From assembly GCF_000515415.1 (NCBI RefSeq), contig NZ_KI911783.1, positions 1,602,392-1,666,391 on the forward strand: a DNA stretch of 64,000 nt, read 5' to 3'. Position 1 is the stretch's first letter; every line of letters starts with the position of its first letter. The notes beneath the pieces are model-generated. The model did not search any database. It saw only the letters and a list, made by a program, of their open reading frames with translations, and was not told the origin of the DNA. Of this stretch, positions 1 through 64,000 are shown piece by piece. This DNA comes from Bradyrhizobium sp. WSM1417 (GTDB taxonomy: Bacteria > Pseudomonadota > Alphaproteobacteria > Rhizobiales > Xanthobacteraceae). The position numbers and the translations under genes are program-made.

Positions 1-1076
1 ATGATCTTCAGCATCTGGCGCCGGCCCAGCGGCAGGTCGATGATGCGGTTACCGAACACCACGCGGTTCTTGGCGACCGTCATCGCGTCATGGTAGGCGC
101 GGCGCATCAGCGCGGTGGATTTGACGCCGTTTGAAAGCCGCGACGAGTTCACCATCTCGGCCATCTGCACGAAACCGCGGTCGAGCTTGCCGACCGCGTA
201 GGCGATCGCGCCTTCGAGCTTGATTTCACCAGAGGCCATCGAGCGCGTGCCGAGCTTGTCCTTCAGACGCACGATCCGGTAGTGGTTCTGCGAGCCATCG
301 TCGAGAAAGCGCGGCATCAGGAACAGGCCGACTCCGCGCGTGCCGGGGCCGGCGCCTTCGGGGCGCGCCAGCAGCATCACGATCTTTGCGTCGGCGTTCG
401 AGCAGAACCATTTTTCGCCGGTGAGGCGCCAATGGTCGCCTTCCTGCACCGCCGTCGTGGTCAGCGTGCCGACATCGGAGCCGCCTTCCTTCTCGGTCAT
501 GAACTGGCCGCCTTGAGTCAGCTTGCTCATGTCGGTCTGGGTCAGGCCGTCGAGATATTTCGCCTTCAGCGGCTCGCTGCCGAAACTCGCGAGCAGCTTG
601 GCGCAGCCGTCGGTGACGTTGATCGGGCAGCCCATGCCGAATTCGGTCTGGTTGAACAGGAAGGTAAAGGCGTGCTTGGCGACGACGGGATATTTGTCCG
701 GCCAGCGCATGATGCCCTTGCGGATCGAGAGCGCGTGGATGCCGAACTCGCCGAAGGCTGCCTTCTCCAGCTCGCGATAGGCCGGGTGGTATTCGATCCA
801 CTGCACGTCGCGGCCGAATTTGTCGCGCTGGTGCAGCACCGGTGCGTGCCGGTCGGCGAGCCGCGCGCAATCGTCGAGATGTCCGCCGGCGAGTTCACCC
901 AGGCGATCGAGATGCGGCTCGATGTGACGGAATAGCGTGTCCGGCAGATGAATGCGCAGGAGATCGGTGAGTGCCTGATCGGCGCGGTAGAAATTCATGC
1001 CGGTGGTATCGGGAGCCAGCAGTCCGGATGGTGCGGCCGCGACCTGTTTTGGCTGCGCGGGGGCCGGCTGTCGCAT
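1..1076 (-). CDS. Acyl-CoA dehydrogenase family protein (AidB-like), 3' end outside the window
   Basis: Reading leftward from an ATG at 1076 gives 358 open codons that run off the window, so the C-terminal part is missing. The protein begins MRQPAPAQP. A helical N-terminal region is followed by the acyl-CoA dehydrogenase middle domain (SKLTQGGQFMTEKEGGSD, then GEKWFCSNADA around residue 220) and the start of the C-terminal helical domain (GTRSMASGEIKLEGA, then MVNSSRLSNG). This layout resembles AidB-type flavin acyl-CoA dehydrogenases, which are FAD enzymes that oxidise acyl-CoAs or act in alkylation response. The true substrate cannot be read from the sequence. It is divergent from the SDR gene at 1308, with a 231-base shared upstream region. 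Confidence 0.85.
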   Translation of the reverse strand, partial: MRQPAPAQPKQVAAAPSGLLAPDTTGMNFYRADQALTDLLRIHLPDTLFRHIEPHLDRLGELAGGHLDDCARLADRHAPVLHQRDKFGRDVQWIEYHPAYRELEKAAFGEFGIHALSIRKGIMRWPDKYPVVAKHAFTFLFNQTEFGMGCPINVTDGCAKLLASFGSEPLKAKYLDGLTQTDMSKLTQGGQFMTEKEGGSDVGTLTTTAVQEGDHWRLTGEKWFCSNADAKIVMLLARPEGAGPGTRGVGLFLMPRFLDDGSQNHYRIVRLKDKLGTRSMASGEIKLEGAIAYAVGKLDRGFVQMAEMVNSSRLSNGVKSTALMRRAYHDAMTVAKNRVVFGNRIIDLPLGRRQMLKI

Positions 1077-1307
1077 GATCGTCCTCTTCGTTTCCACCTT
1101 GCGGTCATTTTACGCTGATTTGGCGCTTGCCGCTTGAGATGATGTCGATCATGCTCCAGTCGCGAAAGCGGATAAAGCCGCAAATTGTCAGGGAGGCATG
1201 ATCGCCGCGTGGGAGCAATTCGCTCTGCGGAATTGTGATCGTCCCGGGTGATTGTCCGTGCGGACCGTGCATAGATCAGCGGCTTCCCGTCTTCGAGAGA
1301 TCACGTC

Positions 1308-2009
1308 ATGGAACACCCCAAATACAAGATCGCCCTCATCGTCGGCGCCGGCGAAGGCCTGAGCGCCTCGCTGGCGCGGCTGTTGTCCGCCCAGGGCATC
1401 CGCGTCGCACTGGCCGCGCGAAAAATCGAGAAGCTCGGCGCGCTCTGCAGCGAGACCGGCGCCAAGGCCTATGCCTGCAACGCCACCGATCCTGATGAGG
1501 TCGAGCGCCTGTTCGGCCTGGTCGAACGCGAGATCGGTACGCCCGATTTGGTCGTCTACAACGCCAGCGGCCGCGCGCGCGGGCCGTTCGTCGATCTCGT
1601 TCCGGCCGACGTGGCGAACGCCATTGCGGTCAGTGCCTATGGCGGCTTCCTGGTGGCGCAGCAGGCGGCCAGGCGCATGCTGCCGAACCAGCACGGTGCG
1701 ATCCTGTTCACCGGCGCCTCGGCCAGCGTCAAGGGCTATGCGCAGTCCGCACCGTTCGCGATGGGCAAGTTCGCACTGCGCGGGCTGGCGCAGAGCATGG
1801 CGCGCGAATTGTCGCCGCAAGGCATCCATGTCGCGCATTTCGTGATCGATGGCGGCATCAGGAGCGCAGCGCGCGCGGAAGCGCCGGAGAGGCCGGATTC
1901 GATGCTCGATCCCGATGCCATCGCAGCGAGCTACTGGAATGTGTTGCAGCAGCCGCGCAGCGCCTGGAGCTGGGAGCTGGAGCTGCGGCCCTGGGTGGAG
2001 AAGTTTTGA
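1308..2009 (+). CDS. SDR family oxidoreductase with an altered active site (FxxxK)
   Basis: A 233-residue Rossmann-fold short-chain dehydrogenase. The nucleotide-binding turn is GAGEGLSAS near residue 13 and the cofactor-loop position reads YNASG instead of NNAG. The catalytic Ser region is GASASVKG, but the usual YxxxK is F-A-M-G-K, so the catalytic Tyr is Phe while Lys is kept. The C-terminal tail (YWNVLQQPRSAWSWELELRP) is unlike that of FabG-type enzymes. It lies upstream of an enoyl-CoA hydratase gene, separated by a palindromic repeat, so a role in acyl-CoA metabolism is possible. The Phe substitution makes classical SDR chemistry doubtful; the protein may still bind NAD(P). Confidence 0.85.
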   Translation: MEHPKYKIALIVGAGEGLSASLARLLSAQGIRVALAARKIEKLGALCSETGAKAYACNATDPDEVERLFGLVEREIGTPDLVVYNASGRARGPFVDLVPADVANAIAVSAYGGFLVAQQAARRMLPNQHGAILFTGASASVKGYAQSAPFAMGKFALRGLAQSMARELSPQGIHVAHFVIDGGIRSAARAEAPERPDSMLDPDAIAASYWNVLQQPRSAWSWELELRPWVEKF

Positions 2010-2030
2010 AGGCGATAAATTCACAACGAC

Positions 2031-2116
2031 CGTCATTGCGAGCGAAGCGAAGCAATCCAGAATGCCTCCACTGAAAAAGGCTGGATTGCTTCGTCGCTTC
2101 GCTCCTCGCAATGACG
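2031..2116. repeat. Dispersed palindromic repeat, family A, copy 1
   Basis: An 86-base inverted repeat. The left arm begins CGTCATTGCGAGCGAAGCG and the right arm ends with its complement (CTCGCAATGACG). The inner arms AGCAATCCAG and CTGGATTGCTT flank a short variable loop. The same element recurs at 23098, 36398 and 61948. It lies between the SDR and enoyl-CoA hydratase genes and could form a strong RNA hairpin. Confidence 0.9.
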
Positions 2117-2132
2117 AAAGAGAGGGAGCGGC

Positions 2133-2963
2133 ATGACCACGGAAACCACCATCGATACCGGCACCAATGAACTCCTCTGCGTGATCCGCGATCGCGTCGC
2201 CGTCATCACGCTGAACCGGCCCGAGGCGCGCAACTCGCTGTCGGACGCGCTGACTCCGGCGCTGCGCACGATGATCCGCTCCTGCGGCGAGAACCCCGAT
2301 GTCGGAGCGCTGCTGATCACCGGCGCGGGCGAAGCGTTCTGCGCGGGCGGCAACGTCAAGGGCATGGGTGCGCATCGCGACCCGAAGAAGCTGGAAATGT
2401 CCTTTGACGACAAGGTCGCCGATCTCCAGGAGCGGCAGCGCCTGCTCACCGGCGCGCTGGTGTCGGTGCGCAAGCCGACGATCGCGGCGCTGCCGGGGCC
2501 GGCGGTCGGCGCGGGGCTCGCCATCGCCATGGCCTGCGACATCCGCATTGCCGCACAGTCGGCCTTCGTGGCCACCGGCTATGCGCGCATTGCGCTCAGC
2601 GGCGATTATGGCATCGCGTGGCTGTTGACGCGCCTCGTCGGCACTGCGCGGGCGCGCGAGCTGCTGTTCACCGGCGATCGGGTCGATGCCGCCAGGTGCG
2701 AGGCCATCGGCCTCGTCAACCGCGTGGTACCCGACGACAAATTGCAGGCGGAGGCCTTTGCACTGGCAAAATCCCTCGCTGGAGGTCCGCGCCTCGCGCT
2801 GCGCTACATGAAGGACAATCTCGACGAGGCCCTGCTGTTCGACTTCGAGACCGCGCGCGACCATGAAGCCGAGCGTCTGGTCCGCCTGACCACGACCGCC
2901 GATCACAAGGAAGCGGTGCAGGCGTTCATCGAGAAGCGCAAGGCTGTATTCACGGGGAAGTAG
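2133..2963 (+). CDS. Enoyl-CoA hydratase/isomerase family protein (PaaG-like)
   Basis: A 276-residue crotonase-fold protein preceded by the purine-rich stretch GAAAGAGAGGGAGCGGC. The fold signatures are VAVITLNRPEARNSL at the N-terminus, GAGEAFCAGGNVKGM (first oxyanion-hole strand) and LPGPAVGAGLAIAMACD (second oxyanion helix). The position of the first hydratase Glu is Ala. The second region reads IALSGDYGIAWLLTRLVG, resembling the Asp-bearing GLVPDSGGTWLLPRLVG segment of PaaG-type isomerases. An isomerase or atypical hydratase acting on CoA thioesters is therefore more likely than a classical two-Glu hydratase. It may be co-transcribed with the SDR gene upstream. Confidence 0.9.
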   Translation: MTTETTIDTGTNELLCVIRDRVAVITLNRPEARNSLSDALTPALRTMIRSCGENPDVGALLITGAGEAFCAGGNVKGMGAHRDPKKLEMSFDDKVADLQERQRLLTGALVSVRKPTIAALPGPAVGAGLAIAMACDIRIAAQSAFVATGYARIALSGDYGIAWLLTRLVGTARARELLFTGDRVDAARCEAIGLVNRVVPDDKLQAEAFALAKSLAGGPRLALRYMKDNLDEALLFDFETARDHEAERLVRLTTTADHKEAVQAFIEKRKAVFTGK

Positions 2964-2968
2964 CGGCG

Positions 2969-3006
2969 AAAAAAATGCCCGGCTCTGGTTTTCACCAAGC
3001 CGGGCA
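2969..3006 (-). terminator. Intrinsic terminator of the GNAT gene
   Basis: Arms TGCCCGGCT (2976-2984) and AGCCGGGCA (2998-3006) form a 9-bp stem. The run of A residues at 2969-2975 reads as a U tract on the minus strand, directly after the GNAT stop codon. It lies in the convergent gap between the hydratase and the GNAT gene, so it may also work poorly as a plus-strand stop. Confidence 0.75.
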
Positions 3007-3015
3007 CGAGTGGTG

Positions 3016-3639
3016 TCAGGCCGAGGCTGAGGGGCTATCGGCCTGACGGGAAAGCGCGACGAGACGCCAGCTCGCGCAAGGAATGTCTTTCGGTGCGACG
3101 GAGATCTCCTTGTCGAAGCGCACCAGCTTCCAGTCGTCAGGATGGTTGACGAAGGCGAAGTCCGATTTGCGTGCGAGCGAGATCATGGCGGCGTTGGAGC
3201 GCAGCGTGTCGCCGAACATGTGGTCGGCGCCAAGCGCGGCCGCGCGGCATTCAAGATTCTTCATCAGCACGGTGGCGATGCCGTGGCCCTGCCAGCGGTC
3301 GGCAACCGACAGGCCGAATTCAAGCGTCGCGGTTTCGGCATGCAGCGCATAGCGCGCTTCGGCGACGATGGTCTCGAAGCCGTCGACCATCATGGTCGCG
3401 ACCACGGTGAAACGTTCGCGCTCGCCGATTTGAAGGAATTCGTGCAGCAGGCCCTGCGGCAGTTCGCTGATCGCGCCGAAGAAGCGGTTGTAGCGGGACC
3501 GCGTCGAGAGCGAGCGAAAATAATGCTGGAGCTCCTCGGTGTCGCGCGGCTCGACGAAGCGAACGCGCAGCGCCTCGCCGTGTCGCGTGCGCAGCGTGTC
3601 CGAATATTGCTTCAGATCTTCCAGGCGAAGGGTGCTCAT
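3016..3639 (-). CDS. GNAT family N-acetyltransferase
   Basis: A 207-residue protein from the ATG at 3639 (MSTLRLEDL). An upstream start at 3663 in the same frame would add eight residues but lacks a better ribosome site. It contains a GNAT fold: strand RVRFVEPRDTEEL, acceptor strand EFGLSVADRWQGHGIATVLM with the acetyl-CoA pyrophosphate loop QGHGIA near residue 130, and a following helix with SNAAMISLARKSDF. Proteins of this type acetylate small molecules or protein amines; some related domains act on CoA synthetases. The substrate is unknown. It is convergent with the hydratase gene and has its own terminator. Confidence 0.85.
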   Translation of the reverse strand: MSTLRLEDLKQYSDTLRTRHGEALRVRFVEPRDTEELQHYFRSLSTRSRYNRFFGAISELPQGLLHEFLQIGERERFTVVATMMVDGFETIVAEARYALHAETATLEFGLSVADRWQGHGIATVLMKNLECRAAALGADHMFGDTLRSNAAMISLARKSDFAFVNHPDDWKLVRFDKEISVAPKDIPCASWRLVALSRQADSPSASA

Positions 3640-3719
3640 GACACGCGCCCCCAAGGGGACCAAAGGGAAAAGGGACCGCCGGCGCCCCCACAGTCAGGCG
3701 GCGCCGGCCTGGCGGCCAA

Positions 3720-3923
3720 TCAGGCCCGCCAGAAGGGTTTGTCGGCCTCGTAGGCCACATCGCTCCAGGACAGCCCGACGTCCTGAAGGTCGCGCGCGGA
3801 CCAGTGGGTGAGCTCCCGCCGGGTCCGGTAGCGCTCGTGCCAGACGTGAAGGGTCTCGCCGATCTGATGGATCAGCCCTGGCGCATGATGATTTGTCATC
3901 GAATTCTGGGTCAAAGTAGACAT
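3720..3923 (-). CDS. DUF1127 family small protein
   Basis: A 67-residue protein starting MSTLTQNSM with AGGAGCTGACA directly upstream. The C-terminal part (RYRTRRELTHWSARDLQDVGLSWSDVAYEADKPFWR) matches the DUF1127 pattern of a short Arg-rich helix followed by L-x-D-x-G-[LI]. In Agrobacterium, members of this family affect small-RNA turnover and phosphate or nitrogen physiology. No catalytic residues are expected. The gene is divergent from the LysR regulator at 4034 and may be one of its targets. Confidence 0.85.
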   Translation of the reverse strand: MSTLTQNSMTNHHAPGLIHQIGETLHVWHERYRTRRELTHWSARDLQDVGLSWSDVAYEADKPFWRA

Positions 3924-4002
3924 TGTCAGCTCCTGGAGCTAAGTTGACCCCTAATATCTGCTTGCGGGTGCATTGCGACAAACGACAATTTGTACTCTTT
4001 CG

Positions 4003-4019
4003 CATGAAATAACGTCATG
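4003..4019. promoter_or_regulatory. Candidate LysR-type operator in the DUF1127/LysR divergent region
   Basis: CATGA (4003-4007) and TCATG (4015-4019) form an inverted repeat around seven bases, ending 14 bases before the LysR start codon. Short dyads of this spacing are typical of LysR-family sites. The 110-base divergent region is relatively AT-rich. This is inference from symmetry and location only. Confidence 0.35.
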
Positions 4020-4033
4020 TATCCTGCTGCCAT

Positions 4034-4933
4034 ATGACTGCCAGATTGCCCTCCCTGAACGGATTGCGGGCCTTTGAGGCCGCCGCGCGCCATCTCAGCT
4101 TCACGCTGGCGGCGTCCGAGCTGAATGTGACCCAGACCGCGATCAGCCATCAGATCCGCAGGCTCGAGGAGGAGCTCGGCATCCGCCTGTTCGTCCGGCA
4201 GAACCGCGCGCTGACGCTGACGCCGGAGGCGCGCGACTATCTGCCGGGCGTCCGCGCCGCCTTCAACGACCTTCGCCTTGCCACCGACCGGCTACTGCGC
4301 AAGGACGACGACAAGGTGCTGACCGTCTCGACGCTGGCCTCGCTGGCCGCAAAATGGCTGCTGCCGCGGCTGACCGATTTCCAGGAGCACCATCCCGGCA
4401 TCGACGTCCGCATCACCACCTCGACCAGCCTCGTGGACTTCCAGCGCGACAATGTCGATGCCGCGATCCGTTACGGGCGCGGCCAGTGGGCGGGTTTGCG
4501 CGCCGACTGGCTGATGGCGGACGAGCTGTTTCCGGTGTGCAGCCCGTCTCTGCTGCGCGGTGACAAGCCGCTGCGCTGTCCCGAGGACCTCAAGAGCCAC
4601 ATGCTGCTGCACACCTCCAATGCCAACAGCGACGACTGGCGGCTGTGGTTGACGGCGGCGGGTCAGCCGGCCGACATCGCCAGGCAGCCCGGCATCACCT
4701 TCGACATGATCTTCATGACCATCCAGGCCGCGATCGACGGCATCGGCGTCGCGATGGGGCGGACCTCCTACGTCCAGGACGACATCGCCAAGGGCCGGCT
4801 CGTCGTTCCCTTCAAGATCGCGCTGCCGGCCGATGCCGGCTTCTATCTGGTCGCGCCGGAGGGTCGCCGCGAGGCGCCGAAGCTCGCGGCATTCCGCGAC
4901 TGGATGATCGCTGCAACGCAGAATAAAGCTTGA
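4034..4933 (+). CDS. LysR family transcriptional regulator (GcvA-like)
   Basis: A 299-residue protein. The N-terminal winged helix-turn-helix reads LNGLRAFEAAARHLSFTLAASELNVTQTAISHQIRRLEEELGIRLF in order (residues 8-53), very close to the GcvA subgroup. The remaining 210 residues form the periplasmic-binding-like effector domain with the GcvA-type strand LLPRLTDFQEHHPGIDVRI. Such regulators usually control a neighbouring divergent gene and themselves, here the DUF1127 gene. The effector is unknown; GcvA homologues in E. coli respond to glycine, but this subgroup is broad. Confidence 0.9.
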   Translation: MTARLPSLNGLRAFEAAARHLSFTLAASELNVTQTAISHQIRRLEEELGIRLFVRQNRALTLTPEARDYLPGVRAAFNDLRLATDRLLRKDDDKVLTVSTLASLAAKWLLPRLTDFQEHHPGIDVRITTSTSLVDFQRDNVDAAIRYGRGQWAGLRADWLMADELFPVCSPSLLRGDKPLRCPEDLKSHMLLHTSNANSDDWRLWLTAAGQPADIARQPGITFDMIFMTIQAAIDGIGVAMGRTSYVQDDIAKGRLVVPFKIALPADAGFYLVAPEGRREAPKLAAFRDWMIAATQNKA

Positions 4934-4969
4934 GATCGTGCCGGCGCAGTCCGCGCCACCTGCTACTCG

Positions 4970-5383
4970 CTACAACTCCACCACGACGTAATCGCTCTCG
5001 ACTTTCACCGCAATCGTCTCAGCAACGTACGGCCCCTTCACCACGCTCGCACCCGGCTCGACATGGGCCGGGTAGGCCTTGACGCGGAAGCGGCGGGGGT
5101 CGCAATAGGACTGGCCGGTGCGGATGTCGAACTCCCAGCCGTGCCAGGGGCAGCGAATGATCTCGCCGAGCTTGGTGTATTCGATCTCGCCCGGATCCTT
5201 CGATTGCGCGAGTCCGATCAAAGGTCCCTCGCACAGCGCTGCGCCCTGATGCGGGCAGCGGTTCATCAGGCCGAAATATTCACCCTTGATGTTGAAGATC
5301 GCGATCGGCCGTCCGTCGATCTCCAGAAATTTTCGCGTGCCGGGCGGAAACTCATCGACCGCGGCAATCACATGCCGCGCCAT
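4970..5383 (-). CDS. Rieske [2Fe-2S] domain protein
   Basis: A 137-residue small ferredoxin-like protein starting MARHVIAAVDEF. The cluster ligands are in CPHQGAALCEG (C-x-H) and CPWHGWEFD (C-x-x-H), about 45 residues apart. Between them is a longer loop (GLAQSKDPGEIEYTKLGE) than in simple Rieske ferredoxins. There is no oxygenase catalytic domain, so it is an electron carrier or ferredoxin component. Its ATG overlaps the stop of the upstream amidohydrolase gene (TGATG), so the two are translationally coupled. No oxygenase or reductase is encoded in the window, so its partner is elsewhere or the amidohydrolases are linked to one. Confidence 0.9.
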   Translation of the reverse strand: MARHVIAAVDEFPPGTRKFLEIDGRPIAIFNIKGEYFGLMNRCPHQGAALCEGPLIGLAQSKDPGEIEYTKLGEIIRCPWHGWEFDIRTGQSYCDPRRFRVKAYPAHVEPGASVVKGPYVAETIAVKVESDYVVVEL

Positions 5384-6492
5384 CAAGCGATCCCGTACAG
5401 CTTCTTCGCATTGCCGAGATAGAAGGCCTCGCGATCATCGTCGTTGACGCCTGCGGGCAGCACGCGCGACGGCTCGTCGTAGTCCCAGTGCGGATAGTCG
5501 GTGGCGAACAGCAGCCGATCCCAGCCGATCCACTTGATGACGTCGAACAGATCCTCGCGGCGCTCCGGATCCTCCATCGGCTGCGTCGTCCACCACACCT
5601 GCTCGCGGATATATTCCGACGGCGGCCGCTTCACATGCGGCACCTCGCTGCGCAGGCGCTGCCAGACCTTGTCGAGCCGCCACGCCAGCGACGGCGCCCA
5701 GCCGAAGCCGGCCTCGATCATCACCATCTTCAATTTCGGGAAGCGCTCGAACACACCCTCCAGCACGAGGCTTGCGAGCGCCGATTGCTGACACTGCGAG
5801 TGGCCGACCATTTCCTCGATGTAATAGGAAGGCCAGCCCGACGGCGTGATCGGGTTGCCGCCGAAGCCGAACGCGTGGACGCCGACGGGAAGGCCGGCCT
5901 CTTCCGCGGCCTGATAGATCGGCCAGTAGCGACGCTGGCCGAGCGGCTCAACATTGCGGCTGAGCAGCAGCACCTGCACGAAATTCTTGTCGCCGGCGCG
6001 CTCGCGGATTTCGGCTGCGGCCGACAGCCCGTCCTCATTGCCGACGACGATGGAGGCCTTCAGCCGCTTGTCCTTGCTGGTCCATTTGTCGATCTGCCAA
6101 TCGTTGATCGCCGAGCACAAAGCGGCCGAGAGCTCGTGATTGCGGATGCCCTGCCCGGTGTTAAGCGGATTGAGCACGCCGAGCTGCACGTTGTTGGGGT
6201 CGAGCAGCTGCTTCTGCATGAAGGACAGCGATGAGCCCTGCGGCCCGCCTTCCGGCGGATAGGCGTCGCGGCGCGAGGCGTTGGGCTGGGCCTTCGGATA
6301 GGGCGGACCTTCCATCATGCCCTGATAGGCATGGACGCCGTAGACTTCGAGATGATGCTGCCAGCGTTTGGCCAGATAGGGATAGAGCTCGGCGCGGGTC
6401 GCGCGTGCCGGATGGATGTCGCAGTCCGCGATCGCGGCTTTGACGGCCAGTGGGGAAGCGGCTTCGGAGCTTTCGCGGAATTGAATATTCAT
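5383..6492 (-). CDS. Amidohydrolase family protein (amidohydrolase_2)
   Basis: A 369-residue TIM-barrel metal-dependent hydrolase with an ideal AAAGGAGG ribosome site. The N-terminal motif is D-C-D-I-H (residues 23-27, HxH replaced by DxH as in the ACMSD-like group). Further metal-site residues are in VGVHAFGFGG and FATDYPHWDYDEP near the C-terminus. Members decarboxylate or hydrolyse aromatic-derived acids and cyclic compounds. It sits in an operon with a paralogue at 6516 and the Rieske protein at 4970. The family and position fit catabolism of an aromatic or cyclic compound; the substrate is not identifiable. Confidence 0.88.
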   Translation of the reverse strand: MNIQFRESSEAASPLAVKAAIADCDIHPARATRAELYPYLAKRWQHHLEVYGVHAYQGMMEGPPYPKAQPNASRRDAYPPEGGPQGSSLSFMQKQLLDPNNVQLGVLNPLNTGQGIRNHELSAALCSAINDWQIDKWTSKDKRLKASIVVGNEDGLSAAAEIRERAGDKNFVQVLLLSRNVEPLGQRRYWPIYQAAEEAGLPVGVHAFGFGGNPITPSGWPSYYIEEMVGHSQCQQSALASLVLEGVFERFPKLKMVMIEAGFGWAPSLAWRLDKVWQRLRSEVPHVKRPPSEYIREQVWWTTQPMEDPERREDLFDVIKWIGWDRLLFATDYPHWDYDEPSRVLPAGVNDDDREAFYLGNAKKLYGIA

Positions 6493-6515
6493 CGCCTTGC
6501 CTCCTTTGGCAGCGG

Positions 6516-7574
6516 CTAGGTCAGGCGGGGATAGGTCGCATGCGGATTATCGATCATGATCTTGCGCACGAGATCGGGGGTGAGACCTGCGGGCAGCGCC
6601 TCCTGGCCGTCGAACTGCCAGTGCGGATAGTCGGTGGAGAATACGACCAATTCGTCCGACTGCATATGATCAAACAGGCGAATTAATGTCGCCTCATCCG
6701 GCGGCGCGTCGAATGGCTGCAACGAGAAGCGGATGTTGCTGCGCACAATGTCCAGCGGCGCGCGATCGACCCACGGCGTCTCCATCCGCACCCCGCGCCA
6801 GAACTTGTGCAGGCGCCACAGAAAGGGGGAGATCCAGGACACCCCGGATTCCAGCATCACCATTTTCAGCCGCGGATATTTGGCGAACACGCCCTCGACG
6901 ATCAGGCTGGTGAGCTGGGTCTGGAACGCCTGGGCCTGACCGGCATAATCCTCGATGTGGTAGGACCCCCAGCCGACGGCGGTCGGCGGATTGTGATAGG
7001 CGGAACCGGCATGAATGCCGATCGGGAGTTCCAGCCGTTCTGCCGCCTCGTAGATCGGCCAGAGCGCGCGCTTGCCGAGCGGCGTGTCGCCCATCACCAG
7101 CATCAGCACCTGCACGAAGCGGCGGTCTTGCGCACAGCGCTCGATCTCGGCGACCGCCTTCTCGACGCTTTGGGTTGGGATCACAATGGAGCCGCGCAGC
7201 CGCGGATCGCGATCGAGCCATTCTTTCGCGAGCCAGTCGTTCAGCGCGCGACAGAAGGCGGCCTGCAGATCCTCGGAAAACACCATCTGCACGCCATAGA
7301 GCGGATTGCAGATGGCATGCGAGAGCTGAAAGGGATCGAGCACGTGGCGCTGCATGTCCGCCAGGCTCTCGCCCGGCTTGCCGCTTTCGGGGCGCCAGTC
7401 GGGCCGCGCCGTGATCGGCGAGTTTTGCGGGTAGGATTGCGAGATGAGATCGACCATGCCGCGTGTCGTCACCTGATCGCGCCAATAGTCGTTCAGGTAG
7501 GGCAGCAGGCTGGTCAGATGCGGCACGGCCGGATGCACATCGCAATCCACCCCGCCGGCGATCAGGGACGCCAT
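6516..7574 (-). CDS. Amidohydrolase family protein, paralogue of the next gene
   Basis: A 352-residue protein. The start at 7574 (MASLIAGGVDCDVHP) is chosen because GAAGGA lies nine bases upstream; a longer frame begins at 7646. It matches the downstream amidohydrolase along its length: VDCDVHPAVPHL, IGIHAGSAYHNPP, KMVMLESGVSWISPFLWRL and FSTDYPHWQFDGQEALPAG. The metal-ligand Asp-x-His, the mid-protein His and the C-terminal Asp are all present. It is first in a three-gene operon with the amidohydrolase at 5383 and the Rieske protein, 23 bases ahead of the second gene. Two related enzymes in tandem suggest successive or alternative steps on related substrates. Confidence 0.88.
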   Translation of the reverse strand: MASLIAGGVDCDVHPAVPHLTSLLPYLNDYWRDQVTTRGMVDLISQSYPQNSPITARPDWRPESGKPGESLADMQRHVLDPFQLSHAICNPLYGVQMVFSEDLQAAFCRALNDWLAKEWLDRDPRLRGSIVIPTQSVEKAVAEIERCAQDRRFVQVLMLVMGDTPLGKRALWPIYEAAERLELPIGIHAGSAYHNPPTAVGWGSYHIEDYAGQAQAFQTQLTSLIVEGVFAKYPRLKMVMLESGVSWISPFLWRLHKFWRGVRMETPWVDRAPLDIVRSNIRFSLQPFDAPPDEATLIRLFDHMQSDELVVFSTDYPHWQFDGQEALPAGLTPDLVRKIMIDNPHATYPRLT

Positions 7575-7741
7575 GACGTGTCCTTCACGTTTCCTCGTCG
7601 CGTCGTCTCGCGGGCGGCGCTTGGCCGCTCCGCCTTTGGCCGCCATTCAAGCAGGCCTGCCCGTTGGCTGCAACTCGGCCAACGGCGCTGTCATATGCTA
7701 GAAAGGCCGAGCTCGGTTGCGAAGGCATAAGGGGTCAGGGA

Positions 7742-8224
7742 ATGAAAGAGCTCGTTAGCATTGCGGAACAGGTCGCCGCAAAACTGATCGCGCGCAAACA
7801 GACCATTGCCGTGGCGGAATCCTCGACCGGCGGACTGATCTCGGCCAGCCTGCTCGCGGTCCCCGGCGCGTCCGCCTATTTCCTCGGCGGGGCCGTTGTC
7901 TACACCCGCGATGCCCGGCGTGTGCTGATGGATATTTCGGACGAAGGAATGAAGGGCTTTCGTTCCTCGTCGGAGCCCTACGCGCAGCTGCTGGCCGAGC
8001 GGATGCGCAGCCGCTTCAACTGCAACTGGGGCCTGTCCGAGACCGGCGCGTCCGGTCCCACCGGCAATCGCTACGGCGATGCGGCGGGCCACAGCTGCAT
8101 GGCGGTCGCCGGGCCCGCAGTCGAGGCGATGACGCTGGAGACGGGCAGCAACGACCGCCTCGCTAACATGCAAACCTTTGCGGCGACAGCGCTGAAATTG
8201 CTGCTGAAGAATCTGGAGCGCTGA
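7742..8224 (+). CDS. CinA C-terminal domain / nicotinamide-nucleotide amidase-like protein
   Basis: A 160-residue stand-alone CinA C-terminal (PncC) domain. The ATG at 7742 follows AAGGGGTCAGGGA; the frame is open further upstream but without support. Signature motifs are AVAESSTGGLISASLL (residues 22-37), GGAVVYTRDAR and LSETGASGPTGNRYGD. PncC enzymes deamidate nicotinamide mononucleotide to nicotinate mononucleotide in pyridine nucleotide salvage, with the Ser of the ESxTGG motif at the active site. The motif is intact. It differs from full-length CinA in lacking the N-terminal MoaB-like domain, which is common. No operon partner is evident. Confidence 0.88.
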   Translation: MKELVSIAEQVAAKLIARKQTIAVAESSTGGLISASLLAVPGASAYFLGGAVVYTRDARRVLMDISDEGMKGFRSSSEPYAQLLAERMRSRFNCNWGLSETGASGPTGNRYGDAAGHSCMAVAGPAVEAMTLETGSNDRLANMQTFAATALKLLLKNLER

Positions 8225-8281
8225 CCTCGCGGCCTCCCGAATATCTGGCTGTGCCGGAGAATGTGTGGTGTGACGCGCTCT

Positions 8282-8635
8282 TTACCGCGACACGTGCGCC
8301 GACACTGCCAGCCATGTCCCGTTCGTCTTCGCCCAGCAATCGGTATAGCGCCCGGTGGCCTGCTGGCCGTCCGCATTGGTGTAGCTCGTCGTTGCGTGGA
8401 TGATGGCGAAATCGCCCATGATGCGGATGATGACCTCGTGCTCCCTCAGATTCCGCATCGCTATCGGACGCGCCGTCTGCTTCAGGAAGGCCTCGCGATC
8501 GACCAGCGTCTTGTCGGGATTCGAGCAGTAGAACTCCGGCGCTAAAATCTCGTCGAAGCGCTTGACGTCGCAATTCTGCACCGAGGCGACATAGTCGCGG
8601 TTGAGCGCGGTGAGCTGTTCGAGGTCGTTGCTCAT
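8282..8635 (-). CDS. NTF2-like / SnoaL-like domain protein (DUF4440 type)
   Basis: A 117-residue protein starting MSNDLEQLT at 8635, with GAGAG eight bases upstream; an ATG at 8653 lacks a ribosome site and overlaps the amidase. The sequence shows the cone-shaped NTF2 fold: helix LTALNRDYVASVQNCDVKRFDEIL, then FYCSNPDKTLVDREAFL, and strands IIRIMGDFAIIHATTSY and GRYTDCWAKTNGTWLAVSAH. These folds serve as small isomerases, dehydratases or binding proteins; no catalytic pair is obvious here. It lies ten bases after the amidase gene and so is its operon partner. Confidence 0.82.
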   Translation of the reverse strand: MSNDLEQLTALNRDYVASVQNCDVKRFDEILAPEFYCSNPDKTLVDREAFLKQTARPIAMRNLREHEVIIRIMGDFAIIHATTSYTNADGQQATGRYTDCWAKTNGTWLAVSAHVSR

Positions 8636-8645
8636 GAGATTTCTC

Positions 8646-10118
8646 TCAGTCATTGAACAAGGGCGGCGCCACGAACCCGCCGAACTCGCGTTCGATCAGC
8701 TCGGCGAGCTTCAGCGGCGTGCGGTCCTCGAGAAAGGGCCCGATGATTTGCACGCCGACCGGCAGTCCGTCCTTCGATAGACCGAGCGGAACAGCCGTTG
8801 CCGGCAGGCCGGGAAGCGTCGCAAGACCGGGCCAGGCGAGCTGATCGGAATACGGATAGTCCTTGCCGTCGATGTTAATGAGTCGCAGGTTCTGCTGCGG
8901 CGAATGGTCATGCGGAAAGGCCGGCGTCGGCAGGATCGGGCAGATCACCGCGTCGAAGCTCTTGAACAGCGAGCGCCATTGCGCGCGCAGGCCGGCGCGG
9001 GCGCCAGCGTCGAGTACCCAGGCTCGGTGGCTTGCGGTGATGCCGCGCAGCCGCTCCGCACTGAGGCTGCGATCCTCGGGCGCAAGCTGGCTCGCCCGGG
9101 TCTGTGAATCCGCAAACTCCTCCGGCGGGAAGAATGCGCCGAGAAAGCTCAGCAGCATGCGCATGTAGAGCCGCGACGTCTCCGCGAAGTCCACGAACTG
9201 GACGCTCTCGCGGGCGATCGTCACGCCGACCTTCGACAGGTCGGTGGCGAGCCTATCGATCGCGCCACGGACGTCCCGGTCGGTTGGCAGCAGCGGGTGG
9301 CTGTCGATCATCAGGACACGAAAGTCCCGCAACGATTGATGTCGTGCAACGGGCAAGTCGAGATTGTAGGCGACACCGGCATCCAGCGGATCCGGTCCGG
9401 CCATGACGTCGAGCAGCAAGGACAGGTCTGCTGCCGTTCGTGCCATCGGACCGATGACGGCGAGGTCGCCCTCGCGCGGAATTGCTGGAAACGGCGGCGG
9501 GGTCTCGCCGCGCGCCGGGCAGAGATTGATGGTCGGCTTGTGGGCGAAGATGCCGCAATGAAAGGCCGGCACACGCAGCGAGCCTCCGATGTCGGAGCCG
9601 GTCGCGAGCGCGCAATAGCCCGCGGCGAGGGCTGCCGACGATCCTCCGGAGGATCCACCCGGTGTGCGGCCGAGATCATAGGGGTTGTTCGTGGTGCCAT
9701 AGATGTCGTTGTAGCTCTGCCAGTCGCCCAGTCCCACCGGCACATTGGTCTTGCCGAGGATGACCCCGCCGGCCTGCCTGATACGCGCGACCGCCAGGGC
9801 GTCTTCGGCGGGCTTGAAATCCTTCTGCGGCACGAATCCCCAGGTCGTGGGCAGGCCGGCGATGTTGAAGGATTCCTTGATCGTCATCGGCAGGCCGAGC
9901 AGCGGCTTGCGCTCGCCGCGGGCCAATGCGGCGTCCGCCTCACGTGCGGCGTCCAGCGCACGGTCGAAATCCCGGACGCAGATCGCGTTGATCTTTTCGT
10001 CGTGTCGCTCGATGCGGGCGATCGCATCCTGCGTGAGCTCGACCGCGGAAACCTTCTTGGCCGTCAGTGCCGCCGATAGCTCGACCGCGCTCTTGAAACT
10101 CCATTCGGATTTTGCCAC
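8646..10118 (-). CDS. Amidase (amidase signature family)
   Basis: A 490-residue protein from a GTG at 10118, chosen because AGGAG lies nine bases upstream; the open frame continues to 10277 without support. The Ser-cisSer-Lys triad is visible: Lys in GLPMTIKESFNIAG, the Gly/Ser-rich loop GRTPGGSSGGSSAALAAG, and the nucleophile Ser in GSDIGGSLRVPA. The C-terminal GLPVGVQIIGPFLEDRTPLKLAE is also typical. The enzyme hydrolyses carboxamides to acids and ammonia. Family members range from GatA to aryl- and nicotinamidases; the extra FFPPEEFAD insertion favours a catabolic amidase. It is transcribed with the NTF2-like gene. Confidence 0.92.
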   Translation of the reverse strand: MAKSEWSFKSAVELSAALTAKKVSAVELTQDAIARIERHDEKINAICVRDFDRALDAAREADAALARGERKPLLGLPMTIKESFNIAGLPTTWGFVPQKDFKPAEDALAVARIRQAGGVILGKTNVPVGLGDWQSYNDIYGTTNNPYDLGRTPGGSSGGSSAALAAGYCALATGSDIGGSLRVPAFHCGIFAHKPTINLCPARGETPPPFPAIPREGDLAVIGPMARTAADLSLLLDVMAGPDPLDAGVAYNLDLPVARHQSLRDFRVLMIDSHPLLPTDRDVRGAIDRLATDLSKVGVTIARESVQFVDFAETSRLYMRMLLSFLGAFFPPEEFADSQTRASQLAPEDRSLSAERLRGITASHRAWVLDAGARAGLRAQWRSLFKSFDAVICPILPTPAFPHDHSPQQNLRLINIDGKDYPYSDQLAWPGLATLPGLPATAVPLGLSKDGLPVGVQIIGPFLEDRTPLKLAELIEREFGGFVAPPLFND

Positions 10119-10240
10119 GGCGCATCTCCTGTTCAAGTCGTCAAACAATGATGCGCAGTTTGGCCCAGCATCGCAACCGCCGTTTGACCGCGATTGACAT
10201 GTGAGCAAGACGGAACGCGGTGAGCCGCAACCACTCGCAG

Positions 10241-10339
10241 TCATCGCCCGGCTTGACCGGGCGATCCAGTATTCCACCGGCGCCGATCGGACACGGAGGT
10301 CGCGGCATACTGGATGCCCCGGTCAAGCCGGGGCATGAC
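10241..10339. repeat. Dispersed palindromic repeat, family B, copy 1
   Basis: A compound inverted repeat. The outer arms are GTCATCGCCCGGC/ACCGGGCGATCCAGTAT on the left and ATACTGGATGCCCCGGTCAAG/CCGGGGCATGAC on the right. It sits between the amidase and mbfA genes. Related shorter forms with CCCGGGACAAGCCCGGGCATGACG are at 12589 and 48045. Confidence 0.8.
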
Positions 10340-10345
10340 AACGTC

Positions 10346-11317
10346 CTACGCCGCTCCGATCAGTATCCCCACCGCCAGCACGATCGCGCCGCCGAGCACG
10401 ATCTGGAACACGGCCTGGAGGAACGGCGTGTCCATGTAGCGCGCGCGGATGAAGGCAATCGCCCACAATTCGAAGAACACGACGATTCCGGCAATTCCGG
10501 TCGCGATCCAGAATGCGTTGGCCCAGGTATCGGGCACGAGATAGGGCAGGGTGTGCCCAAGCCCGCCGAGCGTCGTCATCAAGCCGCAGGTGAGACCTCG
10601 CAGCCAGGGCGAACCACGCCCGGTCAGGGAGCCGTCGTCCGACAGCGCCTCCGCAAAACCCATGCTGATGCCGGCACCGATCGAGGCGGCGAGGCCGACC
10701 AGAAACGTTTGCCAGTTCTGATGCGTGGCGAAGGCAGCCGCAAACAGCGGCGCCAGCGTCGAGACGGAGCCGTCCATCAGGCCGGCGAGACCTGGTTGCA
10801 CATATTGCAACACGAACATGCGCCGGTTGGTGCGGTCTTCCTCGGCGCGCACGTCTGAGCTCAGGATCTGGTCCGTCAGCTTCGCCGCCACCTCTTCGTG
10901 GCCTTTCTCGGCCTCGGCCAGATCGCCGAGCAGGCGGCGCACGCCGACATCCTGCGCCTGTTCGGCGGCCTTCACGTAAAAGCGCTCGGCCTGCAATTCC
11001 ATGGTCTCGACTTCCCTGCGGACGGTGTCGAGCGGCAGGTTTTTGGTGAGCCAGACCGGACGACGGCGCAGGAAGCCTTTGACGTCCTCGCGGCGGATCG
11101 GGGGCAAATGCGGACCGAAGCGCTGCTCGTACATTTCCAGCAGCATGTGACGATGGCCGCGCTCTTCCTCGGCCATCTGCTCGAAGATTTTGGCCGAGTC
11201 CGGATAGCGCTCCTTCAAGTCCTCGGCGAAGCTCATATAGATGCGGCTGTCCTCCTCCTCGGAGGAGATCGCGACAGCAAGCACCTCGCGCTCGGTGAGA
11301 TCGGCAAAATTCTTCAC
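10346..11317 (-). CDS. mbfA: Membrane-bound ferritin / iron exporter MbfA
   Basis: A 323-residue protein from a GTG at 11317. The N-terminal half is a ferritin-like four-helix domain with Glu and ExxH di-iron residues ([47 protein letters not shown]). The C-terminal half has membrane segments of the VIT1/CCC1 family ([36 protein letters not shown]). This fusion is the MbfA protein, which in Bradyrhizobium japonicum exports iron and protects against iron stress. Its gene there is repressed by Irr under iron limitation, and an Irr-type box lies just upstream here. It is a single gene between the amidase and a hydrolase. Confidence 0.95.
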
Positions 11318-11335
11318 GGCGGCCCTGTCTGATTA

Positions 11336-11354
11336 GTTTAGAATAGTTCTAAAC
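11336..11354. promoter_or_regulatory. Irr box (ICE motif) upstream of mbfA
   Basis: GTTTAGAATAGTTCTAAAC is a perfect inverted repeat with 8-bp arms around TAG, matching the published iron-control-element pattern TTTAGAANNNTTCTAAA. It starts 19 bases upstream of the mbfA GTG. Irr binding here would repress mbfA when iron is scarce. Confidence 0.88.
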
Positions 11355-11379
11355 TATATAGGGCGCCGAAGTTCCCGGG

Positions 11380-12531
11380 TCAAATCACGCCGCGGCTCTT
11401 CGCCAGGAAATCGAGCAGCAGGCGGCTCACCTCGGCCGGTTGCTCCTGCTGCACCCAGTGACCGGCGCCGTGGACAAGGTGGCAGCCGAGCAGCTGCGTG
11501 CAGGTCCGCGCTTGCATAGCCTCGAACACGCCGGGGCGCTGATAGGTGCCCCAATCCTGCTTGCCCGAGATGAAGCAGGAGGGGACGTCGATGGTGCGGC
11601 CGGCCAGCAATTCGAGCTGGCTGTTGAATGCACCCGACGTGCCGCAGCGATACCATTGCAGGCCGCCCTGGAATCCGGTTCGGCCATATTCGGCGCTGTA
11701 ATAGGCGATCTCGCGGTCGGGCAGCCATTGATTGGCGGCGATCGCGGCCGGCGAGGGCATCTCCTTTGCGACCGTCTCGGCCATGGTCTCGTTCAGGTCC
11801 ATCACATAATAGGTCGGCAGCTTTGCAAGCTCATTCGCCGACCAGGACTTCAGCGGATATGGCTTGTTGTCGGTCCAGTCAGCGCTCTTGTGATGATAGT
11901 AGGCGCGCAGGAAATCATGCACGCCTTGCGGCGCGCGGTGCATATCGGCATTGGCCCGGCGTGTCGCATAGTACCATTGATAATGCTTGCGTGGGCGCGG
12001 CAAGGCGGCGAGCTCGCGATGCACGGGGTCTTCGGCCGGTGGCTTTGCCGGCGCGTCGACCGTGTTGAACGGCAGCGGCGGCGCTCCGCCGAACGGCGCG
12101 CTCATCATCGCCACCGAACGAAACACGTCGGGCCGCATCAGCGCGCACCAGGCCGCCACCGGACTGCCGAAATCGTGTCCGACCACATCGACCTGCCTAT
12201 AACCGAACGCCGACACCAGCCCGAGCGCATCCCGCACCAGGTTGAAGAGCGAAAAGGGCGCGAGGTCGCCGTCGTACTCCGCGCTCCATCCCGTCGTCCG
12301 GCCATAGCCGCGCTGGTCCGGCGCGATCACGTGATAGCCGGCCGAGCTCAGCGCCGGCATCACCTTGCGCCAGGAGAAAGCGAGCTCGGGAAAGCCGTGC
12401 AGCAGCAGGATGCACGGCCGCCCCTTGGTCTCGAAGCCGGCCTCCAGCACATGCATGCGCAGGCCGTTGATATCGTCGACATAGCGTGAGCGGATGCCGG
12501 CGGGGAGCGGGATGTCGGGGAGCGTTGTCAT
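11380..12531 (-). CDS. Alpha/beta hydrolase, epoxide-hydrolase-like
   Basis: A 383-residue protein from the ATG at 12531, preceded by GAGGAAACACCT; a much longer open frame upstream is not supported. Epoxide-hydrolase features are visible: oxyanion motif LLHGFPELAFSWR, nucleophile elbow VVGHDFGSP (Asp nucleophile) near residue 120, cap-region Tyr residues in YYATRRAN and IAYYSAEYGRTGF, and the C-terminal His in HLVHGAGHWVQQEQP. The fold hydrolyses epoxides or haloalkanes, with Asp-His chemistry. A substrate cannot be assigned. It is last in a minus-strand stretch of hydrolases starting near 19787. Confidence 0.9.
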   Translation of the reverse strand: MTTLPDIPLPAGIRSRYVDDINGLRMHVLEAGFETKGRPCILLLHGFPELAFSWRKVMPALSSAGYHVIAPDQRGYGRTTGWSAEYDGDLAPFSLFNLVRDALGLVSAFGYRQVDVVGHDFGSPVAAWCALMRPDVFRSVAMMSAPFGGAPPLPFNTVDAPAKPPAEDPVHRELAALPRPRKHYQWYYATRRANADMHRAPQGVHDFLRAYYHHKSADWTDNKPYPLKSWSANELAKLPTYYVMDLNETMAETVAKEMPSPAAIAANQWLPDREIAYYSAEYGRTGFQGGLQWYRCGTSGAFNSQLELLAGRTIDVPSCFISGKQDWGTYQRPGVFEAMQARTCTQLLGCHLVHGAGHWVQQEQPAEVSRLLLDFLAKSRGVI

Positions 12532-12588
12532 AGGTGTTTCCTCGTCATGGTCGGCGAAAGCGCGAAGCCCGTCTCTCCAAATCCCGGC

Positions 12589-12654
12589 CATCCACATTCT
12601 TCGTTGCGGCTGATTGTAAGAACGTGGATGCCCGGGACAAGCCCGGGCATGACG
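12589..12654. repeat. Dispersed palindromic repeat, family B, copy 2
   Basis: ATCCACATTCTT on the left pairs with AAGAACGTGGAT, followed by the hairpin GCCCGGGacaaGCCCGGGC and ATGACG. The second half is the family B core. It lies in the gap between the epoxide-hydrolase-like and MBL genes. Confidence 0.75.
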
Positions 12655-12682
12655 AAAACCGAGAGTGTTGATTGGCGATGCA

Positions 12683-13552
12683 CTACACCGCCGCGCAAAC
12701 GAAGCCGCTGCCCTTGCGCCGGATCTTCCCCACCGACGGCGAGGGGAAATGCGCGGTGCAGCACAGCGTGTCGGTGTCGCAATAGCGTTCCAGGAAGCTG
12801 CGGCGCGTCGTTGCTGCCCTGGCCTGATCGAGGTCGAACTTGACCGACAGCTCCGGATAGAGCGTCTGGATCGGCGAATGCATGAGATCGCCGGAGAACA
12901 CGGCGTCGTCCTTGCCGTGGCCCATCGTGATGGCGATATGGCCCGGCGTGTGGCCCGGCGTCGGCAGGATGCGGACGTGATCGCCGATCTGGTGATCGTT
13001 GCCGACGAGCTCGTGGCGTTTGGCCTCGACCACCGGCAGCACGCTGTCGGCGAAGGGCGGCACCTCCGCCTTCGCGTTCTGCTCGGTCCAGTGATCGAAC
13101 TCCTGCTTGGCGAAGACGTAGCGCGCCTTCGGGAAAGTCGGCACCCAGCGGCCGTTCTCCAGCCGCGTGTTCCAGCCGACGTGATCGACATGCAGATGCG
13201 TGCACATCACGAATTCGATGTCGCCGACCGAAAAACCTGCGGCGGCGAGACCGCGCAGATAGGTGTCGTCAGTCTTCATGTTCCATTTCGGCCGCTGCGG
13301 CCGGGGCTTGTCGTTGCCGATGCAGCTGTCGACCAGAATGGTGTGGTGCGGCGTCTTGATCACATAGGACTGGAAGCACAGCATCAACGTGTCGCTGTCA
13401 TCCAGGGCTTTCGCCTCCCTCATCCAGGCGCGGTTCTCGGCCAGCAGCTCCGGCGTCAGCCCCGGCAACATCTCCAGTGCCGGCACGAACGAGGTTTCCT
13501 GCTCGATGATCCGATGGATGGTGAGATCGCCGACCGCGTATTTCAGGCTCAT
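12683..13552 (-). CDS. MBL fold metallo-hydrolase (paralogue of 16555)
   Basis: A 289-residue protein from the ATG at 13552, with AAGGA seven bases upstream. Zinc ligands: T-H-L-H-V-D-H (HxHxDH, around residue 110), PTPGHTPGHIA, FSGDLMHSPIQ and TAHFPSP near the C-terminus. It carries two metal ions in family members that hydrolyse lactones, esters, thioesters or phosphoesters. The run VGWNTRLENGRWVPTFPKARYVFAKQEFDHW is closely matched in the paralogue at 16555. It sits downstream of a serine hydrolase gene in a cluster of hydrolases, so a shared degradation pathway is possible. The substrate is not recognisable. Confidence 0.9.
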   Translation of the reverse strand: MSLKYAVGDLTIHRIIEQETSFVPALEMLPGLTPELLAENRAWMREAKALDDSDTLMLCFQSYVIKTPHHTILVDSCIGNDKPRPQRPKWNMKTDDTYLRGLAAAGFSVGDIEFVMCTHLHVDHVGWNTRLENGRWVPTFPKARYVFAKQEFDHWTEQNAKAEVPPFADSVLPVVEAKRHELVGNDHQIGDHVRILPTPGHTPGHIAITMGHGKDDAVFSGDLMHSPIQTLYPELSVKFDLDQARAATTRRSFLERYCDTDTLCCTAHFPSPSVGKIRRKGSGFVCAAV

Positions 13553-13568
13553 GCTCGCTTCCTTGCAC

Positions 13569-14763
13569 TCATCGTGCGTCACGCACGGACGGAATGACGA
13601 TGTTGGAGAGGACGTCGATCGCGGCCAGCCCTTCCTTCGGCTGGCCGTATTGGGCAGCGGTGGTCATCATGACGAGATCAAGCTCGGGCACGATGAAAAT
13701 GCGTTGTCCGCCCCAGCCGAAGGCGCCAACCCATTTGATTTCCCTTCCGCCGGCCAGCGAGCGGCCCATCCACCATTGATAGCCGTAGAACAGCGTGCTG
13801 CCGAAAAAGCCGATCGCCTGGAATTCGTGGCGTGGTCGATTGTGCAATCCAATCGGCCGAGACGATTTGTTGGCCGTTCCACTGGCCGCGATCGAGCACG
13901 AGCTGGCCGAGCTTGGCAGCATCTCGCGGACGCAAGCGCAGGCCGGCGGCCGCAGCGATCTTGCCGTTCTTCGGGTAGGCCTTCCACTTGGAATCGGTGA
14001 TTCCGAGCGGCTGGAACAGCACCTCGCGCGCAAACGCCTCTAGTGGCTTGCCCGAGACGCGTTCAAGGATGTTGCCGAGCAGTTCAGTCCCGCCGCCATT
14101 ATAGGTCCAGAGCACATCCGGCGGCGCCGCGACCGGCCTTGCGAGCACATAGCCGATCGGATCGACCTCAAAGCCGAGATGCGGCTCGTCGTTGTTCGGA
14201 TCGGTCCAGGCCCGCGCCTCGTCCCATTTCATTCCCGAGGACATCGTCAGGAGATGGCGGAGCGTGATGACCTCCCAGCCTGCCTGCTTCACCGCCTGAT
14301 GGTCGGGGAAGAATTTGAGCACAGGTTCATCGACGCCTTCGATCAGCTTGCGATCGATGGCGATGCCGACGAGCAGCGAAACGACGCTCTTCGATGCCGA
14401 GCGCATGTCGTGCTTCGTCGTCGCGGTGAATTCGCCCTGGCCTTCCGGCTGTCCCCAGGGTTGGTCGTAGCCGGCGAAATATTGCTCGAAGACGAGCTGG
14501 CCGTGGCGCGCGACGACAACCGAATGGACCGAAGTCGCGCGTTGCCCGAGTCGCGCAGCGATGCCGCAGAGTTGCGCGCCGTCCATGCCGACGCTGTCGG
14601 GCGACGCAGTCGTCCAGCCGTCGTCGGTTGACGATGGCGGTTCGCAGGCGAGGTTTCGCTGTCCAGGCACCATGCCGTCGGCTTGCGCGGAAGTGGTTGA
14701 GATGGTCAACGCAAGCACGAGGCTCGCGCCGAGAATATTGAGGCGGGGGAAGCGATCGCGCAT
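13569..14763 (-). pseudogene. Serine hydrolase (beta-lactamase/class C fold), frameshifted
   Basis: Two overlapping frames together make one protein of about 398 residues. The first has a signal peptide (LGASLVLALTISTTSAQA), the active-site S-x-x-K in MRSASKSVVSLLVG, and the Tyr motif LWTYNGGGTELLG. It runs through SADWIAQSTTPR. The second frame continues with FQAIGFFGSTLFYGYQWWMGRSL, GAFGWGGQRIFIVPELDLVMMTTAAQYG and ends at 13569. The switch is at about 13822-13826 (GAATTC), where removal of one A/T would restore the frame TTPR-FQAIG. In the first frame a stop would come at 13678. It is either a real pseudogene or a sequencing error. Start at 14763 rather than 14766 because GGAGAAGG abuts the first ATG. 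Confidence 0.85.
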
Positions 14764-14788
14764 CATCCTTCTCCCCGCCGTCGCGATA

Positions 14789-15400
14789 CTACGCCGCGGG
14801 CGGCACCGAGATCTTCACGGAGGGCCGCTCCAGCATCTTCTGGTGGAAAGCGTCGAGCTTCGGATAAGCCTTGCGCCAGCCGCAATCGGCGAAGCGGAAG
14901 TCGGCATAGCCGAGCACGCAGACGAGGCCGATCTGCGAGATGTCGAAGGGGCCGTTCAGCACTTCGGGCATATTCTCGAAGCGCGCCATGCCGGTCCAGG
15001 CCCGATTCCAATGGTCGTCCGACCACGCCTGCCATTGCAGGCCCTGCGGTCGCACCATCTTCTCGTAGCGGCACAGCAGCATGGAATCGAGCATGCCGTT
15101 GATCAGGGAATGATTGGTCTTGGCCTTCCAGCGCCGCGGACCGTAATCGGGGATCAGGCTGCCGCCGGCCATCTCGTTGAGATATTCGACGATGACGTAC
15201 GAGTCCAAAATAACATCGCCGTCATTGGTGATCAGCACCGGCAGCTTCTTCAGCGGCGTGATGCGCGAATAGTCCTCGTTGGCCTGCCCCGGTGCCACCG
15301 CTGCCGGCGTGAACTCGATCTTGTCGATCAGCCCAAGCTCGATCGCGGCGATGCGCACCTTGCGTGCAAAGGGCGAGGCGGGGGAGAAGGTGAGCTTCAT
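14789..15400 (-). CDS. Glutathione S-transferase family protein
   Basis: A 203-residue cytosolic GST. The thioredoxin-like N-terminal domain has MKLTFSPASPFARKVRIAAIELGL, the conserved cis-Pro in KKLPVLIT (near residue 53) and the glutathione-binding DSYVIVEYLNE. The C-terminal domain is all-helical. A likely catalytic Ser is in SPASPFARK. GSTs conjugate or isomerise glutathione adducts; neighbouring FAH-family and MBL genes suggest a catabolic setting, as in maleylpyruvate or dehalogenation pathways. No stronger assignment is possible. It is 22 bases upstream of the frameshifted serine hydrolase and likely in the same transcript. Confidence 0.9.
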   Translation of the reverse strand: MKLTFSPASPFARKVRIAAIELGLIDKIEFTPAAVAPGQANEDYSRITPLKKLPVLITNDGDVILDSYVIVEYLNEMAGGSLIPDYGPRRWKAKTNHSLINGMLDSMLLCRYEKMVRPQGLQWQAWSDDHWNRAWTGMARFENMPEVLNGPFDISQIGLVCVLGYADFRFADCGWRKAYPKLDAFHQKMLERPSVKISVPPAA

Positions 15401-15430
15401 GGGAAATAACCTTTATCCAGACACACAGTC

Positions 15431-15574
15431 CTCATCCTGAGGAGCGCGCCGCTTGGCGCGCGTCTCGAAGGATGGCAACGGGAGGCGCTCTCTCGTCACC
15501 CGGCGCGAACGTCGGGCGACCGTGGTCTTGGCACATCCTTCGAGACGCGCGCGTTGCGCGCTCCTCAGGATGAG
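15431..15574. repeat. Dispersed palindromic repeat, family C
   Basis: A 144-base inverted repeat. The left arm starts CTCATCCTGAGGAGCGCGC and contains GCGCGTCTCGAAGGATG. The right arm runs CATCCTTCGAGACGCGCGCG to GCTCCTCAGGATGAG. The central 60 bases are unique. It lies between the FAH and GST genes and could fold as a large stem in RNA. Only one copy is in this window. Confidence 0.85.
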
Positions 15575-15583
15575 GTCGGCGGC

Positions 15584-16426
15584 TTACGCCGCGACGATCT
15601 CCTGGCGCTGCTCGCCGAGGCCTTCGATGCCGAGCGTGATGACGTCGCCGACATTGAGGAAGGTCGGCGGCTTCATGCCGAGGCCGACGCCGGGCGGGGT
15701 GCCCGTCGTGATGATGTCGCCGGGCAGCAGCGTCATGAACTGCGAGACATAGGAGATGCACTTGGCCATCGAGAAGATCATGGTCTTGGTCGAGCCGGTC
15801 TGGCGGCGCTGGCCGTTGACGTCGAGCCACATCGGCAGGTTCTGCACGTCCTTGATCTCGTCCTTGGTGGCGAGCCAGGGACCGAGCGGGCCGAACGTGT
15901 CGTGCGACTTGCCCTTGGTCCACTGACCCAGGCGCTCGATCTGGAAGGCGCGCTCGGAGACGTCGTTACAGACGCAGTAACCGGCGACGTGGTTGAGCGC
16001 GTCGGCTTCCGAGACGTATTTTGCACGCGTGCCGATGATCGCGGCGATCTCGACTTCCCAGTCGAGCTTGGTCGAGCCGCGCGGCTTCTCGACGGCGTCG
16101 TTCGGGCCGGACAGCGAGGTGTTGGCCTTCATGAAAATGATCGGCTCGCTCGGGATCTCCGCGCCGGTCTCCTTGGCGTGGTCGCTGTAGTTGAGGCCGA
16201 TCGCGACGAATTTCGACATGCCGGTGACGGGGGCGCCGAACCGCGGCTTGCCGGAGACGGCGGGCAGCGAGGCGGGATCGAGCGCCGCCAGCTTCTTCAG
16301 GCTGTCGGGCGAATAGGCCTCGCCGGTCAGGTCCTTCACATGCGCCGACAGGTCCCGCAACTGGCCGGATTTGTCGATCAGGCCGGGCTTTTCCGCACCC
16401 CTCTCGCCATAACGAACAAGCTTCAT
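15584..16426 (-). CDS. Fumarylacetoacetate hydrolase (FAH) family protein
   Basis: A 280-residue protein. The N-terminal cap (MKLVRYGERGAEKPGLID) precedes the FAH domain with KFVAIGLNYSDHAKETGAEIP, FMKANTSLSGPNDAV and the metal-ligand segment TKLDWEVEIAAIIG (E-x-E plus later Asp in YCVCNDVSERAFQ). The C-terminal LLPGDIITTGTPPGVGLGMKPP is also diagnostic. Such enzymes cleave or isomerise beta-diketo or oxo acids, for example in homoprotocatechuate degradation, or act as acylpyruvases. It is close to those annotated as 2-hydroxyhepta-2,4-diene-1,7-dioate isomerases, but the substrate is uncertain. It is encoded upstream of the GST gene, with the family C repeat between them. Confidence 0.92.
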   Translation of the reverse strand: MKLVRYGERGAEKPGLIDKSGQLRDLSAHVKDLTGEAYSPDSLKKLAALDPASLPAVSGKPRFGAPVTGMSKFVAIGLNYSDHAKETGAEIPSEPIIFMKANTSLSGPNDAVEKPRGSTKLDWEVEIAAIIGTRAKYVSEADALNHVAGYCVCNDVSERAFQIERLGQWTKGKSHDTFGPLGPWLATKDEIKDVQNLPMWLDVNGQRRQTGSTKTMIFSMAKCISYVSQFMTLLPGDIITTGTPPGVGLGMKPPTFLNVGDVITLGIEGLGEQRQEIVAA

Positions 16427-16554
16427 TCTCGTTTCTCCCTGAATGGACCGATCGGTTGAACAGCTTCATGGAACAGGGCGACGGGAAATTCAACCGCTCA
16501 AAGAGAGCGCATTGCAGCCCCCTCGATTCGGGAGGTTCGTCCGGGGCACGAGAC

Positions 16555-17418
16555 CTAGGCCAGTGCTTCGAACCTGAATGCGTCCCCGTCCCGCCTGATG
16601 TGCCCGGCCGAAAAATGCCCGCCGATCACCAGCGTCGGGGTGTCGGCAAACCGGCCGAACAATTCGCGCCGCGTCGCGGCAGATCGGCTCTGATCGGAAT
16701 CCGCGGTCGAGGACCAGCCGAGATGCGCCATCTGGCAGGGATGATGGGCGACGTCGCCCGTCAGCAGTCCCTGCTCGCCGTCCGACCGGATCAGGATGCT
16801 CATATGCCCGGGGCTGTGGCCGGGGGTCGGAATCATGCTGATCTCGTCGCTGAGCCGGTGGTCGCTCGGGATCAACTCGGCCCGGCCGGCATCGACGATC
16901 GGCTTCACGGAATCGCCAAACACGGCGTGCTTGTCCGGCTCGGTGGAATGGTCGCGCCAATGCTCATACTCGGTCTTGCCGAAGACATAGCGCGCGTTGG
17001 GGAAGGTCGGCACCCATTGGCCGTCGACCCATTTCGTGTTCCAGCCGACATGGTCGACGTGAAGATGCGTGCACAGCACGGTATCGATGCTGTCAGGGGG
17101 AAAGCCCGCCGCAATCATCGTCTTCAGGAACGGCGTGGTGCGATTGTTCCAGGTCGGGACGTTGCGGCCCTGCTTGTCATTGCCAAGCCCGGTATCGACC
17201 ACGATGCGGCGCGAAGGCGTCTCCACCACCAGCGAATGGATCGACATCTTCAGCCGGCCTTCTTCGGTGGCGAAATGCGGGATCAGCCAAGGCAGCTTCT
17301 GGATTTCTGCATTGCTCGCCAAGGGCAGAATGAAGCGGGTCGAGCCGACCGTCTCCAATTCCACGACTTTGGTGATGTTGACCCTGCCGACCTTCCACTG
17401 CATCCGGCGCATCCTCAT
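16555..17418 (-). CDS. MBL fold metallo-hydrolase (paralogue of 12683)
   Basis: 287 residues if started at 17418; ATGs at 17412 and 17403 are alternatives, and the last (MQWKVG) has GAGGA at a good distance. Zinc motifs are LCTHLHVDHVGWN (HxHxDH), IPTPGHSPGHMSI, LTGDVAHHP and VIGGHFSAGH. It shares the block WNTKWVDGQWVPTFPNARYVFGKTEYEHW with the MBL at 12683. The N-terminal half (TRFILPLASNAEIQKLPWLIPHF) differs. Substrate unknown; MBL enzymes of this group include lactonases and thioesterases. Downstream of it the FAH gene starts 129 bases away. Confidence 0.88.
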   Translation of the reverse strand: MRMRRMQWKVGRVNITKVVELETVGSTRFILPLASNAEIQKLPWLIPHFATEEGRLKMSIHSLVVETPSRRIVVDTGLGNDKQGRNVPTWNNRTTPFLKTMIAAGFPPDSIDTVLCTHLHVDHVGWNTKWVDGQWVPTFPNARYVFGKTEYEHWRDHSTEPDKHAVFGDSVKPIVDAGRAELIPSDHRLSDEISMIPTPGHSPGHMSILIRSDGEQGLLTGDVAHHPCQMAHLGWSSTADSDQSRSAATRRELFGRFADTPTLVIGGHFSAGHIRRDGDAFRFEALA

Positions 17419-17526
17419 GTTCTTGCTTTGGCGGGGAACATGCGCAGTTTCGCCGTCAGGCGCAATGGATCATCTGACGCGGTGCGGCGTTATCGCGGGA
17501 ACCCAGGGAAAGACAAAGGGCCAGCC

Positions 17527-18006
17527 ATGCCAGAGCTTGCGATTTCCGCGGAGAAGGTCGCCTTCATCATCGAAAAGGCGCGTGAATTCGACGTCAAGCA
17601 GGCGGATTCCGATCCGGATTCCGGCTCGAATGCGACGGATGACGATGCGGTCGACGTCCTCGAGGATGACGGCTCCGATCCGGTCGTCAACGAACTCGGA
17701 AGTTTCATCGTGGCCATGAACGAGGACGAGCAGATCGATCTCGTCGCGCTGACCTGGCTCGGCCGCGGCGACGGCACGATCGACGATTGGGACGATTTGC
17801 GCGCACGCGCGGTGGAGGCGCGCGCCGAGTATCGCAGTCCCCGGCGCGAGACGGCACACTATCTGCTCGGTGAGCCGATGCTGGGCGACCTGCTCGCCGA
17901 CGGGCTCGACGAATTCGGCGTCGACTGGACCGACGGAAACCCTGTCGCCGATTCATCCAGTCCGAGCCAGCGGGACGAAGACGAGCCCACCAAGCAACAG
18001 CGGTGA
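17527..18006 (+). CDS. DUF3775 domain-containing protein
   Basis: A 159-residue acidic protein, pI clearly low (about one residue in four is Asp or Glu). The ATG at 17527 (MPELAISAEKVAFIIEKARE) is chosen because the long in-frame extension to 16456 is unrelated noise. The domain pattern is FIIEKAREFDVKQADSDPDSGSN, ELGSFIVAMNEDEQIDLVALTWLGRGD, then YLLGEPMLGDLLADGL near the C-terminus. DUF3775 has no known function. The gene lies alone on the plus strand between minus-strand hydrolase genes. The C-terminal tail (DSSSPSQRDEDEPTKQQR) is disordered. Confidence 0.85.
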   Translation: MPELAISAEKVAFIIEKAREFDVKQADSDPDSGSNATDDDAVDVLEDDGSDPVVNELGSFIVAMNEDEQIDLVALTWLGRGDGTIDDWDDLRARAVEARAEYRSPRRETAHYLLGEPMLGDLLADGLDEFGVDWTDGNPVADSSSPSQRDEDEPTKQQR

Positions 18007-18018
18007 TCCTGGCCGATA

Positions 18019-19008
18019 TCAGCGCGCGCAGTCAACGACCACGGTGCCGAGCTTGTCGCCTCTCTCGACCGCGACATGGGCCTGCGCCGTCTCCGACAGC
18101 GCAAACTGCGCCGCGACATTGTGGATTCGCGGCCCCGCTGCCAGCCATTTCGAGATGTCGGCCTGCGCCGCCGCCAGCAGCGCCGGAGGCAGCGCGAACA
18201 AGACGAGCGAGCGGAGCGTGATGCACTTTTCCATCAGCTCGCGCATTGGCACGGTCGGCGTCCGGTTGCCGTTCGTGGCGTAGACCGCGATGGTCGAATT
18301 CATGGCCATCAACTTCAGGGTCGTCGCAATGTTGCCGCCGAAATCGACATCGACCATGTGGTCGACCCCGCGTCCGCCGGTGAAGGCCATAACCTTGGCA
18401 ACGACATCTTCGTCCCTGTAATTGACCACGAGATCGGCACCAGCTTGTCGCGCCTGCTCGCCTTTCATCGCCGAGCTGACGGTCGCGATCACCTGTGCGC
18501 CGCCCCATTTCGCGAGCTGCACGGCGTAATGCCCGACTGCACCCGCGCCGCCGGTGACCAGCACCGACTTGCCGACGACCGGTCCGTCCGCGAACAGCGA
18601 GCACCACGCCGTCATGGCGGGAATGCCCAGCGTCGCGCCTTCCGCAAAAGAGAGATTGTCCGGCAGCGGCGTCACCAGATGCTCGGCGAGCGCGATATGT
18701 TCGGCCGCGGTGCCAAAGGCGCGGCCGTTGCGCTGGCCGTTGAACAGCCAGACCCTGTCGCCGATCTTGAACCGCGTCGCGCCATCGCCGGTCTGGTCGA
18801 TCAACCCCGCGCCATCGCTGTTCGGAATGACGCGCGAAAATTCCTTGGCGCCATAGCTGCCCCCGCGCCGGCCGACATCGGCCGGATTGACGCCGGAGGC
18901 TTCCAGGCGAACACGAACTTCGCCTGGGCCTGCGACCGGCGTCGTCATCTCACCATAGGTGAGGACGTCCGCCGCCGGTCCTGTCTCCTCGTACCAGACC
19001 GCCCTCAC
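18019..19008 (-). CDS. NADPH:quinone reductase / zinc-free alcohol dehydrogenase family protein
   Basis: A 329-residue MDR-superfamily enzyme from a GTG at 19008 (VRAVWYEETGPA). The GTG overlaps the SDR stop (GTGA), a four-base coupling. GroES-like N-terminal fold: RVRLEASGVNPADVGRRGG. NAD(P)-binding Rossmann turn SVLVTGGAGAVGHYAVQLAKWGGA around residue 140. The zinc-ligand residues of alcohol dehydrogenases are absent, as in quinone reductases. It reduces quinones or acts on enals using NADPH. It is co-transcribed with the SDR gene at 19005, implying a shared pathway. Confidence 0.9.
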   Translation of the reverse strand: MRAVWYEETGPAADVLTYGEMTTPVAGPGEVRVRLEASGVNPADVGRRGGSYGAKEFSRVIPNSDGAGLIDQTGDGATRFKIGDRVWLFNGQRNGRAFGTAAEHIALAEHLVTPLPDNLSFAEGATLGIPAMTAWCSLFADGPVVGKSVLVTGGAGAVGHYAVQLAKWGGAQVIATVSSAMKGEQARQAGADLVVNYRDEDVVAKVMAFTGGRGVDHMVDVDFGGNIATTLKLMAMNSTIAVYATNGNRTPTVPMRELMEKCITLRSLVLFALPPALLAAAQADISKWLAAGPRIHNVAAQFALSETAQAHVAVERGDKLGTVVVDCAR

Positions 19009-19787
19009 AGCGTTCCCGGGAAGGCACCGCCATCGAGCAGAAGGTTCTGACCGGTGATGAAGCCAGCTCTGCTGCCGCACAGGAAGGCGCAGGCGTAGCC
19101 GAACTCGTCGGGGTCGCCGAAGCGGCCCGCGGGATTGAGCTTGGCGCGCTCGGCCAGAACCTGGTCCGGCGTGATGCCGCGCTTCTCGGATTCCCCCTTC
19201 GCGGTGCTGCGCAGTCGGTCGGTCTCGAACGGGCCCGGCAGCAGGCCGTTGATGGTGACGTTGTTGATCACGGTCTTGCGCGACAGGCCGGCGATGAAGC
19301 CGGTGAGGCCGGCGCGCGCGCCGTTGGAGAGACCGAGGATGTCGATCGGCGCCTTCACCGCGGCCGAGGTGATGTTGACGATGCGGCCGAACTTGCGCGC
19401 CATCATGCCGTCCACGGTCGATTTGATCAGCTCGATCGGGGTCAGCATGTTGGCGTCGATCGCCTTGATCCAGTCGTCGCGGGTCCAGTTGCGGAAATCG
19501 CCGGGCGGAGGTCCGCCGGCATTGTTGATCAGGATATCGGGCTCGGGGCAGGCCTTCAGCACCGCCTCGCGGCCCGCCGGCGTCGTGATGTCGCCGACGA
19601 TCGCGGTGACGGTCACATCAGGATAGGCCTTGCGGATGTCGTCGGCCGTCTTCTTCAGGGCCTCGGCGCCGCGCGCGGTCAGCGTGACGTGAACGCCGGC
19701 CTCGGCCAGCGAGATGGCGCAGGCGCGTCCGAGGCCTTTGCTGGATGCGCAGACGATGGCGCGGCGACCTTTGATCCCAAGATCCAC
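19005..19787 (-). CDS. SDR family oxidoreductase lacking the YxxxK motif
   Basis: A 260-residue Rossmann protein. The cofactor turn is CASSKGLGRACA and the NNAGG loop is present. The Ser region is IVNITSAAVKAPIDILGLSNGARAGLTGF: the position of Tyr is Leu and that of Lys is Ala, so L-S-N-G-A replaces YxxxK. The C-terminal GQNLLLDGG is canonical. A recognised SDR subgroup carries LSNxAR at this position. Chemistry may differ or rest on other residues, and the gene may encode a binding or non-redox protein. It is upstream of, and overlaps by four bases, the quinone reductase gene. Confidence 0.9.
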   Translation of the reverse strand: MDLGIKGRRAIVCASSKGLGRACAISLAEAGVHVTLTARGAEALKKTADDIRKAYPDVTVTAIVGDITTPAGREAVLKACPEPDILINNAGGPPPGDFRNWTRDDWIKAIDANMLTPIELIKSTVDGMMARKFGRIVNITSAAVKAPIDILGLSNGARAGLTGFIAGLSRKTVINNVTINGLLPGPFETDRLRSTAKGESEKRGITPDQVLAERAKLNPAGRFGDPDEFGYACAFLCGSRAGFITGQNLLLDGGAFPGTL

Positions 19788-19916
19788 TGTTTCACTCCCG
19801 TAATGTCATGCAGGTTTTTAAGAAGCCGCTAGTCTAGCCAACCTTGGCGCCGCTGATAAGGGATTGGCTCGCATCAAAATGCATGCGCGCTTGCCCGGCG
19901 ATGCAAATGCGCCTCA

Positions 19917-20429
19917 TCAGATGCGCCGCTCCTGCTTGAGGCGGTCGATCGCGGAGGCCGCCTCCGGCGGCAGCGACTTGAAGCCCATCCGGCCGGCCGT
20001 CGAGAACAGCGGCCGCAGATGCGAGCCGGCGAGGAACGGCGGCTGGCGGTTGGCCGGCACGATCTGGTCGAACACCAGCACCAGCGTCGTGGCGACGAGG
20101 CCGACCCTGATGGCGCCGAGCGCTGCGCCGCCGAGCCGGTCGCCGATGCCGGCCTGCCGTATCGTGTCGCTCAGCGCCAACCGGCCGAGATATCCAAACA
20201 GCATGCCGACCACCACGAAGATGCCGAAGAACCAGATCCAGTTCTGCAGCAGCGGCGCGTTCGGATTGCTCGCGACCTGCGGGACGATCAGCGGCATCAG
20301 CGCGACGGCGATGGGGGCGGCGAGGAGATAGGCCAGGATCGTCATGGCGCTGCCGAGCAGGCCGGTCCTGAAACCGAAACCGATCGCGATGGCGAACGCC
20401 GCATAGACGGCGAGATCGAAACTGTTCAT
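19917..20429 (-). CDS. CvpA family membrane protein
   Basis: A 170-residue protein with about four hydrophobic helices: DLAVYAAFAIAIGFGFRTGLL, LAYLLAAPIAVALMPLIV, IWFFGIFVVVGMLFGYLG and LGAIRVGLVATTLVLVF. The middle loop DRLGGAALGAIRVG matches the CvpA signature (D-R-x-x-G-x-x-x-G). E. coli CvpA is needed for colicin V production and bile resistance; its exact role is unclear. It is divergent from the SDR at 20558. The polar C-terminal tail (EAASAIDRLKQERRI) is cytoplasmic. Confidence 0.85.
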   Translation of the reverse strand: MNSFDLAVYAAFAIAIGFGFRTGLLGSAMTILAYLLAAPIAVALMPLIVPQVASNPNAPLLQNWIWFFGIFVVVGMLFGYLGRLALSDTIRQAGIGDRLGGAALGAIRVGLVATTLVLVFDQIVPANRQPPFLAGSHLRPLFSTAGRMGFKSLPPEAASAIDRLKQERRI

Positions 20430-20557
20430 GCGTGGGAGCCTGCCATGGAACGAGTGAACGCAGAACCGATCATTCCGGTTTCAGATCGTTAAAATCGTCT
20501 GTATTGATGGCCGCAAAGCTGAAGGATCGCCCGCAGGAAAGCGTCAAGGAAAGCGTC

Positions 20558-21319
20558 ATGTCAGACCTGTTCGACGTCAGTCAGGAAACCGTCCTCGTCA
20601 CCGGTGCAAGTCAGGGGCTGGGGCGGCAATTTGCCCGGGTGTTGGCGGCGCATGGCGCGGCCGTCGGGCTCGCGGCGCGGCAGACCGACAAGCTGAAGAG
20701 CCTGGAAGACGAGATCCGCGGCAAAGGCGGCCGTGCCGCCGCCGTCGCACTCGATGTCACCGACACCGCATCGATCGCCAGGGCGATCGATGCCGCGGAG
20801 GCCGCGCTCGGCCCGGTCACGGTGCTGATCAACAATGCCGGCATCGCGATCGAAAAGCTCGCGACCGAGCAGACCGAGGCCGATTGGGACGCGGTGATCG
20901 GCGCCAATCTCAAGGGCGCCTATTTCCTCGCGACCGAGATCGCGCGCCGCATGATCGCGCGCAAGCAGGAAGGCAACATCGTCAACATCGCCTCCGTGCT
21001 CGGCACCGGCGTGCTGAAGGCGTTGTCGCCCTACGCGATCTCCAAGGCCGGCATCATCCAGGCGACCAAAGCGATGGCGCTGGAGCTTGCGGGGCAGAAT
21101 ATCCGTGTCAACGCGCTGGCGCCCGGCTACATCGACACCGAGATGAACCACGCGTTCTGGTCGACGCCATCAGGCGAGCGCCTGACCAAGCGCATCCCGC
21201 AACGCCGCATCGGCGCCGAGTCCGATCTCGACGGCGCGATCCTGCTGCTGGCCTCGAAGGCCTCGCGGTACATGACGGGCAGCGTGGTGACGGTGGACGG
21301 CGGGTTCTTGTTGAATTGA
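20558..21319 (+). CDS. SDR family oxidoreductase (3-oxoacyl-ACP-reductase-like)
   Basis: A 253-residue short-chain dehydrogenase from the ATG at 20558 (MSDLFDVSQ), with AAGGA at a good distance; ATG 20506 is a weaker alternative. All standard motifs are intact: VTGASQGLGRQFA, NNAGIA, the catalytic Ser in IVNIASVLGT, Y-A-I-S-K (YxxxK) and VTVDGGFLLN at the end. The enzyme probably reduces or oxidises a hydroxyl/keto pair with NAD(P)H. It is the only fully canonical SDR in this half of the window. It is followed by a family D repeat and convergent with the GMC oxidoreductase. Confidence 0.92.
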   Translation: MSDLFDVSQETVLVTGASQGLGRQFARVLAAHGAAVGLAARQTDKLKSLEDEIRGKGGRAAAVALDVTDTASIARAIDAAEAALGPVTVLINNAGIAIEKLATEQTEADWDAVIGANLKGAYFLATEIARRMIARKQEGNIVNIASVLGTGVLKALSPYAISKAGIIQATKAMALELAGQNIRVNALAPGYIDTEMNHAFWSTPSGERLTKRIPQRRIGAESDLDGAILLLASKASRYMTGSVVTVDGGFLLN

Positions 21320-21327
21320 TTTTTCTT

Positions 21328-21470
21328 CACCTCGCCCCGCTTGCGGGGAGAGGTCGCGTCGCATCGAAGATGCGATGCGGGTGAGGGGGAGTCTCGGCAT
21401 ATTCGACTGCTTCCGTCCTCGCGGAGGCTCCCCCTCACCCCAACCCTCTCCCCGCAAGCGGGGAGAGGGA
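21328..21470. repeat. Dispersed palindromic repeat, family D, copy 1
   Basis: CACCTCGCCCCGCTTGCGGGGAGAGGT near the left end mirrors ACCCTCTCCCCGCAAGCGGGGAGAGG at the right, each containing its own hairpin. Between them are GGGTGAGGGGGAG and CTCCCCCTCACCC as a second pair of arms. Copies recur at 50842 and 59375. Confidence 0.85.
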
Positions 21471-21476
21471 GAAGAG

Positions 21477-23069
21477 CTACCGCATCTCGCCCCGGATCAT
21501 ATCCGCTGCCTTCTCCCCGATCATGATGGTCGGTGCATTGGTGTTGCCCCCGATCAGCGTCGGCATGATCGAGGCGTCGACGACGCGCAGGCCTTCCATG
21601 CCGTGCACCTTCAGCGCCGGATCGACCACGGCCATCGCGTCCGTGCCCATCTTGCAGGTGCCGACGGGGTGATAGACGGTGTCGACACGCGCGCGCAGGA
21701 TGGCGCGGATGTCGTCGTCCGTTCTCACGTCGGACGTGAACATGTCCTTCTTCTGCAACGCGCGCATCGCGGGCGTCTCCATCAGCCGTCGCGTGGTCTT
21801 GAAGCCCGCGACCATCGTCTCGAGATCCTCCGCCTCGCCCAGAAAATTCGGATCGATCATCGGCGCTGCCAGCGGATCGGCGCTTTTCAGCCAGACGCTG
21901 CCACGGCTCTTCGGCCGCAACAGGCAGACATGGCACGAGAAGCCCGCCTCCTTGTGCTTCTTGCGGCCGTGATCGTCGAGCATCGCGATGATGAAGTGCA
22001 GCTGGATGTCGGGCACATCGAGGTCGGCTCGGGTCTTCAGGAAGCCGCCACACTCGGCGAAATTGGTGGTCATCAGTCCGCGCCGGTCCCGGCGATATCG
22101 CTGGATGGCGCGGAGCAGGGATGGCAGCCGGCCGAGCGATGAGTGGACGAAGTGCGGGTAGTCGGAGGCGTAGACGAACACGAAATCCGGATGATCCTGC
22201 AGATTGCGTCCGACGCCCGGCAAATGACGCACGACGCCGATACCGTGCGCGGCAATCGCCTCGCCGTCGCCTATGCCCGACAGCATCAGCAATTGCGGTG
22301 ACTGGAAGGCGCCGGCGGCGAGGATCACCTCGCGGCGGGCGCGCAGCCGCTTTGTCTGCTTGCCCTGGACATATTCGATGCCGACCGCGCGCCCGCCTTC
22401 GAACAGGATGCGCGTGGCATGCGCCTGCGTCTCGACACGCAGATTGGCGCGCTTGCCCATGTGCGGATTCACATAGGCGCGCGCCGCGCTCCAGCGCTCG
22501 CCATTGTGCTGCGTCACCTGATAGCTGCCGAGCCCTTCGTGGTCGTCTCCATTGAAGTCCTCGCGGATGCGGAACTGCGCCTCGCGGGCGGCCTGATGGA
22601 AGACGTCGTGGATCGGATTGTCCGCGCGCAGCCGGTTGACATGCAGCGGGCCGCCCTTGCCATGATACGCGCCGTCGAAATCGGCGTTGTTCTCCGAGCG
22701 CTTGAAATAGGGCAGCACGTCCGCATACGACCAGCCGGCATTGCCGAGCGAGGCCCAGTGGTCGTAGTCCCATTTGTTGCCGCGAATGTAGACCATGGCA
22801 TTGATCGCCGAGGAGCCACCGAGCCCCTTGCCACGCGGTTGATAGCCGATACGGCCGTTCAATCCCTTCTGCGGCACGGTATCGAAGCCCCAGTTCGCGA
22901 CCTTGTATGGCAAAGCGAGTCCGAACGGCGTGGTGATCCGCCAATTGTCGTTCCGTCCGCCGGCATCGAGCAGCGCCACGGATGTCCCCGCATCCTCCGA
23001 CAGCCGCCCCGCCACCGCGCAGCCGCCGGAGCCCGCGCCCACGACGACGAAATCGAATGTGTCCGTCAC
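21477..23069 (-). CDS. GMC family oxidoreductase (choline dehydrogenase-like)
   Basis: A 530-residue FAD enzyme. The N-terminal dinucleotide fold FDFVVVGAGSGGCAVAGRLSE is followed by GMC motif 1 (GKGLGGSSAINAMVYIRG, near residue 80) and motif 2 (ILAAGAFQSPQLLMLSGIG). The catalytic His is in DTVYHPVGTCKMG near the C-terminus with the conserved Asn in LIGGNTNAPTIMIGEKAAD. It oxidises primary alcohols, for example choline, polyethylene glycol or aromatic alcohols. Next upstream lies a coniferyl aldehyde dehydrogenase gene on the same strand, so an alcohol-to-acid oxidation pair for lignin-derived alcohols is plausible. Confidence 0.93.
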   Translation of the reverse strand: MTDTFDFVVVGAGSGGCAVAGRLSEDAGTSVALLDAGGRNDNWRITTPFGLALPYKVANWGFDTVPQKGLNGRIGYQPRGKGLGGSSAINAMVYIRGNKWDYDHWASLGNAGWSYADVLPYFKRSENNADFDGAYHGKGGPLHVNRLRADNPIHDVFHQAAREAQFRIREDFNGDDHEGLGSYQVTQHNGERWSAARAYVNPHMGKRANLRVETQAHATRILFEGGRAVGIEYVQGKQTKRLRARREVILAAGAFQSPQLLMLSGIGDGEAIAAHGIGVVRHLPGVGRNLQDHPDFVFVYASDYPHFVHSSLGRLPSLLRAIQRYRRDRRGLMTTNFAECGGFLKTRADLDVPDIQLHFIIAMLDDHGRKKHKEAGFSCHVCLLRPKSRGSVWLKSADPLAAPMIDPNFLGEAEDLETMVAGFKTTRRLMETPAMRALQKKDMFTSDVRTDDDIRAILRARVDTVYHPVGTCKMGTDAMAVVDPALKVHGMEGLRVVDASIMPTLIGGNTNAPTIMIGEKAADMIRGEMR

Positions 23070-23097
23070 TGATGTTCCCCCCTTGCATTCTTCTTCT

Positions 23098-23177
23098 CGT
23101 CATTGCGAGCGCAGCGAAGCAATCCAGACTGTCACCGCGGAGGGATTCTGGATTGCTTCGCTGCGCTCGCAATGACG
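23098..23177. repeat. Dispersed palindromic repeat, family A, copy 2
   Basis: An 80-base inverted repeat with CGTCATTGCGAGCGCAGCG on the left and the complementary GCTGCGCTCGCAATGACG on the right. The inner AGCAATCCAG and CTGGATTGCTT flank a 20-base centre. It lies between the GMC oxidoreductase and aldehyde dehydrogenase genes, 11 bases from the end of the latter, where it might stop or stabilise transcripts. Confidence 0.9.
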
Positions 23178-23188
23178 GGTGTTGAAAC

Positions 23189-24658
23189 CTACGACATGAA
23201 CCGCATCATCTTCTCCAGGCGCGCGATCTTGCCGCCGTAGGGCGGATAGAGGTCGGCGAGGCGGTTGAATTTCGAACGATAGAACACCGGCTTCAGCTTG
23301 CTGAACGTGCGAAAGCCCCATTCGCCGTGATAGGTGCCGGTGCCGGATGCGCCGACGCCGCCCATCGGCTGGTTGATTTGCGCGAAGTGGAACAGACAGT
23401 CGTTGATGGTGACGCCGCCGGAGATTGTGCGCGCCAGCACCTCGTCGCGCGCAATGCGGTCCTTACCGAACCAGTACAGCGCCAGCGGCCGGTCGCGGGC
23501 GTTGACGAAGGCGATGGCGTCGGCCGGTTCGCGATAGCCGAGCACCGGCAGCACCGGTCCGAAAATCTCCTCCTGCATCACCGTCATCGCCTCGGTCGCG
23601 CCCACGATCAGCGTCGGCGGGAATTTGCGGTGCGCCTTCCAGTTCGGATCGTCCGCCTTCGCCGGCTGCAGGATCTTGGCGCCGTGACGTGCCGCATCCG
23701 CGACGAGATTTTCCAGCCGCGCATAATGCCGGTCGGAGATCACGGAGGTGTAGTCCTTGTTGGCGGGATCGGTGCCGAACATGCGCCGCATCTGCGCGCG
23801 CACTTTTTCGGCGAAGGCCTGCAACGCGCGCTCGGGCACCAGCACATAATCGGGCGCGATGCAGGTCTGCCCGGCATTGAGCAGCTTGCCGTAGGCGATG
23901 CGTTCGGCGGCCTCTTCGAGGTCGGCCGAGGCGTCGATGATAACAGGCGACTTGCCGCCGAGCTCGAGCGTGACCGGCGTCAGATTACGCCCCGCGGCCT
24001 CCGCCACCAGCCGCCCCACCCGGGTCGAGCCGGTGAACACCAGATGATCGAACGGCAGCGATGCGAAGGCCTTCGCGACCTCATCCTCGATGCCGGTGAC
24101 GAGCACTTCCGCAGCGTCGAACCGCGCGGCGACCGTCTCCTTCAGCAGCGCTGAGAAATGGGCGACGTGTTCGCTCGGCTTGATGATGACACGGTTGCCG
24201 GCCGCGAGCGCACCGATCGCGGGCGCGAGCGTCAGCTGCAGCGGATAATTCCAGGGCGCGATGATGCCGACGACGCCGAGCGGCTGAGGCATCAGCCGGT
24301 TGCGCGCGGGCAGGAATTGCAGCGCCGTCGAAACGCGCTGCGGCGCCATCCAGCTCTTGAGGTGTTTCGTGGCATGACGGATCTCGGAGAACACCATCAT
24401 GGTCTCGGCGACATTGGTCTCGACCGCGCAGCGGTGGCCGAAATCGGCCGAGATCGCCTGCCCGAAGCGCACCTCGTTGTCGGCGACGACGGCGCGCAGC
24501 CGCGCCAGCCGGTCGAGCCGCTCGGCAAGGCCAGGCGCCGGCTCGGCCCGCGACCGCGCGATCATGGCATGGAAGGCGTCTTCGAGGGCCCGAAGCGGGG
24601 CGCTCGGCGGGGGGCGGTCCGAGGGGCCGTCCAAGGGACGTTCCAAGGCGTGGTCCAT
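23189..24658 (-). CDS. Coniferyl aldehyde dehydrogenase-like aldehyde dehydrogenase
   Basis: 489 residues from the ATG at 24658, preceded by GGGGAG; the longer frame to 24928 has no support. Class 3-like ALDH with a C-terminal hydrophobic/basic tail (KKPVFYRSKFNRLADLYPPYGGKIARLEKMMRFM). Catalytic residues: Glu in VTLELGGKSPVI and Cys in LLNAGQTCIAPDYVL; FTGSTRVGRLV binds the cofactor. Close to Pseudomonas CalB, which oxidises coniferyl aldehyde to ferulate with NAD(P)+. A role feeding ferulate into the hydroxycinnamate cluster at 51-56 kb is inferred from family, not proven. GMC oxidoreductase gene follows downstream. Confidence 0.88.
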   Translation of the reverse strand: MDHALERPLDGPSDRPPPSAPLRALEDAFHAMIARSRAEPAPGLAERLDRLARLRAVVADNEVRFGQAISADFGHRCAVETNVAETMMVFSEIRHATKHLKSWMAPQRVSTALQFLPARNRLMPQPLGVVGIIAPWNYPLQLTLAPAIGALAAGNRVIIKPSEHVAHFSALLKETVAARFDAAEVLVTGIEDEVAKAFASLPFDHLVFTGSTRVGRLVAEAAGRNLTPVTLELGGKSPVIIDASADLEEAAERIAYGKLLNAGQTCIAPDYVLVPERALQAFAEKVRAQMRRMFGTDPANKDYTSVISDRHYARLENLVADAARHGAKILQPAKADDPNWKAHRKFPPTLIVGATEAMTVMQEEIFGPVLPVLGYREPADAIAFVNARDRPLALYWFGKDRIARDEVLARTISGGVTINDCLFHFAQINQPMGGVGASGTGTYHGEWGFRTFSKLKPVFYRSKFNRLADLYPPYGGKIARLEKMMRFMS

Positions 24659-24970
24659 GGCGTTCTCCCCTTTGAAGTGGCGTTTCCGCCTGGTTTTGTG
24701 GCCGCAAGCTGGCCCCTTGTGGAACTTCTGGCAAGGGCGGGCCAAACAGGCCGCAAATTCGTCCACCGCGCCGTCATAAAGTCGAAAAAAACGTCCCCGC
24801 AGCCCTTTCCAAAGGCAGCCCGGGTTGGTACATACCGCCCGCACCCAACGGGCATTGCCCGGGGTTGCCTTCCAAGGAAGCCTTCGGGACGGACGAAGCA
24901 AGCCACGCGAACAGCGCCGGCCCTTCATTCACCGTCCCCGGCACTTTCACGAAGGCAAAGCAACGGTTAA
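24659..24970. other. 312-base region upstream of the aldehyde dehydrogenase and tRNA genes
   Basis: No convincing gene. It should hold the promoter of the minus-strand aldehyde dehydrogenase and the promoter of the tRNA. Short open frames here have no ribosome site and overlap the tRNA, so they are not annotated. No clear -35/-10 pair could be fixed by eye. Confidence 0.5.
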
Positions 24971-25047
<77 letters not shown>

Positions 25048-25074
25048 AGTTCGGACCTTACCGGTCCCGATCCG

Positions 25075-25108
25075 AAAATGGCCCGCATCGCGCGGGCCAT
25101 TTTTGTTT
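25075..25108 (+). terminator. Intrinsic terminator of the tRNA-fMet gene
   Basis: AAAATGGCCCGC (25075-25086) pairs with GCGGGCCATTTT (25093-25104) around a six-base loop and is followed by TTGTTTTG. It is 27 bases past the tRNA end. Confidence 0.9.
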
Positions 25109-25386
25109 TGGGGGAGCCGTGCGTGAGTGTCACGGGCTCCGACGAATCCCTCGCGGCTGCCTCAGGTGGGTGAGCGTTGCGCCGACAGCGCCGAACTCGG
25201 ACGTGGCAGCCATTGCGATTTCGACAACCGCTATCGAGCGCACTGTCCCCGTAGTCGCCGGCAGGCGAGCGTCGTTTCGCTGGCACTGCCGAGGAAATCA
25301 TGCCGCGCCTTGCTCGACGTCGCGCCGAGCATCTGTTGGTGGGGAGGCGTGGTCTCGTGATTCAGCGTCCTTCGAAAGCACGCACG
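25109..25386. other. Apparently non-coding stretch after the tRNA
   Basis: About 280 bases without a supported gene; open frames on both strands lack start sites or plausible composition. No repeat of the tRNA 3' end was seen here, so an integration scar is not demonstrated. It separates the tRNA terminator from the terminator of the next minus-strand gene. Confidence 0.45.
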
Positions 25387-25418
25387 AAAAAAGGCGGGCC
25401 GGCAAAGTGCCGGCCCGC
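25387..25418 (-). terminator. Intrinsic terminator of the 25452 gene
   Basis: GCGGGCCGGC (25394-25403) and GCCGGCCCGC (25409-25418) form a 10-bp stem with loop AAAGT. The A run at 25387-25392 gives a U tract on the minus strand. It is 33 bases after the stop of the hypothetical gene. Confidence 0.92.
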
Positions 25419-25451
25419 GCCAGATCAAATGGTATTGCCGCCAGACGCGCC

Positions 25452-25997
25452 TTACTTTTCGGAGAGCTCCTGCCGGGCCTCGACTGAGGTATCCGCCTGT
25501 CGCGGCTTGGCTGCATGGGGGCAGACCATGGTCAGATTGAGCAATGTCGGCGCGTGATCCTCGCCATTGCCGTACTCCCAGACCAGACGAATCTCGTGTT
25601 GATCGGAATTGGCGTCGTCCTTCTGGTGTTGCCGGATGTCGGCCTTCATCGGAATCGGCGGTTCGGAGTTGAAGCACTTGCGGATGGATGCATCCAGCAG
25701 CGCGCATTTCGTCGGCGGCACCACGACACGTTCGTCATTCGAAAGCGGCGTGACGTTCGGCTGTGCGGCGAGCGCGAGACGCGCACGCCCCAGTGCCTTG
25801 AACCACACCTTGCCGCTGCCGTTCGGCCAAGTGTCAAGCGGCGACAGTATCGGCTGATACTGCCCGTATTCCATGGTCTCGATGTCGATTTGTTTCGATG
25901 CCTTGAGTCTGGCAACGCTTATCTTCATGTTTTCAAGAGGATAGTAATTGCCGTTCATCAGATCCTTGTAGTCCTGATTGTCGTAGACCATGCCCAT
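25452..25997 (-). CDS. Hypothetical protein, paralogue of the protein at 27658
   Basis: 181 residues from the ATG at 25997 (GAGGGG upstream). No family recognised. It aligns with the 163-residue protein at 27658 over nearly all its length. Shared features in order: Y/FKDLMN-NY-PLENM near the start, LKAS, EYGQY, a WP-GS segment, GRAR, QPN--PLS-DE, then CALLDASIRKCFNSEPPIPMK, HEIRL-W and LLNLTMVCPH. Conserved Cys residues are C in the LLDA segment, C in KCFNSE and C in the terminal VCPH. No signal peptide or membrane helix is visible, so it is probably cytosolic. The extra tail AAKPRQADTSVEARQELSEK is unique. The gene is 180 bases downstream of a MATE transporter. Confidence 0.8.
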   Translation of the reverse strand: MGMVYDNQDYKDLMNGNYYPLENMKISVARLKASKQIDIETMEYGQYQPILSPLDTWPNGSGKVWFKALGRARLALAAQPNVTPLSNDERVVVPPTKCALLDASIRKCFNSEPPIPMKADIRQHQKDDANSDQHEIRLVWEYGNGEDHAPTLLNLTMVCPHAAKPRQADTSVEARQELSEK

Positions 25998-26106
25998 GGA
26001 TCACCCCTCATCTTGCCTGATAGCGCCGGGCACCGGTGCCGGCGGACACTCCATCGCGCGAGCGACAGTGTAGTCAGTGCTTGTGCCCTCTAGTTTGCGT
26101 TGTGAA

Positions 26107-26135
26107 CGCTATCATTCCTCGAGATGTGACGTCAA
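26107..26135 (-). promoter_or_regulatory. Possible sigma-70 promoter of the 25452 gene
   Basis: On the minus strand TTGACG (26130-26135) is followed 17 bases later by ATAGCG (26107-26112), a weak -10. It lies about 110 bases upstream of the ATG at 25997, in the gap below the MATE gene. The -10 match is poor, so this is a low-confidence call. Confidence 0.3.
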
Positions 26136-26177
26136 CGAAAGCAACCTATAGTGTTTCCTTGGGCGTGCCTTGCGCGC

Positions 26178-27599
26178 TTACTTGTCGGCAGCGCTCGCAA
26201 GATTCAGTTGCCCCTTAACGTCGGTCTTGCGCGGCCCCCAGCGCGTAAACGCAACTGCTGCGCAGGAGAGAACACCCAGCAACATCATTGAAGCGGCCGT
26301 GAGCGAGAAAAAGCTCTCGGCCGTTGCCGCCTGCGAGATCAGATACCAGCCGCCAAGCATGATGAAGAGCAGCCGTGCCGTCTGCGCCAGCACTGGGCCG
26401 AGCACGTTGCCGGCGCCCTGCGACGAGAAATACATCGCCGAGGCAAGCCCGACGAAGGCGTAGAACGGAGCGACGGTCCGAAGGAACTGCCGGCTGGCGG
26501 CGTGGGCTCCAGCGTCTTCGGTAAACAGGTTGATCCAGGGGTCCGGGAAGGTCGCGACCGCGCCCGCGAGCGCTCCAACCACGAAGAGCGCGACGAGGCC
26601 GGCCGTCCAGGAGATCCGGCGGGCGCGAGCGATGCGTCCTGCACCAATCGCAACGCCGATCATGGGCACCGACCCGATGCCGACGGAAAAGGCAATCGTC
26701 GCCAGGACATATTCGAGCCGCGCGCCAATGCCGGAAGCTGCAAGGATAGCGGTGCCGAAGACTGCCAGCATATGGGTGAAGATGAGACTAGTCAGCATCG
26801 ACTGCAGCGGGGAGAAGCAGGCGACCGCGCCCACCTTGAGGATGTCCAGGAACATCCGCGATTGCAGGCGCAACCCGCGCACCTTGGGCACGATACGATC
26901 GCGGCCGGAAAAAAGGTACCAGCCCATCACCACAATATTGACCGAGCAGGCAATCAATGTGCCTGTTGCCACGCCCCGCATCCCGAATTGCGGTACCGGT
27001 CCAAAACCCAGGCCCAAGGTGCGGCCGAGGATGATTTGGATCACGGCGGAATTGACGATCATCAGCGACGGCAGTTTCATGTTGCCGGTGCCGCGCAGGA
27101 TGCCGGCCATAATATTTACGAGCCAGATCAGGACTGCCCCGCCGAAGTAAACTTGGCTATAGGCAATCGCCTGCGCCAGTACGTTGTCGCGACCGCCCAA
27201 CAATTCCAGGAGAGGGGGACCGCCGGCCAACATGCCTAGCATGAAGACCAAGCCGAAGAAGACGGCAATCAGAAGTGCGTGGGTGGCGAGGGTTGCAGCG
27301 CGGTCGCGGTCGCCTGCACCGAGCGCGCGGGCGATCGCTGACGAAACGCCGCTCCCCATTGCGGCGCCGGACATGCTCATGGTCAGCATGACGCAGGGGA
27401 ACACCAGCGCCATAGCTGCCAGCGATTCGACCCCAAGCTGTCCGATGTAGGACGTCTCAGCGATGGCAACTAACGTTCCGGCCGAGAATGCGATTGCATT
27501 TGGCCAAGCGAGTGAGAGCAACGTATGGAGGATCGGTCCGTCGAGCAGCTTGTTCGCAGCTGATTGAGCGGGCGGCGACAACGGACCGGCTCCTATCAT
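26178..27599 (-). CDS. MATE family efflux transporter
   Basis: A 473-residue membrane protein with about 12 hydrophobic helices in two repeated halves. Diagnostic stretches are LLSLAWPNAIAFSAGTLVAIAETSYIGQLG (helix 1), SGVSSAIARALGAGDRDRA, ILRGTGNMKLPSLMIV and the second-half counterpart SGIGARLEYVLATIAFSVGIGSVPMIGVAIGAG. MATE proteins export drugs or metabolites using Na+ or H+. It lacks a good ribosome site at 27599, so the exact start is uncertain. Its two neighbours on the same strand are paralogues of unknown function, hence an export/immunity or metabolite module is possible. Confidence 0.92.
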   Translation of the reverse strand: MIGAGPLSPPAQSAANKLLDGPILHTLLSLAWPNAIAFSAGTLVAIAETSYIGQLGVESLAAMALVFPCVMLTMSMSGAAMGSGVSSAIARALGAGDRDRAATLATHALLIAVFFGLVFMLGMLAGGPPLLELLGGRDNVLAQAIAYSQVYFGGAVLIWLVNIMAGILRGTGNMKLPSLMIVNSAVIQIILGRTLGLGFGPVPQFGMRGVATGTLIACSVNIVVMGWYLFSGRDRIVPKVRGLRLQSRMFLDILKVGAVACFSPLQSMLTSLIFTHMLAVFGTAILAASGIGARLEYVLATIAFSVGIGSVPMIGVAIGAGRIARARRISWTAGLVALFVVGALAGAVATFPDPWINLFTEDAGAHAASRQFLRTVAPFYAFVGLASAMYFSSQGAGNVLGPVLAQTARLLFIMLGGWYLISQAATAESFFSLTAASMMLLGVLSCAAVAFTRWGPRKTDVKGQLNLASAADK

Positions 27600-27657
27600 C
27601 TAGGCGGCGGGGGCGTCTGTATCGGCAGTATCCGTTCCCCGGGGACTAGAATGGTGT

Positions 27658-28149
27658 TCAGGATCTGTGCGGGCAGACCATCGTCAGATTGAGCAGCACC
27701 GGCTTGTCCGAGCCCTTCTTGTAGTCCCACTCCAGACGGATCTCGTGCCGGTGCGCGAAAGCGTCGCTGGCTTCGTGCGTGATGATCTTCGTCTTCATCG
27801 GGATCGGCGGCTCGGAGTTGAAGCATTTCCGCACGCAGGCATCGAGCAGATCGCATCGCGTCAGGGGAATGACGCCCGGCTCGTCTTTGGACAAGGGGAT
27901 CGTGTTGGGCTGGGTGCTGAGGTCGACGCGAGCCCGGCCCTTTTCCTTATGCCAGTACGCCGCGCTCCCATCTGGCCATTTGTCTGCCGGCGTCAGGATC
28001 AGGTGATACTGCCCGTATTCTAGGGTCGGCAGGTGGATGTCCGGGGACGCCTTGAGGATGTCCACGCTCCGCTGCATGTTTTCCAGCGGGAAATAATTGT
28101 CGTTCATCAAATCTTTGAATGAAGCCCCGGTATAAGTTCTTGAGCCCAT
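27658..28149 (-). CDS. Hypothetical protein, paralogue of the protein at 25452
   Basis: 163 residues from the ATG at 28149 (MGSRTYTG), preceded by AAGGAAAAGGCG; the upstream extension to 28251 is rejected. Same layout as the 25452 protein: FKDLMNDNYFPLENM, LEYGQYHLIL, the QPNTIPLSKDE region, CDLLDACVRKCFNSEPPIPMK, HEIRLEWDY, LLNLTMVCPH. It has one extra Cys in LLDACVRKC, and the C-terminus ends right after VCPHRS. No known domain recognised. It is the first gene in the presumed operon with the MATE transporter (59-base gap). Conservation of every distinctive block between the two copies implies selection for a specific fold or reaction. Confidence 0.8.
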   Translation of the reverse strand: MGSRTYTGASFKDLMNDNYFPLENMQRSVDILKASPDIHLPTLEYGQYHLILTPADKWPDGSAAYWHKEKGRARVDLSTQPNTIPLSKDEPGVIPLTRCDLLDACVRKCFNSEPPIPMKTKIITHEASDAFAHRHEIRLEWDYKKGSDKPVLLNLTMVCPHRS

Positions 28150-28436
28150 CGCCTTTTCCTTCAATATGTTCTTGGCTTCGCGAAAATACGTACAACTCCA
28201 GCGACGCCGGTCAGCTTGGCCAATCCTCGCGCCGTCGAATATGTGCCCCATCTTTGTTGGGATTTGCTTACGCTACCACTCAGGACTGTGTTTCGTCCAG
28301 ATCGCCAACCCGCACCCGTGCCCCGCTAAGGGTGAGGGCGCGAGCGCGATTGCTAAGAGGCTTTCGACAGGTATTCTAATCGAGAGGTGCTTGCGGTTCT
28401 GGTCGACAGAATGGCCGCTGCCTTTGAGGCGCAGGA

Positions 28437-31400
28437 ATGAATTGCTTCACGTGTCAGTCTGGGATCGGTCCGGACGATAGCTGGTGCTCCAAATGCGGGG
28501 CGGCGGTCCGCCAGCGCGTTGATCCCGACAGCGAACGAAGGTTTGTGACGATTCTGCGCGCTGACGTCGTCGACTCCACGGGTCTTGTTGCCGAGCTGGA
28601 GCCGGAGGCGGCGGTCTCGCGCCTCGAACCGGCACTTGCGGCGATGAGAGGCGCGGTGCGCCAGTTCGGCGGCATCGTCAGCAAGGAGTTGGGTGACGGC
28701 TTGGCCGCCGTCTTCGGCGCCCCGATCGCGGACGACAACCACGCCCCCCTGGCCTGCCACGCGGCCATCGAGCTGGTCCGGCGCGTCGGCAGTCTGGGCG
28801 ATCCAGGACTGCAAGTCCGGGTCGGCCTCCACTCGGGTCATGTGGTGGCCTACATGGTCGCGAGCGAATTTTCCAAGGTCTACGAGATCGGCGGCGCCGC
28901 CCAGCATCTGGCCGCGCGGCTGGAGACGGCAGCCGAGGCGAACCAGATCTACGTGTCCGAAGCCTGCCAGAAGCTTGCGGACGGACATGTCCGCTTTGAT
29001 TTTCTTGGGCGCAAGACTCTGCGCGGTTTCAACGAAGCTCTGCCGGTCTATCGGATCACTGGAGCGAGCGATCTTTCGAGCTGGCGGGTGCGACGCGCTC
29101 GTAGCGTCTCCCGGTTTGTCGACCGAACGACGGAGCGGGCGCTGCTATGGCGCGCTGCGGAGAAGGTTGCCACTAGCGGGCAGACTGTTCTGCTGATGGG
29201 GGATGCCGGCATTGGAAAGTCGCGGCTTGCGCACGAATTTGCGCAGGGCCTCAGGGCTGACGGCTGGCGGTTGCTCGATGTCGAATGCAGCCCAAATCTT
29301 CAGGGCGCGCCATTTAGCACCCTGAAGCGGCTGGTGCTTTCCCTCCTGGAGGCAGTCTCCAAGGACTCAGATCGCCTGGCAGACCCTCGAAAGCAATTGT
29401 CGGCCGTCCATCAGTTTGCAATCGACGCGGTGCTGGATTTGCCCATTTCCGATCCGCGTTGGAGCGAATTGGAGCCCTACGCCCGGGGGCGGGCGATTTC
29501 TGAGGCAAGCTGCGCAATCCTGGAAGGCGTAGCCCGTCACAAGGGCACCGTTCTTCTCATCGAGGATCTGCACTGGGTTGATCGAGCCAGCGACACAGTC
29601 ATTGCCGCCATAGCGTCGCTAAAGGTGCCGAATCTGTTCGTTTTTCTCACGAGCAGGCCGAACGGAATGCCGGAATGGATCGCGCGTTGTCATGCAGAAG
29701 TGATCGCGATGCGGTCATTGGATGATGAGTCCGGATTGGCCATGTTGGCCGACATGCTCGGCACGTCCGTGACAAATGCAGGCTTGAAGGACCGGATCAT
29801 CTCTCACACGGCCAACGTTCCGCTGTTCATCGAGGAGGTCTGCCGTGGTCTGAAGGATAACGGCACACTTCGCGGCCAGTGGGGTGATCTGGCCCTGGTG
29901 CGTCCCATAGAAGAGCTAGGTATTCCCACAAGTATCCAAGGCGTGATTGCAGCGCGACTCGATCGGGTGTCGAGGCAGGAGCGCCTGGTTTTGCAGGTCG
30001 CTGCCGCATTGGGGCCGCGATCGAGCGAAGCCGTGGTGCGGAGAGTCTCGGAATTGCCCGAAGACGCCCTGCGGGACAGCCTTGCAGCGCTCGATCGGGC
30101 CGAGCTGCTGGTCAGGATCGATAGCGACATCGCGGACTCGCTTGAGTTTCGACACGAGATGGTTCGCCAGGTGACCTATGAGTCGATGGTCGAAAAGGTC
30201 CGCGAGAGCGTACATGCGCGGGTTCTTGCGACATTCGAGAACGACGACATATTGAGAGATGATCCTGACGCCCTCTGTTACCACGCAATGCGTGCCAACG
30301 ATTGGCCCAAGGCGTTCAACTACGGGAGAATCGCCGCACAGAAGTGTCTTTTGCGCTCGGCATATGCAGACGCGGTCGACTACTTCCGGACAGCGATGAG
30401 TTCGCTCGACAAGACGCCAATAACCAGTTCGAGGGAGACGAATGCCATTGATCTCCGGATGGAGGCGCGCATGGCGTTCATCTGGTCCGGTCGGGTTGCC
30501 GAGTGGGTCGATCTGGGAAAGGAAGCTGACCAACGGGCCAGCGAGATCAATGATGTCGGCAGAAGGGTTGCCGCCAAGACGGTCATGGCGGGTGGGCAGA
30601 ACTTCTATGGGACACCTGCGGAGGCCGTTACCCTTGGCGAGGAGGTCGTTGGTCTTGCCGAAGAGTCCGGCAATCCGGGTTGGCGCAACCTTGCGCAATA
30701 CAATCTCGGGCAGGCCTATTTTCTTGCCGGGCGCTATCGCGAGGCGGAGCAGACTATCGCACGAGCCCGTGCCCATCTGATGGGCCCGGACGCGAGTGCG
30801 CCGTTCGGCACGCCCCCGAAATACACCTTGCTCCTCTGCTGTATGATGAAGAGCTTCACACACACCGTGATGGGTGAGTTCGATGCCGCCGAGCAGCTCC
30901 AGCAACAGGCTGCCGCGATCGCGGAGGAGACCGGCCGCCCCTACGACCGCGTCGCCGCCGCCTATAGCGGCGGCTGGCTGATGCTCGGCCGCGGCGAGCC
31001 GGCGGCGGCCGCGGCCATTCTCGAGGACGGTTTTGTCCTGGCGCAGAAGCACGGCATCCGGCTGTTCGTGCCGGTGCTCGCCTGCCACCTCGGCATGGCC
31101 TATCTGGAGCAGGGGCTGTTCGACCGCGCGCGCGGCATGCTGACGGAAGCGCGTGAGGAGGCGAAGGCGGTCGGCTATACCTCGGCCGTGCTGCGCAGCT
31201 CGATCTACCTGGCGCTCGCCACCCACCGTCTCGGCGACGTCCAGGCGGCGCAGAACATGCTGCGCGAGGCGCGCAACACCGCGCGACAACAGGGGTTCTC
31301 TGGGCTGGAGGCAGAGGCCCTGTTCGGCGAGGCCGTGGTGACGCCGCCGTCGGATGCGGAGGCCAAGGCGGCCATCCTCGCCGCCCTGCGCGCGACCATC

Positions 31401-31493
31401 GCGATCGCCGCCGAGAGCGGCGCGCTGCCGCTGCGGCACAAAGCCGAAGCGATGCTCAACGAGATGCAGGCGACGGGTGACGAGCTCAGCTGA
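28437..31493 (+). CDS. Zinc-ribbon / class III cyclase-like / AAA ATPase / TPR protein
   Basis: A 1018-residue protein. N-terminal zinc ribbon C-F-T-C...C-S-K-C (residues 3-20). Cyclase-like domain at about 35-205: metal Asp in ILRADVVDSTGL and ELGDGLAAVFG; but at the transition-state Asn position it reads GGAAQHLAARLE, with His instead of Asn and the Arg kept, so catalysis is doubtful. Then a P-loop ATPase (Walker A GDAGIGKS near 262; Walker B VLLIEDLHWVD), and a C-terminal half of TPR-like helices (residues 630-1010). Such proteins are thought to be signal-responsive ATPases or regulators. Base composition by eye rises sharply past about 30880. Neighbours are unrelated. Confidence 0.88.
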   Translation: MNCFTCQSGIGPDDSWCSKCGAAVRQRVDPDSERRFVTILRADVVDSTGLVAELEPEAAVSRLEPALAAMRGAVRQFGGIVSKELGDGLAAVFGAPIADDNHAPLACHAAIELVRRVGSLGDPGLQVRVGLHSGHVVAYMVASEFSKVYEIGGAAQHLAARLETAAEANQIYVSEACQKLADGHVRFDFLGRKTLRGFNEALPVYRITGASDLSSWRVRRARSVSRFVDRTTERALLWRAAEKVATSGQTVLLMGDAGIGKSRLAHEFAQGLRADGWRLLDVECSPNLQGAPFSTLKRLVLSLLEAVSKDSDRLADPRKQLSAVHQFAIDAVLDLPISDPRWSELEPYARGRAISEASCAILEGVARHKGTVLLIEDLHWVDRASDTVIAAIASLKVPNLFVFLTSRPNGMPEWIARCHAEVIAMRSLDDESGLAMLADMLGTSVTNAGLKDRIISHTANVPLFIEEVCRGLKDNGTLRGQWGDLALVRPIEELGIPTSIQGVIAARLDRVSRQERLVLQVAAALGPRSSEAVVRRVSELPEDALRDSLAALDRAELLVRIDSDIADSLEFRHEMVRQVTYESMVEKVRESVHARVLATFENDDILRDDPDALCYHAMRANDWPKAFNYGRIAAQKCLLRSAYADAVDYFRTAMSSLDKTPITSSRETNAIDLRMEARMAFIWSGRVAEWVDLGKEADQRASEINDVGRRVAAKTVMAGGQNFYGTPAEAVTLGEEVVGLAEESGNPGWRNLAQYNLGQAYFLAGRYREAEQTIARARAHLMGPDASAPFGTPPKYTLLLCCMMKSFTHTVMGEFDAAEQLQQQAAAIAEETGRPYDRVAAAYSGGWLMLGRGEPAAAAAILEDGFVLAQKHGIRLFVPVLACHLGMAYLEQGLFDRARGMLTEAREEAKAVGYTSAVLRSSIYLALATHRLGDVQAAQNMLREARNTARQQGFSGLEAEALFGEAVVTPPSDAEAKAAILAALRATIAIAAESGALPLRHKAEAMLNEMQATGDELS

Positions 31494-31807
31494 CGGCAGC
31501 GGCGGCCGGGCCGCCGTCGCGGCCGAAATCTGCCCGACGCGTCAAATAAATTCAGCAGGCGTCGCAAGGAGTTAGCTACTGTGCATGGGGTTGTTTTTGC
31601 CCTTTTATCTTGAAGAGGCCCCCATGGTGCAGCGCGTAGGACGGCACGCTTGTGCGGCCCCGCTCCGATGACTATGCCCTTGCACGCGCAGCAAGGTCGG
31701 CTACCGTCGGCCCTGGCCACACGGCCAGGCGACTTTTGATTTCAATTTTTTAGCATCCGATTTTTCGGCGCCGCGACGGCGCGACGCCCACCGAACGAGG
31801 CGGGGCC
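31494..31807. other. 314-base intergenic region with a GC-rich hairpin
   Basis: No gene. CCTGGCC (31712-31718) and GGCCAGG (31723-31729) form a stem followed by CGACTTTTGATTTCAATTTTTT, resembling a terminator or end of a small RNA. The region between 31560 and 31712 has several short GC repeats (GCGCGT, CGCGCA). No promoter is clear. It precedes the OpgC-like gene. Confidence 0.4.
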
Positions 31808-33025
31808 ATGATCACACGGGACCAGTCAGCGCTGCTCGCGCCGGTCGAGCGCGACCTGCGGCTCGATCTCTTCCGCGGCATCGGTCTGTGGATGATCTTC
31901 CTCGACCACATTCCGCACGACGTCGTGGCCTGGCTGACCTTGCGCAATTACGGCTTCAGCGACGCCGCCGAATTCTTCGTCTTCATCTCCGGTTATCTGG
32001 TCGGCTGGATCTACGGGCCGATCGTCGCCGGCGGCTGGTTTCTCGCCGCGCTGAAGCGGCTGTGGCGGCGCGCGGTCGAGATGTATGTCGCCCACATCAT
32101 GCTGTTCCTGCTGTTCACGGCGCAGATCGCCCGCACCGCGCGCCGCTTCGACAATCCGATGTACGAGCACGAGTTCAACGTGTTCAATTTCCTGTCGCAT
32201 CCGGACGAGCTGATCGGGCAGGCGATCCTCTTGAAGTACAAACCGGTCAATCTCGACGTGCTGCCGCTCTACATCACGCTGGTGTTCGCATCGCCTTTCA
32301 TCGTGTGGTGCCTGGTGCGCCGGCCGAACCTGACGCTCGCCGCGTCCGCGGTGCTGTACTTGCTGGCGCGCTGGTTCGACTGGAACGTCGCCTCCTACCC
32401 GCCCGGCACGCACTGGTACTTCAACCCGTTCTGCTGGCAGCTGATGTTCGTGTTCGCGGCCTGGTGCGGCATCGGCCAGATCGACAAGATCGCGACATGG
32501 GTGCGGTCGAAGGCGGCGATGGCGCTGGCCGCGGCCTGGCTCGCCTTCGCACTGCTGATCGTGATGACCTGGCACGTCCCTGCGCTCGAAGCCATGATCC
32601 CGAAATGGATGATCAAGGCGATCTACCCGATCGACAAGACCGACCTCGACATACTGCGCTTCACGCATTTCCTGGCGCTGGCGATCTGGGTGACGCACCT
32701 CATCTCGCGCAAATGGCGGACCCTGCACGGGGCCTGGCTGCGCCCTGTGATCCTCTGCGGTCAGCATTCGCTGCCGATCTTCTGCCTCGGCGTCTTCCTG
32801 TCGTTCTCGGCGCACTGGATCCTGACGCAATACACCAAGGGCGTCTGGGAGCAGCTCGCGGTCTCCGTCGCCGGCATCGCCATCATGATCGCAGCCGCCT
32901 GGCTGCTCGACCGGGCCGAACGGGTGCCGAACCTGTTCGTGAAGGTGACGGAGGTCGAGGAGGCCGACACCGTCCTGGAAAGCGCGCCTGCGGGCAGGTC
33001 TGCCGTGGCGCCCGCGGGTCATTGA
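31808..33025 (+). CDS. opgC: OpgC domain-containing membrane protein
   Basis: A 405-residue membrane protein with about ten hydrophobic segments. Signature of the OpgC/acyltransferase-3-like group: RDLRLDLFRGIGLWMIFLDHIPHD near the N-terminus, GFSDAAEFFVFISGYLVG (residues 55-72) and the C-terminal CGQHSLPIFCLGVFLSFSA. OpgC transfers succinyl groups onto osmoregulated periplasmic glucans; rhizobial relatives modify cyclic glucans. The His-Asp-His pattern in FLDHIPHD is consistent with acyl transfer. A start with GGGGCC upstream is supported. The DUF2059 gene follows 47 bases later and is likely co-transcribed. Confidence 0.82.
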   Translation: MITRDQSALLAPVERDLRLDLFRGIGLWMIFLDHIPHDVVAWLTLRNYGFSDAAEFFVFISGYLVGWIYGPIVAGGWFLAALKRLWRRAVEMYVAHIMLFLLFTAQIARTARRFDNPMYEHEFNVFNFLSHPDELIGQAILLKYKPVNLDVLPLYITLVFASPFIVWCLVRRPNLTLAASAVLYLLARWFDWNVASYPPGTHWYFNPFCWQLMFVFAAWCGIGQIDKIATWVRSKAAMALAAAWLAFALLIVMTWHVPALEAMIPKWMIKAIYPIDKTDLDILRFTHFLALAIWVTHLISRKWRTLHGAWLRPVILCGQHSLPIFCLGVFLSFSAHWILTQYTKGVWEQLAVSVAGIAIMIAAAWLLDRAERVPNLFVKVTEVEEADTVLESAPAGRSAVAPAGH

Positions 33026-33072
33026 GGTTCGCCGGCCTGTATTTTTCGCGGAGAGGTCCAACGGAGAGGTTC

Positions 33073-33561
33073 ATGTCCAGACTTGTGTTGACGATCGCCG
33101 CCGCCCTCCTGCTCCTGATCTCGGGTGCATCGGCGCAAGCACCCTCGCCGGAGGCGATGAGCGCGGCGCGCAAGCTCGTGGTCACCTTGAAGATCGCGGA
33201 TCAGTATCGCGCGCTGTTGCCGCAGCTCCTGCTCAAACTGAGGCCCGTGGTCGCGCAGGACAGGCCGGAGATCGAGCGCGACTATGACGCGGTGACGGCA
33301 CCCGGCTCAGAGATCTACACCCCGGCCCTTACCTCGATGATCGACCAGGTCGCCGCTCTCTATGCCCAGAGCTTCAGCATCGACGAGCTGCGCCAGATCA
33401 AGGCCTTCTATGTCCAGCCGGCCGGGAAGAAGCTTCTGGAGAAGTCGGATGCGCTGGCGCAGGCAAGCGCGCAGATCGGCCAGGACGTCAGCCAGAAGAC
33501 GGCCGACGAGCTGAAGCTGCGCCTCATCGAAGCGTTGCGCCAGAAGGGGCACAAGCTTTGA
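33073..33561 (+). CDS. DUF2059 domain-containing secreted protein
   Basis: 162 residues starting MSRLVLTIAAALLLLISGASAQA, an N-terminal signal peptide, with GGAGAGGTTC upstream. The rest is helical (EAMSAARKLVVTLKIADQYRALLPQLL, IYTPALTSMIDQVAALYAQSFSIDELRQIKAFY) and matches the DUF2059 pattern. Function unknown; family members are periplasmic. It ends with LRQKGHKL. It shares the transcript with the OpgC-like gene, so a role in envelope glucans could be tested. Confidence 0.85.
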   Translation: MSRLVLTIAAALLLLISGASAQAPSPEAMSAARKLVVTLKIADQYRALLPQLLLKLRPVVAQDRPEIERDYDAVTAPGSEIYTPALTSMIDQVAALYAQSFSIDELRQIKAFYVQPAGKKLLEKSDALAQASAQIGQDVSQKTADELKLRLIEALRQKGHKL

Positions 33562-33718
33562 GCTCAATTCTTGCGTAACGGCGCCGCGCTCGCTGGCTGA
33601 TTTGACGCGGCCGGTTGCCCCGACTACGCTTTTGCAAGCCAAGAAGTGCGTGAATGGCGTGGCCTGACCTGTGCTCAGGGCGGCCCTTACGCAAAGAGAA
33701 AAATTCAGGGGAACGGAA

Positions 33719-35332
33719 ATGACGTGCGACATCGCAGCGACCATCTCGAAGGCCCGCGAGCATTCCATCGGCGACCTCCTGCGCCGTGCGGCGGGCCGCG
33801 ATCCGGGCAAGCTCGCGGTGAGCTGCGGCGATGTGAGCTGGACCTTTGCCGAGATGGACGCGATCTGCAATCGGCTCGGCCGCGGCCTGCTTGGCCTCGG
33901 CGTGAAGAAGGGTGACCGCGTAGCCGTGCTCTCGCGCAATTCGCACGCCTTTGCGGCGCTCCGGTTCGCATTGGCCCGGATCGGCGCGGTGCTGGTGCCG
34001 ATCAACTTCATGCTCAATCCGGACGAGATAAACTTCATCCTGAAGAGCTCCGGCGCAAAGCTGCTCGCGGCCGGTCCTGATTTCGTCGAGCCGGCGCGCG
34101 CGGCCAGCGCCAGGGATTGCGCGGTCGAGAAGATGATCTGGCTGCCGGGTGAGGATCCCGCCACGGCGCCCGCGGGCCTCACCAGCTTCGACGATCTCCT
34201 CAGCCTCGATGGCTCGTACCTCGATGCCTCCGTCGACAGTCGCGATCTCGCGCAGATCGTCTACACCAGCGGCACGGAATCGCTGCCCAAGGGCGCGATG
34301 CTGACCCATGAAGCGGTGATGTGGCAGTATGTCAGCTGCATCATCGACGGCGGCATGAGCGTGGACGACAAATTCCTGCACGCGCTTCCGCTCTATCATT
34401 GCGCGCAGCTCGACGTGTTCCTAGGGCCGCAAATCTATCTCGGCGCCTCCGGCGTGATCACGGGCAAGCCGGCGGCCGACAACATTCTGTCGTTGATCCA
34501 GACGCACAGGATCACGTCGTTCTTCGCGCCGCCGACGATCTGGATCGCGATGCTGCGCTCGCCCAATTTCGACAAGACGGATTTGTCGACCTTGCAGAAG
34601 GGTTATTACGGCGCCTCGATCATGCCGGTGGAGGTGCTGCTCGAGCTCCAGCGCCGCCTGCCCGGTGTGAAGTTCTGGAATTTCTACGGCCAGACCGAGA
34701 TCGCGCCCCTCGCAACCGTGCTGGGTCCTGCGGACCAGCTGCGCAAGGCCGGCTCCGCCGGCAAGCCCGTGCTCAATGTCGAGACCCGCGTGGTCAACAC
34801 TTCTATGGAGGATGTGAAGGTCGGCGAAGTCGGCGAGATCGTGCACCGCTCGCCGCATCTGCTCTCCGGCTATTACAACGATCCGGTCAAGACGGCGGCG
34901 GCGTTCTCCGGCGGCTGGTTTCACTCCGGCGATCTCGCCACCGTCGATGAAGAGGGCCACATCACCGTGGTCGATCGCGTCAAGGACATGATCAAGACCG
35001 GTGGTGAAAACGTCGCGAGCCGCGAGGTCGAGGAGATGGTCTACCGCATCCCCGCAGTGTCCGAGGTTGCGGTGGTCGGCCTGCCCGATCCGCGCTGGAT
35101 CGAGGCGGTGACTGCAATCGTCGTGGTCAAGAGCGGCGAGAAGCTCGACGAGGACACGGTCATCAAGCATTGCGCCGGCCAGATGGCGCATTTCAAGGTG
35201 CCCAAGCGCGTCATCTTCGTCGATGCCCTGCCCAAGAACCCGAGCGGCAAGCTGCTCAAGCGCGAGCTGCGCCAGCGCTTCGTCGGCGGCGAAACACTCG
35301 ACAAGGCGATCCAGAAGAACTTTGGGACCTGA
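33719..35332 (+). CDS. Acyl-CoA synthetase (AMP-forming)
   Basis: A 537-residue ANL-superfamily enzyme from the ATG at 33719 (AGGGGAACGG upstream). Motifs: VYTSGTESLPKGAMLTHEA (A3 P-loop, Thr/Ser rich), WNFYGQTEIAPLATV (A5), WFHSGDLATVDEEGHITVVDR (A7/A8) and KNPSGKLLKREL with the catalytic Lys (A10). It activates a carboxylic acid to its acyl-CoA with ATP. Its size and N-terminus resemble fatty-acid or short-chain acyl-CoA synthetases; no substrate residues are obvious. Sixteen bases downstream lies the frameshifted quinone reductase. Confidence 0.92.
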   Translation: MTCDIAATISKAREHSIGDLLRRAAGRDPGKLAVSCGDVSWTFAEMDAICNRLGRGLLGLGVKKGDRVAVLSRNSHAFAALRFALARIGAVLVPINFMLNPDEINFILKSSGAKLLAAGPDFVEPARAASARDCAVEKMIWLPGEDPATAPAGLTSFDDLLSLDGSYLDASVDSRDLAQIVYTSGTESLPKGAMLTHEAVMWQYVSCIIDGGMSVDDKFLHALPLYHCAQLDVFLGPQIYLGASGVITGKPAADNILSLIQTHRITSFFAPPTIWIAMLRSPNFDKTDLSTLQKGYYGASIMPVEVLLELQRRLPGVKFWNFYGQTEIAPLATVLGPADQLRKAGSAGKPVLNVETRVVNTSMEDVKVGEVGEIVHRSPHLLSGYYNDPVKTAAAFSGGWFHSGDLATVDEEGHITVVDRVKDMIKTGGENVASREVEEMVYRIPAVSEVAVVGLPDPRWIEAVTAIVVVKSGEKLDEDTVIKHCAGQMAHFKVPKRVIFVDALPKNPSGKLLKRELRQRFVGGETLDKAIQKNFGT

Positions 35333-35348
35333 CGCGGAGCGCCCGACC

Positions 35349-36355
35349 ATGAAAGTCTGGCAAATCGCGCGGGACTGGTCGATCGAGGGAATGGAGCTCG
35401 CCGATCTACCCGAGCCCAAGCCCGGTCCGGGGCAGGTCGCGGTGCGCATGCGGGCGGCATCGCTGAATTATCGCGATCTGCTCACGGTGCAGGGCAAGGG
35501 CGGCGTCACGAGATTGCCGCTGATCCCGTTCTCCGATGGCGCCGGCGAGGTGATCGCCGCCGGCGACGGCGTTTCCCGCGTAGCAGTCGGGGACCGCGTC
35601 TGCCCGATGTTCTTCCAATCGTGGATCGACGGAGCGGTTTCAGCCGCGAGCCGGCGCTACGCGCTCGGTGGCACGCGTCCGGGCGTGTTGCAGGAAGTCA
35701 TGTTGCTCGACGCGGAGGGTGTCAGCCGCCTTCCGTCGCATCTCTCTTTCCAGGAAGCGGCGACGCTGCCTTGCGCCGGTCTCACGGCGTGGCGCGCCCT
35801 GTTTGAGGAAGCCAAGATGCAGCCCGGCGACACCGTGCTAGTGCAGGGTACCGGCGGTGTGTCGATTTTTGCGCTGCAATTCGCAAAGCTCGCTGGCGCG
35901 AGCGTGATCGTGACCTCTTCGAGCGATGAGAAGCTCGAACGCGCTCGTGCGCTCGGCGCCGATCACACCATCAACTATCGCTCAATTCCTGAGTGGGGCA
36001 AGGCCGCGGCAGCGTGGACCGGTGGCGGCGTCGACCACGTCGTCGAGGTCGGCGGTAAGGATACGTTCTCGCAGTCACTGGAGGCGGCGCGGATCGGTGG
36101 TACCATTCTGGTGATTGGCGTGCTCTCCGGCTTCTCGCAGCAGATCGCGATTCCAAGCCTGTTCTCCAAGAATTTGCAAGTCATCGGCCTCTCTGTCGGC
36201 AGCCGCCGTATGTTCGAGGTATGACGGCAGCGATGAGCCGCAATGGCAAGAAGCCGGTGATCGACCGCAGTTTTGCCTTCGATGCCGTGCGCGACGCGTT
36301 GCGGTTGATGCAGCAAGGCGGCCATTTCGGCAAGATCGTGGTGGAGTTTGGTTGA
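35349..36355 (+). pseudogene. NADPH:quinone oxidoreductase-like MDR protein, frameshifted near the C-terminus
   Basis: The frame from the ATG at 35349 (MKVWQIARDW) has the GroES fold (RMRAASLNYRDLLTVQGKGG) and nucleotide turn GDTVLVQGTGGVSIFALQFAK. It stops after 291 residues at 36224, at RRMFEV. The next frame from 36221 (MTAAMSRNGKKPVIDRSFAF) supplies the expected C-terminus, QQGGHFGKIVVEFG, ending at 36355. A one-base deletion in GAGG(A)TATG would explain it, since FEDMTAA would be restored. The 291-residue product lacks the last 44 residues. Whether it is real or a sequencing error is open. It follows the acyl-CoA synthetase by 16 bases. Confidence 0.85.
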
Positions 36356-36397
36356 GCGGAATTCGGCGAGAGCTGCAGCGCGCAACTCGCCCTACAT

Positions 36398-36483
36398 CGT
36401 CATTGCGAGCGCAGCGAAGCAATCCAGAATCTTTCCGCAGAGACAGCCTGGATTGCTTCGTCGGTTCTCTCCTCGCAATGACG
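36398..36483. repeat. Dispersed palindromic repeat, family A, copy 3
   Basis: Left arm CGTCATTGCGAGCGCAGCG, then AGCAATCCAG; right arm CTGGATTGCTTCGTCGG and CTCCTCGCAATGACG. The last segment is imperfect (GGTTCTC where GCTTCGC is expected). It lies between the frameshifted reductase and the MFS gene. Confidence 0.88.
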
Positions 36484-36499
36484 GCTGAGAAGGCGCGCC

Positions 36500-37702
36500 T
36501 CAATACTTCTTTACAGCCGCGCCGAACGCGAACCACAGCGCCATGGACGCGAGGCCAAAACCGCCGAGCAGCAGGAAGGTCGGGCCGTAGCCGATCCATT
36601 GCGCGATCCAGCCGCCCAGCGCGGGGCTGAGGCTCGCGCCGATGCCCTGCACGGTGATGACGGCACCCTGGCCGAGATTGATGCGGCCGGTGCCATTGAG
36701 CGAGCGCGCGACCATGCCTGGGACGGCAACCGTCTGGAGCCCGGTGCCGATGCCGTCGAGCACCTGCATCGGCACGACGCCCCACCATCCCGTGACGAAG
36801 AAGGCGAGCACGCCGCGGATGGGCAGGAACATGAAGGAGACGAGGATGATGGGCCAGTAGTTGCGCTTGCTCGCCGCCTTCATTGCGATCAGCGACGTGA
36901 TGACCATGACGCCTTGCGCGATCACCACGGTGGTCGCGACGAAGCTCGGGCCGTTGGCCTGGCCTTCCGCGACCGCCGCCAGGCCGTAGAGCGGTACGAT
37001 GGCGGCATTGCCGAGATGAAACAGCGCGAGCGCCAGTGCCAGCACCAGCAGCGCGCGGTGCTTGAGCAGCATCGTGAGCGCGTCCGGCGCGCTGTCCGGA
37101 TCGTCCTCCTTGCTGCCGCGCGCGGCGCGATCGTCGATCGCCTTGGCCGGGATCATCATCACGCAGGCGATCGCGATGGCGCCGAACACAGCCGCCAGCA
37201 CGAACACCGAGACATAGCCGAACTTGTAACCGAGATAGCCCGACAGCGCGGCGCCGACCATATTGCCGGCATGGTTGAACGCCTGGTTGCGGCCGTTGAG
37301 CGCGTTGAAGCCCTTCTGCTTGGCGATGCCGAGCGTGATGCCGGTGACCGCCGGCACGATCGCGGCGCTCGCCAGCGATTGTGCGACCTGCGAGAATGTC
37401 ACCGCCCAGAAATTCTGCGAGATCAGGATGATCGCGGACGCGAGCACCACGCAAATACCGGGAATGACGACCCACATGCGCTTGTTGCGGCTGGCGTCGA
37501 TGAAGCCTCCGATCGGCGTCGTGATCAGCATGCCCGCGACATTGCCGATCGTCATCGCGGTGCCGATCAACCCGCTCGCCCAGCCGCGCTCCTGAAGAAA
37601 AACGCCGACGAAAGGGCCGATGCCCGACTGCATGTCGGCCATGAAGAAGTTGAGAGCGAACAGGGGCCAGATACGAGACGAGGAGGGGGACCGCGATGTC
37701 AT
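36500..37702 (-). CDS. MFS transporter
   Basis: A 400-residue polytopic protein starting MTSRSPSSSRIWPLFALNFFMADMQ at 37702. The MFS motif A-like loop is GGFIDASRNKRMWVVIPG between helices 2 and 3, and there are about 12 hydrophobic helices. A hydrophilic loop (DRAARGSKEDDPDSAPDAL) separates the two halves. It lacks features pointing to a known drug or sugar family. The promoter region faces the MBL gene at 37894 and shares about 190 bases. The C-terminal GPTFLLLGGFGLASMALWFAFGAAVKKY is membrane-embedded. Confidence 0.9.
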   Translation of the reverse strand: MTSRSPSSSRIWPLFALNFFMADMQSGIGPFVGVFLQERGWASGLIGTAMTIGNVAGMLITTPIGGFIDASRNKRMWVVIPGICVVLASAIILISQNFWAVTFSQVAQSLASAAIVPAVTGITLGIAKQKGFNALNGRNQAFNHAGNMVGAALSGYLGYKFGYVSVFVLAAVFGAIAIACVMMIPAKAIDDRAARGSKEDDPDSAPDALTMLLKHRALLVLALALALFHLGNAAIVPLYGLAAVAEGQANGPSFVATTVVIAQGVMVITSLIAMKAASKRNYWPIILVSFMFLPIRGVLAFFVTGWWGVVPMQVLDGIGTGLQTVAVPGMVARSLNGTGRINLGQGAVITVQGIGASLSPALGGWIAQWIGYGPTFLLLGGFGLASMALWFAFGAAVKKY

Positions 37703-37893
37703 CGATACCAAAACGTGGTCTCAGCCGGGATACGGCGGGTGGGACATGATCCTTTCAGCCAATCGATCTGGCGCGGACGAGAGTTTAACGAGGGCTGATC
37801 GGGTTGGTTCCAGGTTTCGCCCGGTCGTTGGGGCTTGCGGTCACGGCCAGCAATTCCTTATTGACGTTGGATCGTCTCTGTCGGGAGTACGGC

Positions 37894-38694
37894 ATGCCTC
37901 TCTGGACCTGCGAAACCTGCGGCGCGCAATTTCCGGGCGAAAATCCGCCAACGTCCTGTGAAATTTGCGAGGACGAACGGCAATACGTCGGGTGGAAGGG
38001 TCAGACTTTCCTCACGCGCGAGGCGCTCTCGGAACGCCACCGCCTGGTCTGGCGCGACGATCTCGGCCTGACCGGCCTCGCGCTCGAGCCAAGCTTTGCC
38101 ATCGGACAGCGCGCGCTGTTGGTGCCGCTCGCGGACGGCTGGCTGATGTGGGATTGCGTACCGCTGGCGACGCCGGAGGCGATCGCGCATGTGCGGTCAC
38201 TCGGCGGATTGAAGGCGATCGCGATCTCGCATCCGCATTACTATGGTGCACTCGCCGACTGGAGCGAGGCGTTCGGCCGGGTGCCGGTCTATCTGCACGC
38301 CGATGATCGCCAGTGGGTGACGCGTCCGCATGCGTCGATCGAGCACTGGACCGGCGACAGCCATCGTATCTCCGACGATGTGCTGCTGCTGCGCACCGGC
38401 GGTCATTTCGCCGGGGCCACCATGCTGCACCATGCGAGCGGTGCGGAGGGCAGGGGCGCGCTGCTCACCGGCGATATCGCGCAGGTGACGATGGATCGCC
38501 GCTTCGTCAGCTTCATGTACTCCTATCCGAACTACACGCCGCTCAATGCCGCTGCGGTGCGACGGATTGCGGCTGCCGTCGAGCCGCTGGCGTTCGATCG
38601 CATCTACGGCGCCTGGTGGGACCGCAACATCGCCGCAGGCGCCAAGGCCGCATTCACGGCGTCTGTCGCGCGATACATCGCGGCCATCGCCTGA
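37894..38694 (+). CDS. Rubredoxin-like zinc ribbon fused to degenerate MBL-fold protein
   Basis: A 266-residue protein with N-terminal C-E-T-C-G ... C-E-I-C-E (residues 5-27), a zinc ribbon/rubredoxin-like knuckle. The rest is an MBL fold (LTGDIAQVTMDRRFVSFMYSYPNY, TGGHFAGATMLHH), but the first metal motif is SHPHYYGA, lacking Asp and the third His of HxHxDH. One metal at most, or none, seems likely. The start at 37894 fits the cysteine motif. Function unknown; similar fusions occur in other bacteria. No regulatory element is visible. Confidence 0.85.
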   Translation: MPLWTCETCGAQFPGENPPTSCEICEDERQYVGWKGQTFLTREALSERHRLVWRDDLGLTGLALEPSFAIGQRALLVPLADGWLMWDCVPLATPEAIAHVRSLGGLKAIAISHPHYYGALADWSEAFGRVPVYLHADDRQWVTRPHASIEHWTGDSHRISDDVLLLRTGGHFAGATMLHHASGAEGRGALLTGDIAQVTMDRRFVSFMYSYPNYTPLNAAAVRRIAAAVEPLAFDRIYGAWWDRNIAAGAKAAFTASVARYIAAIA

Positions 38695-38723
38695 GCCGGC
38701 TCGCGACTGGATTTATCTTGCTG

Positions 38724-38740
38724 GTCCATAATAAATGGAC
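38724..38740. promoter_or_regulatory. Candidate operator upstream of the MetX-like/desaturase pair
   Basis: GTCCAT (38724-38729) AATAA ATGGAC (38735-38740) is a perfect inverted repeat. It lies 109 bases before the MetX-like start in the 154-base gap. AT-rich TATAAG follows at 38741. Operator by symmetry only. Confidence 0.4.
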
Positions 38741-38848
38741 TATAAGTACAGTTATTAAGCGTGACGCGACGATGCGTCTGCGGGACCGGCATGATCGATG
38801 CATCGCCGTTTCCGCGGCGCGCTTGCCGCGTGAGCGGGAGTTCGGTCG

Positions 38849-39865
38849 ATGACGGCAGGGCGGGACTACGAGATTTTCGAGGCCGGCGACGTCGCGCTCC
38901 GGTCCGCGATCGTCGTCCCCTCGCTCAAGCTCGCCTACAAGACCTACGGCACGCTCAGTCCGGACAAGGACAATGTGATTCTCTATCCGACCTCGTTCAG
39001 CGCGCAGCACACCGACACCGAGTGGCTGATCGGCACCGACGGGGTGCTCGACCCCACGCGCTACTTCATCGTGATCCCGAACCTGTTCGGTAACGGCCTG
39101 TCGTCCTCGCCTTCGAATACCGCCGCGCCATTCCCGATCGTGACCTATCACGATGCCATCGCGGTCCAGCACCGGCTGCTCACCGAACGGTTCGGTATCT
39201 CGAAGCTTGCCCTGGTCTATGGCTGGTCGATGGGCGGCATGCAGGCCTATCACTGGGCGGCGCAGCATCCCGATATGGTCGAGCGGGCGGCGGTCGTCTG
39301 CGGCAGTGCCCGCTGCGCGCCCTATAATCATGTCTTCCTGGAAAGCGTGAAGGCCGCGCTGACCGCCGATCCCGCCTTCCGCGACGGCCGCTTCGTCGAA
39401 AAGCCCGTCGCAGGCTATCGCGCCATGGGGCGCGTCTACGCGGGTTGGGCGATGTCGCACGGTTTCTATCGCGACGAGATCTGGCGCGAAGCAGGCTTCA
39501 CCTCGCTGGACGACTATCTCGTCCGTGCATGGGACGCGGCGTTTGCCCGGCGCGATGCCAACGATCTCTTGGCTCAGATCGGGATGTGGCAGAACGGCGA
39601 TATCAGTCGCTGCGCCACATTCAACGGCGATTTCAATCGCGCGCTCGGTGCGATCACGGCCCACATGCTGCTGATGCCCGGTGCGACCGACCGCTATTTC
39701 GATGTCCGCGACAACGAGGACGAACTCGGCCGGCTGGTCAATGCACGCTCTGCGGTGCTGCATCCGATCCCGTCGCTGCACGGCCATCGCGCCGGCAACC
39801 CCGTCAACAATTTGCGCGATCGGGCCTTCATCAAGGCCGAGATCGCAGAGCTCCTCGGCAAGTAG
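38849..39865 (+). CDS. Alpha/beta fold hydrolase of the homoserine O-acetyltransferase (MetX-like) group
   Basis: A 338-residue protein. The MetX-type layout is present: strand LKLAYKTYGTLSPDKDNVILYPTSFSA, the nucleophile Ser in YGWSMGGMQAYHWA (near residue 128), Asp in MPGATDRYFDVRDNEDEL and His in LHGHRAGNP. The Arg and Tyr that fix homoserine cannot be judged by eye. It may be an acyltransferase or a hydrolase of that family. Downstream, the desaturase gene starts 15 bases later, an odd partner for methionine synthesis. The operator-like dyad at 38724 may control both. Confidence 0.88.
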   Translation: MTAGRDYEIFEAGDVALRSAIVVPSLKLAYKTYGTLSPDKDNVILYPTSFSAQHTDTEWLIGTDGVLDPTRYFIVIPNLFGNGLSSSPSNTAAPFPIVTYHDAIAVQHRLLTERFGISKLALVYGWSMGGMQAYHWAAQHPDMVERAAVVCGSARCAPYNHVFLESVKAALTADPAFRDGRFVEKPVAGYRAMGRVYAGWAMSHGFYRDEIWREAGFTSLDDYLVRAWDAAFARRDANDLLAQIGMWQNGDISRCATFNGDFNRALGAITAHMLLMPGATDRYFDVRDNEDELGRLVNARSAVLHPIPSLHGHRAGNPVNNLRDRAFIKAEIAELLGK

Positions 39866-39880
39866 GGCAGGCATCCGATC

Positions 39881-40828
39881 ATGAGCGACGCAACCGTTTC
39901 AGAGTCCGGCCATCGGCTGAAGCCGCTGGCGCCGGCGATGCTGCGCGAACTCTCGGTGCGGTCCAACCTCAAGGGCGCCGTGCAGAGCCTCGGTCATTAC
40001 GGCGTGATCCTGCTGGTCGGCGCGCTGATCTGGACGGTCGCCGCACGCCATGGCGTGCTCTGGGCGCTGCCGCTGATGGCGGTGCAGGGCTATCTCGTCG
40101 CCTTCCTGTTCATGGCCGTGCATGAGACCGCGCACAAGACTGCGTTCAAAAGTCGCGGACTCAACCTCGTGGTCGGCTATCTCTCGGGCTTCATCATCGG
40201 ATTGCCTTACGAATATTATTGCCTGTTCCACTGGGACCATCACCGCTACACCCAGGATCCGGACAAGGACCCCGAACTGATCGTCGGCGTGAAGCCGACA
40301 TCGGACACGCAGCTCGCGATCGCCTATAGCGGCCTGCTTCAGGTCGCCGGACGCCTGCGGCTGATGCTCGGCCATGCCGTCACCGGCGAGGTCGTCGTGC
40401 CCTGGATTCCCGAGAACAGGCGCGCGATCATCGTCACCGAGGCGCGCGCCTATGCCGCGCTTTATGCGCTGCTGCTCGTGTTGTCCTTGTGGTTCTCGTC
40501 TGCGCTGCTGCTCTGGGTCTGGATCGTGCCGCTGATCGTCGGGCAGTTCTTCCTGCGGCCCTATCTCTACGCCGAGCACACCGGCTGCGAGCGCACCCGC
40601 AGCGCATTCCAGAACACCCGCACCACCTACACCGGCGCAATCGTCAAATGGATTGCGTGGAACATGCCTTACCATGTCGAGCACCACGCTTATCCCACGA
40701 TCCCATTCCACGCGCTGCCGAAGCTGAACGGGATCGTCGATGGCGAGATCGTCCATCGCGGCCGCGGCTACATCAGGACGACACGCGAGACCTGGGCCTG
40801 GTTTCGCCGACATAGACAGACCGGCTAG
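39881..40828 (+). CDS. Fatty acid desaturase
   Basis: A 315-residue integral membrane di-iron desaturase. The three histidine boxes are HETAHKTAF (H-x3-H), HWDHHRYTQ (H-x2-H-H), and EHHAYPTIP (H-H near the C-terminus, with HVEHHAYP). Four or so membrane segments (YGVILLVGALIWTVAARHGVLWALPLMAVQGYLVAFLFMAV, YAALYALLLVLSLWFSSALLLWVWIVPLIVGQFF). It inserts double bonds or hydroxyl groups into acyl chains or carotenoids; the spacing fits fatty acyl desaturases. It is co-transcribed with the MetX-like gene. Confidence 0.92.
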   Translation: MSDATVSESGHRLKPLAPAMLRELSVRSNLKGAVQSLGHYGVILLVGALIWTVAARHGVLWALPLMAVQGYLVAFLFMAVHETAHKTAFKSRGLNLVVGYLSGFIIGLPYEYYCLFHWDHHRYTQDPDKDPELIVGVKPTSDTQLAIAYSGLLQVAGRLRLMLGHAVTGEVVVPWIPENRRAIIVTEARAYAALYALLLVLSLWFSSALLLWVWIVPLIVGQFFLRPYLYAEHTGCERTRSAFQNTRTTYTGAIVKWIAWNMPYHVEHHAYPTIPFHALPKLNGIVDGEIVHRGRGYIRTTRETWAWFRRHRQTG

Positions 40829-40847
40829 CCTTAGAAATTTGACGCGC

Positions 40848-40879
40848 AAAGGCCCCGATCGCGGTGCGATCGGGGCTTT
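40848..40879. terminator. Bidirectional intrinsic terminator
   Basis: AAAGGCCCCGATC (40848-40860) pairs with GATCGGGGCTTT (40868-40879) across seven bases. It follows the desaturase and faces the small secreted protein gene, so it can serve both strands. Confidence 0.8.
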
Positions 40880-40896
40880 GTCGTGAATGCGGGATA

Positions 40897-41136
40897 TCAG
40901 TAGATCCCGTACGCGCAGACGTTCACGACGCGGACGCGCAGGCCGTGGCGGGTCTGGACGACGCGCTCCTGATAGCAATTGTTGACGCCGCTGTTGACGT
41001 AGACGCCGCCAAAGGCCCAGCCGGGACCCCAGTGATGGTGGAAGCCGTGGGCCGACGCGGCGGTGGGGGCGAGAGCGGCAACGCCGAGCGAGCCGGCGGC
41101 GATCAGACCAAGTGCAAACTTACGAAACATCTTCAT
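40897..41136 (-). CDS. Small secreted protein of unknown function
   Basis: 79 residues, or 77 from the ATG at 41130 (MFRKFALG), which has GGAGA at a better distance. A signal peptide (LGLIAAGSLGVAALAPTAASA) is followed by a short mature region HGFHHHWGPGWAFGGVYVNSGVNNCYQERVVQTRHGLRVRVVNVCAYGIY. The mature part is rich in His and Gly and has two Cys that could form a disulfide. Similar short exported proteins are common in rhizobia. No function assigned. The gene lies alone between two convergent units. Confidence 0.75.
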   Translation of the reverse strand: MKMFRKFALGLIAAGSLGVAALAPTAASAHGFHHHWGPGWAFGGVYVNSGVNNCYQERVVQTRHGLRVRVVNVCAYGIY

Positions 41137-41229
41137 TCTCCGGTATGGCGCAGGGGCCGTTGTTGTGTCCCTGCATCTCGGTCGAGCCGAAACGCGGATG
41201 CGTTCATGCTGGATGAGGAGAATCGTGTT

Positions 41230-42249
41230 TCAGGCGTGTTTCGTCGGTCGCGGCGGATTGCGCCGCCGTCCTGTTTTCTGCGCCGCGCGATAGCGCACAG
41301 CCATCGCCTCTGTCAGCTCGGCCATCTTCTCGCGCAGATCGGCCGGTTCCAGCACTTCGGCCTCGGGCCCGAGCCGCAACAATTCGGCGGCGGCATGCCA
41401 TGACGTCTTGCCGGTCGGCACTCTGGCAATGCGCCAGCCGTCCGCATCCGCGGTCTCTTCGAGTTGCGTACGCGCCCTGACGTAAGGCTGGCTCAGTGCA
41501 TCGAGCAGTTTCACGCCGAAGGGCGACAGCCTAACGATCGCGACATTGGGATGCATCTCGGCCTCGAGACGCAGCGTTGCGTCCCGCCAATAGGCGGCGA
41601 GATCGAAACCGGCGGGCCGCTCACAGCGATCGTCAAGCGCCGTGCAGTCGAGCACGCGCGCGACGCGATAGGTCCGTACGCTTCCGTCGACCAGACCTGC
41701 GAGATACCAGCTGCCACCTTTCAGCACGAGACCGAGCGGCGCGACGCGGCGCTGCTTCTCGGCGCGCCAGCTCTGGTAGCGAATCTTGATCAGTGTCCCG
41801 CGCAAAGTCGCCGCGGCGATGGTGCGCAAATGCCTTGGTTCTTCCGCTTCGCCGAACCAGCCCGGCGCGTCGAGGTGAAAACGCTCCTGCATCCGTCCGG
41901 CGTCTTCGCGCAAATTGGCGGGCAGGGCGGCCATCAGCTTGTTCTGTGCGGCGATCATCGCCGCATCCAGCCCGAACGCCGCCGCCGGGCCCGGCAATCC
42001 CGCCAGGAACAGCGCTTCCGCCTCGCTTTGCGACAGACCGTTCAGCCGCACGCGATAGCCGTCGAGCAGGCGATAGCCGCCCTCCGCACCGCGGTCGGCA
42101 TAGACGGGGACGCCGGACGCCGCGAGCGCGTCGACGTCGCGGTAGATCGTGCGCACCGAGACTTCGCAGGCCTCCGCGAGTTCAGGTGCGGTGACCTGCC
42201 CCTTGGCCTGGAGAGTGGTGAGGATCGACAGCATCCGGCTCGCGCGCAT
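41230..42249 (-). CDS. WYL domain transcriptional regulator (YafY family), copy 1
   Basis: A 339-residue protein. N-terminal helix-turn-helix RMLSILTTLQAKGQVTAPELAEACEVSVRTIYRDVDALAASGVPV (residues 5-48), then a WYL domain with the patch GTLIKIRYQSWRAEKQRRVAPLGLVLKGGSWYLAGL (SWY in place of WYL). The C-terminal WCX region ends with an Arg/Pro-rich tail. It binds small ligands or nucleic acids in relatives. Faces a GST gene at 42333 with a perfect inverted repeat between them, so it likely regulates the GST gene. The second copy at 48935 is smaller and similarly arranged. Confidence 0.92.
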   Translation of the reverse strand: MRASRMLSILTTLQAKGQVTAPELAEACEVSVRTIYRDVDALAASGVPVYADRGAEGGYRLLDGYRVRLNGLSQSEAEALFLAGLPGPAAAFGLDAAMIAAQNKLMAALPANLREDAGRMQERFHLDAPGWFGEAEEPRHLRTIAAATLRGTLIKIRYQSWRAEKQRRVAPLGLVLKGGSWYLAGLVDGSVRTYRVARVLDCTALDDRCERPAGFDLAAYWRDATLRLEAEMHPNVAIVRLSPFGVKLLDALSQPYVRARTQLEETADADGWRIARVPTGKTSWHAAAELLRLGPEAEVLEPADLREKMAELTEAMAVRYRAAQKTGRRRNPPRPTKHA

Positions 42250-42259
42250 GATCCCTTAA

Positions 42260-42290
42260 ACCATACCTGACACAGGATGTCAGGTATGGT
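42260..42290. promoter_or_regulatory. Perfect inverted repeat between WYL regulator and GST genes
   Basis: ACCATACCTGACA (42260-42272), CAGGA, TGTCAGGTATGGT (42278-42290): 13-bp perfect arms with a 5-base spacer, 10 bases upstream of the WYL start and 42 bases upstream of the GST start. The centre contains ACAGGATGT, also found in the second module. Probable WYL-protein operator. Confidence 0.8.
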
Positions 42291-42332
42291 CCGCTATAAC
42301 GCCATCGCCAGCCGGCCAAATGGAGACCTGCC

Positions 42333-42977
42333 ATGACCGATCCGAACCGCATCACGCTGTATTATTCGCCGCAAAGCCGCGCCACCGGCACGCGGGTGCT
42401 GCTGGAGGAACTGGGGGCGCCCTATGATCTTCATGTCCTCAACATGAAGGCCGGCGAGCAGCGCCAGCCGGCCTACCTCGCCATCAACCCGCTCGGCAAG
42501 GTGCCGGCGATCCACCACAGCGGGCAGCTTGTGACCGAGCAGGTCGCGATCACCATCTACCTCGCCGATTTGTTTCCGCAGGCCGGGCTGGCGCCCGCGC
42601 TGAACGATCCGCTGCGCGGCCCCTATCTGCGCTGGATCGCCTATTACGGCGCCTCGTTCGAGCCGGCCCTGATCGACAAGTTCATGCAGCGCGAGCCGGC
42701 ACCGATCACGCAATCGCCTTATGCCGACTATGACACCATGCTCGGCGCGCTCGAGGCGCAGCTGTCGAAGGGACCGTATCTGCTCGGCGAGCGTATGACG
42801 GCCGCGGATGTGCTGTGGGGCGTCGCGTTCAGCTGGACCATGATGTTCGGTATTGTGCCGAAAAAGGACGTGTTCGTCCGCTATGCCGAACGCATGACTT
42901 CGCGGCCGGCGTTCCAGCGCATCAACGCGGCGGATGCTGAGATGGCGGCGCAGCATGCTGCGGCGCTTCAGGGCTGA
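42333..42977 (+). CDS. Glutathione S-transferase family protein
   Basis: A 214-residue GST. Thioredoxin-like domain: ITLYYSPQSRATGTRVLLEELGAPYDLH, cis-Pro in PLGKVPAIHHSGQ, and the binding loop TEQVAITIYLADLF. The helical domain contains LLGERMTAADVLWGVAF (N-capping Asp). Probable Ser active site in YSPQSRA. It is divergent from a WYL regulator; the DUF6157 gene follows 17 bases later in the same direction. Detoxification or conjugation is expected, with expression controlled by the regulator. Confidence 0.92.
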   Translation: MTDPNRITLYYSPQSRATGTRVLLEELGAPYDLHVLNMKAGEQRQPAYLAINPLGKVPAIHHSGQLVTEQVAITIYLADLFPQAGLAPALNDPLRGPYLRWIAYYGASFEPALIDKFMQREPAPITQSPYADYDTMLGALEAQLSKGPYLLGERMTAADVLWGVAFSWTMMFGIVPKKDVFVRYAERMTSRPAFQRINAADAEMAAQHAAALQG

Positions 42978-42994
42978 GTGATCCAAGGTTGAAG

Positions 42995-43429
42995 ATGACG
43001 AAGCCGATGCACACGACCAACTGCTTCAACACCTTCATCCAGGTTGCTGAAGATTGTCCTGCGCGCACAGGCGAAGAGCCGCCGCTGCGCGCGGGAAAGC
43101 CGACGGTGGCGTGCCTGCAATACGGGATGATCGCCAAGGCGCCTTACAAATACACGTCCGACGACGTGATCTTCACAACGTCTGCGCCAGGACGCGAACT
43201 CGCCGTGAAGGCGACGGAAACGGAGAAGCAGGCGGCCCGTGAAGCGTTCTTCTCCCGAGGGCAGGCGTGCATGAGGGCGTCGAGCCTGGGCAAGCGCTTC
43301 GGCTGGGGCGTTCATGCCGATAGCAAGGGCCGGATCGCGCTCTATCCCATCGAGAGCAAACGCTACCAGGCGCTTGCCCGCGATCCCAAGCTTACGCAGG
43401 TGAGGGCGATGCGGTCGAAGCGGGCGTGA
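42995..43429 (+). CDS. DUF6157 family protein
   Basis: A 144-residue protein from ATG 42995 (MTKPMHTTNCFNTFIQVAEDCP), with AAGG six bases upstream. The family pattern is visible: HTTNCFNTFIQVAEDCPARTGEEPP, KAPYKYTSDDVIF, then EAFFSRGQACMRASSLGKRFGWGVHADSKGRIALYPIESKRYQAL. It has no known activity. It may share a transcript with the GST gene and so respond to the same WYL regulator. Convergent with the enoyl-CoA hydratase whose stop begins one base beyond its own. Confidence 0.82.
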   Translation: MTKPMHTTNCFNTFIQVAEDCPARTGEEPPLRAGKPTVACLQYGMIAKAPYKYTSDDVIFTTSAPGRELAVKATETEKQAAREAFFSRGQACMRASSLGKRFGWGVHADSKGRIALYPIESKRYQALARDPKLTQVRAMRSKRA

Positions 43430-44215
43430 TCAGAATTTTGGCGGCCGCTTCTCCGCGAACGCCTTGATGCCTTCCTTGATCTCGTCGCCGCGCATGCTGT
43501 CGCGGTGACGCTGGTCGGCGGCTTGCTGGTCGAGTTCGCCGCGGGCGAATTCGTTGATGGCGCGCTTCATGCCGCGCATTGCCTGCGGCGCGTTGCCGGC
43601 GAGGATGTTGGCGAGCCTGTCGACCTCCTCGTCCAGAAACTCGACCGCCACCATATCGGTGAGATAGCCGATCCGCAGCATCTCCGGCGCGCTGATCTTC
43701 TGCGCGGTCAGGAACAGCTTCTTCGCATTGTCGACGCCGAGCCGCGTCACATAGCGTTTGATGCCGCTGCTGTAGTAATGCAGGCCGAGCCGGGCCGCGG
43801 GCATGAACATCTCCGCGGTGTCGACGCCGATGCGGAAATCGCAAGCGAGCGCGAGGTCGGTCGCGCCGCCATAGACGCCGCCGTTGAGGCGGCAGATCGT
43901 GGGCACGCCGAGATCCTCCAGCCGGTTGACGACTACCTCAAAGGCGGAGCCCGCGCTCTGCTGCTCGTTCGCACTGACCGCGCGCTCGGCAACCGAGTTG
44001 AGATCATAGCCCGCGGAGAAGGCGCGCCCCGTGCCGGTCAACACCAGCACGCGGATAGCAGGATCAGCCTCGACCCGGTCGAACAGTTTGACCAGCTCGC
44101 CGAGATCCTCGGCCTGGAGCCGGTTGAGGTGTTTGGGACGATTGAGGCGGATGGTGGCACGTGCACCAACGAGTTCGAGCACCGGGCCAGTGGCCGCGTC
44201 GGTGATATCCGACAT
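43430..44215 (-). CDS. Enoyl-CoA hydratase/isomerase family protein
   Basis: A 261-residue crotonase-fold protein starting MSDITDAATG at 44215 (GGAG seven bases upstream). Motifs: ATIRLNRPKHLNRLQ, TGTGRAFSAGYDLNS and LNGGVYGGATDLALACD, with Asp at the first hydratase Glu position. The second region MPAARLGLHYYSSGIKRYVTRLG has Ala where PEx is expected. Both catalytic acids seem changed, so a different CoA reaction (isomerase, lyase or dehalogenase type) may apply. Downstream of the K+ channel gene, 29 bases away. Confidence 0.88.
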   Translation of the reverse strand: MSDITDAATGPVLELVGARATIRLNRPKHLNRLQAEDLGELVKLFDRVEADPAIRVLVLTGTGRAFSAGYDLNSVAERAVSANEQQSAGSAFEVVVNRLEDLGVPTICRLNGGVYGGATDLALACDFRIGVDTAEMFMPAARLGLHYYSSGIKRYVTRLGVDNAKKLFLTAQKISAPEMLRIGYLTDMVAVEFLDEEVDRLANILAGNAPQAMRGMKRAINEFARGELDQQAADQRHRDSMRGDEIKEGIKAFAEKRPPKF

Positions 44216-44244
44216 TCTTGTCTCCATTATTTGCTTGTCGGCAT

Positions 44245-45354
44245 TTATTTGTTTTCGAGCGTGCGCCGCTTCGCCTCGGCATCGATGGTTTCGGCAAGAT
44301 CGGGATGCCGCGCCATCAGCACGCGGAAGTCGACAAGGTCGAGCACGAGAAGCCGCGACACCTTGGTGGTCGAGACATTGGCGCCGCGCAAATTGTTGCC
44401 GAGCAAGGCCATCTCGCCGAAGAAGGCGCCATCGCCGAGCTGCACCTTCTTGCCGGGCAGGTCGACCTCGACCTCGCCGGCGGCGATGAAATACATGCAG
44501 TCGCCCTGTGTACCCTTGCGGATGATCATGGTGCGGGCCGGCAGCTCCATGGTTCGCAGCATGTGGGTGACGTCGGCGATGGCGGCCGGTCCAAGTGCTG
44601 CAAAGAACGGCACCTTGCTGACGGATTCCCAAGTCTTGAGGAAATTGTCGCGCCGGGTCTCCGCGGCAAAGCCGGTCGCCAGAATACCGGTCCAGAGGCC
44701 GAACACACCGAGGCCGGAGATCATCACCAGCGCCGCCACCATGCGGCCCAGCGGCGTCACCGGCACGACGTCGCCATAACCCGTCGTCGTCAGGGTTGCC
44801 ACGGCCCACCACAGCGCGGCCGGGACGCTGCCGAAGGTCTGCGGCTGCACGTCCCGCTCCAGGAAATATTCGGCGACCGAGGCCAGGAAGACCACCATCA
44901 GGAAGATCACGAGCACGCTGAGCAGCGGCCCCGATTCGAGCACCAGCACGCGGCGGAGCTGCCGCAGGCCGGGAATGCCCGGTACCACCTTCAGCACCCA
45001 GAGCACGCTGAGCAGCCACGCCGTCCTGGGCTCGATCCCGAGAATCAGCGCGGCTGGCACCGCCAACGCACCGACCGCGTCGACCAGCCCGGCGGAGGAG
45101 GACATGTAGAGTGCGAGGCGCCCCTGTCGCGCCATATGGCGTAGCCGGACCACCCATTCGAACACGAAGTAGACGAGGCAGGTCCAAAGCAGGGCATCGA
45201 CCCAGCGATGTGCCGCCTCATAGGCCGGGTTGACCGTCAGCAGCACCATGGCGAGCACGCCGACGGCGACGGCCACATAGGCCGCCCTGGTCATGTTGCG
45301 GCCGGCCGTGGCGGCCGCGAACTGGGCCAGAGCGGAGATCAGCGGCTTGGACAT
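44245..45354 (-). CDS. Cyclic nucleotide-gated potassium channel (MlotiK1-like)
   Basis: A 369-residue channel with six transmembrane segments, the pore loop and filter ATLTTTGYGDVVPV near residue 190, and a C-terminal cyclic nucleotide-binding domain (IIRKGTQGDCMYFIAAGEVEV, GDGAFFGEMALLGNNLRGANVSTTK). The phosphate-binding cassette FFGEMALL...R is intact, with the Arg contacting cyclic nucleotide phosphate. The fold is the MloK1 model channel, which opens when cAMP binds. S4 carries few charges (LRQLRRVLVLE). It is followed by the enoyl-CoA hydratase gene. Confidence 0.93.
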   Translation of the reverse strand: MSKPLISALAQFAAATAGRNMTRAAYVAVAVGVLAMVLLTVNPAYEAAHRWVDALLWTCLVYFVFEWVVRLRHMARQGRLALYMSSSAGLVDAVGALAVPAALILGIEPRTAWLLSVLWVLKVVPGIPGLRQLRRVLVLESGPLLSVLVIFLMVVFLASVAEYFLERDVQPQTFGSVPAALWWAVATLTTTGYGDVVPVTPLGRMVAALVMISGLGVFGLWTGILATGFAAETRRDNFLKTWESVSKVPFFAALGPAAIADVTHMLRTMELPARTMIIRKGTQGDCMYFIAAGEVEVDLPGKKVQLGDGAFFGEMALLGNNLRGANVSTTKVSRLLVLDLVDFRVLMARHPDLAETIDAEAKRRTLENK

Positions 45355-45465
45355 GCGGGAAGGCGGCTCGGTTGGTCGTTGCGGTCCCCGGCTGGAACCT
45401 CGGTGCCAAAGTGCCTGCCCGGGTCGAGGCCGTCAACGACGGGCGCGGCCGCGGACCACGTGCCG

Positions 45466-45684
45466 CTACTTGAAATGCGGCGGTTCGTCGTAGCCGCGAC
45501 GGCTGCTGAAGAACAGCAGCACCATCAAGCCGATGCCGACAAGAACGGAAAACCCGGCCCCCAGCGCCAGCGCCACATAGCCTTCCGTCGGAATCGGCTC
45601 GCCTTCGACCGCCATCGCGGAATAAGCGAAATAGCCAACCGCGGCCAACATTCCCAGCAGGAAGATGATGAGGAGTGCACGCAT
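45466..45684 (-). CDS. Small membrane protein of unknown function
   Basis: 72 residues from the ATG at 45684 (MRALLIIFLLGMLAAVGYFAYSAMA), with GGAGA upstream. It has two hydrophobic helices, the second ALALGAGFSVLVGIGLMVLLFF, then a cytosolic tail SSRRGYDEPPHFK. No known family. It lies between the TAXI binding-protein gene upstream and the K+ channel gene downstream on the same strand and may be in one operon. Confidence 0.65.
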   Translation of the reverse strand: MRALLIIFLLGMLAAVGYFAYSAMAVEGEPIPTEGYVALALGAGFSVLVGIGLMVLLFFSSRRGYDEPPHFK

Positions 45685-45807
45685 GGCGCGGTCTCCGGTT
45701 GATCCGAGAACAAACGGTTGTGGACGGGGACGGTTCCCGGACGAGGGTCCCCCGGTCGTTCGCGGACGTGCCGGCAAGGCGTCGCCGCAGATCCTCAAAT
45801 CGATAGG

Positions 45808-47253
45808 TCAGGCACTCTGAGCTGTCTTCACCACCACGACATTGCTCTCGTCGTGGTGGGGAGGGGCCGCATCCTGAGCGGCCTTCTCGCCCTCGCCCGC
45901 ATGGCGCTTGAGGTAGTCGCGGCGCATGCCGATCTCGTCGCGGACGAATTCGTAGCCGAGCTTGAAGGTGTCGAGCCCGTCGGTACTGATCGTGCCGTCG
46001 CGCAAGCCGATGACGGCGCCGCGCAAGATGCCTTCCAGCTCGTCCTGGAGACATTCGAGCTGGTCGAGCGAATGCGCGTGTTCGATCCGCTCGCCGATAT
46101 CGAGAATGGCGGTGGAGAGCTCGCTGGCCTTTTCCGGCGCGATCCGGGTGATCTTGGCGTAGATCGCGGCGAAGATCGAACCGATGACGCTGAGCGCGGC
46201 AGCGCCCAGATACATCAGGTCGCTGTACTTATCCATGAACGACTTGGTGTCGTCGTTGATGTAGTCGGCCGCCCCTTGATGCGCCATCACAAAGGCGTCC
46301 TTCTCGACGGAGGCGGGTTCGATTCTGCTGGCAAAGCCGCTGTCGAGCCCGAGCGCGGACTTGTTCTCGTAGACGGTGCGCGCGAGCTCCCCGGCCGCCG
46401 TCGGCGACATCCGGGACTGGGCGACCAGCAACCATTCGAGCCCGATCGTGTCGAGATCGTCGTCGGGAATTTCCGGTGATGCGGACAATGTGCCCGCCGT
46501 CAGTGTCTCACTGGAAATGCCGGGGATCCTGCGCGCCAGCGCCTTCGCCTCGTCAATTGCGTTCAGTGTGAAGCCGCCGCGCTTGGCGACCTGCTCATAC
46601 GCCTTGTCCCGCACTGCCCGGGAGGCGTGGACGATGGCGACGACCGCGCCAAAGCCGCTTGTCGGTGCGAACAGCTTGTCGAGCGTTGTGCCCTGCGGCG
46701 CCATCTGGATCTTCGCCGCATCCGCGCCGTCGGGAATGTCGAGGATGCCGCGGACAAAGGCGAGCGAGGATTCGTTGTCGGCGAGGACGGCGACCTTCTT
46801 CTTCTTCAGCTCGGCCAGCGACTTGATCTTCTTGTTTCCGGGCCCGAGCAGCAGCACGAGATCGTGCTCGAGGATCGCGAGCGTGCGCGCCCGCAGCGGC
46901 ACCTTGGCGTCGGTGCGCAGCACCGCGAGATCCGCCTGCTTGCGATCGAACTGGGCGATCGCCTTGGCGTTGTCGGGGTTGTTGACGATCTTGATCCGGA
47001 AGCGCGAGGCGTTGCTCTTCAGGACGGCGGCGAGCTTGGCTGCGAACAGCGCTTCGTCGCTATTGGGAGCGCCGACCGCAAAGGTCAGCGTCTCCGAATT
47101 GTGCACCAGCATGCGGCCGCCCCAGACCGTGGCAAGCGACAACAGCAGGGTCAGCACGACGTAGAGGAAGACCTGCTGCTGGTTGGTCTTGATCACCTTG
47201 GGTCGCCGGGGCGGTGGCTCGATCGGCGATGAGGTCGGGCCCTCAGTACTCAT
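45808..47253 (-). CDS. TAXI family TRAP-type solute-binding protein with membrane tail
   Basis: A 481-residue protein. An N-terminal membrane anchor (VFLYVVLTLLLSLATVWGGRMLV) is followed by the TAXI/NMT1-like binding fold (TLTFAVGAPNSDEALFAAKLAAVL, DRKQADLAVLRTD, LAELKKKKVAVLADNESSLAF). After residue 340 there is another membrane segment (YLGAAALSVIGSIFAAIYAKI) and a long helical C-terminal region. No TRAP membrane subunits are near. It may be a sensor or scaffold rather than a transport component. First of a run of minus-strand genes down to 43430. Confidence 0.85.
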   Translation of the reverse strand: MSTEGPTSSPIEPPPRRPKVIKTNQQQVFLYVVLTLLLSLATVWGGRMLVHNSETLTFAVGAPNSDEALFAAKLAAVLKSNASRFRIKIVNNPDNAKAIAQFDRKQADLAVLRTDAKVPLRARTLAILEHDLVLLLGPGNKKIKSLAELKKKKVAVLADNESSLAFVRGILDIPDGADAAKIQMAPQGTTLDKLFAPTSGFGAVVAIVHASRAVRDKAYEQVAKRGGFTLNAIDEAKALARRIPGISSETLTAGTLSASPEIPDDDLDTIGLEWLLVAQSRMSPTAAGELARTVYENKSALGLDSGFASRIEPASVEKDAFVMAHQGAADYINDDTKSFMDKYSDLMYLGAAALSVIGSIFAAIYAKITRIAPEKASELSTAILDIGERIEHAHSLDQLECLQDELEGILRGAVIGLRDGTISTDGLDTFKLGYEFVRDEIGMRRDYLKRHAGEGEKAAQDAAPPHHDESNVVVVKTAQSA

Positions 47254-47594
47254 GGCAGCACTCTGGCCTTATGCTTCCGGTGGCGGGCGGCTCGCGGATG
47301 CGATCGCCGCGGTCGCCCTGCAATTCGTAAACGTCTGAAAAAAGAACGATATTCTCTGCCGGCAATGATAGCGCGCAGGCCGCGGAATGCAAATTCCGAG
47401 CCGAAGGTAACCTTACTCACCCGCGGCGATTGGTCAGCCTATCACCGGTTAGCCACAGTTGGCGATTTTCCGGTTCCCCCGGCTGCATTCCGTCCCGGGA
47501 GATGCCATAAATCGCAGGTCCCGGCGATTTGACCGGTCCAGGAAGAGATTGCGCTGAACGCTCCAATTCTTCTTGTCACGTCAACGAGGGCGCC
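47254..47594. other. 341-base region between divergent TAXI and DUF3307 genes
   Basis: No gene seen. It must contain promoters for both divergent units. An A-rich stretch (GAAAAAAGAACGATATTCTC at 47337-47356) and short GC clusters are the only features; no reliable -35/-10 pair or repeat could be fixed. Confidence 0.45.
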
Positions 47595-47996
47595 TTGTCG
47601 TTTCCACCCCTGTCATCGGCGGTTCCGGTCGAAGCCCTCATTGGTTGGATGTTGCTGCTGACGTTCAAGCACATCATCGCCGATTTCGTCCTCCAGACCG
47701 CGTGGATGGCGCACGGCAAGGACCAGAAGCACGGCTGGGCCCTGCCGCTCCTGGTGCACTGCCTGGTTCACCTTGCGGTTGCGCTGCCCCTGATCCTGAT
47801 CGTGGCGCCAAAATTCTGGTTTGTGGCGTTGATCGACTTCGTGATCCACATCACGATCGACCGCGCCAAGGGGCTCGTCTCGGCCAATTTCGGTGTCGAT
47901 CTTGCGCATCCCTGGTTCTGGACCCTGATCGGTGTCGACCAGGCCCTGCACCATCTGACCGGCTTCGGCCTCTCCATCTTCATGGCGGCGAACTGA
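47595..47996 (+). CDS. DUF3307 domain-containing membrane protein
   Basis: 133 residues from a TTG at 47595, with GAGGG a few bases before; the ATG at 47529 is an alternative without site. Membrane segments: IGWMLLLTFKHIIADFVLQTAWMAHGK, LPLLVHCLVHLAVALPLILIV and FWFVALIDFVIHITIDRAK. His residues (KHIIADF, LVHCLVH, ALHHLTG) recur as in the DUF3307 family. Function unknown. It stands alone, with a repeat and the small gene at 48203 following. Confidence 0.82.
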   Translation: MSFPPLSSAVPVEALIGWMLLLTFKHIIADFVLQTAWMAHGKDQKHGWALPLLVHCLVHLAVALPLILIVAPKFWFVALIDFVIHITIDRAKGLVSANFGVDLAHPWFWTLIGVDQALHHLTGFGLSIFMAAN

Positions 47997-48044
47997 GCGC
48001 TGGCGGTCTCGGCGTAGCTAGTCGTCCATCGGCATCCACAAGAG

Positions 48045-48074
48045 GTCGTCATGCCGGACAAGCCCGGCCATGAC
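48045..48074. repeat. Dispersed palindromic repeat, family B, copy 3 (short)
   Basis: GTCGTCATGCCGGacaaGCCCGGCCATGAC is 30 bases with outer GTCAT/ATGAC and inner GCCGG/CCGGC arms. It resembles the end of family B copies at 10241 and 12589. Confidence 0.6.
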
Positions 48075-48202
48075 GCTGTGGAGGCATTTCCAGCCCATTG
48101 ATTCGCGGCCCACGCGCAAGGACCCCGGGTGACTACCGGGCAGCGTGGTTAACCTTTCATTAGAGAATTGCACTGCATCTTCCCAGACGAGGGAGAACCG
48201 CA

Positions 48203-48601
48203 ATGTTTTCAAGCCGCGATACCTTTGAAGGCGATTCGTGCCCGGTCCGCGACGAACTCCTTGGCGAGATGTACCGCGCCAGCGAGAGTGGCCTGCCGAG
48301 GCTGGTTGAAAGTGTTTCCCCTGACGCGCGCGCCAGGCTGGCGCTGTTCTGCTATCGCCGCAGCCATCTGCATTCGCTGGCGGTCGCGATCGCAGGCAGC
48401 TGCAATGAGCGCGACCTGATCGAGAACGGCGGCCGTGTTGGTTCGACGCTCTACGCGCTTGCGCGCGAAGGCGCGGCGAAATCCTCGCCGTCGCTGTCCG
48501 GTGGGCGCAAGCCGATCACGCTGTCGACCAAGCCGCTCTCGGTGCTCGCGCCGCTGGACGACGAGATCGACGACGAGATCAGCGAAGCCGTCCCGGCCTA
48601 A
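48203..48601 (+). CDS. Hypothetical protein
   Basis: A 132-residue protein with GAGGGAGAACCGC upstream of its ATG. Sequence: helical N-terminus (SPVRDELLGEMYRASESGL, LVESVSPDARARLALFCYRRSHLHSLAVAIAGSCNERDL), then a Ser/Lys/Thr region and an acidic tail (APLDDEIDDEISEAVPA). No recognised domain. It is probably cytosolic. It converges with the YkgJ-family gene; the two stop codons overlap by four bases (CTAA). Confidence 0.7.
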   Translation: MFSSRDTFEGDSCPVRDELLGEMYRASESGLPRLVESVSPDARARLALFCYRRSHLHSLAVAIAGSCNERDLIENGGRVGSTLYALAREGAAKSSPSLSGGRKPITLSTKPLSVLAPLDDEIDDEISEAVPA

Positions 48602-48921
48602 ACGCTCGCGATCATTGGCAGCCCGAATTTCCGTCGCGCCATCGCGCATTCGGCGTCGCCCGGCATGCACGTGCGGCACACGTCCGGCCGCACTGCGTAG
48701 ATGCCGCACGCGGTCGCTTGTCCGATCTCTCCCTGCAACGCCGAACAGCGATCGCCTTCGCAGCGCATGCCGGATTGACGCGCGTTGACGAGCGCTTCGG
48801 GAATCGCGGCAAGCTCCTCGTCGCTCTCGATCGAGAAGCGCGGCCAGTTCGCCGAATAGCCGCAGCAGGCGCCGCAACTCTGGCAACAGCTCGACAGGTC
48901 GATCGGGGCGTTCTCGTCCAT
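48598..48921 (-). CDS. YkgJ family cysteine cluster protein
   Basis: 107 residues from the ATG at 48921 (MDENAPIDLSSCCQ). Eight or so Cys fit a zinc or iron-sulfur cluster: CCQSCGACCGY, CEGDRC, CGIYAVRPDVCRTC, and AECAMARR. YkgJ-type proteins bind a metal cluster of uncertain role. It ends with GLPMIASV. The start is not coincident with the upstream WYL gene stop (13 bases away), so the two are likely co-transcribed. Confidence 0.85.
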   Translation of the reverse strand: MDENAPIDLSSCCQSCGACCGYSANWPRFSIESDEELAAIPEALVNARQSGMRCEGDRCSALQGEIGQATACGIYAVRPDVCRTCMPGDAECAMARRKFGLPMIASV

Positions 48922-48934
48922 CGTCACGTATCCT

Positions 48935-49633
48935 TCACGTATCCTTGGGCGGGCCCCAGACCAGGCTCTGCCGCCATTTTGCGCGCAGCACGTCGCGCCT
49001 TTCCGGATATCTCTCGTCGGGATAGCTCGCATCCACGACGCGGTCGGTGCGGAAGCTGCGGAAGTCGCCGCGCAGTTCGCACCAGGCCGCGAGCAGGCGC
49101 ACGGCTTCGAGATACCCGATCGAAATCGGCCAGATCATGCGCTCGCTGGCGCGGCCCTGCTCGTCGCGATAGCGCAGCATGATCTTCTTGCCTTCGTGGA
49201 TCTGGGTGCGCGTGCGCGCCATGTCCAGGCGGTCCGGCTCCCTGTTCCAGCTCGGCCGGGCCCGGCTTGCCGGCTCCAGCACGAAGGGACGCAGGCGCTC
49301 GGGGACAGTGTCGGCGATCTTGGCCATCAGGTCTTCAGCCGCACGCGCCAGCGCGGGATCGGCATGGCCGGCGACCCATTGCGCGCCCAGCACCGCCGCC
49401 TCGATCTCGTCGGGTGTCAGCATCAAAGGCGGCAGGTCAAATCCCTTTTCCAGGATGTAGCCCATGCCGGCTTCACCGCGGATCGGCACGCGCTGGCCGA
49501 TCAGCGTGGCGATGTCGCGATAGATCGTGCGCTTCGAGGTCTCGAGCTCGGCCGCGATGGCGTCCGCCGTCAGCGGCTTACGCGTACGCCTCAGCACCTG
49601 GATGATTTGAAACAGCCGGTCGGCGCGTCTCAT
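48935..49633 (-). CDS. WYL domain transcriptional regulator (YafY family), copy 2
   Basis: A 232-residue protein with N-terminal HTH MRRADRLFQIIQVLRRTRKPLTADAIAAELETSKRTIYRDIATL and WYL domain GKKIMLRYRDEQGRASERMIWPISIGYLEAVRLLAAWCELRGDFRSFRTDRV. It lacks the C-terminal extension of the 41230 copy. Faces the 49746 gene with an imperfect inverted repeat between them. Probably represses or activates the 49746-50090 pair. It is co-transcribed with the YkgJ gene downstream. Confidence 0.92.
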   Translation of the reverse strand: MRRADRLFQIIQVLRRTRKPLTADAIAAELETSKRTIYRDIATLIGQRVPIRGEAGMGYILEKGFDLPPLMLTPDEIEAAVLGAQWVAGHADPALARAAEDLMAKIADTVPERLRPFVLEPASRARPSWNREPDRLDMARTRTQIHEGKKIMLRYRDEQGRASERMIWPISIGYLEAVRLLAAWCELRGDFRSFRTDRVVDASYPDERYPERRDVLRAKWRQSLVWGPPKDT

Positions 49634-49675
49634 GACGGGTCTCTTGTCGGTGGGTTTTCAGATGGTGGCGCGCGG

Positions 49676-49699
49676 CTGCTGACAGGATGTTGGCAGCAG
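49676..49699. promoter_or_regulatory. Inverted repeat upstream of the second WYL module
   Basis: CTGCTGACA (49676-49684), six bases, TGGCAGCAG (49691-49699): nine-base arms with one mismatch. It contains ACAGGATGT, as does the perfect repeat at 42260. It lies 42 bases before the WYL start and 46 bases before the 49746 start, so it can regulate both directions. Confidence 0.65.
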
Positions 49700-49745
49700 G
49701 GGAGTTCTATACCGGGTCAACACGTCGACTGAAGAGGATTTGTCC

Positions 49746-50051
49746 ATGATCATTCCAACTCATTTCGGCCCGGCCGCTGCGCTGTGGCGGACCCAGCCTC
49801 TACAGGTCCAGCCTTTGCAAGTCCTGCGCTTGCAAGCCCGAGCTTGGTACGCATGGGCGTTCGGCCGCCTCGTATCCCTTGATCTCATGGTCGTCGACCT
49901 CCGCCTTGCGCTCGCGACAATGGTGGCTCGCTTCCTGGTCCAGGCCGGGGACGCGCTGGTCCGTCATGTCATGGCCCGCGCCTGGCGAGGGGCCCGCTTC
50001 GCAGAAGATATCACGGCTGCTGCCACCATGGTGGCAGCAGCCCGCGGTTAA
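49746..50051 (+). CDS. Hypothetical protein upstream of GST-like gene
   Basis: 101 residues from the ATG at 49746, with AGAGGA eight bases upstream. The sequence (HFGPAAALWRTQPLQVQPLQVLRLQARAWYAWAFGRLVSLDLMVVDLRLALATMVARFLVQAGDAL) is helical and hydrophobic in the middle. A short repeat QVQPLQV is present. No family recognised. It lies between the WYL operator and the GST gene at 50090 and is probably co-transcribed. Possibly a small membrane-associated or DUF-like protein; the first module lacks it. Confidence 0.6.
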   Translation: MIIPTHFGPAAALWRTQPLQVQPLQVLRLQARAWYAWAFGRLVSLDLMVVDLRLALATMVARFLVQAGDALVRHVMARAWRGARFAEDITAAATMVAAARG

Positions 50052-50089
50052 GTTCCCTCAACTCTTTCGGTGGTTTCAGGAGAGCCTTC

Positions 50090-50818
50090 ATGATCACGCT
50101 TTACGGCTTTGGCACCGGCTTCGGCCTGCCGGAAATCAGCCCCTTCGTCACCAAGACGGAGGTGCAGCTCAAGATGGCGGGATTGCCCTATCGGAAGGAG
50201 CGGGCGATGCCGCCCGCCTCTCCCAAGGGGCAGCTTCCTTTCATCGACGATGGCGGCGAGGCGGTGGCTGATTCCACGTTCATCCGCGCCCATATCGAGC
50301 GCCGCTACGGCTTCGATTTCGACGCCGGGCTGTCTCTTGCCGAGCGCGCACAGGCTTGGGCATTCGAGCGCATGATCGAGCATCACGTTTATTTTGCGCT
50401 GGTCGGGGCGCGCTGGGTCGACCCCGTCAACTTCGCCAAGGGGCCTGCGCATTTCTTCGACGGCGCGCCGGAGCACAATCGCGAGAAGTTGCGCGAGGAC
50501 GCGCAATTCCGTGTCGCCGAGAACTATTTGCTCTCCGGGCTCGGACGGCACGCGCCCGATGACGACGTCGATCTCGCCGTGCGCTCGCTGTTTGCGCTCT
50601 CGGTGCAGCTCGGTGACAAGTCCTATCTGATGGGCAACAAGCCCTGCGGCGTGGATGCCACCGCCTTCGGTGCACTCGCCGGGATCCTGACGCCGTTCTT
50701 CGAATCCGCCCTGCGCCGTCGCGCCGAAGGATTTCCGAACCTCACCGCCTATGTCGATCGGATGATGGACACTTACTATCCGGAGTTCGCCTGGACCCCG
50801 CTGCGGCAGGCGGCTTGA
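50090..50818 (+). CDS. Glutathione S-transferase-like protein
   Basis: A 242-residue GST-fold protein with AGGAGAGCC upstream. N-terminal domain: MITLYGFGTGFGLPEISPFVTKTEVQLKMAGLPYRK, cis-Pro in PKGQLPFIDDGGEAVADSTFIRAHIERRYG (residues 44-70). Helical C-terminal domain has LMGNKPCGVDATAFGALAGIL with the N-capping Asp. In the N-terminal part the active-site Ser/Cys is not obvious (GLPEISPFV). It is close to the metaxin/FAX-like GST group. Regulated, by inference, with the WYL gene at 48935. Confidence 0.87.
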   Translation: MITLYGFGTGFGLPEISPFVTKTEVQLKMAGLPYRKERAMPPASPKGQLPFIDDGGEAVADSTFIRAHIERRYGFDFDAGLSLAERAQAWAFERMIEHHVYFALVGARWVDPVNFAKGPAHFFDGAPEHNREKLREDAQFRVAENYLLSGLGRHAPDDDVDLAVRSLFALSVQLGDKSYLMGNKPCGVDATAFGALAGILTPFFESALRRRAEGFPNLTAYVDRMMDTYYPEFAWTPLRQAA

Positions 50819-50841
50819 CGACAGCGCGACCGCAGACTCGG

Positions 50842-50990
50842 TGCACCTCTCCCGCTTGCGGGAGAGGTCGACACGCTCGCAGAGCGTGGCGGGTGAGGGC
50901 TATCTCCTCTGGGGGGCTTTGCCCGTAGACCTCAGACAATCCCAATGCGGAGGCACCCTCACCCCAACCCTCTCCCGCAAGCGGGAGAGG
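50842..50990. repeat. Dispersed palindromic repeat, family D, copy 2
   Basis: Left end CACCTCTCCCGCTTGCGGGAGAGGT and right end ACCCTCTCCCGCAAGCGGGAGAGG, each itself a hairpin. A second pair, GGGTGAGGGC and CACCCTCACCC, is in between. It separates the GST-like gene from the terminator of the binding-protein gene. Confidence 0.85.
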
Positions 50991-51027
50991 GGGCCACACG
51001 GAGGTGCGGCTCGCTCATACAGCCAAA

Positions 51028-51057
51028 ACAAAAGAGCCGGCCCATCGGGCCGGCTCT
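51028..51057 (-). terminator. Intrinsic terminator of the ABC binding-protein gene
   Basis: GAGCCGGCCC (51034-51043) and GGGCCGGCTC (51047-51056) form the stem; AAAACAAAA just before it (51025-51033) gives UUUUGUUUU on the minus strand. It follows the 51083 stop by about 26 bases. Confidence 0.9.
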
Positions 51058-51082
51058 CGTCGTCTCAATCCTGCCGCTGCGT

Positions 51083-52234
51083 CTACTTCACCAGCGAGTA
51101 CTTGCCGTTCTTCACCGTGAGCAAGATGCGCGAGCGCTCGTCGAGGCCGTAGCGGTCCTTCTCGGTGAAATTGTAGACACCCTGGCTCGCCGCAAGCTCC
51201 TTCTCCGACAGCAGCGCCTGGCGGATCGCTTCGCGGAATTCCGGCGTGCCGGGCTTGGCCGTCTTCAATGCAGCCGGGATGATGCGCTTGAGAATCTCGA
51301 ACGCATCGTAAGAGTGACCGGCGAATTGGCTGCGGCTGTTCGGGCCGTACTTGGCTTCATAGGCCGAGTTGAGCGCGAGGCCCGGCTTCTTGGTCGCGGC
51401 CTCGTCCGGCTGATCTTCGGGGTCCATCACCGGGCCCGAAGCCATCAGTACGCCTTCCGCCGCTTTGCCGGCGATGCGGATGAAATCCATGCTGGCGGCA
51501 CCATGGGTCTGGTAGATCAGGCCCTGATAGCCACGCTCGCGCAGCTCGGTCTGCGGCAGCGCGGCGGCGGTGCCGGAAGCGCCGACCAGAATGGCGTCGG
51601 GATTCGCAGCCACGAGCTTCAGCACCTGTCCGGTCACAGACGTGTCGGGTCGAGCGAAGCGCTCCTCGTCGGCGATGGTTATGCCCATCGGCACAGCCTG
51701 CGCTTTCAAATCGTTGAACCAGAGGTCGCCATAGGAGTCGGAATAGCCGATATAGCCGACGGTCTTCACGCCCTTGGCCTTCATGTGGTCGTACAGCACC
51801 TTGCCGACGATCGGGATCGGCTGCGGCATCGCCACCGACCACTTCATGCGCTCCGGCGTGATCGGGAACGGCGCCAGGCCGAAATGCGGAATGCCGGCTT
51901 CGTTGGCGACGTTCGACACCGCGATGGTCGGCGGCGTCAGCGCCGAGCCCATGATGATATCGGCCTTGGATTCGGTCACGAAGCGGCGGGCGTTGGTGGT
52001 TGCGGTGGTGGGATCGCCACCGTCGTCGAGCACGATCACCTTCAGCGGCACGCCGCCGATCTCCTTCGGCACGAACTCCAGCGCATTGCGCTCAGGAATG
52101 CCCAGCGCTGCGCCCGGGCCGGTCGTGGTGGTGGTGATGCCGATGGTGACCTCGGCGGTCTGTGCCAGCGCGGGCACGGTCGGCAGCGCAAGCGCGGCCG
52201 CGGTGACGGCGGCGGTCAGGTAAAAGCGTTTCAT
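51083..52234 (-). CDS. ABC transporter substrate-binding protein (branched-chain amino acid/aromatic type)
   Basis: A 383-residue periplasmic protein with signal peptide MKRFYLTAAVTAAALALPTVPALAQ and GGGAGGAATAG upstream. It has the type-I periplasmic fold: VTIGITTTTTGPGAALG, AASMDFIRIAGKAAEGVLMASGP and FAGHSYDAFEILKR. Proteins of this group bind branched amino acids or aromatic acids; in Rhodopseudomonas palustris such a protein next to the couAB genes binds p-coumarate-like compounds. Here it lies 78 bases after the thioesterase and likely brings the pathway substrate. No permease genes are in the window. Confidence 0.88.
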   Translation of the reverse strand: MKRFYLTAAVTAAALALPTVPALAQTAEVTIGITTTTTGPGAALGIPERNALEFVPKEIGGVPLKVIVLDDGGDPTTATTNARRFVTESKADIIMGSALTPPTIAVSNVANEAGIPHFGLAPFPITPERMKWSVAMPQPIPIVGKVLYDHMKAKGVKTVGYIGYSDSYGDLWFNDLKAQAVPMGITIADEERFARPDTSVTGQVLKLVAANPDAILVGASGTAAALPQTELRERGYQGLIYQTHGAASMDFIRIAGKAAEGVLMASGPVMDPEDQPDEAATKKPGLALNSAYEAKYGPNSRSQFAGHSYDAFEILKRIIPAALKTAKPGTPEFREAIRQALLSEKELAASQGVYNFTEKDRYGLDERSRILLTVKNGKYSLVK

Positions 52235-52312
52235 CTATTCCTCCCTTTATGTGTTTCTTTGAAAGCAGAAATCGGGGGGTAATTCAGCCCCCTCTTTTGG
52301 TGACGTGGCGAT

Positions 52313-52744
52313 TTAGCTCCGGGCCTCGCTCCCGGTGAATTTGGCTACCATTTCCGCGGGAAACGGTGCCGATTTCAGTTTGTCGGGGTTAACGGGGTCG
52401 CGCCCGACCAGGACACGGGTCTCGAAACCCTCGATCGCCAGCGCCTCGCCCTTGAAGACGCTGTGCTTCACCTCGAAACTCGAGCGCTTGATGCTCTCGA
52501 TCTTGGTTTCGATGGTGATCCAGTCGCCATAAGTCGAGGGGATGTAGAACTTGGCGCGCGTATCGACCATGGGAATGCCGACCAGACCGTATTTCTTGAC
52601 CAGGTCCTGCTTGGAGAAGCCGGCAACTTCGAACAGGGTCGACGTCGAATCGTCGAACATCGCGAAATAGCGCGGATAATAGACGATGTTGGCGGGGTCG
52701 CAGTCACCCCACTGGATCTGGACGTCGCGCCGGTTGACGAACAT
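52313..52744 (-). CDS. Acyl-CoA thioesterase, 4-hydroxybenzoyl-CoA thioesterase-like
   Basis: A 143-residue hotdog-fold protein. The active-site segment is VQIQWGDCDPANIVYYPRYFAMFDDSTSTLF; the Asp in WGDCDPANIVYYPRYF corresponds to the catalytic Asp of Pseudomonas 4-hydroxybenzoyl-CoA thioesterase. It would release the free aromatic acid, for example 4-hydroxybenzoate or vanillate, from CoA. It lies ten bases after the type II 3-hydroxyacyl-CoA dehydrogenase gene in the ligase/hydratase operon. This position supports the proposed route; substrate is inferred. Confidence 0.85.
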   Translation of the reverse strand: MFVNRRDVQIQWGDCDPANIVYYPRYFAMFDDSTSTLFEVAGFSKQDLVKKYGLVGIPMVDTRAKFYIPSTYGDWITIETKIESIKRSSFEVKHSVFKGEALAIEGFETRVLVGRDPVNPDKLKSAPFPAEMVAKFTGSEARS

Positions 52745-52754
52745 ATGCCGCGTC

Positions 52755-53516
52755 CTATTTCGGCGCCATGCGCAGCGAGCCGTCGAGGCGGACCACTTCG
52801 CCGTTCAGGTACGAATTCTCGACCATGTGCAGGGCGAGCGCTGCGAACTCGTCGGCGTGGCCGAGCCGGCGCGGGAACGGGATCGCGGCGGCGAGCGAGT
52901 CCTGGGCTTCCTGCGGCAGGTTGGCGAGCAGCGGCGTGAGGAACAGGCCGGGCGCGATCGTCAGCACGCGGACGCCGAACTGCGCCAGCTCGCGCGCGAT
53001 CGGCAGCGTCATGCCGACGATGCCGCCCTTGGAGGCCGAATAGGCCGATTGCCCGATCTGGCCGTCATAGGCGGCAACGGACGCCGTGTTGATGATGACG
53101 CCGCGCTCACCGGTGGCCTGCGGCTCGAGCTTGGACATCTCGTTTGCGGCAAGGCGGAGCATGTTGAAGGTGCCGATCAGGTTGACCTTGATCACCTTGT
53201 CGAAATCGGCGAGCGCCATCGGGCCGTCGCGGCCGACGACGCGCTTGGCCACGCCGATGCCGGCGCAATTGACCAGCACGCGCGCGGGTCCATGGGACTT
53301 GGTCGCTTGGGCGATCGCAGCCTCAGCGGAAGCCGCATCGGAGACGTCGCAAGCCACAGCCACGCCCTTGATCTCGGCGGCGACAGTTTCGGCGAGCTTG
53401 GCGTTGAGGTCGCACACCGCGACCCTGGCGCCCTGCGCCGCCAGCTTTCGCGCGGTCGCCGCGCCCAGTCCCGATGCGCCGCCGGTGACGATGACTGCCT
53501 GATCCTTCAACAACAT
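52755..53516 (-). CDS. SDR-type 3-hydroxyacyl-CoA dehydrogenase (type II, HSD17B10-like)
   Basis: A 253-residue SDR from the ATG at 53516 ([37 protein letters not shown] upstream). Cofactor loop NCAGIG, Ser in [17 protein letters not shown], and the tail [15 protein letters not shown]. The insertion [30 protein letters not shown] is typical of the 3-hydroxyacyl-CoA dehydrogenase type II group. It would oxidise a 3-hydroxyacyl-CoA with NAD+. In this operon the likely substrate is the hydrated hydroxycinnamoyl-CoA; a thiolase is not encoded nearby. Confidence 0.9.
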
Positions 53517-53542
53517 GGCGTTCTCCCTGTAACGATGTTTTC

Positions 53543-55429
53543 TTATCCGACCGATATCACACGGTCCGATGGATTGGCAGCGTAGAGCTCCTCGATCAGC
53601 AGGCTGCGATGTTCGAGCACCGCGCGCTGGTTGATCGAGCCCTTGTCGGTGACCTCGCCCTTGTCGATCGAGAGCGGCGTGTCCATGAGGATCGCGCGCG
53701 TGATCCGCGTGGAGGAGCCGGTGGCCGCGCCGAGAAAGCGGGTCAGCCGTTCGCGAAATGCCTCGCGCACCAGCCGGTCGCGGGTCGCGACGACGAGATC
53801 GTCGGTCGGCAGCGTCGGGTTGATCAGCCGGCAGCCGTCGAGATCGAGCACGACGAGTGCGGAGACCTCGTCGCGGTTGATGCCGGCGATGACGACGTCG
53901 CGCACCAGCGGTGCGCAGGCCGCAACGAAGCGCGCGCGCAACGGCCCGACGCTGACCCACGTGCCGCTGCCGAGCTTGAAATCCTCACCGATGCGGCCGT
54001 CGAAATCGAAGCCGGCATTGAGATCGTCGGGATCGACGGGCTTGAGCGCATCGCCGAGCTTGTAGAAGCCTTCTTCGTCGAACGAATTTGCGGTGATGTC
54101 GGGCTGGCGCCAATAGCCGGGCATCACGTTCGGCCCCTTGCAACGAACTTCCATCTTGCCGTTGTTCGGCACCAGCTTGGCGTCGTTGCCGGATACGGGA
54201 AGCCCGACATGGCCGGAGCGGCTGGTGCGCGGGTTGACCGACATGAAGAACGGCGCGGTCTCGGTTGCACCGAGGCCGGTCAGCATCGGTACGCGGTAGC
54301 CTTTTTCCTTCACTGCGAGCTCGTCGAGGCTGTTCCAGACGAACGGCGACAGGGCAGCGCCCGAGAAGAACATTGCGTGCAGCCGGTCGAAGAATTTTGC
54401 GCGCAGGCCCTGGTCGTCGCGCAGATAAGGCAGCAGCGACTCGTAGCCCTTGGGGACGTTGAAATAGACCGTCGGCGATATCTCCTGGAGATTGCGCACG
54501 GTCTCCTCGATGCCTCCAGGCACCGGCTTGCCGGCGTCGAGATACATCGAGCCGCCATTGTAGAGCGTCAACCCGATATTGTGGTTGCCGCCAAAAGTGT
54601 GATTCCAGGGCAGCCAGTCGATGATGACCGGCGGCTCGTCCTTGAGGAAGGCGAGCGTCTCGCGCAGCATCACCTGGTTGGCGCAGATCATGCGCTGGGT
54701 GTTGATGACCGCCTTGGGGTTGCCGGTCGAGCCCGAGGTCAGCAGGAATTTCGCGATGGTGTCGGGGCCGATCTTGCCGTGGACCTCGTCCAGATCGCCG
54801 CGGATCGGCGTCGCCATGAGGTCGGCGAGCAAGGTCACGTCGCGGCCCGGCACGCCGCCGTAGGACGCGGCGATCTCGGTGCCGAGCGAGACGTTGGCCG
54901 CGAGCGCATCGGCGAACTTGTCGGCGTCCTCAGCGAAGACGAGGCCGGGCGTCAGCAGCTTCATCAAGTAGGAGAGCTTGCCGTAATCCTTCGATACCAG
55001 CGAATAGGCCGGCGACACCGGGCAGAACGGAATGCCGGCATAGAACGCGCCGAACGCCAGCAATGCATGGTCGATCGAATTGCCGGAGAGGATGACGACC
55101 GGCCGCTCCGCCGACAACCCGCGCGCGATGAGCCCTGAGGCGATGTGCCGGCTCGCGGCGAGCAGCTCGGCGTAGCTGATCTTGCGCCAGAAGCGGCCGC
55201 CTTCGCGCTCGGCCATGAAGACGCGATCGGGCGTCGTATTCGCCCAGTGATGCAGGCGGTCAGTGATGCGGGCCGGATAGTCTCCGAGCGGCTGTTTGGG
55301 CCGCAGGTAAATCGTGCCGTCGTCGCGCCGCTCGATTTTCACGACGGGATCGCCGAACGAAATGGGCCGCAGCGGGGAAGTGCTCGCGCCGCGCTCCATG
55401 CTGGAAGAGGACGACGGCTGCGCGCTCAT
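53543..55429 (-). CDS. Feruloyl-CoA synthetase-like acid-CoA ligase
   Basis: A 628-residue ANL enzyme from the ATG at 55429, which overlaps the stop of the crotonase gene (ATGA). P-loop [20 protein letters not shown] near residue 230, [35 protein letters not shown], and C-terminal [20 protein letters not shown]. Length and the long C-terminal region fit the feruloyl-CoA synthetase (FCS) group, which activates ferulate, p-coumarate and caffeate with ATP and CoA. The canonical final Lys is replaced by the KGSINQR region in this group. First step in the operon's pathway. Followed by the 3-hydroxyacyl-CoA dehydrogenase gene 26 bases later. Confidence 0.9.
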
Positions 55430-56235
55430 GATTTCGGCTTCACCTTTGCGGTCTTGTGTTCGAGGAACTCGCGGATCCTGCGTTTTGCCTCTTTGTCGCT
55501 CTGCGCCACCGTTGCCATCAGCGATTCCATCAACAGGCCGGTCTGCGGATTGGCCTCCGCGATCATCGGGAGCGCCTGGAGCACGGCGAAATTCGTCAGC
55601 GGCGCGTTGGAGGCGACCTTGGCCGCAAGCTCCATCGCCTTGCCGAGGCCATTGCCGGCTTCCGTGACATATTGCGCAAAGCCGTAGGAGGTGCCTTCGG
55701 TCGCGGAATAGACGCGGCCGGTCAGCATCATGTCCATCATTCTGGCAACGCCGATCAGCCGCGGCAGGCGCACCGAACCGCCGCCACCGACGAAAATGCC
55801 GCGCTGCCCTTCCGGCAGCGCGAAATAGGTCGAGGGTTCGGCGACGCGGATATGCGCCGCACAGGCAAGCTCCAGCCCCCCGCCGATCACGGCGCCCCTG
55901 AGCGCCGCGATCACGGGCACCCGGCTGTACTGGATGCGGTCGAACACCCGGTGCCACATCTGGGAATGGAGAAGGCCGCCGGTGGCGTCATGGTCGGTCA
56001 ATTCAGAGAGGTCGAGACCGCTGGAGAAATGGTCGCCGATGCCGTGGATGACGACCGCGCCGATATCCTCGGGCAGGGACGCAAAACACTCGCCGATTTC
56101 CAGGATGATGCCGTCGTTGAGCGCATTGCGCTTGGCCGGCCGATTGAGGCCGACGGTCAAAACCCGGTTTGCCCGCTCGATCTTCAAAAGCCCGGAGGCG
56201 CCCGCGTCAGCGGTCTCGGCGTTTCCCTGTGTCAT
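55426..56235 (-). CDS. Enoyl-CoA hydratase (crotonase), hydroxycinnamoyl-CoA hydratase candidate
   Basis: A 269-residue crotonase. NRVLTVGLNRPAKRNAL, DHFSSGLDLSEL and LRGAVIGGGLELACAAHIRV give the oxyanion holes; the first Glu (GGGLELA) and the second Glu (ALPEGQRGIFVGGGG) are both present, as in true hydratases. The start follows AAGGACGC. It is first in the operon with the FCS-like ligase (4-base overlap). It would hydrate the cinnamoyl-CoA double bond, and perhaps cleave it in the lyase mode seen for feruloyl-CoA hydratase-lyase; the next gene (dehydrogenase) suggests the hydratase mode. Confidence 0.92.
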   Translation of the reverse strand: MTQGNAETADAGASGLLKIERANRVLTVGLNRPAKRNALNDGIILEIGECFASLPEDIGAVVIHGIGDHFSSGLDLSELTDHDATGGLLHSQMWHRVFDRIQYSRVPVIAALRGAVIGGGLELACAAHIRVAEPSTYFALPEGQRGIFVGGGGSVRLPRLIGVARMMDMMLTGRVYSATEGTSYGFAQYVTEAGNGLGKAMELAAKVASNAPLTNFAVLQALPMIAEANPQTGLLMESLMATVAQSDKEAKRRIREFLEHKTAKVKPKS

Positions 56236-56254
56236 TTGCGTCCTTGTCAGAATA

Positions 56255-56287
56255 GTTATGTTGTATAACGAATTCAGGGGGAGTCAA
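56255..56287 (-). promoter_or_regulatory. Operator and promoter of the hydroxycinnamate operon
   Basis: GTTATGTTGTATAAC (56255-56269) is a perfect 5-5-5 inverted repeat. On the minus strand a -35-like TTGACT (56282-56287) and a -10-like TACAAC (56260-56265) are 16 bases apart, so the repeat covers the -10. A repressor of MarR type would fit. The same GTTAT-N5-ATAAY occurs at 60671. Confidence 0.6.
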
Positions 56288-56382
56288 CAAGGGAAGTCCC
56301 GCCGTTGCGCTTCGAAGCCTCCTTCGAAACGGGAAAACGTCAGTCAATTGGGCGCCGGATTCGGCGCAATACGTGGAGCGCC

Positions 56383-56781
56383 TCAGGCTGCGTCGGTCAT
56401 CAGCTTCTTCGCGGCCTGAGCAAGCAGGCCCGATCGCGTGTAGCCGTGGGCCTCGGCGTATTTGTCAATTTGCTCCAGGACATCACCCGGCAAGGTGACA
56501 TTGACGCGCACGACCTTCGGCAGATCGTCCTTCATCGAGACCAGAATGGCGACGCCCAAGCGGTTCTCGGGCTTCGACATGATAGCTTCGAGTGAGGAAG
56601 GCTCCGGAATCGGTTCGCCGTCCTCCGCCATCCCCTCGAGGTGAAACGCCAGCGCTTCCTCGGCCATGTCGCGCGCCTCGTCGAGCGTGGTTCCTGCGGT
56701 CACGAGGCCCGGCAGATCGGGAAACGACACACCGAAATCGCTGTCGGCGTCCTTATGGATAAGACCAATGTAATGACGCAT
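56383..56781 (-). CDS. hicB: HicB family antitoxin
   Basis: A 132-residue protein. The N-terminal partial RNase-H-like fold is MRHYIGLIHKDADSDFGVSFPDLPGLVTAGTTLDEARDMAEEALAFHLEGMAEDG, which binds and masks the toxin. The C-terminal ribbon-helix-helix VVRVNVTLPGDVLEQIDKYAEAHGYTRSGLLAQAAKKLM binds the operator. The gene lies five bases after hicA on the same strand. It is the repressor of the pair by family knowledge. The order toxin then antitoxin is the common hicAB arrangement. Confidence 0.95.
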   Translation of the reverse strand: MRHYIGLIHKDADSDFGVSFPDLPGLVTAGTTLDEARDMAEEALAFHLEGMAEDGEPIPEPSSLEAIMSKPENRLGVAILVSMKDDLPKVVRVNVTLPGDVLEQIDKYAEAHGYTRSGLLAQAAKKLMTDAA

Positions 56782-56786
56782 GGCGC

Positions 56787-56975
56787 TTACCTCAGCTTCA
56801 GGCCGGATTGTTTTTCAATACTCTTCAGCGTTCCGAGAGGGACGTCCCGCTTCGGATGAGGGACCGTGACGCGGCCCTGCTTCGCAGGGTGCTTGAACTG
56901 GACGTGGCTGCCCTTCTGAGCCACTTGGATCCAGCCATCTCTTTGAAGGACCGAGATAATTTCTCGGCTATTCAT
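56787..56975 (-). CDS. hicA: HicA family toxin, mRNA interferase
   Basis: A 62-residue dsRBD-like protein: MNSREIISVLQRDGWIQVAQKGSHVQFKHPAKQGRVTVPHPKRDVPLGTLKSIEKQSGLKLR. The conserved active-site His in GSHVQFKHP (near residue 24) is intact, so the toxin should cleave mRNA when free. It is tightly coupled to hicB. A sigma-70 promoter with an overlapping dyad sits immediately upstream; the start lies within a few bases of the predicted transcription start. Confidence 0.95.
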   Translation of the reverse strand: MNSREIISVLQRDGWIQVAQKGSHVQFKHPAKQGRVTVPHPKRDVPLGTLKSIEKQSGLKLR

Positions 56976-56976
56976 G

Positions 56977-57012
56977 ATGTGTATTTATACACATTTTGTC
57001 GGAGCCCGTCAA
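56977..57012 (-). promoter_or_regulatory. hicAB promoter with overlapping operator
   Basis: On the minus strand -35 TTGACG (57007-57012), 17 bases, -10 TATAAA (56984-56989). The -10 lies inside the dyad ATGTGTA-TTTA-TACACAT (56977-56994), the likely HicB site. The hicA ATG is at 56975, so the message is almost leaderless. Confidence 0.85.
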
Positions 57013-57017
57013 TGAAC

Positions 57018-57479
57018 TCACATCACCTGGTGCACGTCGATCACCACGCGATCCGCATGCCGCGCTGCTGAACCGACAAAAATGTGCTCCATCAGCCAGC
57101 GATACTTTTCATGCCCGGTCTCGAACTTCGGCACGGTGCGGAAATAGATCAGTTTGGGATCCACCGGCTCGCCGCGCTTGAGCTTTTGCAACAGCTCGAC
57201 CGGGCCGAAGCGCATGCCCTTGTTCTCGACATAGACAATTGCGCCGTCGTCGGTCTCGAAGGCGTATTTGGCCTCGAGATCAATCAGCTCATTCGGGCGG
57301 ATGGTCTGGAAGTCGGCGCCGAACGGCAGCACCTTGCCGGTGATCGCACCCGTCACCTCGCCGCCGATGATCGGGATGATGCGGCGAATGCCGATGCCGG
57401 TCTCGCCGGCGGTGACGACGTCGCCGATGCGTGCGGTGACGGTGAAGACGTATCTGGTTTCCAGCGCCGGCGTGGTCAT
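57018..57479 (-). CDS. DUF3237 domain-containing protein
   Basis: A 153-residue protein with a near-perfect ribosome site AAGGAGGTGAAGCG. The pattern RYVFTVTARIGDVVTAGETGIGIRRIIPIIGGEVTGAITGKVLPFGADFQTIRPN, then GMRFGPVELLQKLKRGEPVDPKLIYFRTVPKFETGHEKYRWLMEHIFVG matches DUF3237. Function unknown; genes of this family often lie in aromatic catabolic clusters. It follows the TRAP large subunit gene by 12 bases, so it belongs to the TRAP operon. It may be a small substrate-binding or cyclase-like barrel. Confidence 0.9.
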   Translation of the reverse strand: MTTPALETRYVFTVTARIGDVVTAGETGIGIRRIIPIIGGEVTGAITGKVLPFGADFQTIRPNELIDLEAKYAFETDDGAIVYVENKGMRFGPVELLQKLKRGEPVDPKLIYFRTVPKFETGHEKYRWLMEHIFVGSAARHADRVVIDVHQVM

Positions 57480-57491
57480 CGCTTCACCTCC

Positions 57492-58811
57492 TTAATGCGC
57501 CATCATCCGCGTCGGCAGCCATGTCGCCAGCAGCGGGAAGGCAATCAGGATCACCAGGCGCACGAGGTCTGTTGCAACGAACGGGATCACGCCCCTGAAG
57601 ATCGTGGAGAAGGAGACGTCCTTCACCACGCTTTTGATGACAAAGACGTTCATGCCCACCGGTGGATGGATCAGGCCGAGCTCGACCGTCATGACGATGA
57701 TGACGCCGAACCAGATCGGGTCGAAACCGAGATGCATGATCACGGGGAAGATGATCGGCACGGTGAGAATGATCATCGCCATGGCGTCCATCAGGCAGCC
57801 GAGCACGAGATACATCACCATGATCAGCGCCAGCACGCCGTAGGGGCCGAGGCCGAGGCCGGTGAGGAATTCCGTGACCTTCTGCGGGGTCTGCGTCACC
57901 GTGAGGAAATAGCCGAAGATCAGTGCGCCGATCAGCACGGTGAACACGGCGGCCGCCGTGCGCGTCGCCTGCAGCAGCGAGGCCAGAATCTTCTCGCGGT
58001 CGAGCCGGCCGGTCGCCACGCCGATGATGAAGGCGCCGGCAGCGCCGACGCCGCCGGCTTCCGTCGGCGTGAAGCGCGGCAAATAGGGCAGGCCGTAGAG
58101 GCCGCCGATCACGAACACGAACAGCAGCACCGGCGCCCAGATGTCCTTCAGGCCGGCGAAGCGCTCGCGCCATGGCAGCACCTTGCCTTTGGGCAGGAAG
58201 TCGGGCCGGAAATAGCCGATCAGGAAGATCGTGATCATGTACATGGTCATCGCCAGGATGCCCGGGATGATGCCGGCGATGAACAGCTTGCCGATGTCCT
58301 GCTCGGTGATGATGCCGTAGACTGCGAGCACCGTGGAGGGCGGCAGCATCGCACCCAGCGTGCCACCGGCCGCGATCACGCCGGTGGCAAACGATTGCGG
58401 ATAGCCGAAGCGGCGCATCTCGGGGTAAGCGACCGCGGAGAAAGTCGCTGCGGTCGCGACCGAGGAGCCGCAGATCGCGGCAAAGCCGCCGCAGGCGCCG
58501 ACGGTAGCGATGCCGAGTCCGCCGCGCAAATGGCCGACAAAGCCGTTGGCGGCGCGGAACAGCTCGCGGCTCATGCCGGAATTGCTGACGAAGGAGCCCA
58601 TCAGCAAGAACATCGGAATGACGCCGAAGGTGTAGTCGGTCACCGTGCGCATCGAGGTCTGGCCGACCAGCTTCAGCGCCGGCGTGGCGCCGACGAGATA
58701 GGAGAAGCCGGAGACGCCGACGAGGCCCATGGCCATGCCGACCGGCACGCGCAGCAGCATCAGGGCGAACAGGGAAACGAAGCCGATAACGGCGACGGCA
58801 TCGGTGCTCAT
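57492..58811 (-). CDS. TRAP transporter large permease (DctM family)
   Basis: A 439-residue membrane protein of about 12 helices from the ATG at 58811. Family features: FVSLFALMLLRVPVGMAMGLVG, VIPMFLLMGSFVSNSGMSRELF, GGTLGAMLPPSTVLAVYG and LGLIHPPVGMNVFVIKS. It forms the Na+-coupled channel of a TRAP transporter with the small subunit gene two bases upstream and the binding protein. The DUF3237 gene follows. Substrate inferred to be an aromatic or hydroxycinnamic acid because of neighbouring genes. Confidence 0.95.
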   Translation of the reverse strand: MSTDAVAVIGFVSLFALMLLRVPVGMAMGLVGVSGFSYLVGATPALKLVGQTSMRTVTDYTFGVIPMFLLMGSFVSNSGMSRELFRAANGFVGHLRGGLGIATVGACGGFAAICGSSVATAATFSAVAYPEMRRFGYPQSFATGVIAAGGTLGAMLPPSTVLAVYGIITEQDIGKLFIAGIIPGILAMTMYMITIFLIGYFRPDFLPKGKVLPWRERFAGLKDIWAPVLLFVFVIGGLYGLPYLPRFTPTEAGGVGAAGAFIIGVATGRLDREKILASLLQATRTAAAVFTVLIGALIFGYFLTVTQTPQKVTEFLTGLGLGPYGVLALIMVMYLVLGCLMDAMAMIILTVPIIFPVIMHLGFDPIWFGVIIVMTVELGLIHPPVGMNVFVIKSVVKDVSFSTIFRGVIPFVATDLVRLVILIAFPLLATWLPTRMMAH

Positions 58812-58813
58812 GA

Positions 58814-59323
58814 TTACTCCGTCGCCTTCAGCTTGGGGTCGTGCATTTCTTCGGGATGGAAGATCAACCGGTAGGTGCGGATCGCGATCAGCAGCACGGC
58901 CGAGACGTCGCCGATCCAGGCGATCGCGAAGAACGGCCAGGTCGGCATGTGCATGTCGAAGGTCTGGACGTTGTCGTTGTAGGTGCCGCGAACCTTGTCG
59001 AACAGCGTCCAGGTCTGCACCGTTACGACGAACAGCAGCACCAGCGTCGCGAACACGTCGATCCAGCGCTGGTAGCGCGGTCCGACATTGCCCCAGACCA
59101 GATCGACAGTGATGTGGGTGCCGCGATAGGAGGTCGCGGCGATGCCCCAGAAGATGAGGATGCCGAGCAGCATGCGGCCGATGTCGAAGCTGTCGGGGAT
59201 CGCATAGTTCAGCGTGTTGCGCAGCAGCACCGACAGGAAGATGTCGAGCGCGACAATGCCGACGAAGGCCGCTGCGATCCATTCGATCGAATCGATAACG
59301 CGATCCATCCAGCTGCGCTTCAT
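58814..59323 (-). CDS. TRAP transporter small permease (DctQ family)
   Basis: A 169-residue protein with four hydrophobic helices: WIAAAFVGIVALDIFLSVLLRN, FDIGRMLLGILIFWGIAATSYRG, FATLVLLFVVTVQTWTLF and PFFAIAWIGDVSAVLLIAIRTYRL. The pattern fits the DctQ small subunit of TRAP transporters. It is two bases ahead of the large permease gene, and the binding-protein gene lies upstream on the same strand past a repeat. No unusual residues. Confidence 0.9.
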   Translation of the reverse strand: MKRSWMDRVIDSIEWIAAAFVGIVALDIFLSVLLRNTLNYAIPDSFDIGRMLLGILIFWGIAATSYRGTHITVDLVWGNVGPRYQRWIDVFATLVLLFVVTVQTWTLFDKVRGTYNDNVQTFDMHMPTWPFFAIAWIGDVSAVLLIAIRTYRLIFHPEEMHDPKLKATE

Positions 59324-59374
59324 GGGAGCTTCCTGCTCGAGATGAGTGCGAGTTGCATCAACAGCGATGCTGCG

Positions 59375-59494
59375 CTCCCTCTCCCGCTTGCGGGGGAGGG
59401 CTGGGGTGGGGGTGTCGCCGCAATGAACGGACCCCGAGTGGAGAGAGCCCCCACCCGGCGCTTCGCGCCGACCTCCCCCGCAAGCGGCAGAGGT
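59375..59494. repeat. Dispersed palindromic repeat, family D, copy 3
   Basis: CTCCCTCTCCCGCTTGCGGGGGAGGG at the left and CCTCCCCCGCAAGCGGCAGAGG at the right, hairpins with a few mismatches. The unrelated centre has GGGTGGGGGT and CCCCCACCC arms. It lies between the TRAP binding-protein and small-permease genes, where it could lower expression of the downstream genes. Confidence 0.8.
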
Positions 59495-59522
59495 GCAGCG
59501 AGTCTGCGGCTCCGATTCAGCG

Positions 59523-60539
59523 TCACTCCGCCAGCGCGTTGTACTTCTTCAGCGAGGCCTTCAGCTCGCCAAGCGCCGCGTCCGGATCCGCGCCGGCCTT
59601 CTTCGCGCCGTCACTCCAGGTCTTCACCAGCGGCTCGGCGGCCTTCTTCCAGGCGGCGGTCTGCTCGGGCGTCAGCTTGTAGACCTCGTGACTGGTCTCC
59701 GCCTTGACCTTGTCGATGCCGGCATCCTCGAACTTGCCCCAGTGCTCGCCGACCACACCGGCCATCTCGACCGTGCAATTCTTGTCGATCGCGGCCTTCT
59801 GCTTGTCGGACATTGCGTTGTACTTGTCCTTGTTCATGACGAACACGAAGGTCGTGGTGTAGAGCGGCGCCTCCATGTCGTATTTGGTCACCTTGTCGAT
59901 GCCGAACAGCACGAGGGAGCCCCAGGGGAAGGTGACGCCGTCGGCGACGCCGCGCTCGATGATGTCGCGCACTTCGGGCGCGGAGGACTGCACATTGGTG
60001 CCGCCGAGCGAGGTGACGAAATTCGCCATGGTGGCATGGGCGGGGCGGATCTTCAGGCCCTTCACGTCCTCCGGCATCACGATCTTCTTGGTGCGGGAGT
60101 GGAAGGAGGAGGGCGAGTGGACGAAGGCGAGGCAGTATTTGACGTCCTTCATCTCCTTCTCGGCGTATTTGCGGTACCAGGCGTCGAGCCCCATCGAGCC
60201 GCCCTTGGCGTCCGAGATCAGGAATGGCAATTCGCCGGCGCCGATGATCGGGAAGCGCCCGGGCTGATAGCCGGGATTGACATAGGTGACATCGGCGATG
60301 CCGTCGCGCGCCATGTCGTAATGGTCGAAGGCCTTGCCCATCTGCTGGGCCGGGAACACCTTGCCCTTGATGGTGCCGCCGGAATCCTTCTCGACCGCGG
60401 CGGCCCAGTCCTCGAGCGATTTCTGCAGCGGATGCGAGGCCGGCACCCAGTGCGAGATCTTCAAATCGAAGGTCTTGTCCTGCGCGAACGCAGGGCTCAC
60501 GCTTGCTGCCAGCAGCAACGCCAGACAGGCTTTCCTCAT
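59523..60539 (-). CDS. TRAP transporter substrate-binding protein (DctP family)
   Basis: A 338-residue periplasmic protein starting MRKACLALLLAASVSPAFAQ (ATG 60539; the GTG at 60542 is an alternative with slightly better spacing). DctP fold: FDLKISHWVPASHPLQKSLEDWAAAVEKDSGG, GIADVTYVNPGYQPGRFP, and the substrate-Arg segment VKGLKIRPAHATMANFVTSLGGTNV. Captures a carboxylate for the TRAP permease. It is divergent from pobA. Binding of 4-hydroxybenzoate or hydroxycinnamate is inferred from context. Confidence 0.92.
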   Translation of the reverse strand: MRKACLALLLAASVSPAFAQDKTFDLKISHWVPASHPLQKSLEDWAAAVEKDSGGTIKGKVFPAQQMGKAFDHYDMARDGIADVTYVNPGYQPGRFPIIGAGELPFLISDAKGGSMGLDAWYRKYAEKEMKDVKYCLAFVHSPSSFHSRTKKIVMPEDVKGLKIRPAHATMANFVTSLGGTNVQSSAPEVRDIIERGVADGVTFPWGSLVLFGIDKVTKYDMEAPLYTTTFVFVMNKDKYNAMSDKQKAAIDKNCTVEMAGVVGEHWGKFEDAGIDKVKAETSHEVYKLTPEQTAAWKKAAEPLVKTWSDGAKKAGADPDAALGELKASLKKYNALAE

Positions 60540-60586
60540 CACGCGTCTCTCCCTCTTTTGACGGCGGGCTTCGATGGCCCGGTCTC

Positions 60587-60685
60587 GTTAATTAACATGT
60601 TATCTAATTGTCCGGCGCGTTCAAGCCGGAACTGGCGCGACGTGCCGCCGCGCACTCCCTTTGCCCAACCGTTATATGATATAAT
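60587..60685. promoter_or_regulatory. Divergent TRAP/pobA control region
   Basis: On the minus strand -35 TTGAAC (60619-60624), 16 bases, -10 TAACAT (60597-60602) for the TRAP genes; the -10 lies in the palindrome TAACATGTTA (60593-60602), next to GTTAATTAAC (60587-60596). On the plus strand, TATAAT at 60680-60685 is a perfect -10 for pobA, inside GTTATATGATATAAT (60671-60685). The latter shares GTTAT-N5-ATAAY with 56255. Confidence 0.55.
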
Positions 60686-60734
60686 TATCGTGCGCGGACG
60701 GCTGCGACAAGCGAGCCGCGACGAAAGCCTATAG

Positions 60735-61922
<1,188 letters not shown>

Positions 61923-61947
61923 GACGGTGCCGGTACCGCATCCCCCC

Positions 61948-62030
61948 CGTCATTGCGAGCGTAGCGAAGCAATCCAGTGTCTCCGAGGAGGCAGTCTGGA
62001 TTGCTTCGTCGCTACGCTCCTCGCAATGAC
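61948..62030. repeat. Dispersed palindromic repeat, family A, copy 4
   Basis: CGTCATTGCGAGCGTAGCG on the left and CGCTACGCTCCTCGCAATGAC on the right, with inner AGCAATCCAG and CTGGATTGCTT. The central bases differ from other copies. It is 25 bases past the pobA stop and could act as a 3' end. Confidence 0.9.
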
Positions 62031-62141
62031 AGCGGGGAGCCCATTTCAAACACCCGCGCAAATGTCGTTTAAAACTTTGTAGGTGGTGCATCCGTCACGT
62101 CCGCCGCTTCTAATGGCGGCAGCCACCAGCGCGAGACAGAC

Positions 62142-62561
62142 ATGACCAGCACCGACATTCCCGCCGGCTTCGAGCCGCACTTTCGCAAAGCGCCGCTCAC
62201 TGATCCCTGGGAGCCGCTTTACTCCAGGAAGACCGACAACGGCGTCACCGTGGGATTGCGGCTGGCAACACCGCACACCAACGCGCGCGGGCTGATCCAT
62301 GGCGGCCTGATCGCGGCGCTGGCCGATGCCGCCATGGGCTATAGCTGCGCGCAGGCGACGGGCTGGATCACCTCGTTGGTCACGATCTCGCTGTCGGTCG
62401 ACTATGTCGGCGCCGGCGAGATCGGCCAATGGCTCGCGGTCGAGGGCGAGGCGATCAAGACCGGCAGCACGATCTGCTTCGCGCAGTGCCTCGCGAAGGC
62501 CGACGACGCCGTGATCGCGCGTGCCAGCGGCACCTTTCGCGTCGTGCCGAAGAAGGGGTGA
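62142..62561 (+). CDS. PaaI family thioesterase
   Basis: A 139-residue hotdog-fold protein. The motif NARGLIHGGLIAALADAAMGYSC (residues 46-68) contains HGG and the catalytic Asp of the PaaI group, which hydrolyses aromatic acyl-CoA such as phenylacetyl-CoA. The strand TISLSVDYVGAGEIGQWLAVEGEAIKTGSTICFAQCLAK follows. It is alone on the plus strand and converges with the LysR gene, five bases apart. It may protect or regulate CoA pools in aromatic degradation, but the context is weak. Confidence 0.88.
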   Translation: MTSTDIPAGFEPHFRKAPLTDPWEPLYSRKTDNGVTVGLRLATPHTNARGLIHGGLIAALADAAMGYSCAQATGWITSLVTISLSVDYVGAGEIGQWLAVEGEAIKTGSTICFAQCLAKADDAVIARASGTFRVVPKKG

Positions 62562-62566
62562 GGGCG

Positions 62567-63451
62567 TCACCCAAGTTTCCACTCCGCGGTCTCCACCACG
62601 AGATCGACGAAAGCGCGCACCTTGGCGGAGAGCAGGCGCGAGGTCGGGTAGACGATGTGGATCGGCAGCGCCGGCTGCTCGTAGTTCGCCAATACGATCT
62701 TGAGCCGCCCGCGCCGCAAGCCTTCGGCGGCCTGATAGGCCAGCACCCGGGTCACGCCGCCGCCGGCCTCGGCATATTGCAGGGCGGCGTCGGCGCTATT
62801 GCTGGCGAAGCGTGGATTCGGCGCCACCTCGATGTCGCGGCCGTCCTGTACGAAGCGCCAGTTCGCGGATGGACCGAAGGCGATGGTCTCGTGTGCAAGC
62901 AGTGCCTCCGGCGTCTTCGGCTCGCCATGGCGCTTGAGATAGCCAGGTGTCGCCACCACGATCCGCCGCATCTCGCCGACCTGGCGCGCGACGAGCGAGG
63001 AGTCGGCGAGATGGCCGATCCGCACCGCGACGTCGACGGCATCTTCCACGAGGTTGACGAGGTTGTCCGACAGACGCAATTCGCAGGCGACCTCGGGATA
63101 GCGCTTGAGGTAGGCGATCATGACAGGCCCGACATGGAGCCGGCCGAAGCCGACCGGCGCCGACACCACCAGCCGCCCGCTTGGCCGATTGCGCTCCTCC
63201 CGAGCCGAGCCGTCGGCCTCCTCGACATCGGCGAGGATGCGACGCGCACGCTCGAGATAGCGCGTGCCGACGTCGGTCAGGGTTACTTGGCGGGTGGTCC
63301 GCTGCAACAGCCGCGCGCCGAGATGCTCCTCCAGCGCCGCGATCAGCCGCGTCACCGCCGAGGGCGACAGCCGCAGCTTGCGCGCCGCCGGCGCGAAGCC
63401 GCGCAGGTCGGCGACGGTGACGAAGACATGCATGGCTTCGAGGCGGTCCAT
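62567..63451 (-). CDS. LysR family transcriptional regulator
   Basis: A 294-residue protein from the ATG at 63451 (MDRLEAMHVFVTVADLRGFAPAARKLRLSPSAVTRLIAALEEHLGARLLQRTTRQVTLTDVG). The HTH is intact. The effector domain begins GRLVVSAPVGFGRLHVGPVMIAYLKRYP, typical of the large CrgA/DsdC-like group. It is divergent from the oxidase-like gene at 63572. A clear dyad lies just upstream. The upstream extension to 63541 is not used. Substrate or effector unknown. Confidence 0.92.
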   Translation of the reverse strand: MDRLEAMHVFVTVADLRGFAPAARKLRLSPSAVTRLIAALEEHLGARLLQRTTRQVTLTDVGTRYLERARRILADVEEADGSAREERNRPSGRLVVSAPVGFGRLHVGPVMIAYLKRYPEVACELRLSDNLVNLVEDAVDVAVRIGHLADSSLVARQVGEMRRIVVATPGYLKRHGEPKTPEALLAHETIAFGPSANWRFVQDGRDIEVAPNPRFASNSADAALQYAEAGGGVTRVLAYQAAEGLRRGRLKIVLANYEQPALPIHIVYPTSRLLSAKVRAFVDLVVETAEWKLG

Positions 63452-63453
63452 GG

Positions 63454-63477
63454 CATTATTGCATATAACGCAATGAT
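63454..63477. promoter_or_regulatory. LysR-type inverted repeat between the LysR and oxidase-like genes
   Basis: CATTATTGC (63454-63462), seven bases ATATAAC, GCAATGATG (63470-63478 minus one): nine-base arms with one mismatch and the core ATTGC-N7-GCAAT, a T-N11-A pattern. It begins three bases upstream of the LysR start and 95 bases before the oxidase-like start. Probable binding site of this regulator. Confidence 0.7.
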
Positions 63478-63571
63478 GAAGTGTCAAGTGGCCTGATTGT
63501 TTTAGCCGGCGGGAGGTCCATCTTAGATCGCGAAGACGCAAGGGCGCGCCGGGATTTCAGGAGATGGTCCG

Positions 63572-64000
63572 ATGACGGCAACTCACACCTACGCCAGCGA
63601 CGTGGCATTCACGCCGGCGGTGAAGTCGATCCAGACCCGAAAGGGATCACGCGAAGGCTATGCCCATGCCGAGCAGCGCGGCTGGCGCACCGAGGTCGAT
63701 GAGAACCTCGCGGCGTTCCTGGCCGACACCAACAGCTTTTATCTCGCGACTGCCTCGGCCGACGGCCAGCCCTACATCCAGCATCGCGGCGGCCCGAAGG
63801 GCTTTTTGAAGGTGCTGGACAAGCAGACGCTGGCTTTCGCGGACTATGCCGGCAATCGGCAATACATCACGCAGGGAAACCTGTCCGAAAATCCAAAGGC
63901 CTACATCTTCGTGATGGACTACGCCCATCGCCGTCGAGTGAAGATCTGGGGCGAAGCGCGGGTGGTCGAGGACGACGAGGCGCTGACGACATCGCTGATG
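63572..64000 (+). CDS. Pyridoxamine 5'-phosphate oxidase family protein, 3' end outside the window
   Basis: 143 codons from the ATG at 63572 (CAGGAGATGGTCCG upstream) run to the window edge. The FMN-binding split-barrel appears as FLADTNSFYLATASADGQPYIQHRGGPKGFLKVLDKQTLAFADYAGNRQYITQGNLSENPKAYIFVMDYAHRRRVKIWGEARVV. The stretch YIQHRGGPKGFLKVLD is typical of the pyridoxamine oxidase-like group. It may be a flavin oxidoreductase; related proteins are fused to reductase domains. Expression is probably under the LysR regulator facing it. Confidence 0.87.
   Translation, partial: MTATHTYASDVAFTPAVKSIQTRKGSREGYAHAEQRGWRTEVDENLAAFLADTNSFYLATASADGQPYIQHRGGPKGFLKVLDKQTLAFADYAGNRQYITQGNLSENPKAYIFVMDYAHRRRVKIWGEARVVEDDEALTTSLM

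Follow-up and report, generated by a model that had tools for sequence, protein, structure and literature searches.

The window, a stretch of 64,000 nt of the Bradyrhizobium sp. WSM1417 genome (GCF_000515415.1, NZ_KI911783.1, positions 1,602,392-1,666,391 of the forward strand), contains three genes on the minus strand and, divergently from them, a gene encoding a large nucleotidyl cyclase. The minus-strand genes encode P2 (27658..28149, 163 aa), the putative core copy of an unnamed small protein, a MATE-family efflux transporter (26178..27599, 473 aa) and P1 (25452..25997, 181 aa), a second copy of the small protein; the gaps between them are 58 and 180 bp. The plus-strand gene (28437..31493) encodes a protein of 1018 aa, in which a zinc ribbon is followed by a class III nucleotidyl cyclase domain, an AAA_16 ATPase and TPR repeats. 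A conserved element of 29 nt is located on the minus strand in the intergenic region (28272..28300). On the 3′ side of P1, at 25418-25394 of the minus strand, there is an intrinsic-terminator-like hairpin of 11 pairs, including 10 G-C, with a loop of 3 and a T run, which has the longest stem among 5 comparable sites in 3.6 kb, versus 2.4 sites in shuffles. The terminator after the last gene, as well as the bracketing of an exporter by two small-protein genes on one strand, had been noted in the preliminary description, and both features were found as described.

P1 and P2, both encoded by open frames, share 94 of 158 aligned residues (59% identity), and the sequence blocks named in the preliminary description are visible in their alignment, which agrees with its view of them as paralogues. 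The P2 frame stays open upstream to 28251, and the relatives of P2 either start close to the Met at 28149 or bear non-conserved extensions. The WSM1417 genome contains just these two family copies (E ≤ 0.001), and P1-type copies form a separate clade of 9 rows (SH-aLRT 99). The family profile matched 324 proteins at E ≤ 10, 120 of them listed, so the P1/P2 pair is not a product of chance. The proteins had been thought to belong to no recognised family, and the profile searches led to the same result: P1 and P2 matched nothing in Pfam and no NCBIfam family at E ≤ 10, TIGR03795 included, and no PDB sequence was matched significantly. The AlphaFold2 model of P2 is confident (pLDDT 93.2, pTM 0.87), and its comparison with the PDB by Foldseek revealed no structural match.

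The middle gene product is a MATE transporter by PF01554 MatE (E 4.3e-34; 118 bits, above the curated cut-off of 24.9) and scores slightly below the cut-off of NCBIfam TIGR00797 (139.5 against 147.4 bits). The preliminary description placed this exporter at the core of a module, where the two paralogues would make and export a small molecule or provide self-protection. The proposed survey of the three-gene order supported this view in part, as in all 10 loci where a full-length MATE gene adjoins the P2 gene another small-protein copy lies beyond it. However, only 10 of 65 loci contain a full-length MATE gene, another 4 have a remnant, and the P2 gene persists without it; rare association with MATE genes had been named beforehand as an outcome that would speak against the module. 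Neither P1 nor P2 matched a biosynthetic family in Pfam or NCBIfam, and the constant neighbour is the cyclase gene on the other strand, just outside 25452..28149. Some link with an exporter may still be real, since in two loci (L127 and L128) a remote homologue of the small protein, a subfamily II member, adjoins a different MATE gene (31-32% identity), with no cyclase found within the stretch. On the whole, a module serving the exporter appears unlikely. The MATE gene is optional, and the more reliable adjacency with the cyclase points to the small protein being an undescribed partner of the latter. We propose that P1 and the MATE gene make up an accessory cassette; in strains having the transporter, it might act in the same pathway, although the opposite seems slightly easier to accept.

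The cyclase protein scores above the cut-off of the class III nucleotidyl cyclase family PF00211 (61 bits, cut-off 21.9), and a Cys4 zinc-ribbon-like stretch with conserved cysteines precedes this domain. The C-terminal part includes an AAA_16 ATPase (PF13191, 65.3 bits, cut-off 32.6) and TPR_12 repeats (PF13424, 60.9 bits). The P-loop GxxGIGKS is kept across the cyclase alignment, save for a few Ile changes, and the order of a P-loop ATPase and a repeat sensor behind it is that of STAND-like signalling ATPases; the NACHT and nSTAND3 matches fall under their cut-offs. Class III cyclases employ two metal-binding Asp residues, a substrate-binding Lys and a transition-state Arg, and the corresponding D43, D87, K83 and R161 are present in 118/118 aligned rows, which include repeat copies of some genomes. 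Canonical enzymes have Asp or Thr as the second substrate residue and Asn as the transition-state residue, whereas E150 and H157 occupy these positions in all 118 rows, which makes the predicted product uncertain. A more distant cyclase, that of L151, reads YDAIGATVHLAARM here, combining Asp with His.

The small-protein family was found in 67 of the 146 Bradyrhizobium genomes, and each of these 67 also carries the cyclase, at 50-100% identity. The lowest value belongs to G084; the cyclase of G021 is split over two frames, and that of G072 covers residues 1-720 only. No cyclase match of 50-100% was detected at E ≤ 1e-200 in the 79 family-negative Bradyrhizobium genomes; another 12 genomes gave a match at this threshold, but only to paralogues of 41-44%. 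In all 67 genomes, the two genes are neighbours, with a median gap of 277 bp, being divergent in 66 and codirectional in one (G084). In the window region, one of the neighbours is an OpgC gene. In 13 genomes that lack the family but have an OpgC gene of at least 84%, the stretches examined contain no intact cyclase, and short cyclase relics remain in two family-negative loci (L135 and L140). G021 and L037 combine an intact small gene with a cyclase in two frames; in L037, the genes are about 1.3 kb apart. The pair likewise persists in at least five further surroundings (L103; L064/L108; L118/L119/L121; L120; L061/L122), where searches for the genes that neighbour it in the window gave nothing at E ≤ 1e-8.

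The divergent layout suggests another explanation, since divergent genes may share regulation without contact between their proteins. P2 could be a target or an output gene with a promoter region common to it and the cyclase, being expressed, for example, as the cyclic nucleotide rises, the two proteins never touching each other. The conserved element between the two starts, CTGGACGA-N3-ACAGTC-N4-GTGGTAGC, is compatible with this; an alignment of 67 intergenic sequences shows its core to be conserved, though some of them have mismatches, and with ≤ 3 mismatches allowed it occurs only once, whether the window or the genome is searched (0 for the control). It is a possible promoter or operator of the P2-cyclase pair. 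The neighbours also come and go as a block. However, G084 and the 13 subfamily II genomes that have a cyclase match carry the genes in codirectional order, so it is not a shared divergent promoter that has been preserved. Besides, the distances of the small protein and the cyclase correlate with r 0.48, or 0.47 given OpgC (43 rows; 0/2000 permutations), versus 0.20 for OpgC and the cyclase and 0.09 for OpgC and the small protein in the same rows. Such joint divergence, exceeding that of the neighbour OpgC, suits protein contact better, although it could also come from the pair moving as one block. Shared regulation without contact is therefore a rather doubtful explanation, but the strongest of the competing ones.

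Each of two more distant cyclase groups is accompanied by a remote small-protein homologue of its own. Behind the genes of the 41-44% cyclase paralogues lie small ORFs encoding the homologues designated subfamily II (hhalign probability 94.9, E 4.3e-8), which have a helix and strand order similar to that of subfamily I. The cyclase of L151, a member of another genus, shows 30-32% identity, and the L154 cyclase is 75% identical to it; a third homologue (subfamily III) is encoded beside cyclases of this type (A3 versus A4, probability 87.3, E 3.8e-6). The lone L151 sequence gave E 0.064 against subfamily I and a probability of 49 against subfamily II. Subfamily III is present in exactly 2 of 248 genomes, the two with that cyclase. 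For the related cyclases of L155-L171 (34-45% to the L151 cyclase), no small partner was detected within 1.5 kb on each side. This comparison also bears on the three Cys/His-containing segments, for which the preliminary description had suggested a metal or disulfide function: C99, C109 and C159 are invariant in subfamily I (62/62 rows), but C99 and C109 are absent from all 49 subfamily II rows, and the 2 subfamily III rows lack all three, so that such a function is not general across the family.

An antiphage role similar to that of Pycsar systems, where phage infection would make the cyclase produce a cyclic nucleotide that triggers the small protein as effector, also deserves consideration. 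The class III cyclase is joined to ATPase and TPR parts, which gave the sub-threshold NACHT and nSTAND3 matches, the pair is distributed patchily, with joint absence and several surroundings, and the PycC model of PADLOC gave a weak match (E 2.9e-5), indicating the same catalytic superfamily, although other class III cyclases might score alike. Unlike in Pycsar, the cyclase partner is an orphan protein: P1, P2 and the subfamily II protein of L105 matched no PADLOC family at E ≤ 0.01, no Pycsar effector family was found at this threshold for P1, P2 and the MATE protein, and Pfam and NCBIfam revealed no recognised effector domain in P1 or P2. Subfamily I was seen in one genus only, Bradyrhizobium. 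Such a defence function looks improbable.

Even less credible is a link with RiPP/TOMM synthesis, where the cyclase would be a cousin of TIGR03903 and the tandem small proteins would be peptide precursors like the TIGR03795 pairs. The TIGR03903 model aligns with residues 31-1009, from the cyclase through the ATPase to the TPR part, with 284.5 bits; in L108, which comes from the same genome as L064, genes for YcaO, TfuA and an NHLP-type peptide adjoin the small gene, and L120 has a YcaO homologue of 67% near the pair. But the score is far under the curated cut-off of 705.75, and the N-terminal protein kinase part implied by the family name is absent: no kinase family is listed for the cyclase, and the match starts at model position 282. 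Searches of the window with one query each for YcaO and TfuA gave no homologue at E ≤ 1e-3, and the small proteins, outside any NCBIfam family, show conservation almost up to the C terminus and are predicted with confidence to be folded.

A parallel is described in PMC3770947: in XC_0250 of Xanthomonas campestris (886 aa), a class III cyclase domain close to the N terminus is combined with TPR repeats. XC_0250 works with the linked gene XC_0249, encoding a nucleotide-binding cNMP-GGDEF receptor, and produces cGMP; related cyclase domains in Bradyrhizobium are noted there as well. The window cyclase likewise joins an N-terminal class III domain to TPR repeats and has a linked partner gene, but this partner is a small orphan protein and not a cNMP-GGDEF receptor. 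In publications on S. meliloti, CyaD1, CyaD2 and CyaK, which are also rhizobial adenylate cyclases and have a Crp-type receptor, Clr, are described as CHASE2-domain cyclases.

Rhizobia possess many class III cyclases with mostly unknown inputs. It seems probable that P2 and the window cyclase are functional partners, as sequence comparison shows that the two genes occur together and adjacent, are absent together, persist in varied surroundings, have diverged in parallel into three subfamilies and are separated by the conserved element. Gene position supports the partnership itself, and we infer its direction and chemistry. The small cytosolic P2 would bind the cyclase, with the ATPase/TPR part as the likeliest site, and set the timing of cyclic nucleotide production; a Crp-type receptor encoded elsewhere would read the signal, and the P1-MATE cassette, added behind P2, could act as an output or export whatever is sensed. 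That P2 binds the cyclase directly and thereby controls it is a tentative proposal, somewhat short of an even chance, and the whole reading, with P2 as a dedicated partner that binds and sets the divergent cyclase and with P1 and MATE as accessories, may equally prove right or wrong. A bolder combination seems unlikely in its entirety: a small cytosolic family with a fold unmatched in the PDB search would be the obligate gate of a STAND-type cyclase, whose fixed Lys/Glu/His replace the usual residues and may yield an unusual cyclic nucleotide, each cyclase lineage having its own gate, which could be rewired to a MATE transporter on cyclase loss. If the partner role is true, it would give a direct handle on the switching of one group of ATPase/TPR-coupled cyclases and would make a family labelled 'hypothetical protein' accessible to experiment as a component of cyclic-nucleotide signalling in bacteria of soil and root nodules.

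Crp genes are located near or flanking subfamily II members. A query with the L105 Crp, which misses divergent Crp proteins such as that encoded near the pair in L122, found no homologue in the window or in the 72 subfamily I loci. The neighbouring tRNA-Met(CAT) gene (24971-25047, plus strand) has a C1/A72 mismatch, which we take to be the initiator mark, in accordance with its preliminary assignment. This tRNA gene is retained in stretches devoid of the small-protein and cyclase genes and is thus unrelated to the module.

The two related small proteins that match no named family, P1 (25452-25997, minus strand) and P2 (27658-28149, minus strand), are 59% identical across 158 aligned residues, and the gene between them on the same strand (26178-27599) encodes a transporter matching the MatE family, so the preliminary description of paralogues flanking a MATE gene was right. 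In the window, this minus-strand trio is flanked by a tRNA-Met gene and a divergent gene. The gaps between the three genes are 58 and 180 bp, and downstream of P1 there is a hairpin followed by T residues, which makes a P2-MATE-P1 operon plausible. No third copy of the small protein was found in the same genome at E ≤ 0.001. The tRNA-Met (24971-25047) shows the C1/A72 mismatch of initiators, and we take it to be one; its anticodon stem reads TCAGG/CCTGA in place of three G-C pairs.

The divergent gene (28437-31493, plus strand) encodes a class III cyclase that begins with a Cys4 zinc-ribbon-like stretch and continues, past the cyclase domain, into an AAA_16 ATPase and TPR repeats. Neighbours were placed by tblastn in 65 loci from named records, two of which (L062 and L067) belong to one assembly. 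The cyclase gene is present in 64 of the 65 loci, and the sole locus without it, L062, begins within the P2 gene, so that its sequence does not extend to that position. In L037 (3615-8486) the cyclase is in two frames, about 1.3 kb from an intact small gene. In contrast, a full-length MATE gene adjoins the P2 gene in only 10 of the 65 loci (L020, L022, L024, L029, L034, L035, L045, L055, L056 and L057), and remnants occur in four (L037, L038, L046 and L060); L067 stops within the P2 gene, so the presence of MATE could not show there. The proposal that the paralogues and the exporter form a module for small-molecule production and export or for self-protection is therefore only partly supported, and the locus is better described as a signalling pair built around the cyclase, in which the exporter cassette is optional.

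A further copy of the small protein was found past MATE in all ten loci with a full-length MATE gene, and L059 contains a second copy without MATE. The P1-type copies group in a clade of their own, separate from a clade that holds the second copies of L022 and L055-L057, so this copy beyond MATE must have originated or been exchanged on more than one occasion. L034 carries two more P1-type copies in tandem behind MATE (10077-11277). Contig L048 (JAUEPE010000041.1), titled Frankia sp. RB7, has the locus at 81% protein identity, placed within the Bradyrhizobium tree, and is probably mislabelled or contaminating.

Among 146 surveyed Bradyrhizobium genomes, the small protein was detected in 67 at E ≤ 0.001, and the cyclase, at a minimum identity of 50%, in the same 67 (in two frames in G021 and partial in G072). 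Twelve further genomes contain only a cyclase paralogue of 41-44% identity at E ≤ 1e-200; the remaining 67 have no cyclase match at this threshold, which a badly broken gene could escape. The small gene and the cyclase are adjacent in 67/67 genomes, some of them close relatives and thus not independent, 66 being divergent and one (G084) codirectional, with a gap of 123-359 bp (median 277) as measured on alignment ends. The pair also occurs in five surroundings (L103; L064/L108 of one genome; L118/L119/L121; L120; L061/L122 of one genome) where none of the tested window neighbours, including OpgC, DUF2059-like, ALDH and GMC genes, was found at E ≤ 1e-8 within 12-16 kb each. Judging by gene order, the pairing appears to be more than inherited order.

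Pairwise distances were compared in 43 rows, including the window, all having the small protein, the cyclase and OpgC. The last is a fair linkage control, because it frequently flanks the cyclase directly, on the side away from the small gene. The correlation was 0.48 for the small protein and the cyclase, 0.09 for the small protein and OpgC, and 0.20 for the cyclase and OpgC; the partial correlation of the first pair given OpgC was 0.47, reached in none of 2000 permutations. Block transfer of the pair would give the same distance correlation.

The absence of the pair was studied in stretches from every family-negative genome whose OpgC match was at least 84%, 13 in total; the usual place of OpgC is past the cyclase. 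None of the 13 contains an intact cyclase; L135 and L140 retain short cyclase relics, and L131 and L135 end at contig ends 3-5 kb past OpgC. In L133, L134, L137, L139, L140, L141 and L142 the stretch also contains a tRNA-Met. Absence corresponds to eight changes by parsimony on the OpgC tree (58 rows), of which the supported branches, according to the group table, force only two, and the absence label is clustered no more than in shuffles. OpgC itself may have been exchanged between strains.

Residues D43, D87, K83, R161, E150 and H157 are invariant in 118 aligned cyclase rows, where some genomes appear twice, and C3, C6, C17 and C20 are present in 117, the remaining row being gapped. Measured against what is usual in class III cyclases, the two Asp, the Lys and the Arg are canonical, whereas the Glu (in place of Asp/Thr) and the His (in place of Asn) are not. 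The simplest reading is that the cyclase would be an active enzyme, its product being uncertain.

An alignment of 67 intergenic sequences (222-306 bp) drew on the window, on 60 of the named loci in L003-L067 and on further loci with a 50-600 bp gap; L037, L062, L067, L103 and L119 were omitted. It revealed one strongly conserved block, CTGGACGA-N3-ACAGTC-N4-GTGGTAGC. This 29-nt element separates the small gene from the cyclase at 28272-28300 and, with up to 3 mismatches allowed, has a single occurrence in the genome; L020 and L108 differ from a looser form at 3 positions. No match with fewer than 5 mismatches was found in L103 or in the scanned stretches of subfamily II, the remote homologues of P1/P2 described below. 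The element may hold the P2 promoter with an operator.

The 41-44% cyclase paralogues are followed by a small same-strand ORF (subfamily II) of 129-141 residues where whole; it is broken in L114 and cut by a contig end in L110. Its profile matches that of P1/P2 over nearly the full length (one hhalign comparison, probability 94.9, E 4.3e-8), and its model (pLDDT 81.4, pTM 0.73) has helices followed by three strands in an order similar to that of the P1/P2 family, plus one extra short helix. Subfamily II was matched in 17 of the 146 genomes, with an adjacent and codirectional cyclase match in 13 of the 16 entered in the neighbour count; the adjoining cyclase of G001 is in two frames, and G054, omitted from this count, has relics of both genes. 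Crp-type genes (cNMP_binding + HTH_Crp) lie downstream in most subfamily II stretches. Two genomes break the rule, G119 (L127, 6222-8220) and G098 (L128, 6107-8148): the subfamily II gene is divergent from a MATE gene, with a Crp-type gene adjoining. These MATE proteins are 31-32% identical to that of the window (PF01554 confirmed in L128), and the cyclase is absent from the 14-kb stretches, with no genomic match at E ≤ 1e-200. In view of this separate MATE case, the small protein may in addition be able to act together with an exporter.

An order-wide search of 397 genomes from 141 genera, in which two candidates of each genome were scored, found cyclase matches at E ≤ 1e-120 in nine genomes of two genera. 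In the second genus, a small ORF (subfamily III) lies divergent from the L151 cyclase (30-32% identity), and L154, with a cyclase 75% identical to that of L151, has a relative of this ORF. The L151 small protein alone gave a probability of 49 and E 1.7e-4 with subfamily II and only E 0.064 with subfamily I, to which P1 and P2 belong; together with that of L154 it reached 87.3 and E 3.8e-6 with subfamily II. Subfamily III was found in two of 248 genomes of the family, the two with an L151-type cyclase (at least 75% identity), where the genes are adjacent. Related cyclases L155-L171 have no such small neighbour within 1.5 kb, so the small partner is tied to certain cyclase lineages, not all. Near the cyclase-AAA-TPR gene of L159-L161 and L163, which come from another genus of the family, there is a Crp-like gene (checked with Pfam for L159) and no visible small partner.

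The best reading is that the small protein would regulate the cyclase as its cognate partner, through the ATPase/TPR part; their binding, the direction of control and the cyclase product are what we infer. The nearest studied case found is XC_0250 (PMC3770947), described as a class III cyclase that carries TPR repeats, produces cGMP and acts together with a linked receptor.

In L108 (9114-11377, the genome of L064) the small gene is accompanied by a YcaO gene, a TfuA-like gene and an NHLP-type peptide gene (NF038399, 42.4 bits against a cut-off of 40). In L120 (8748-10973) the neighbours look similar and include a YcaO homologue at 67%; a RiPP cluster is possible.
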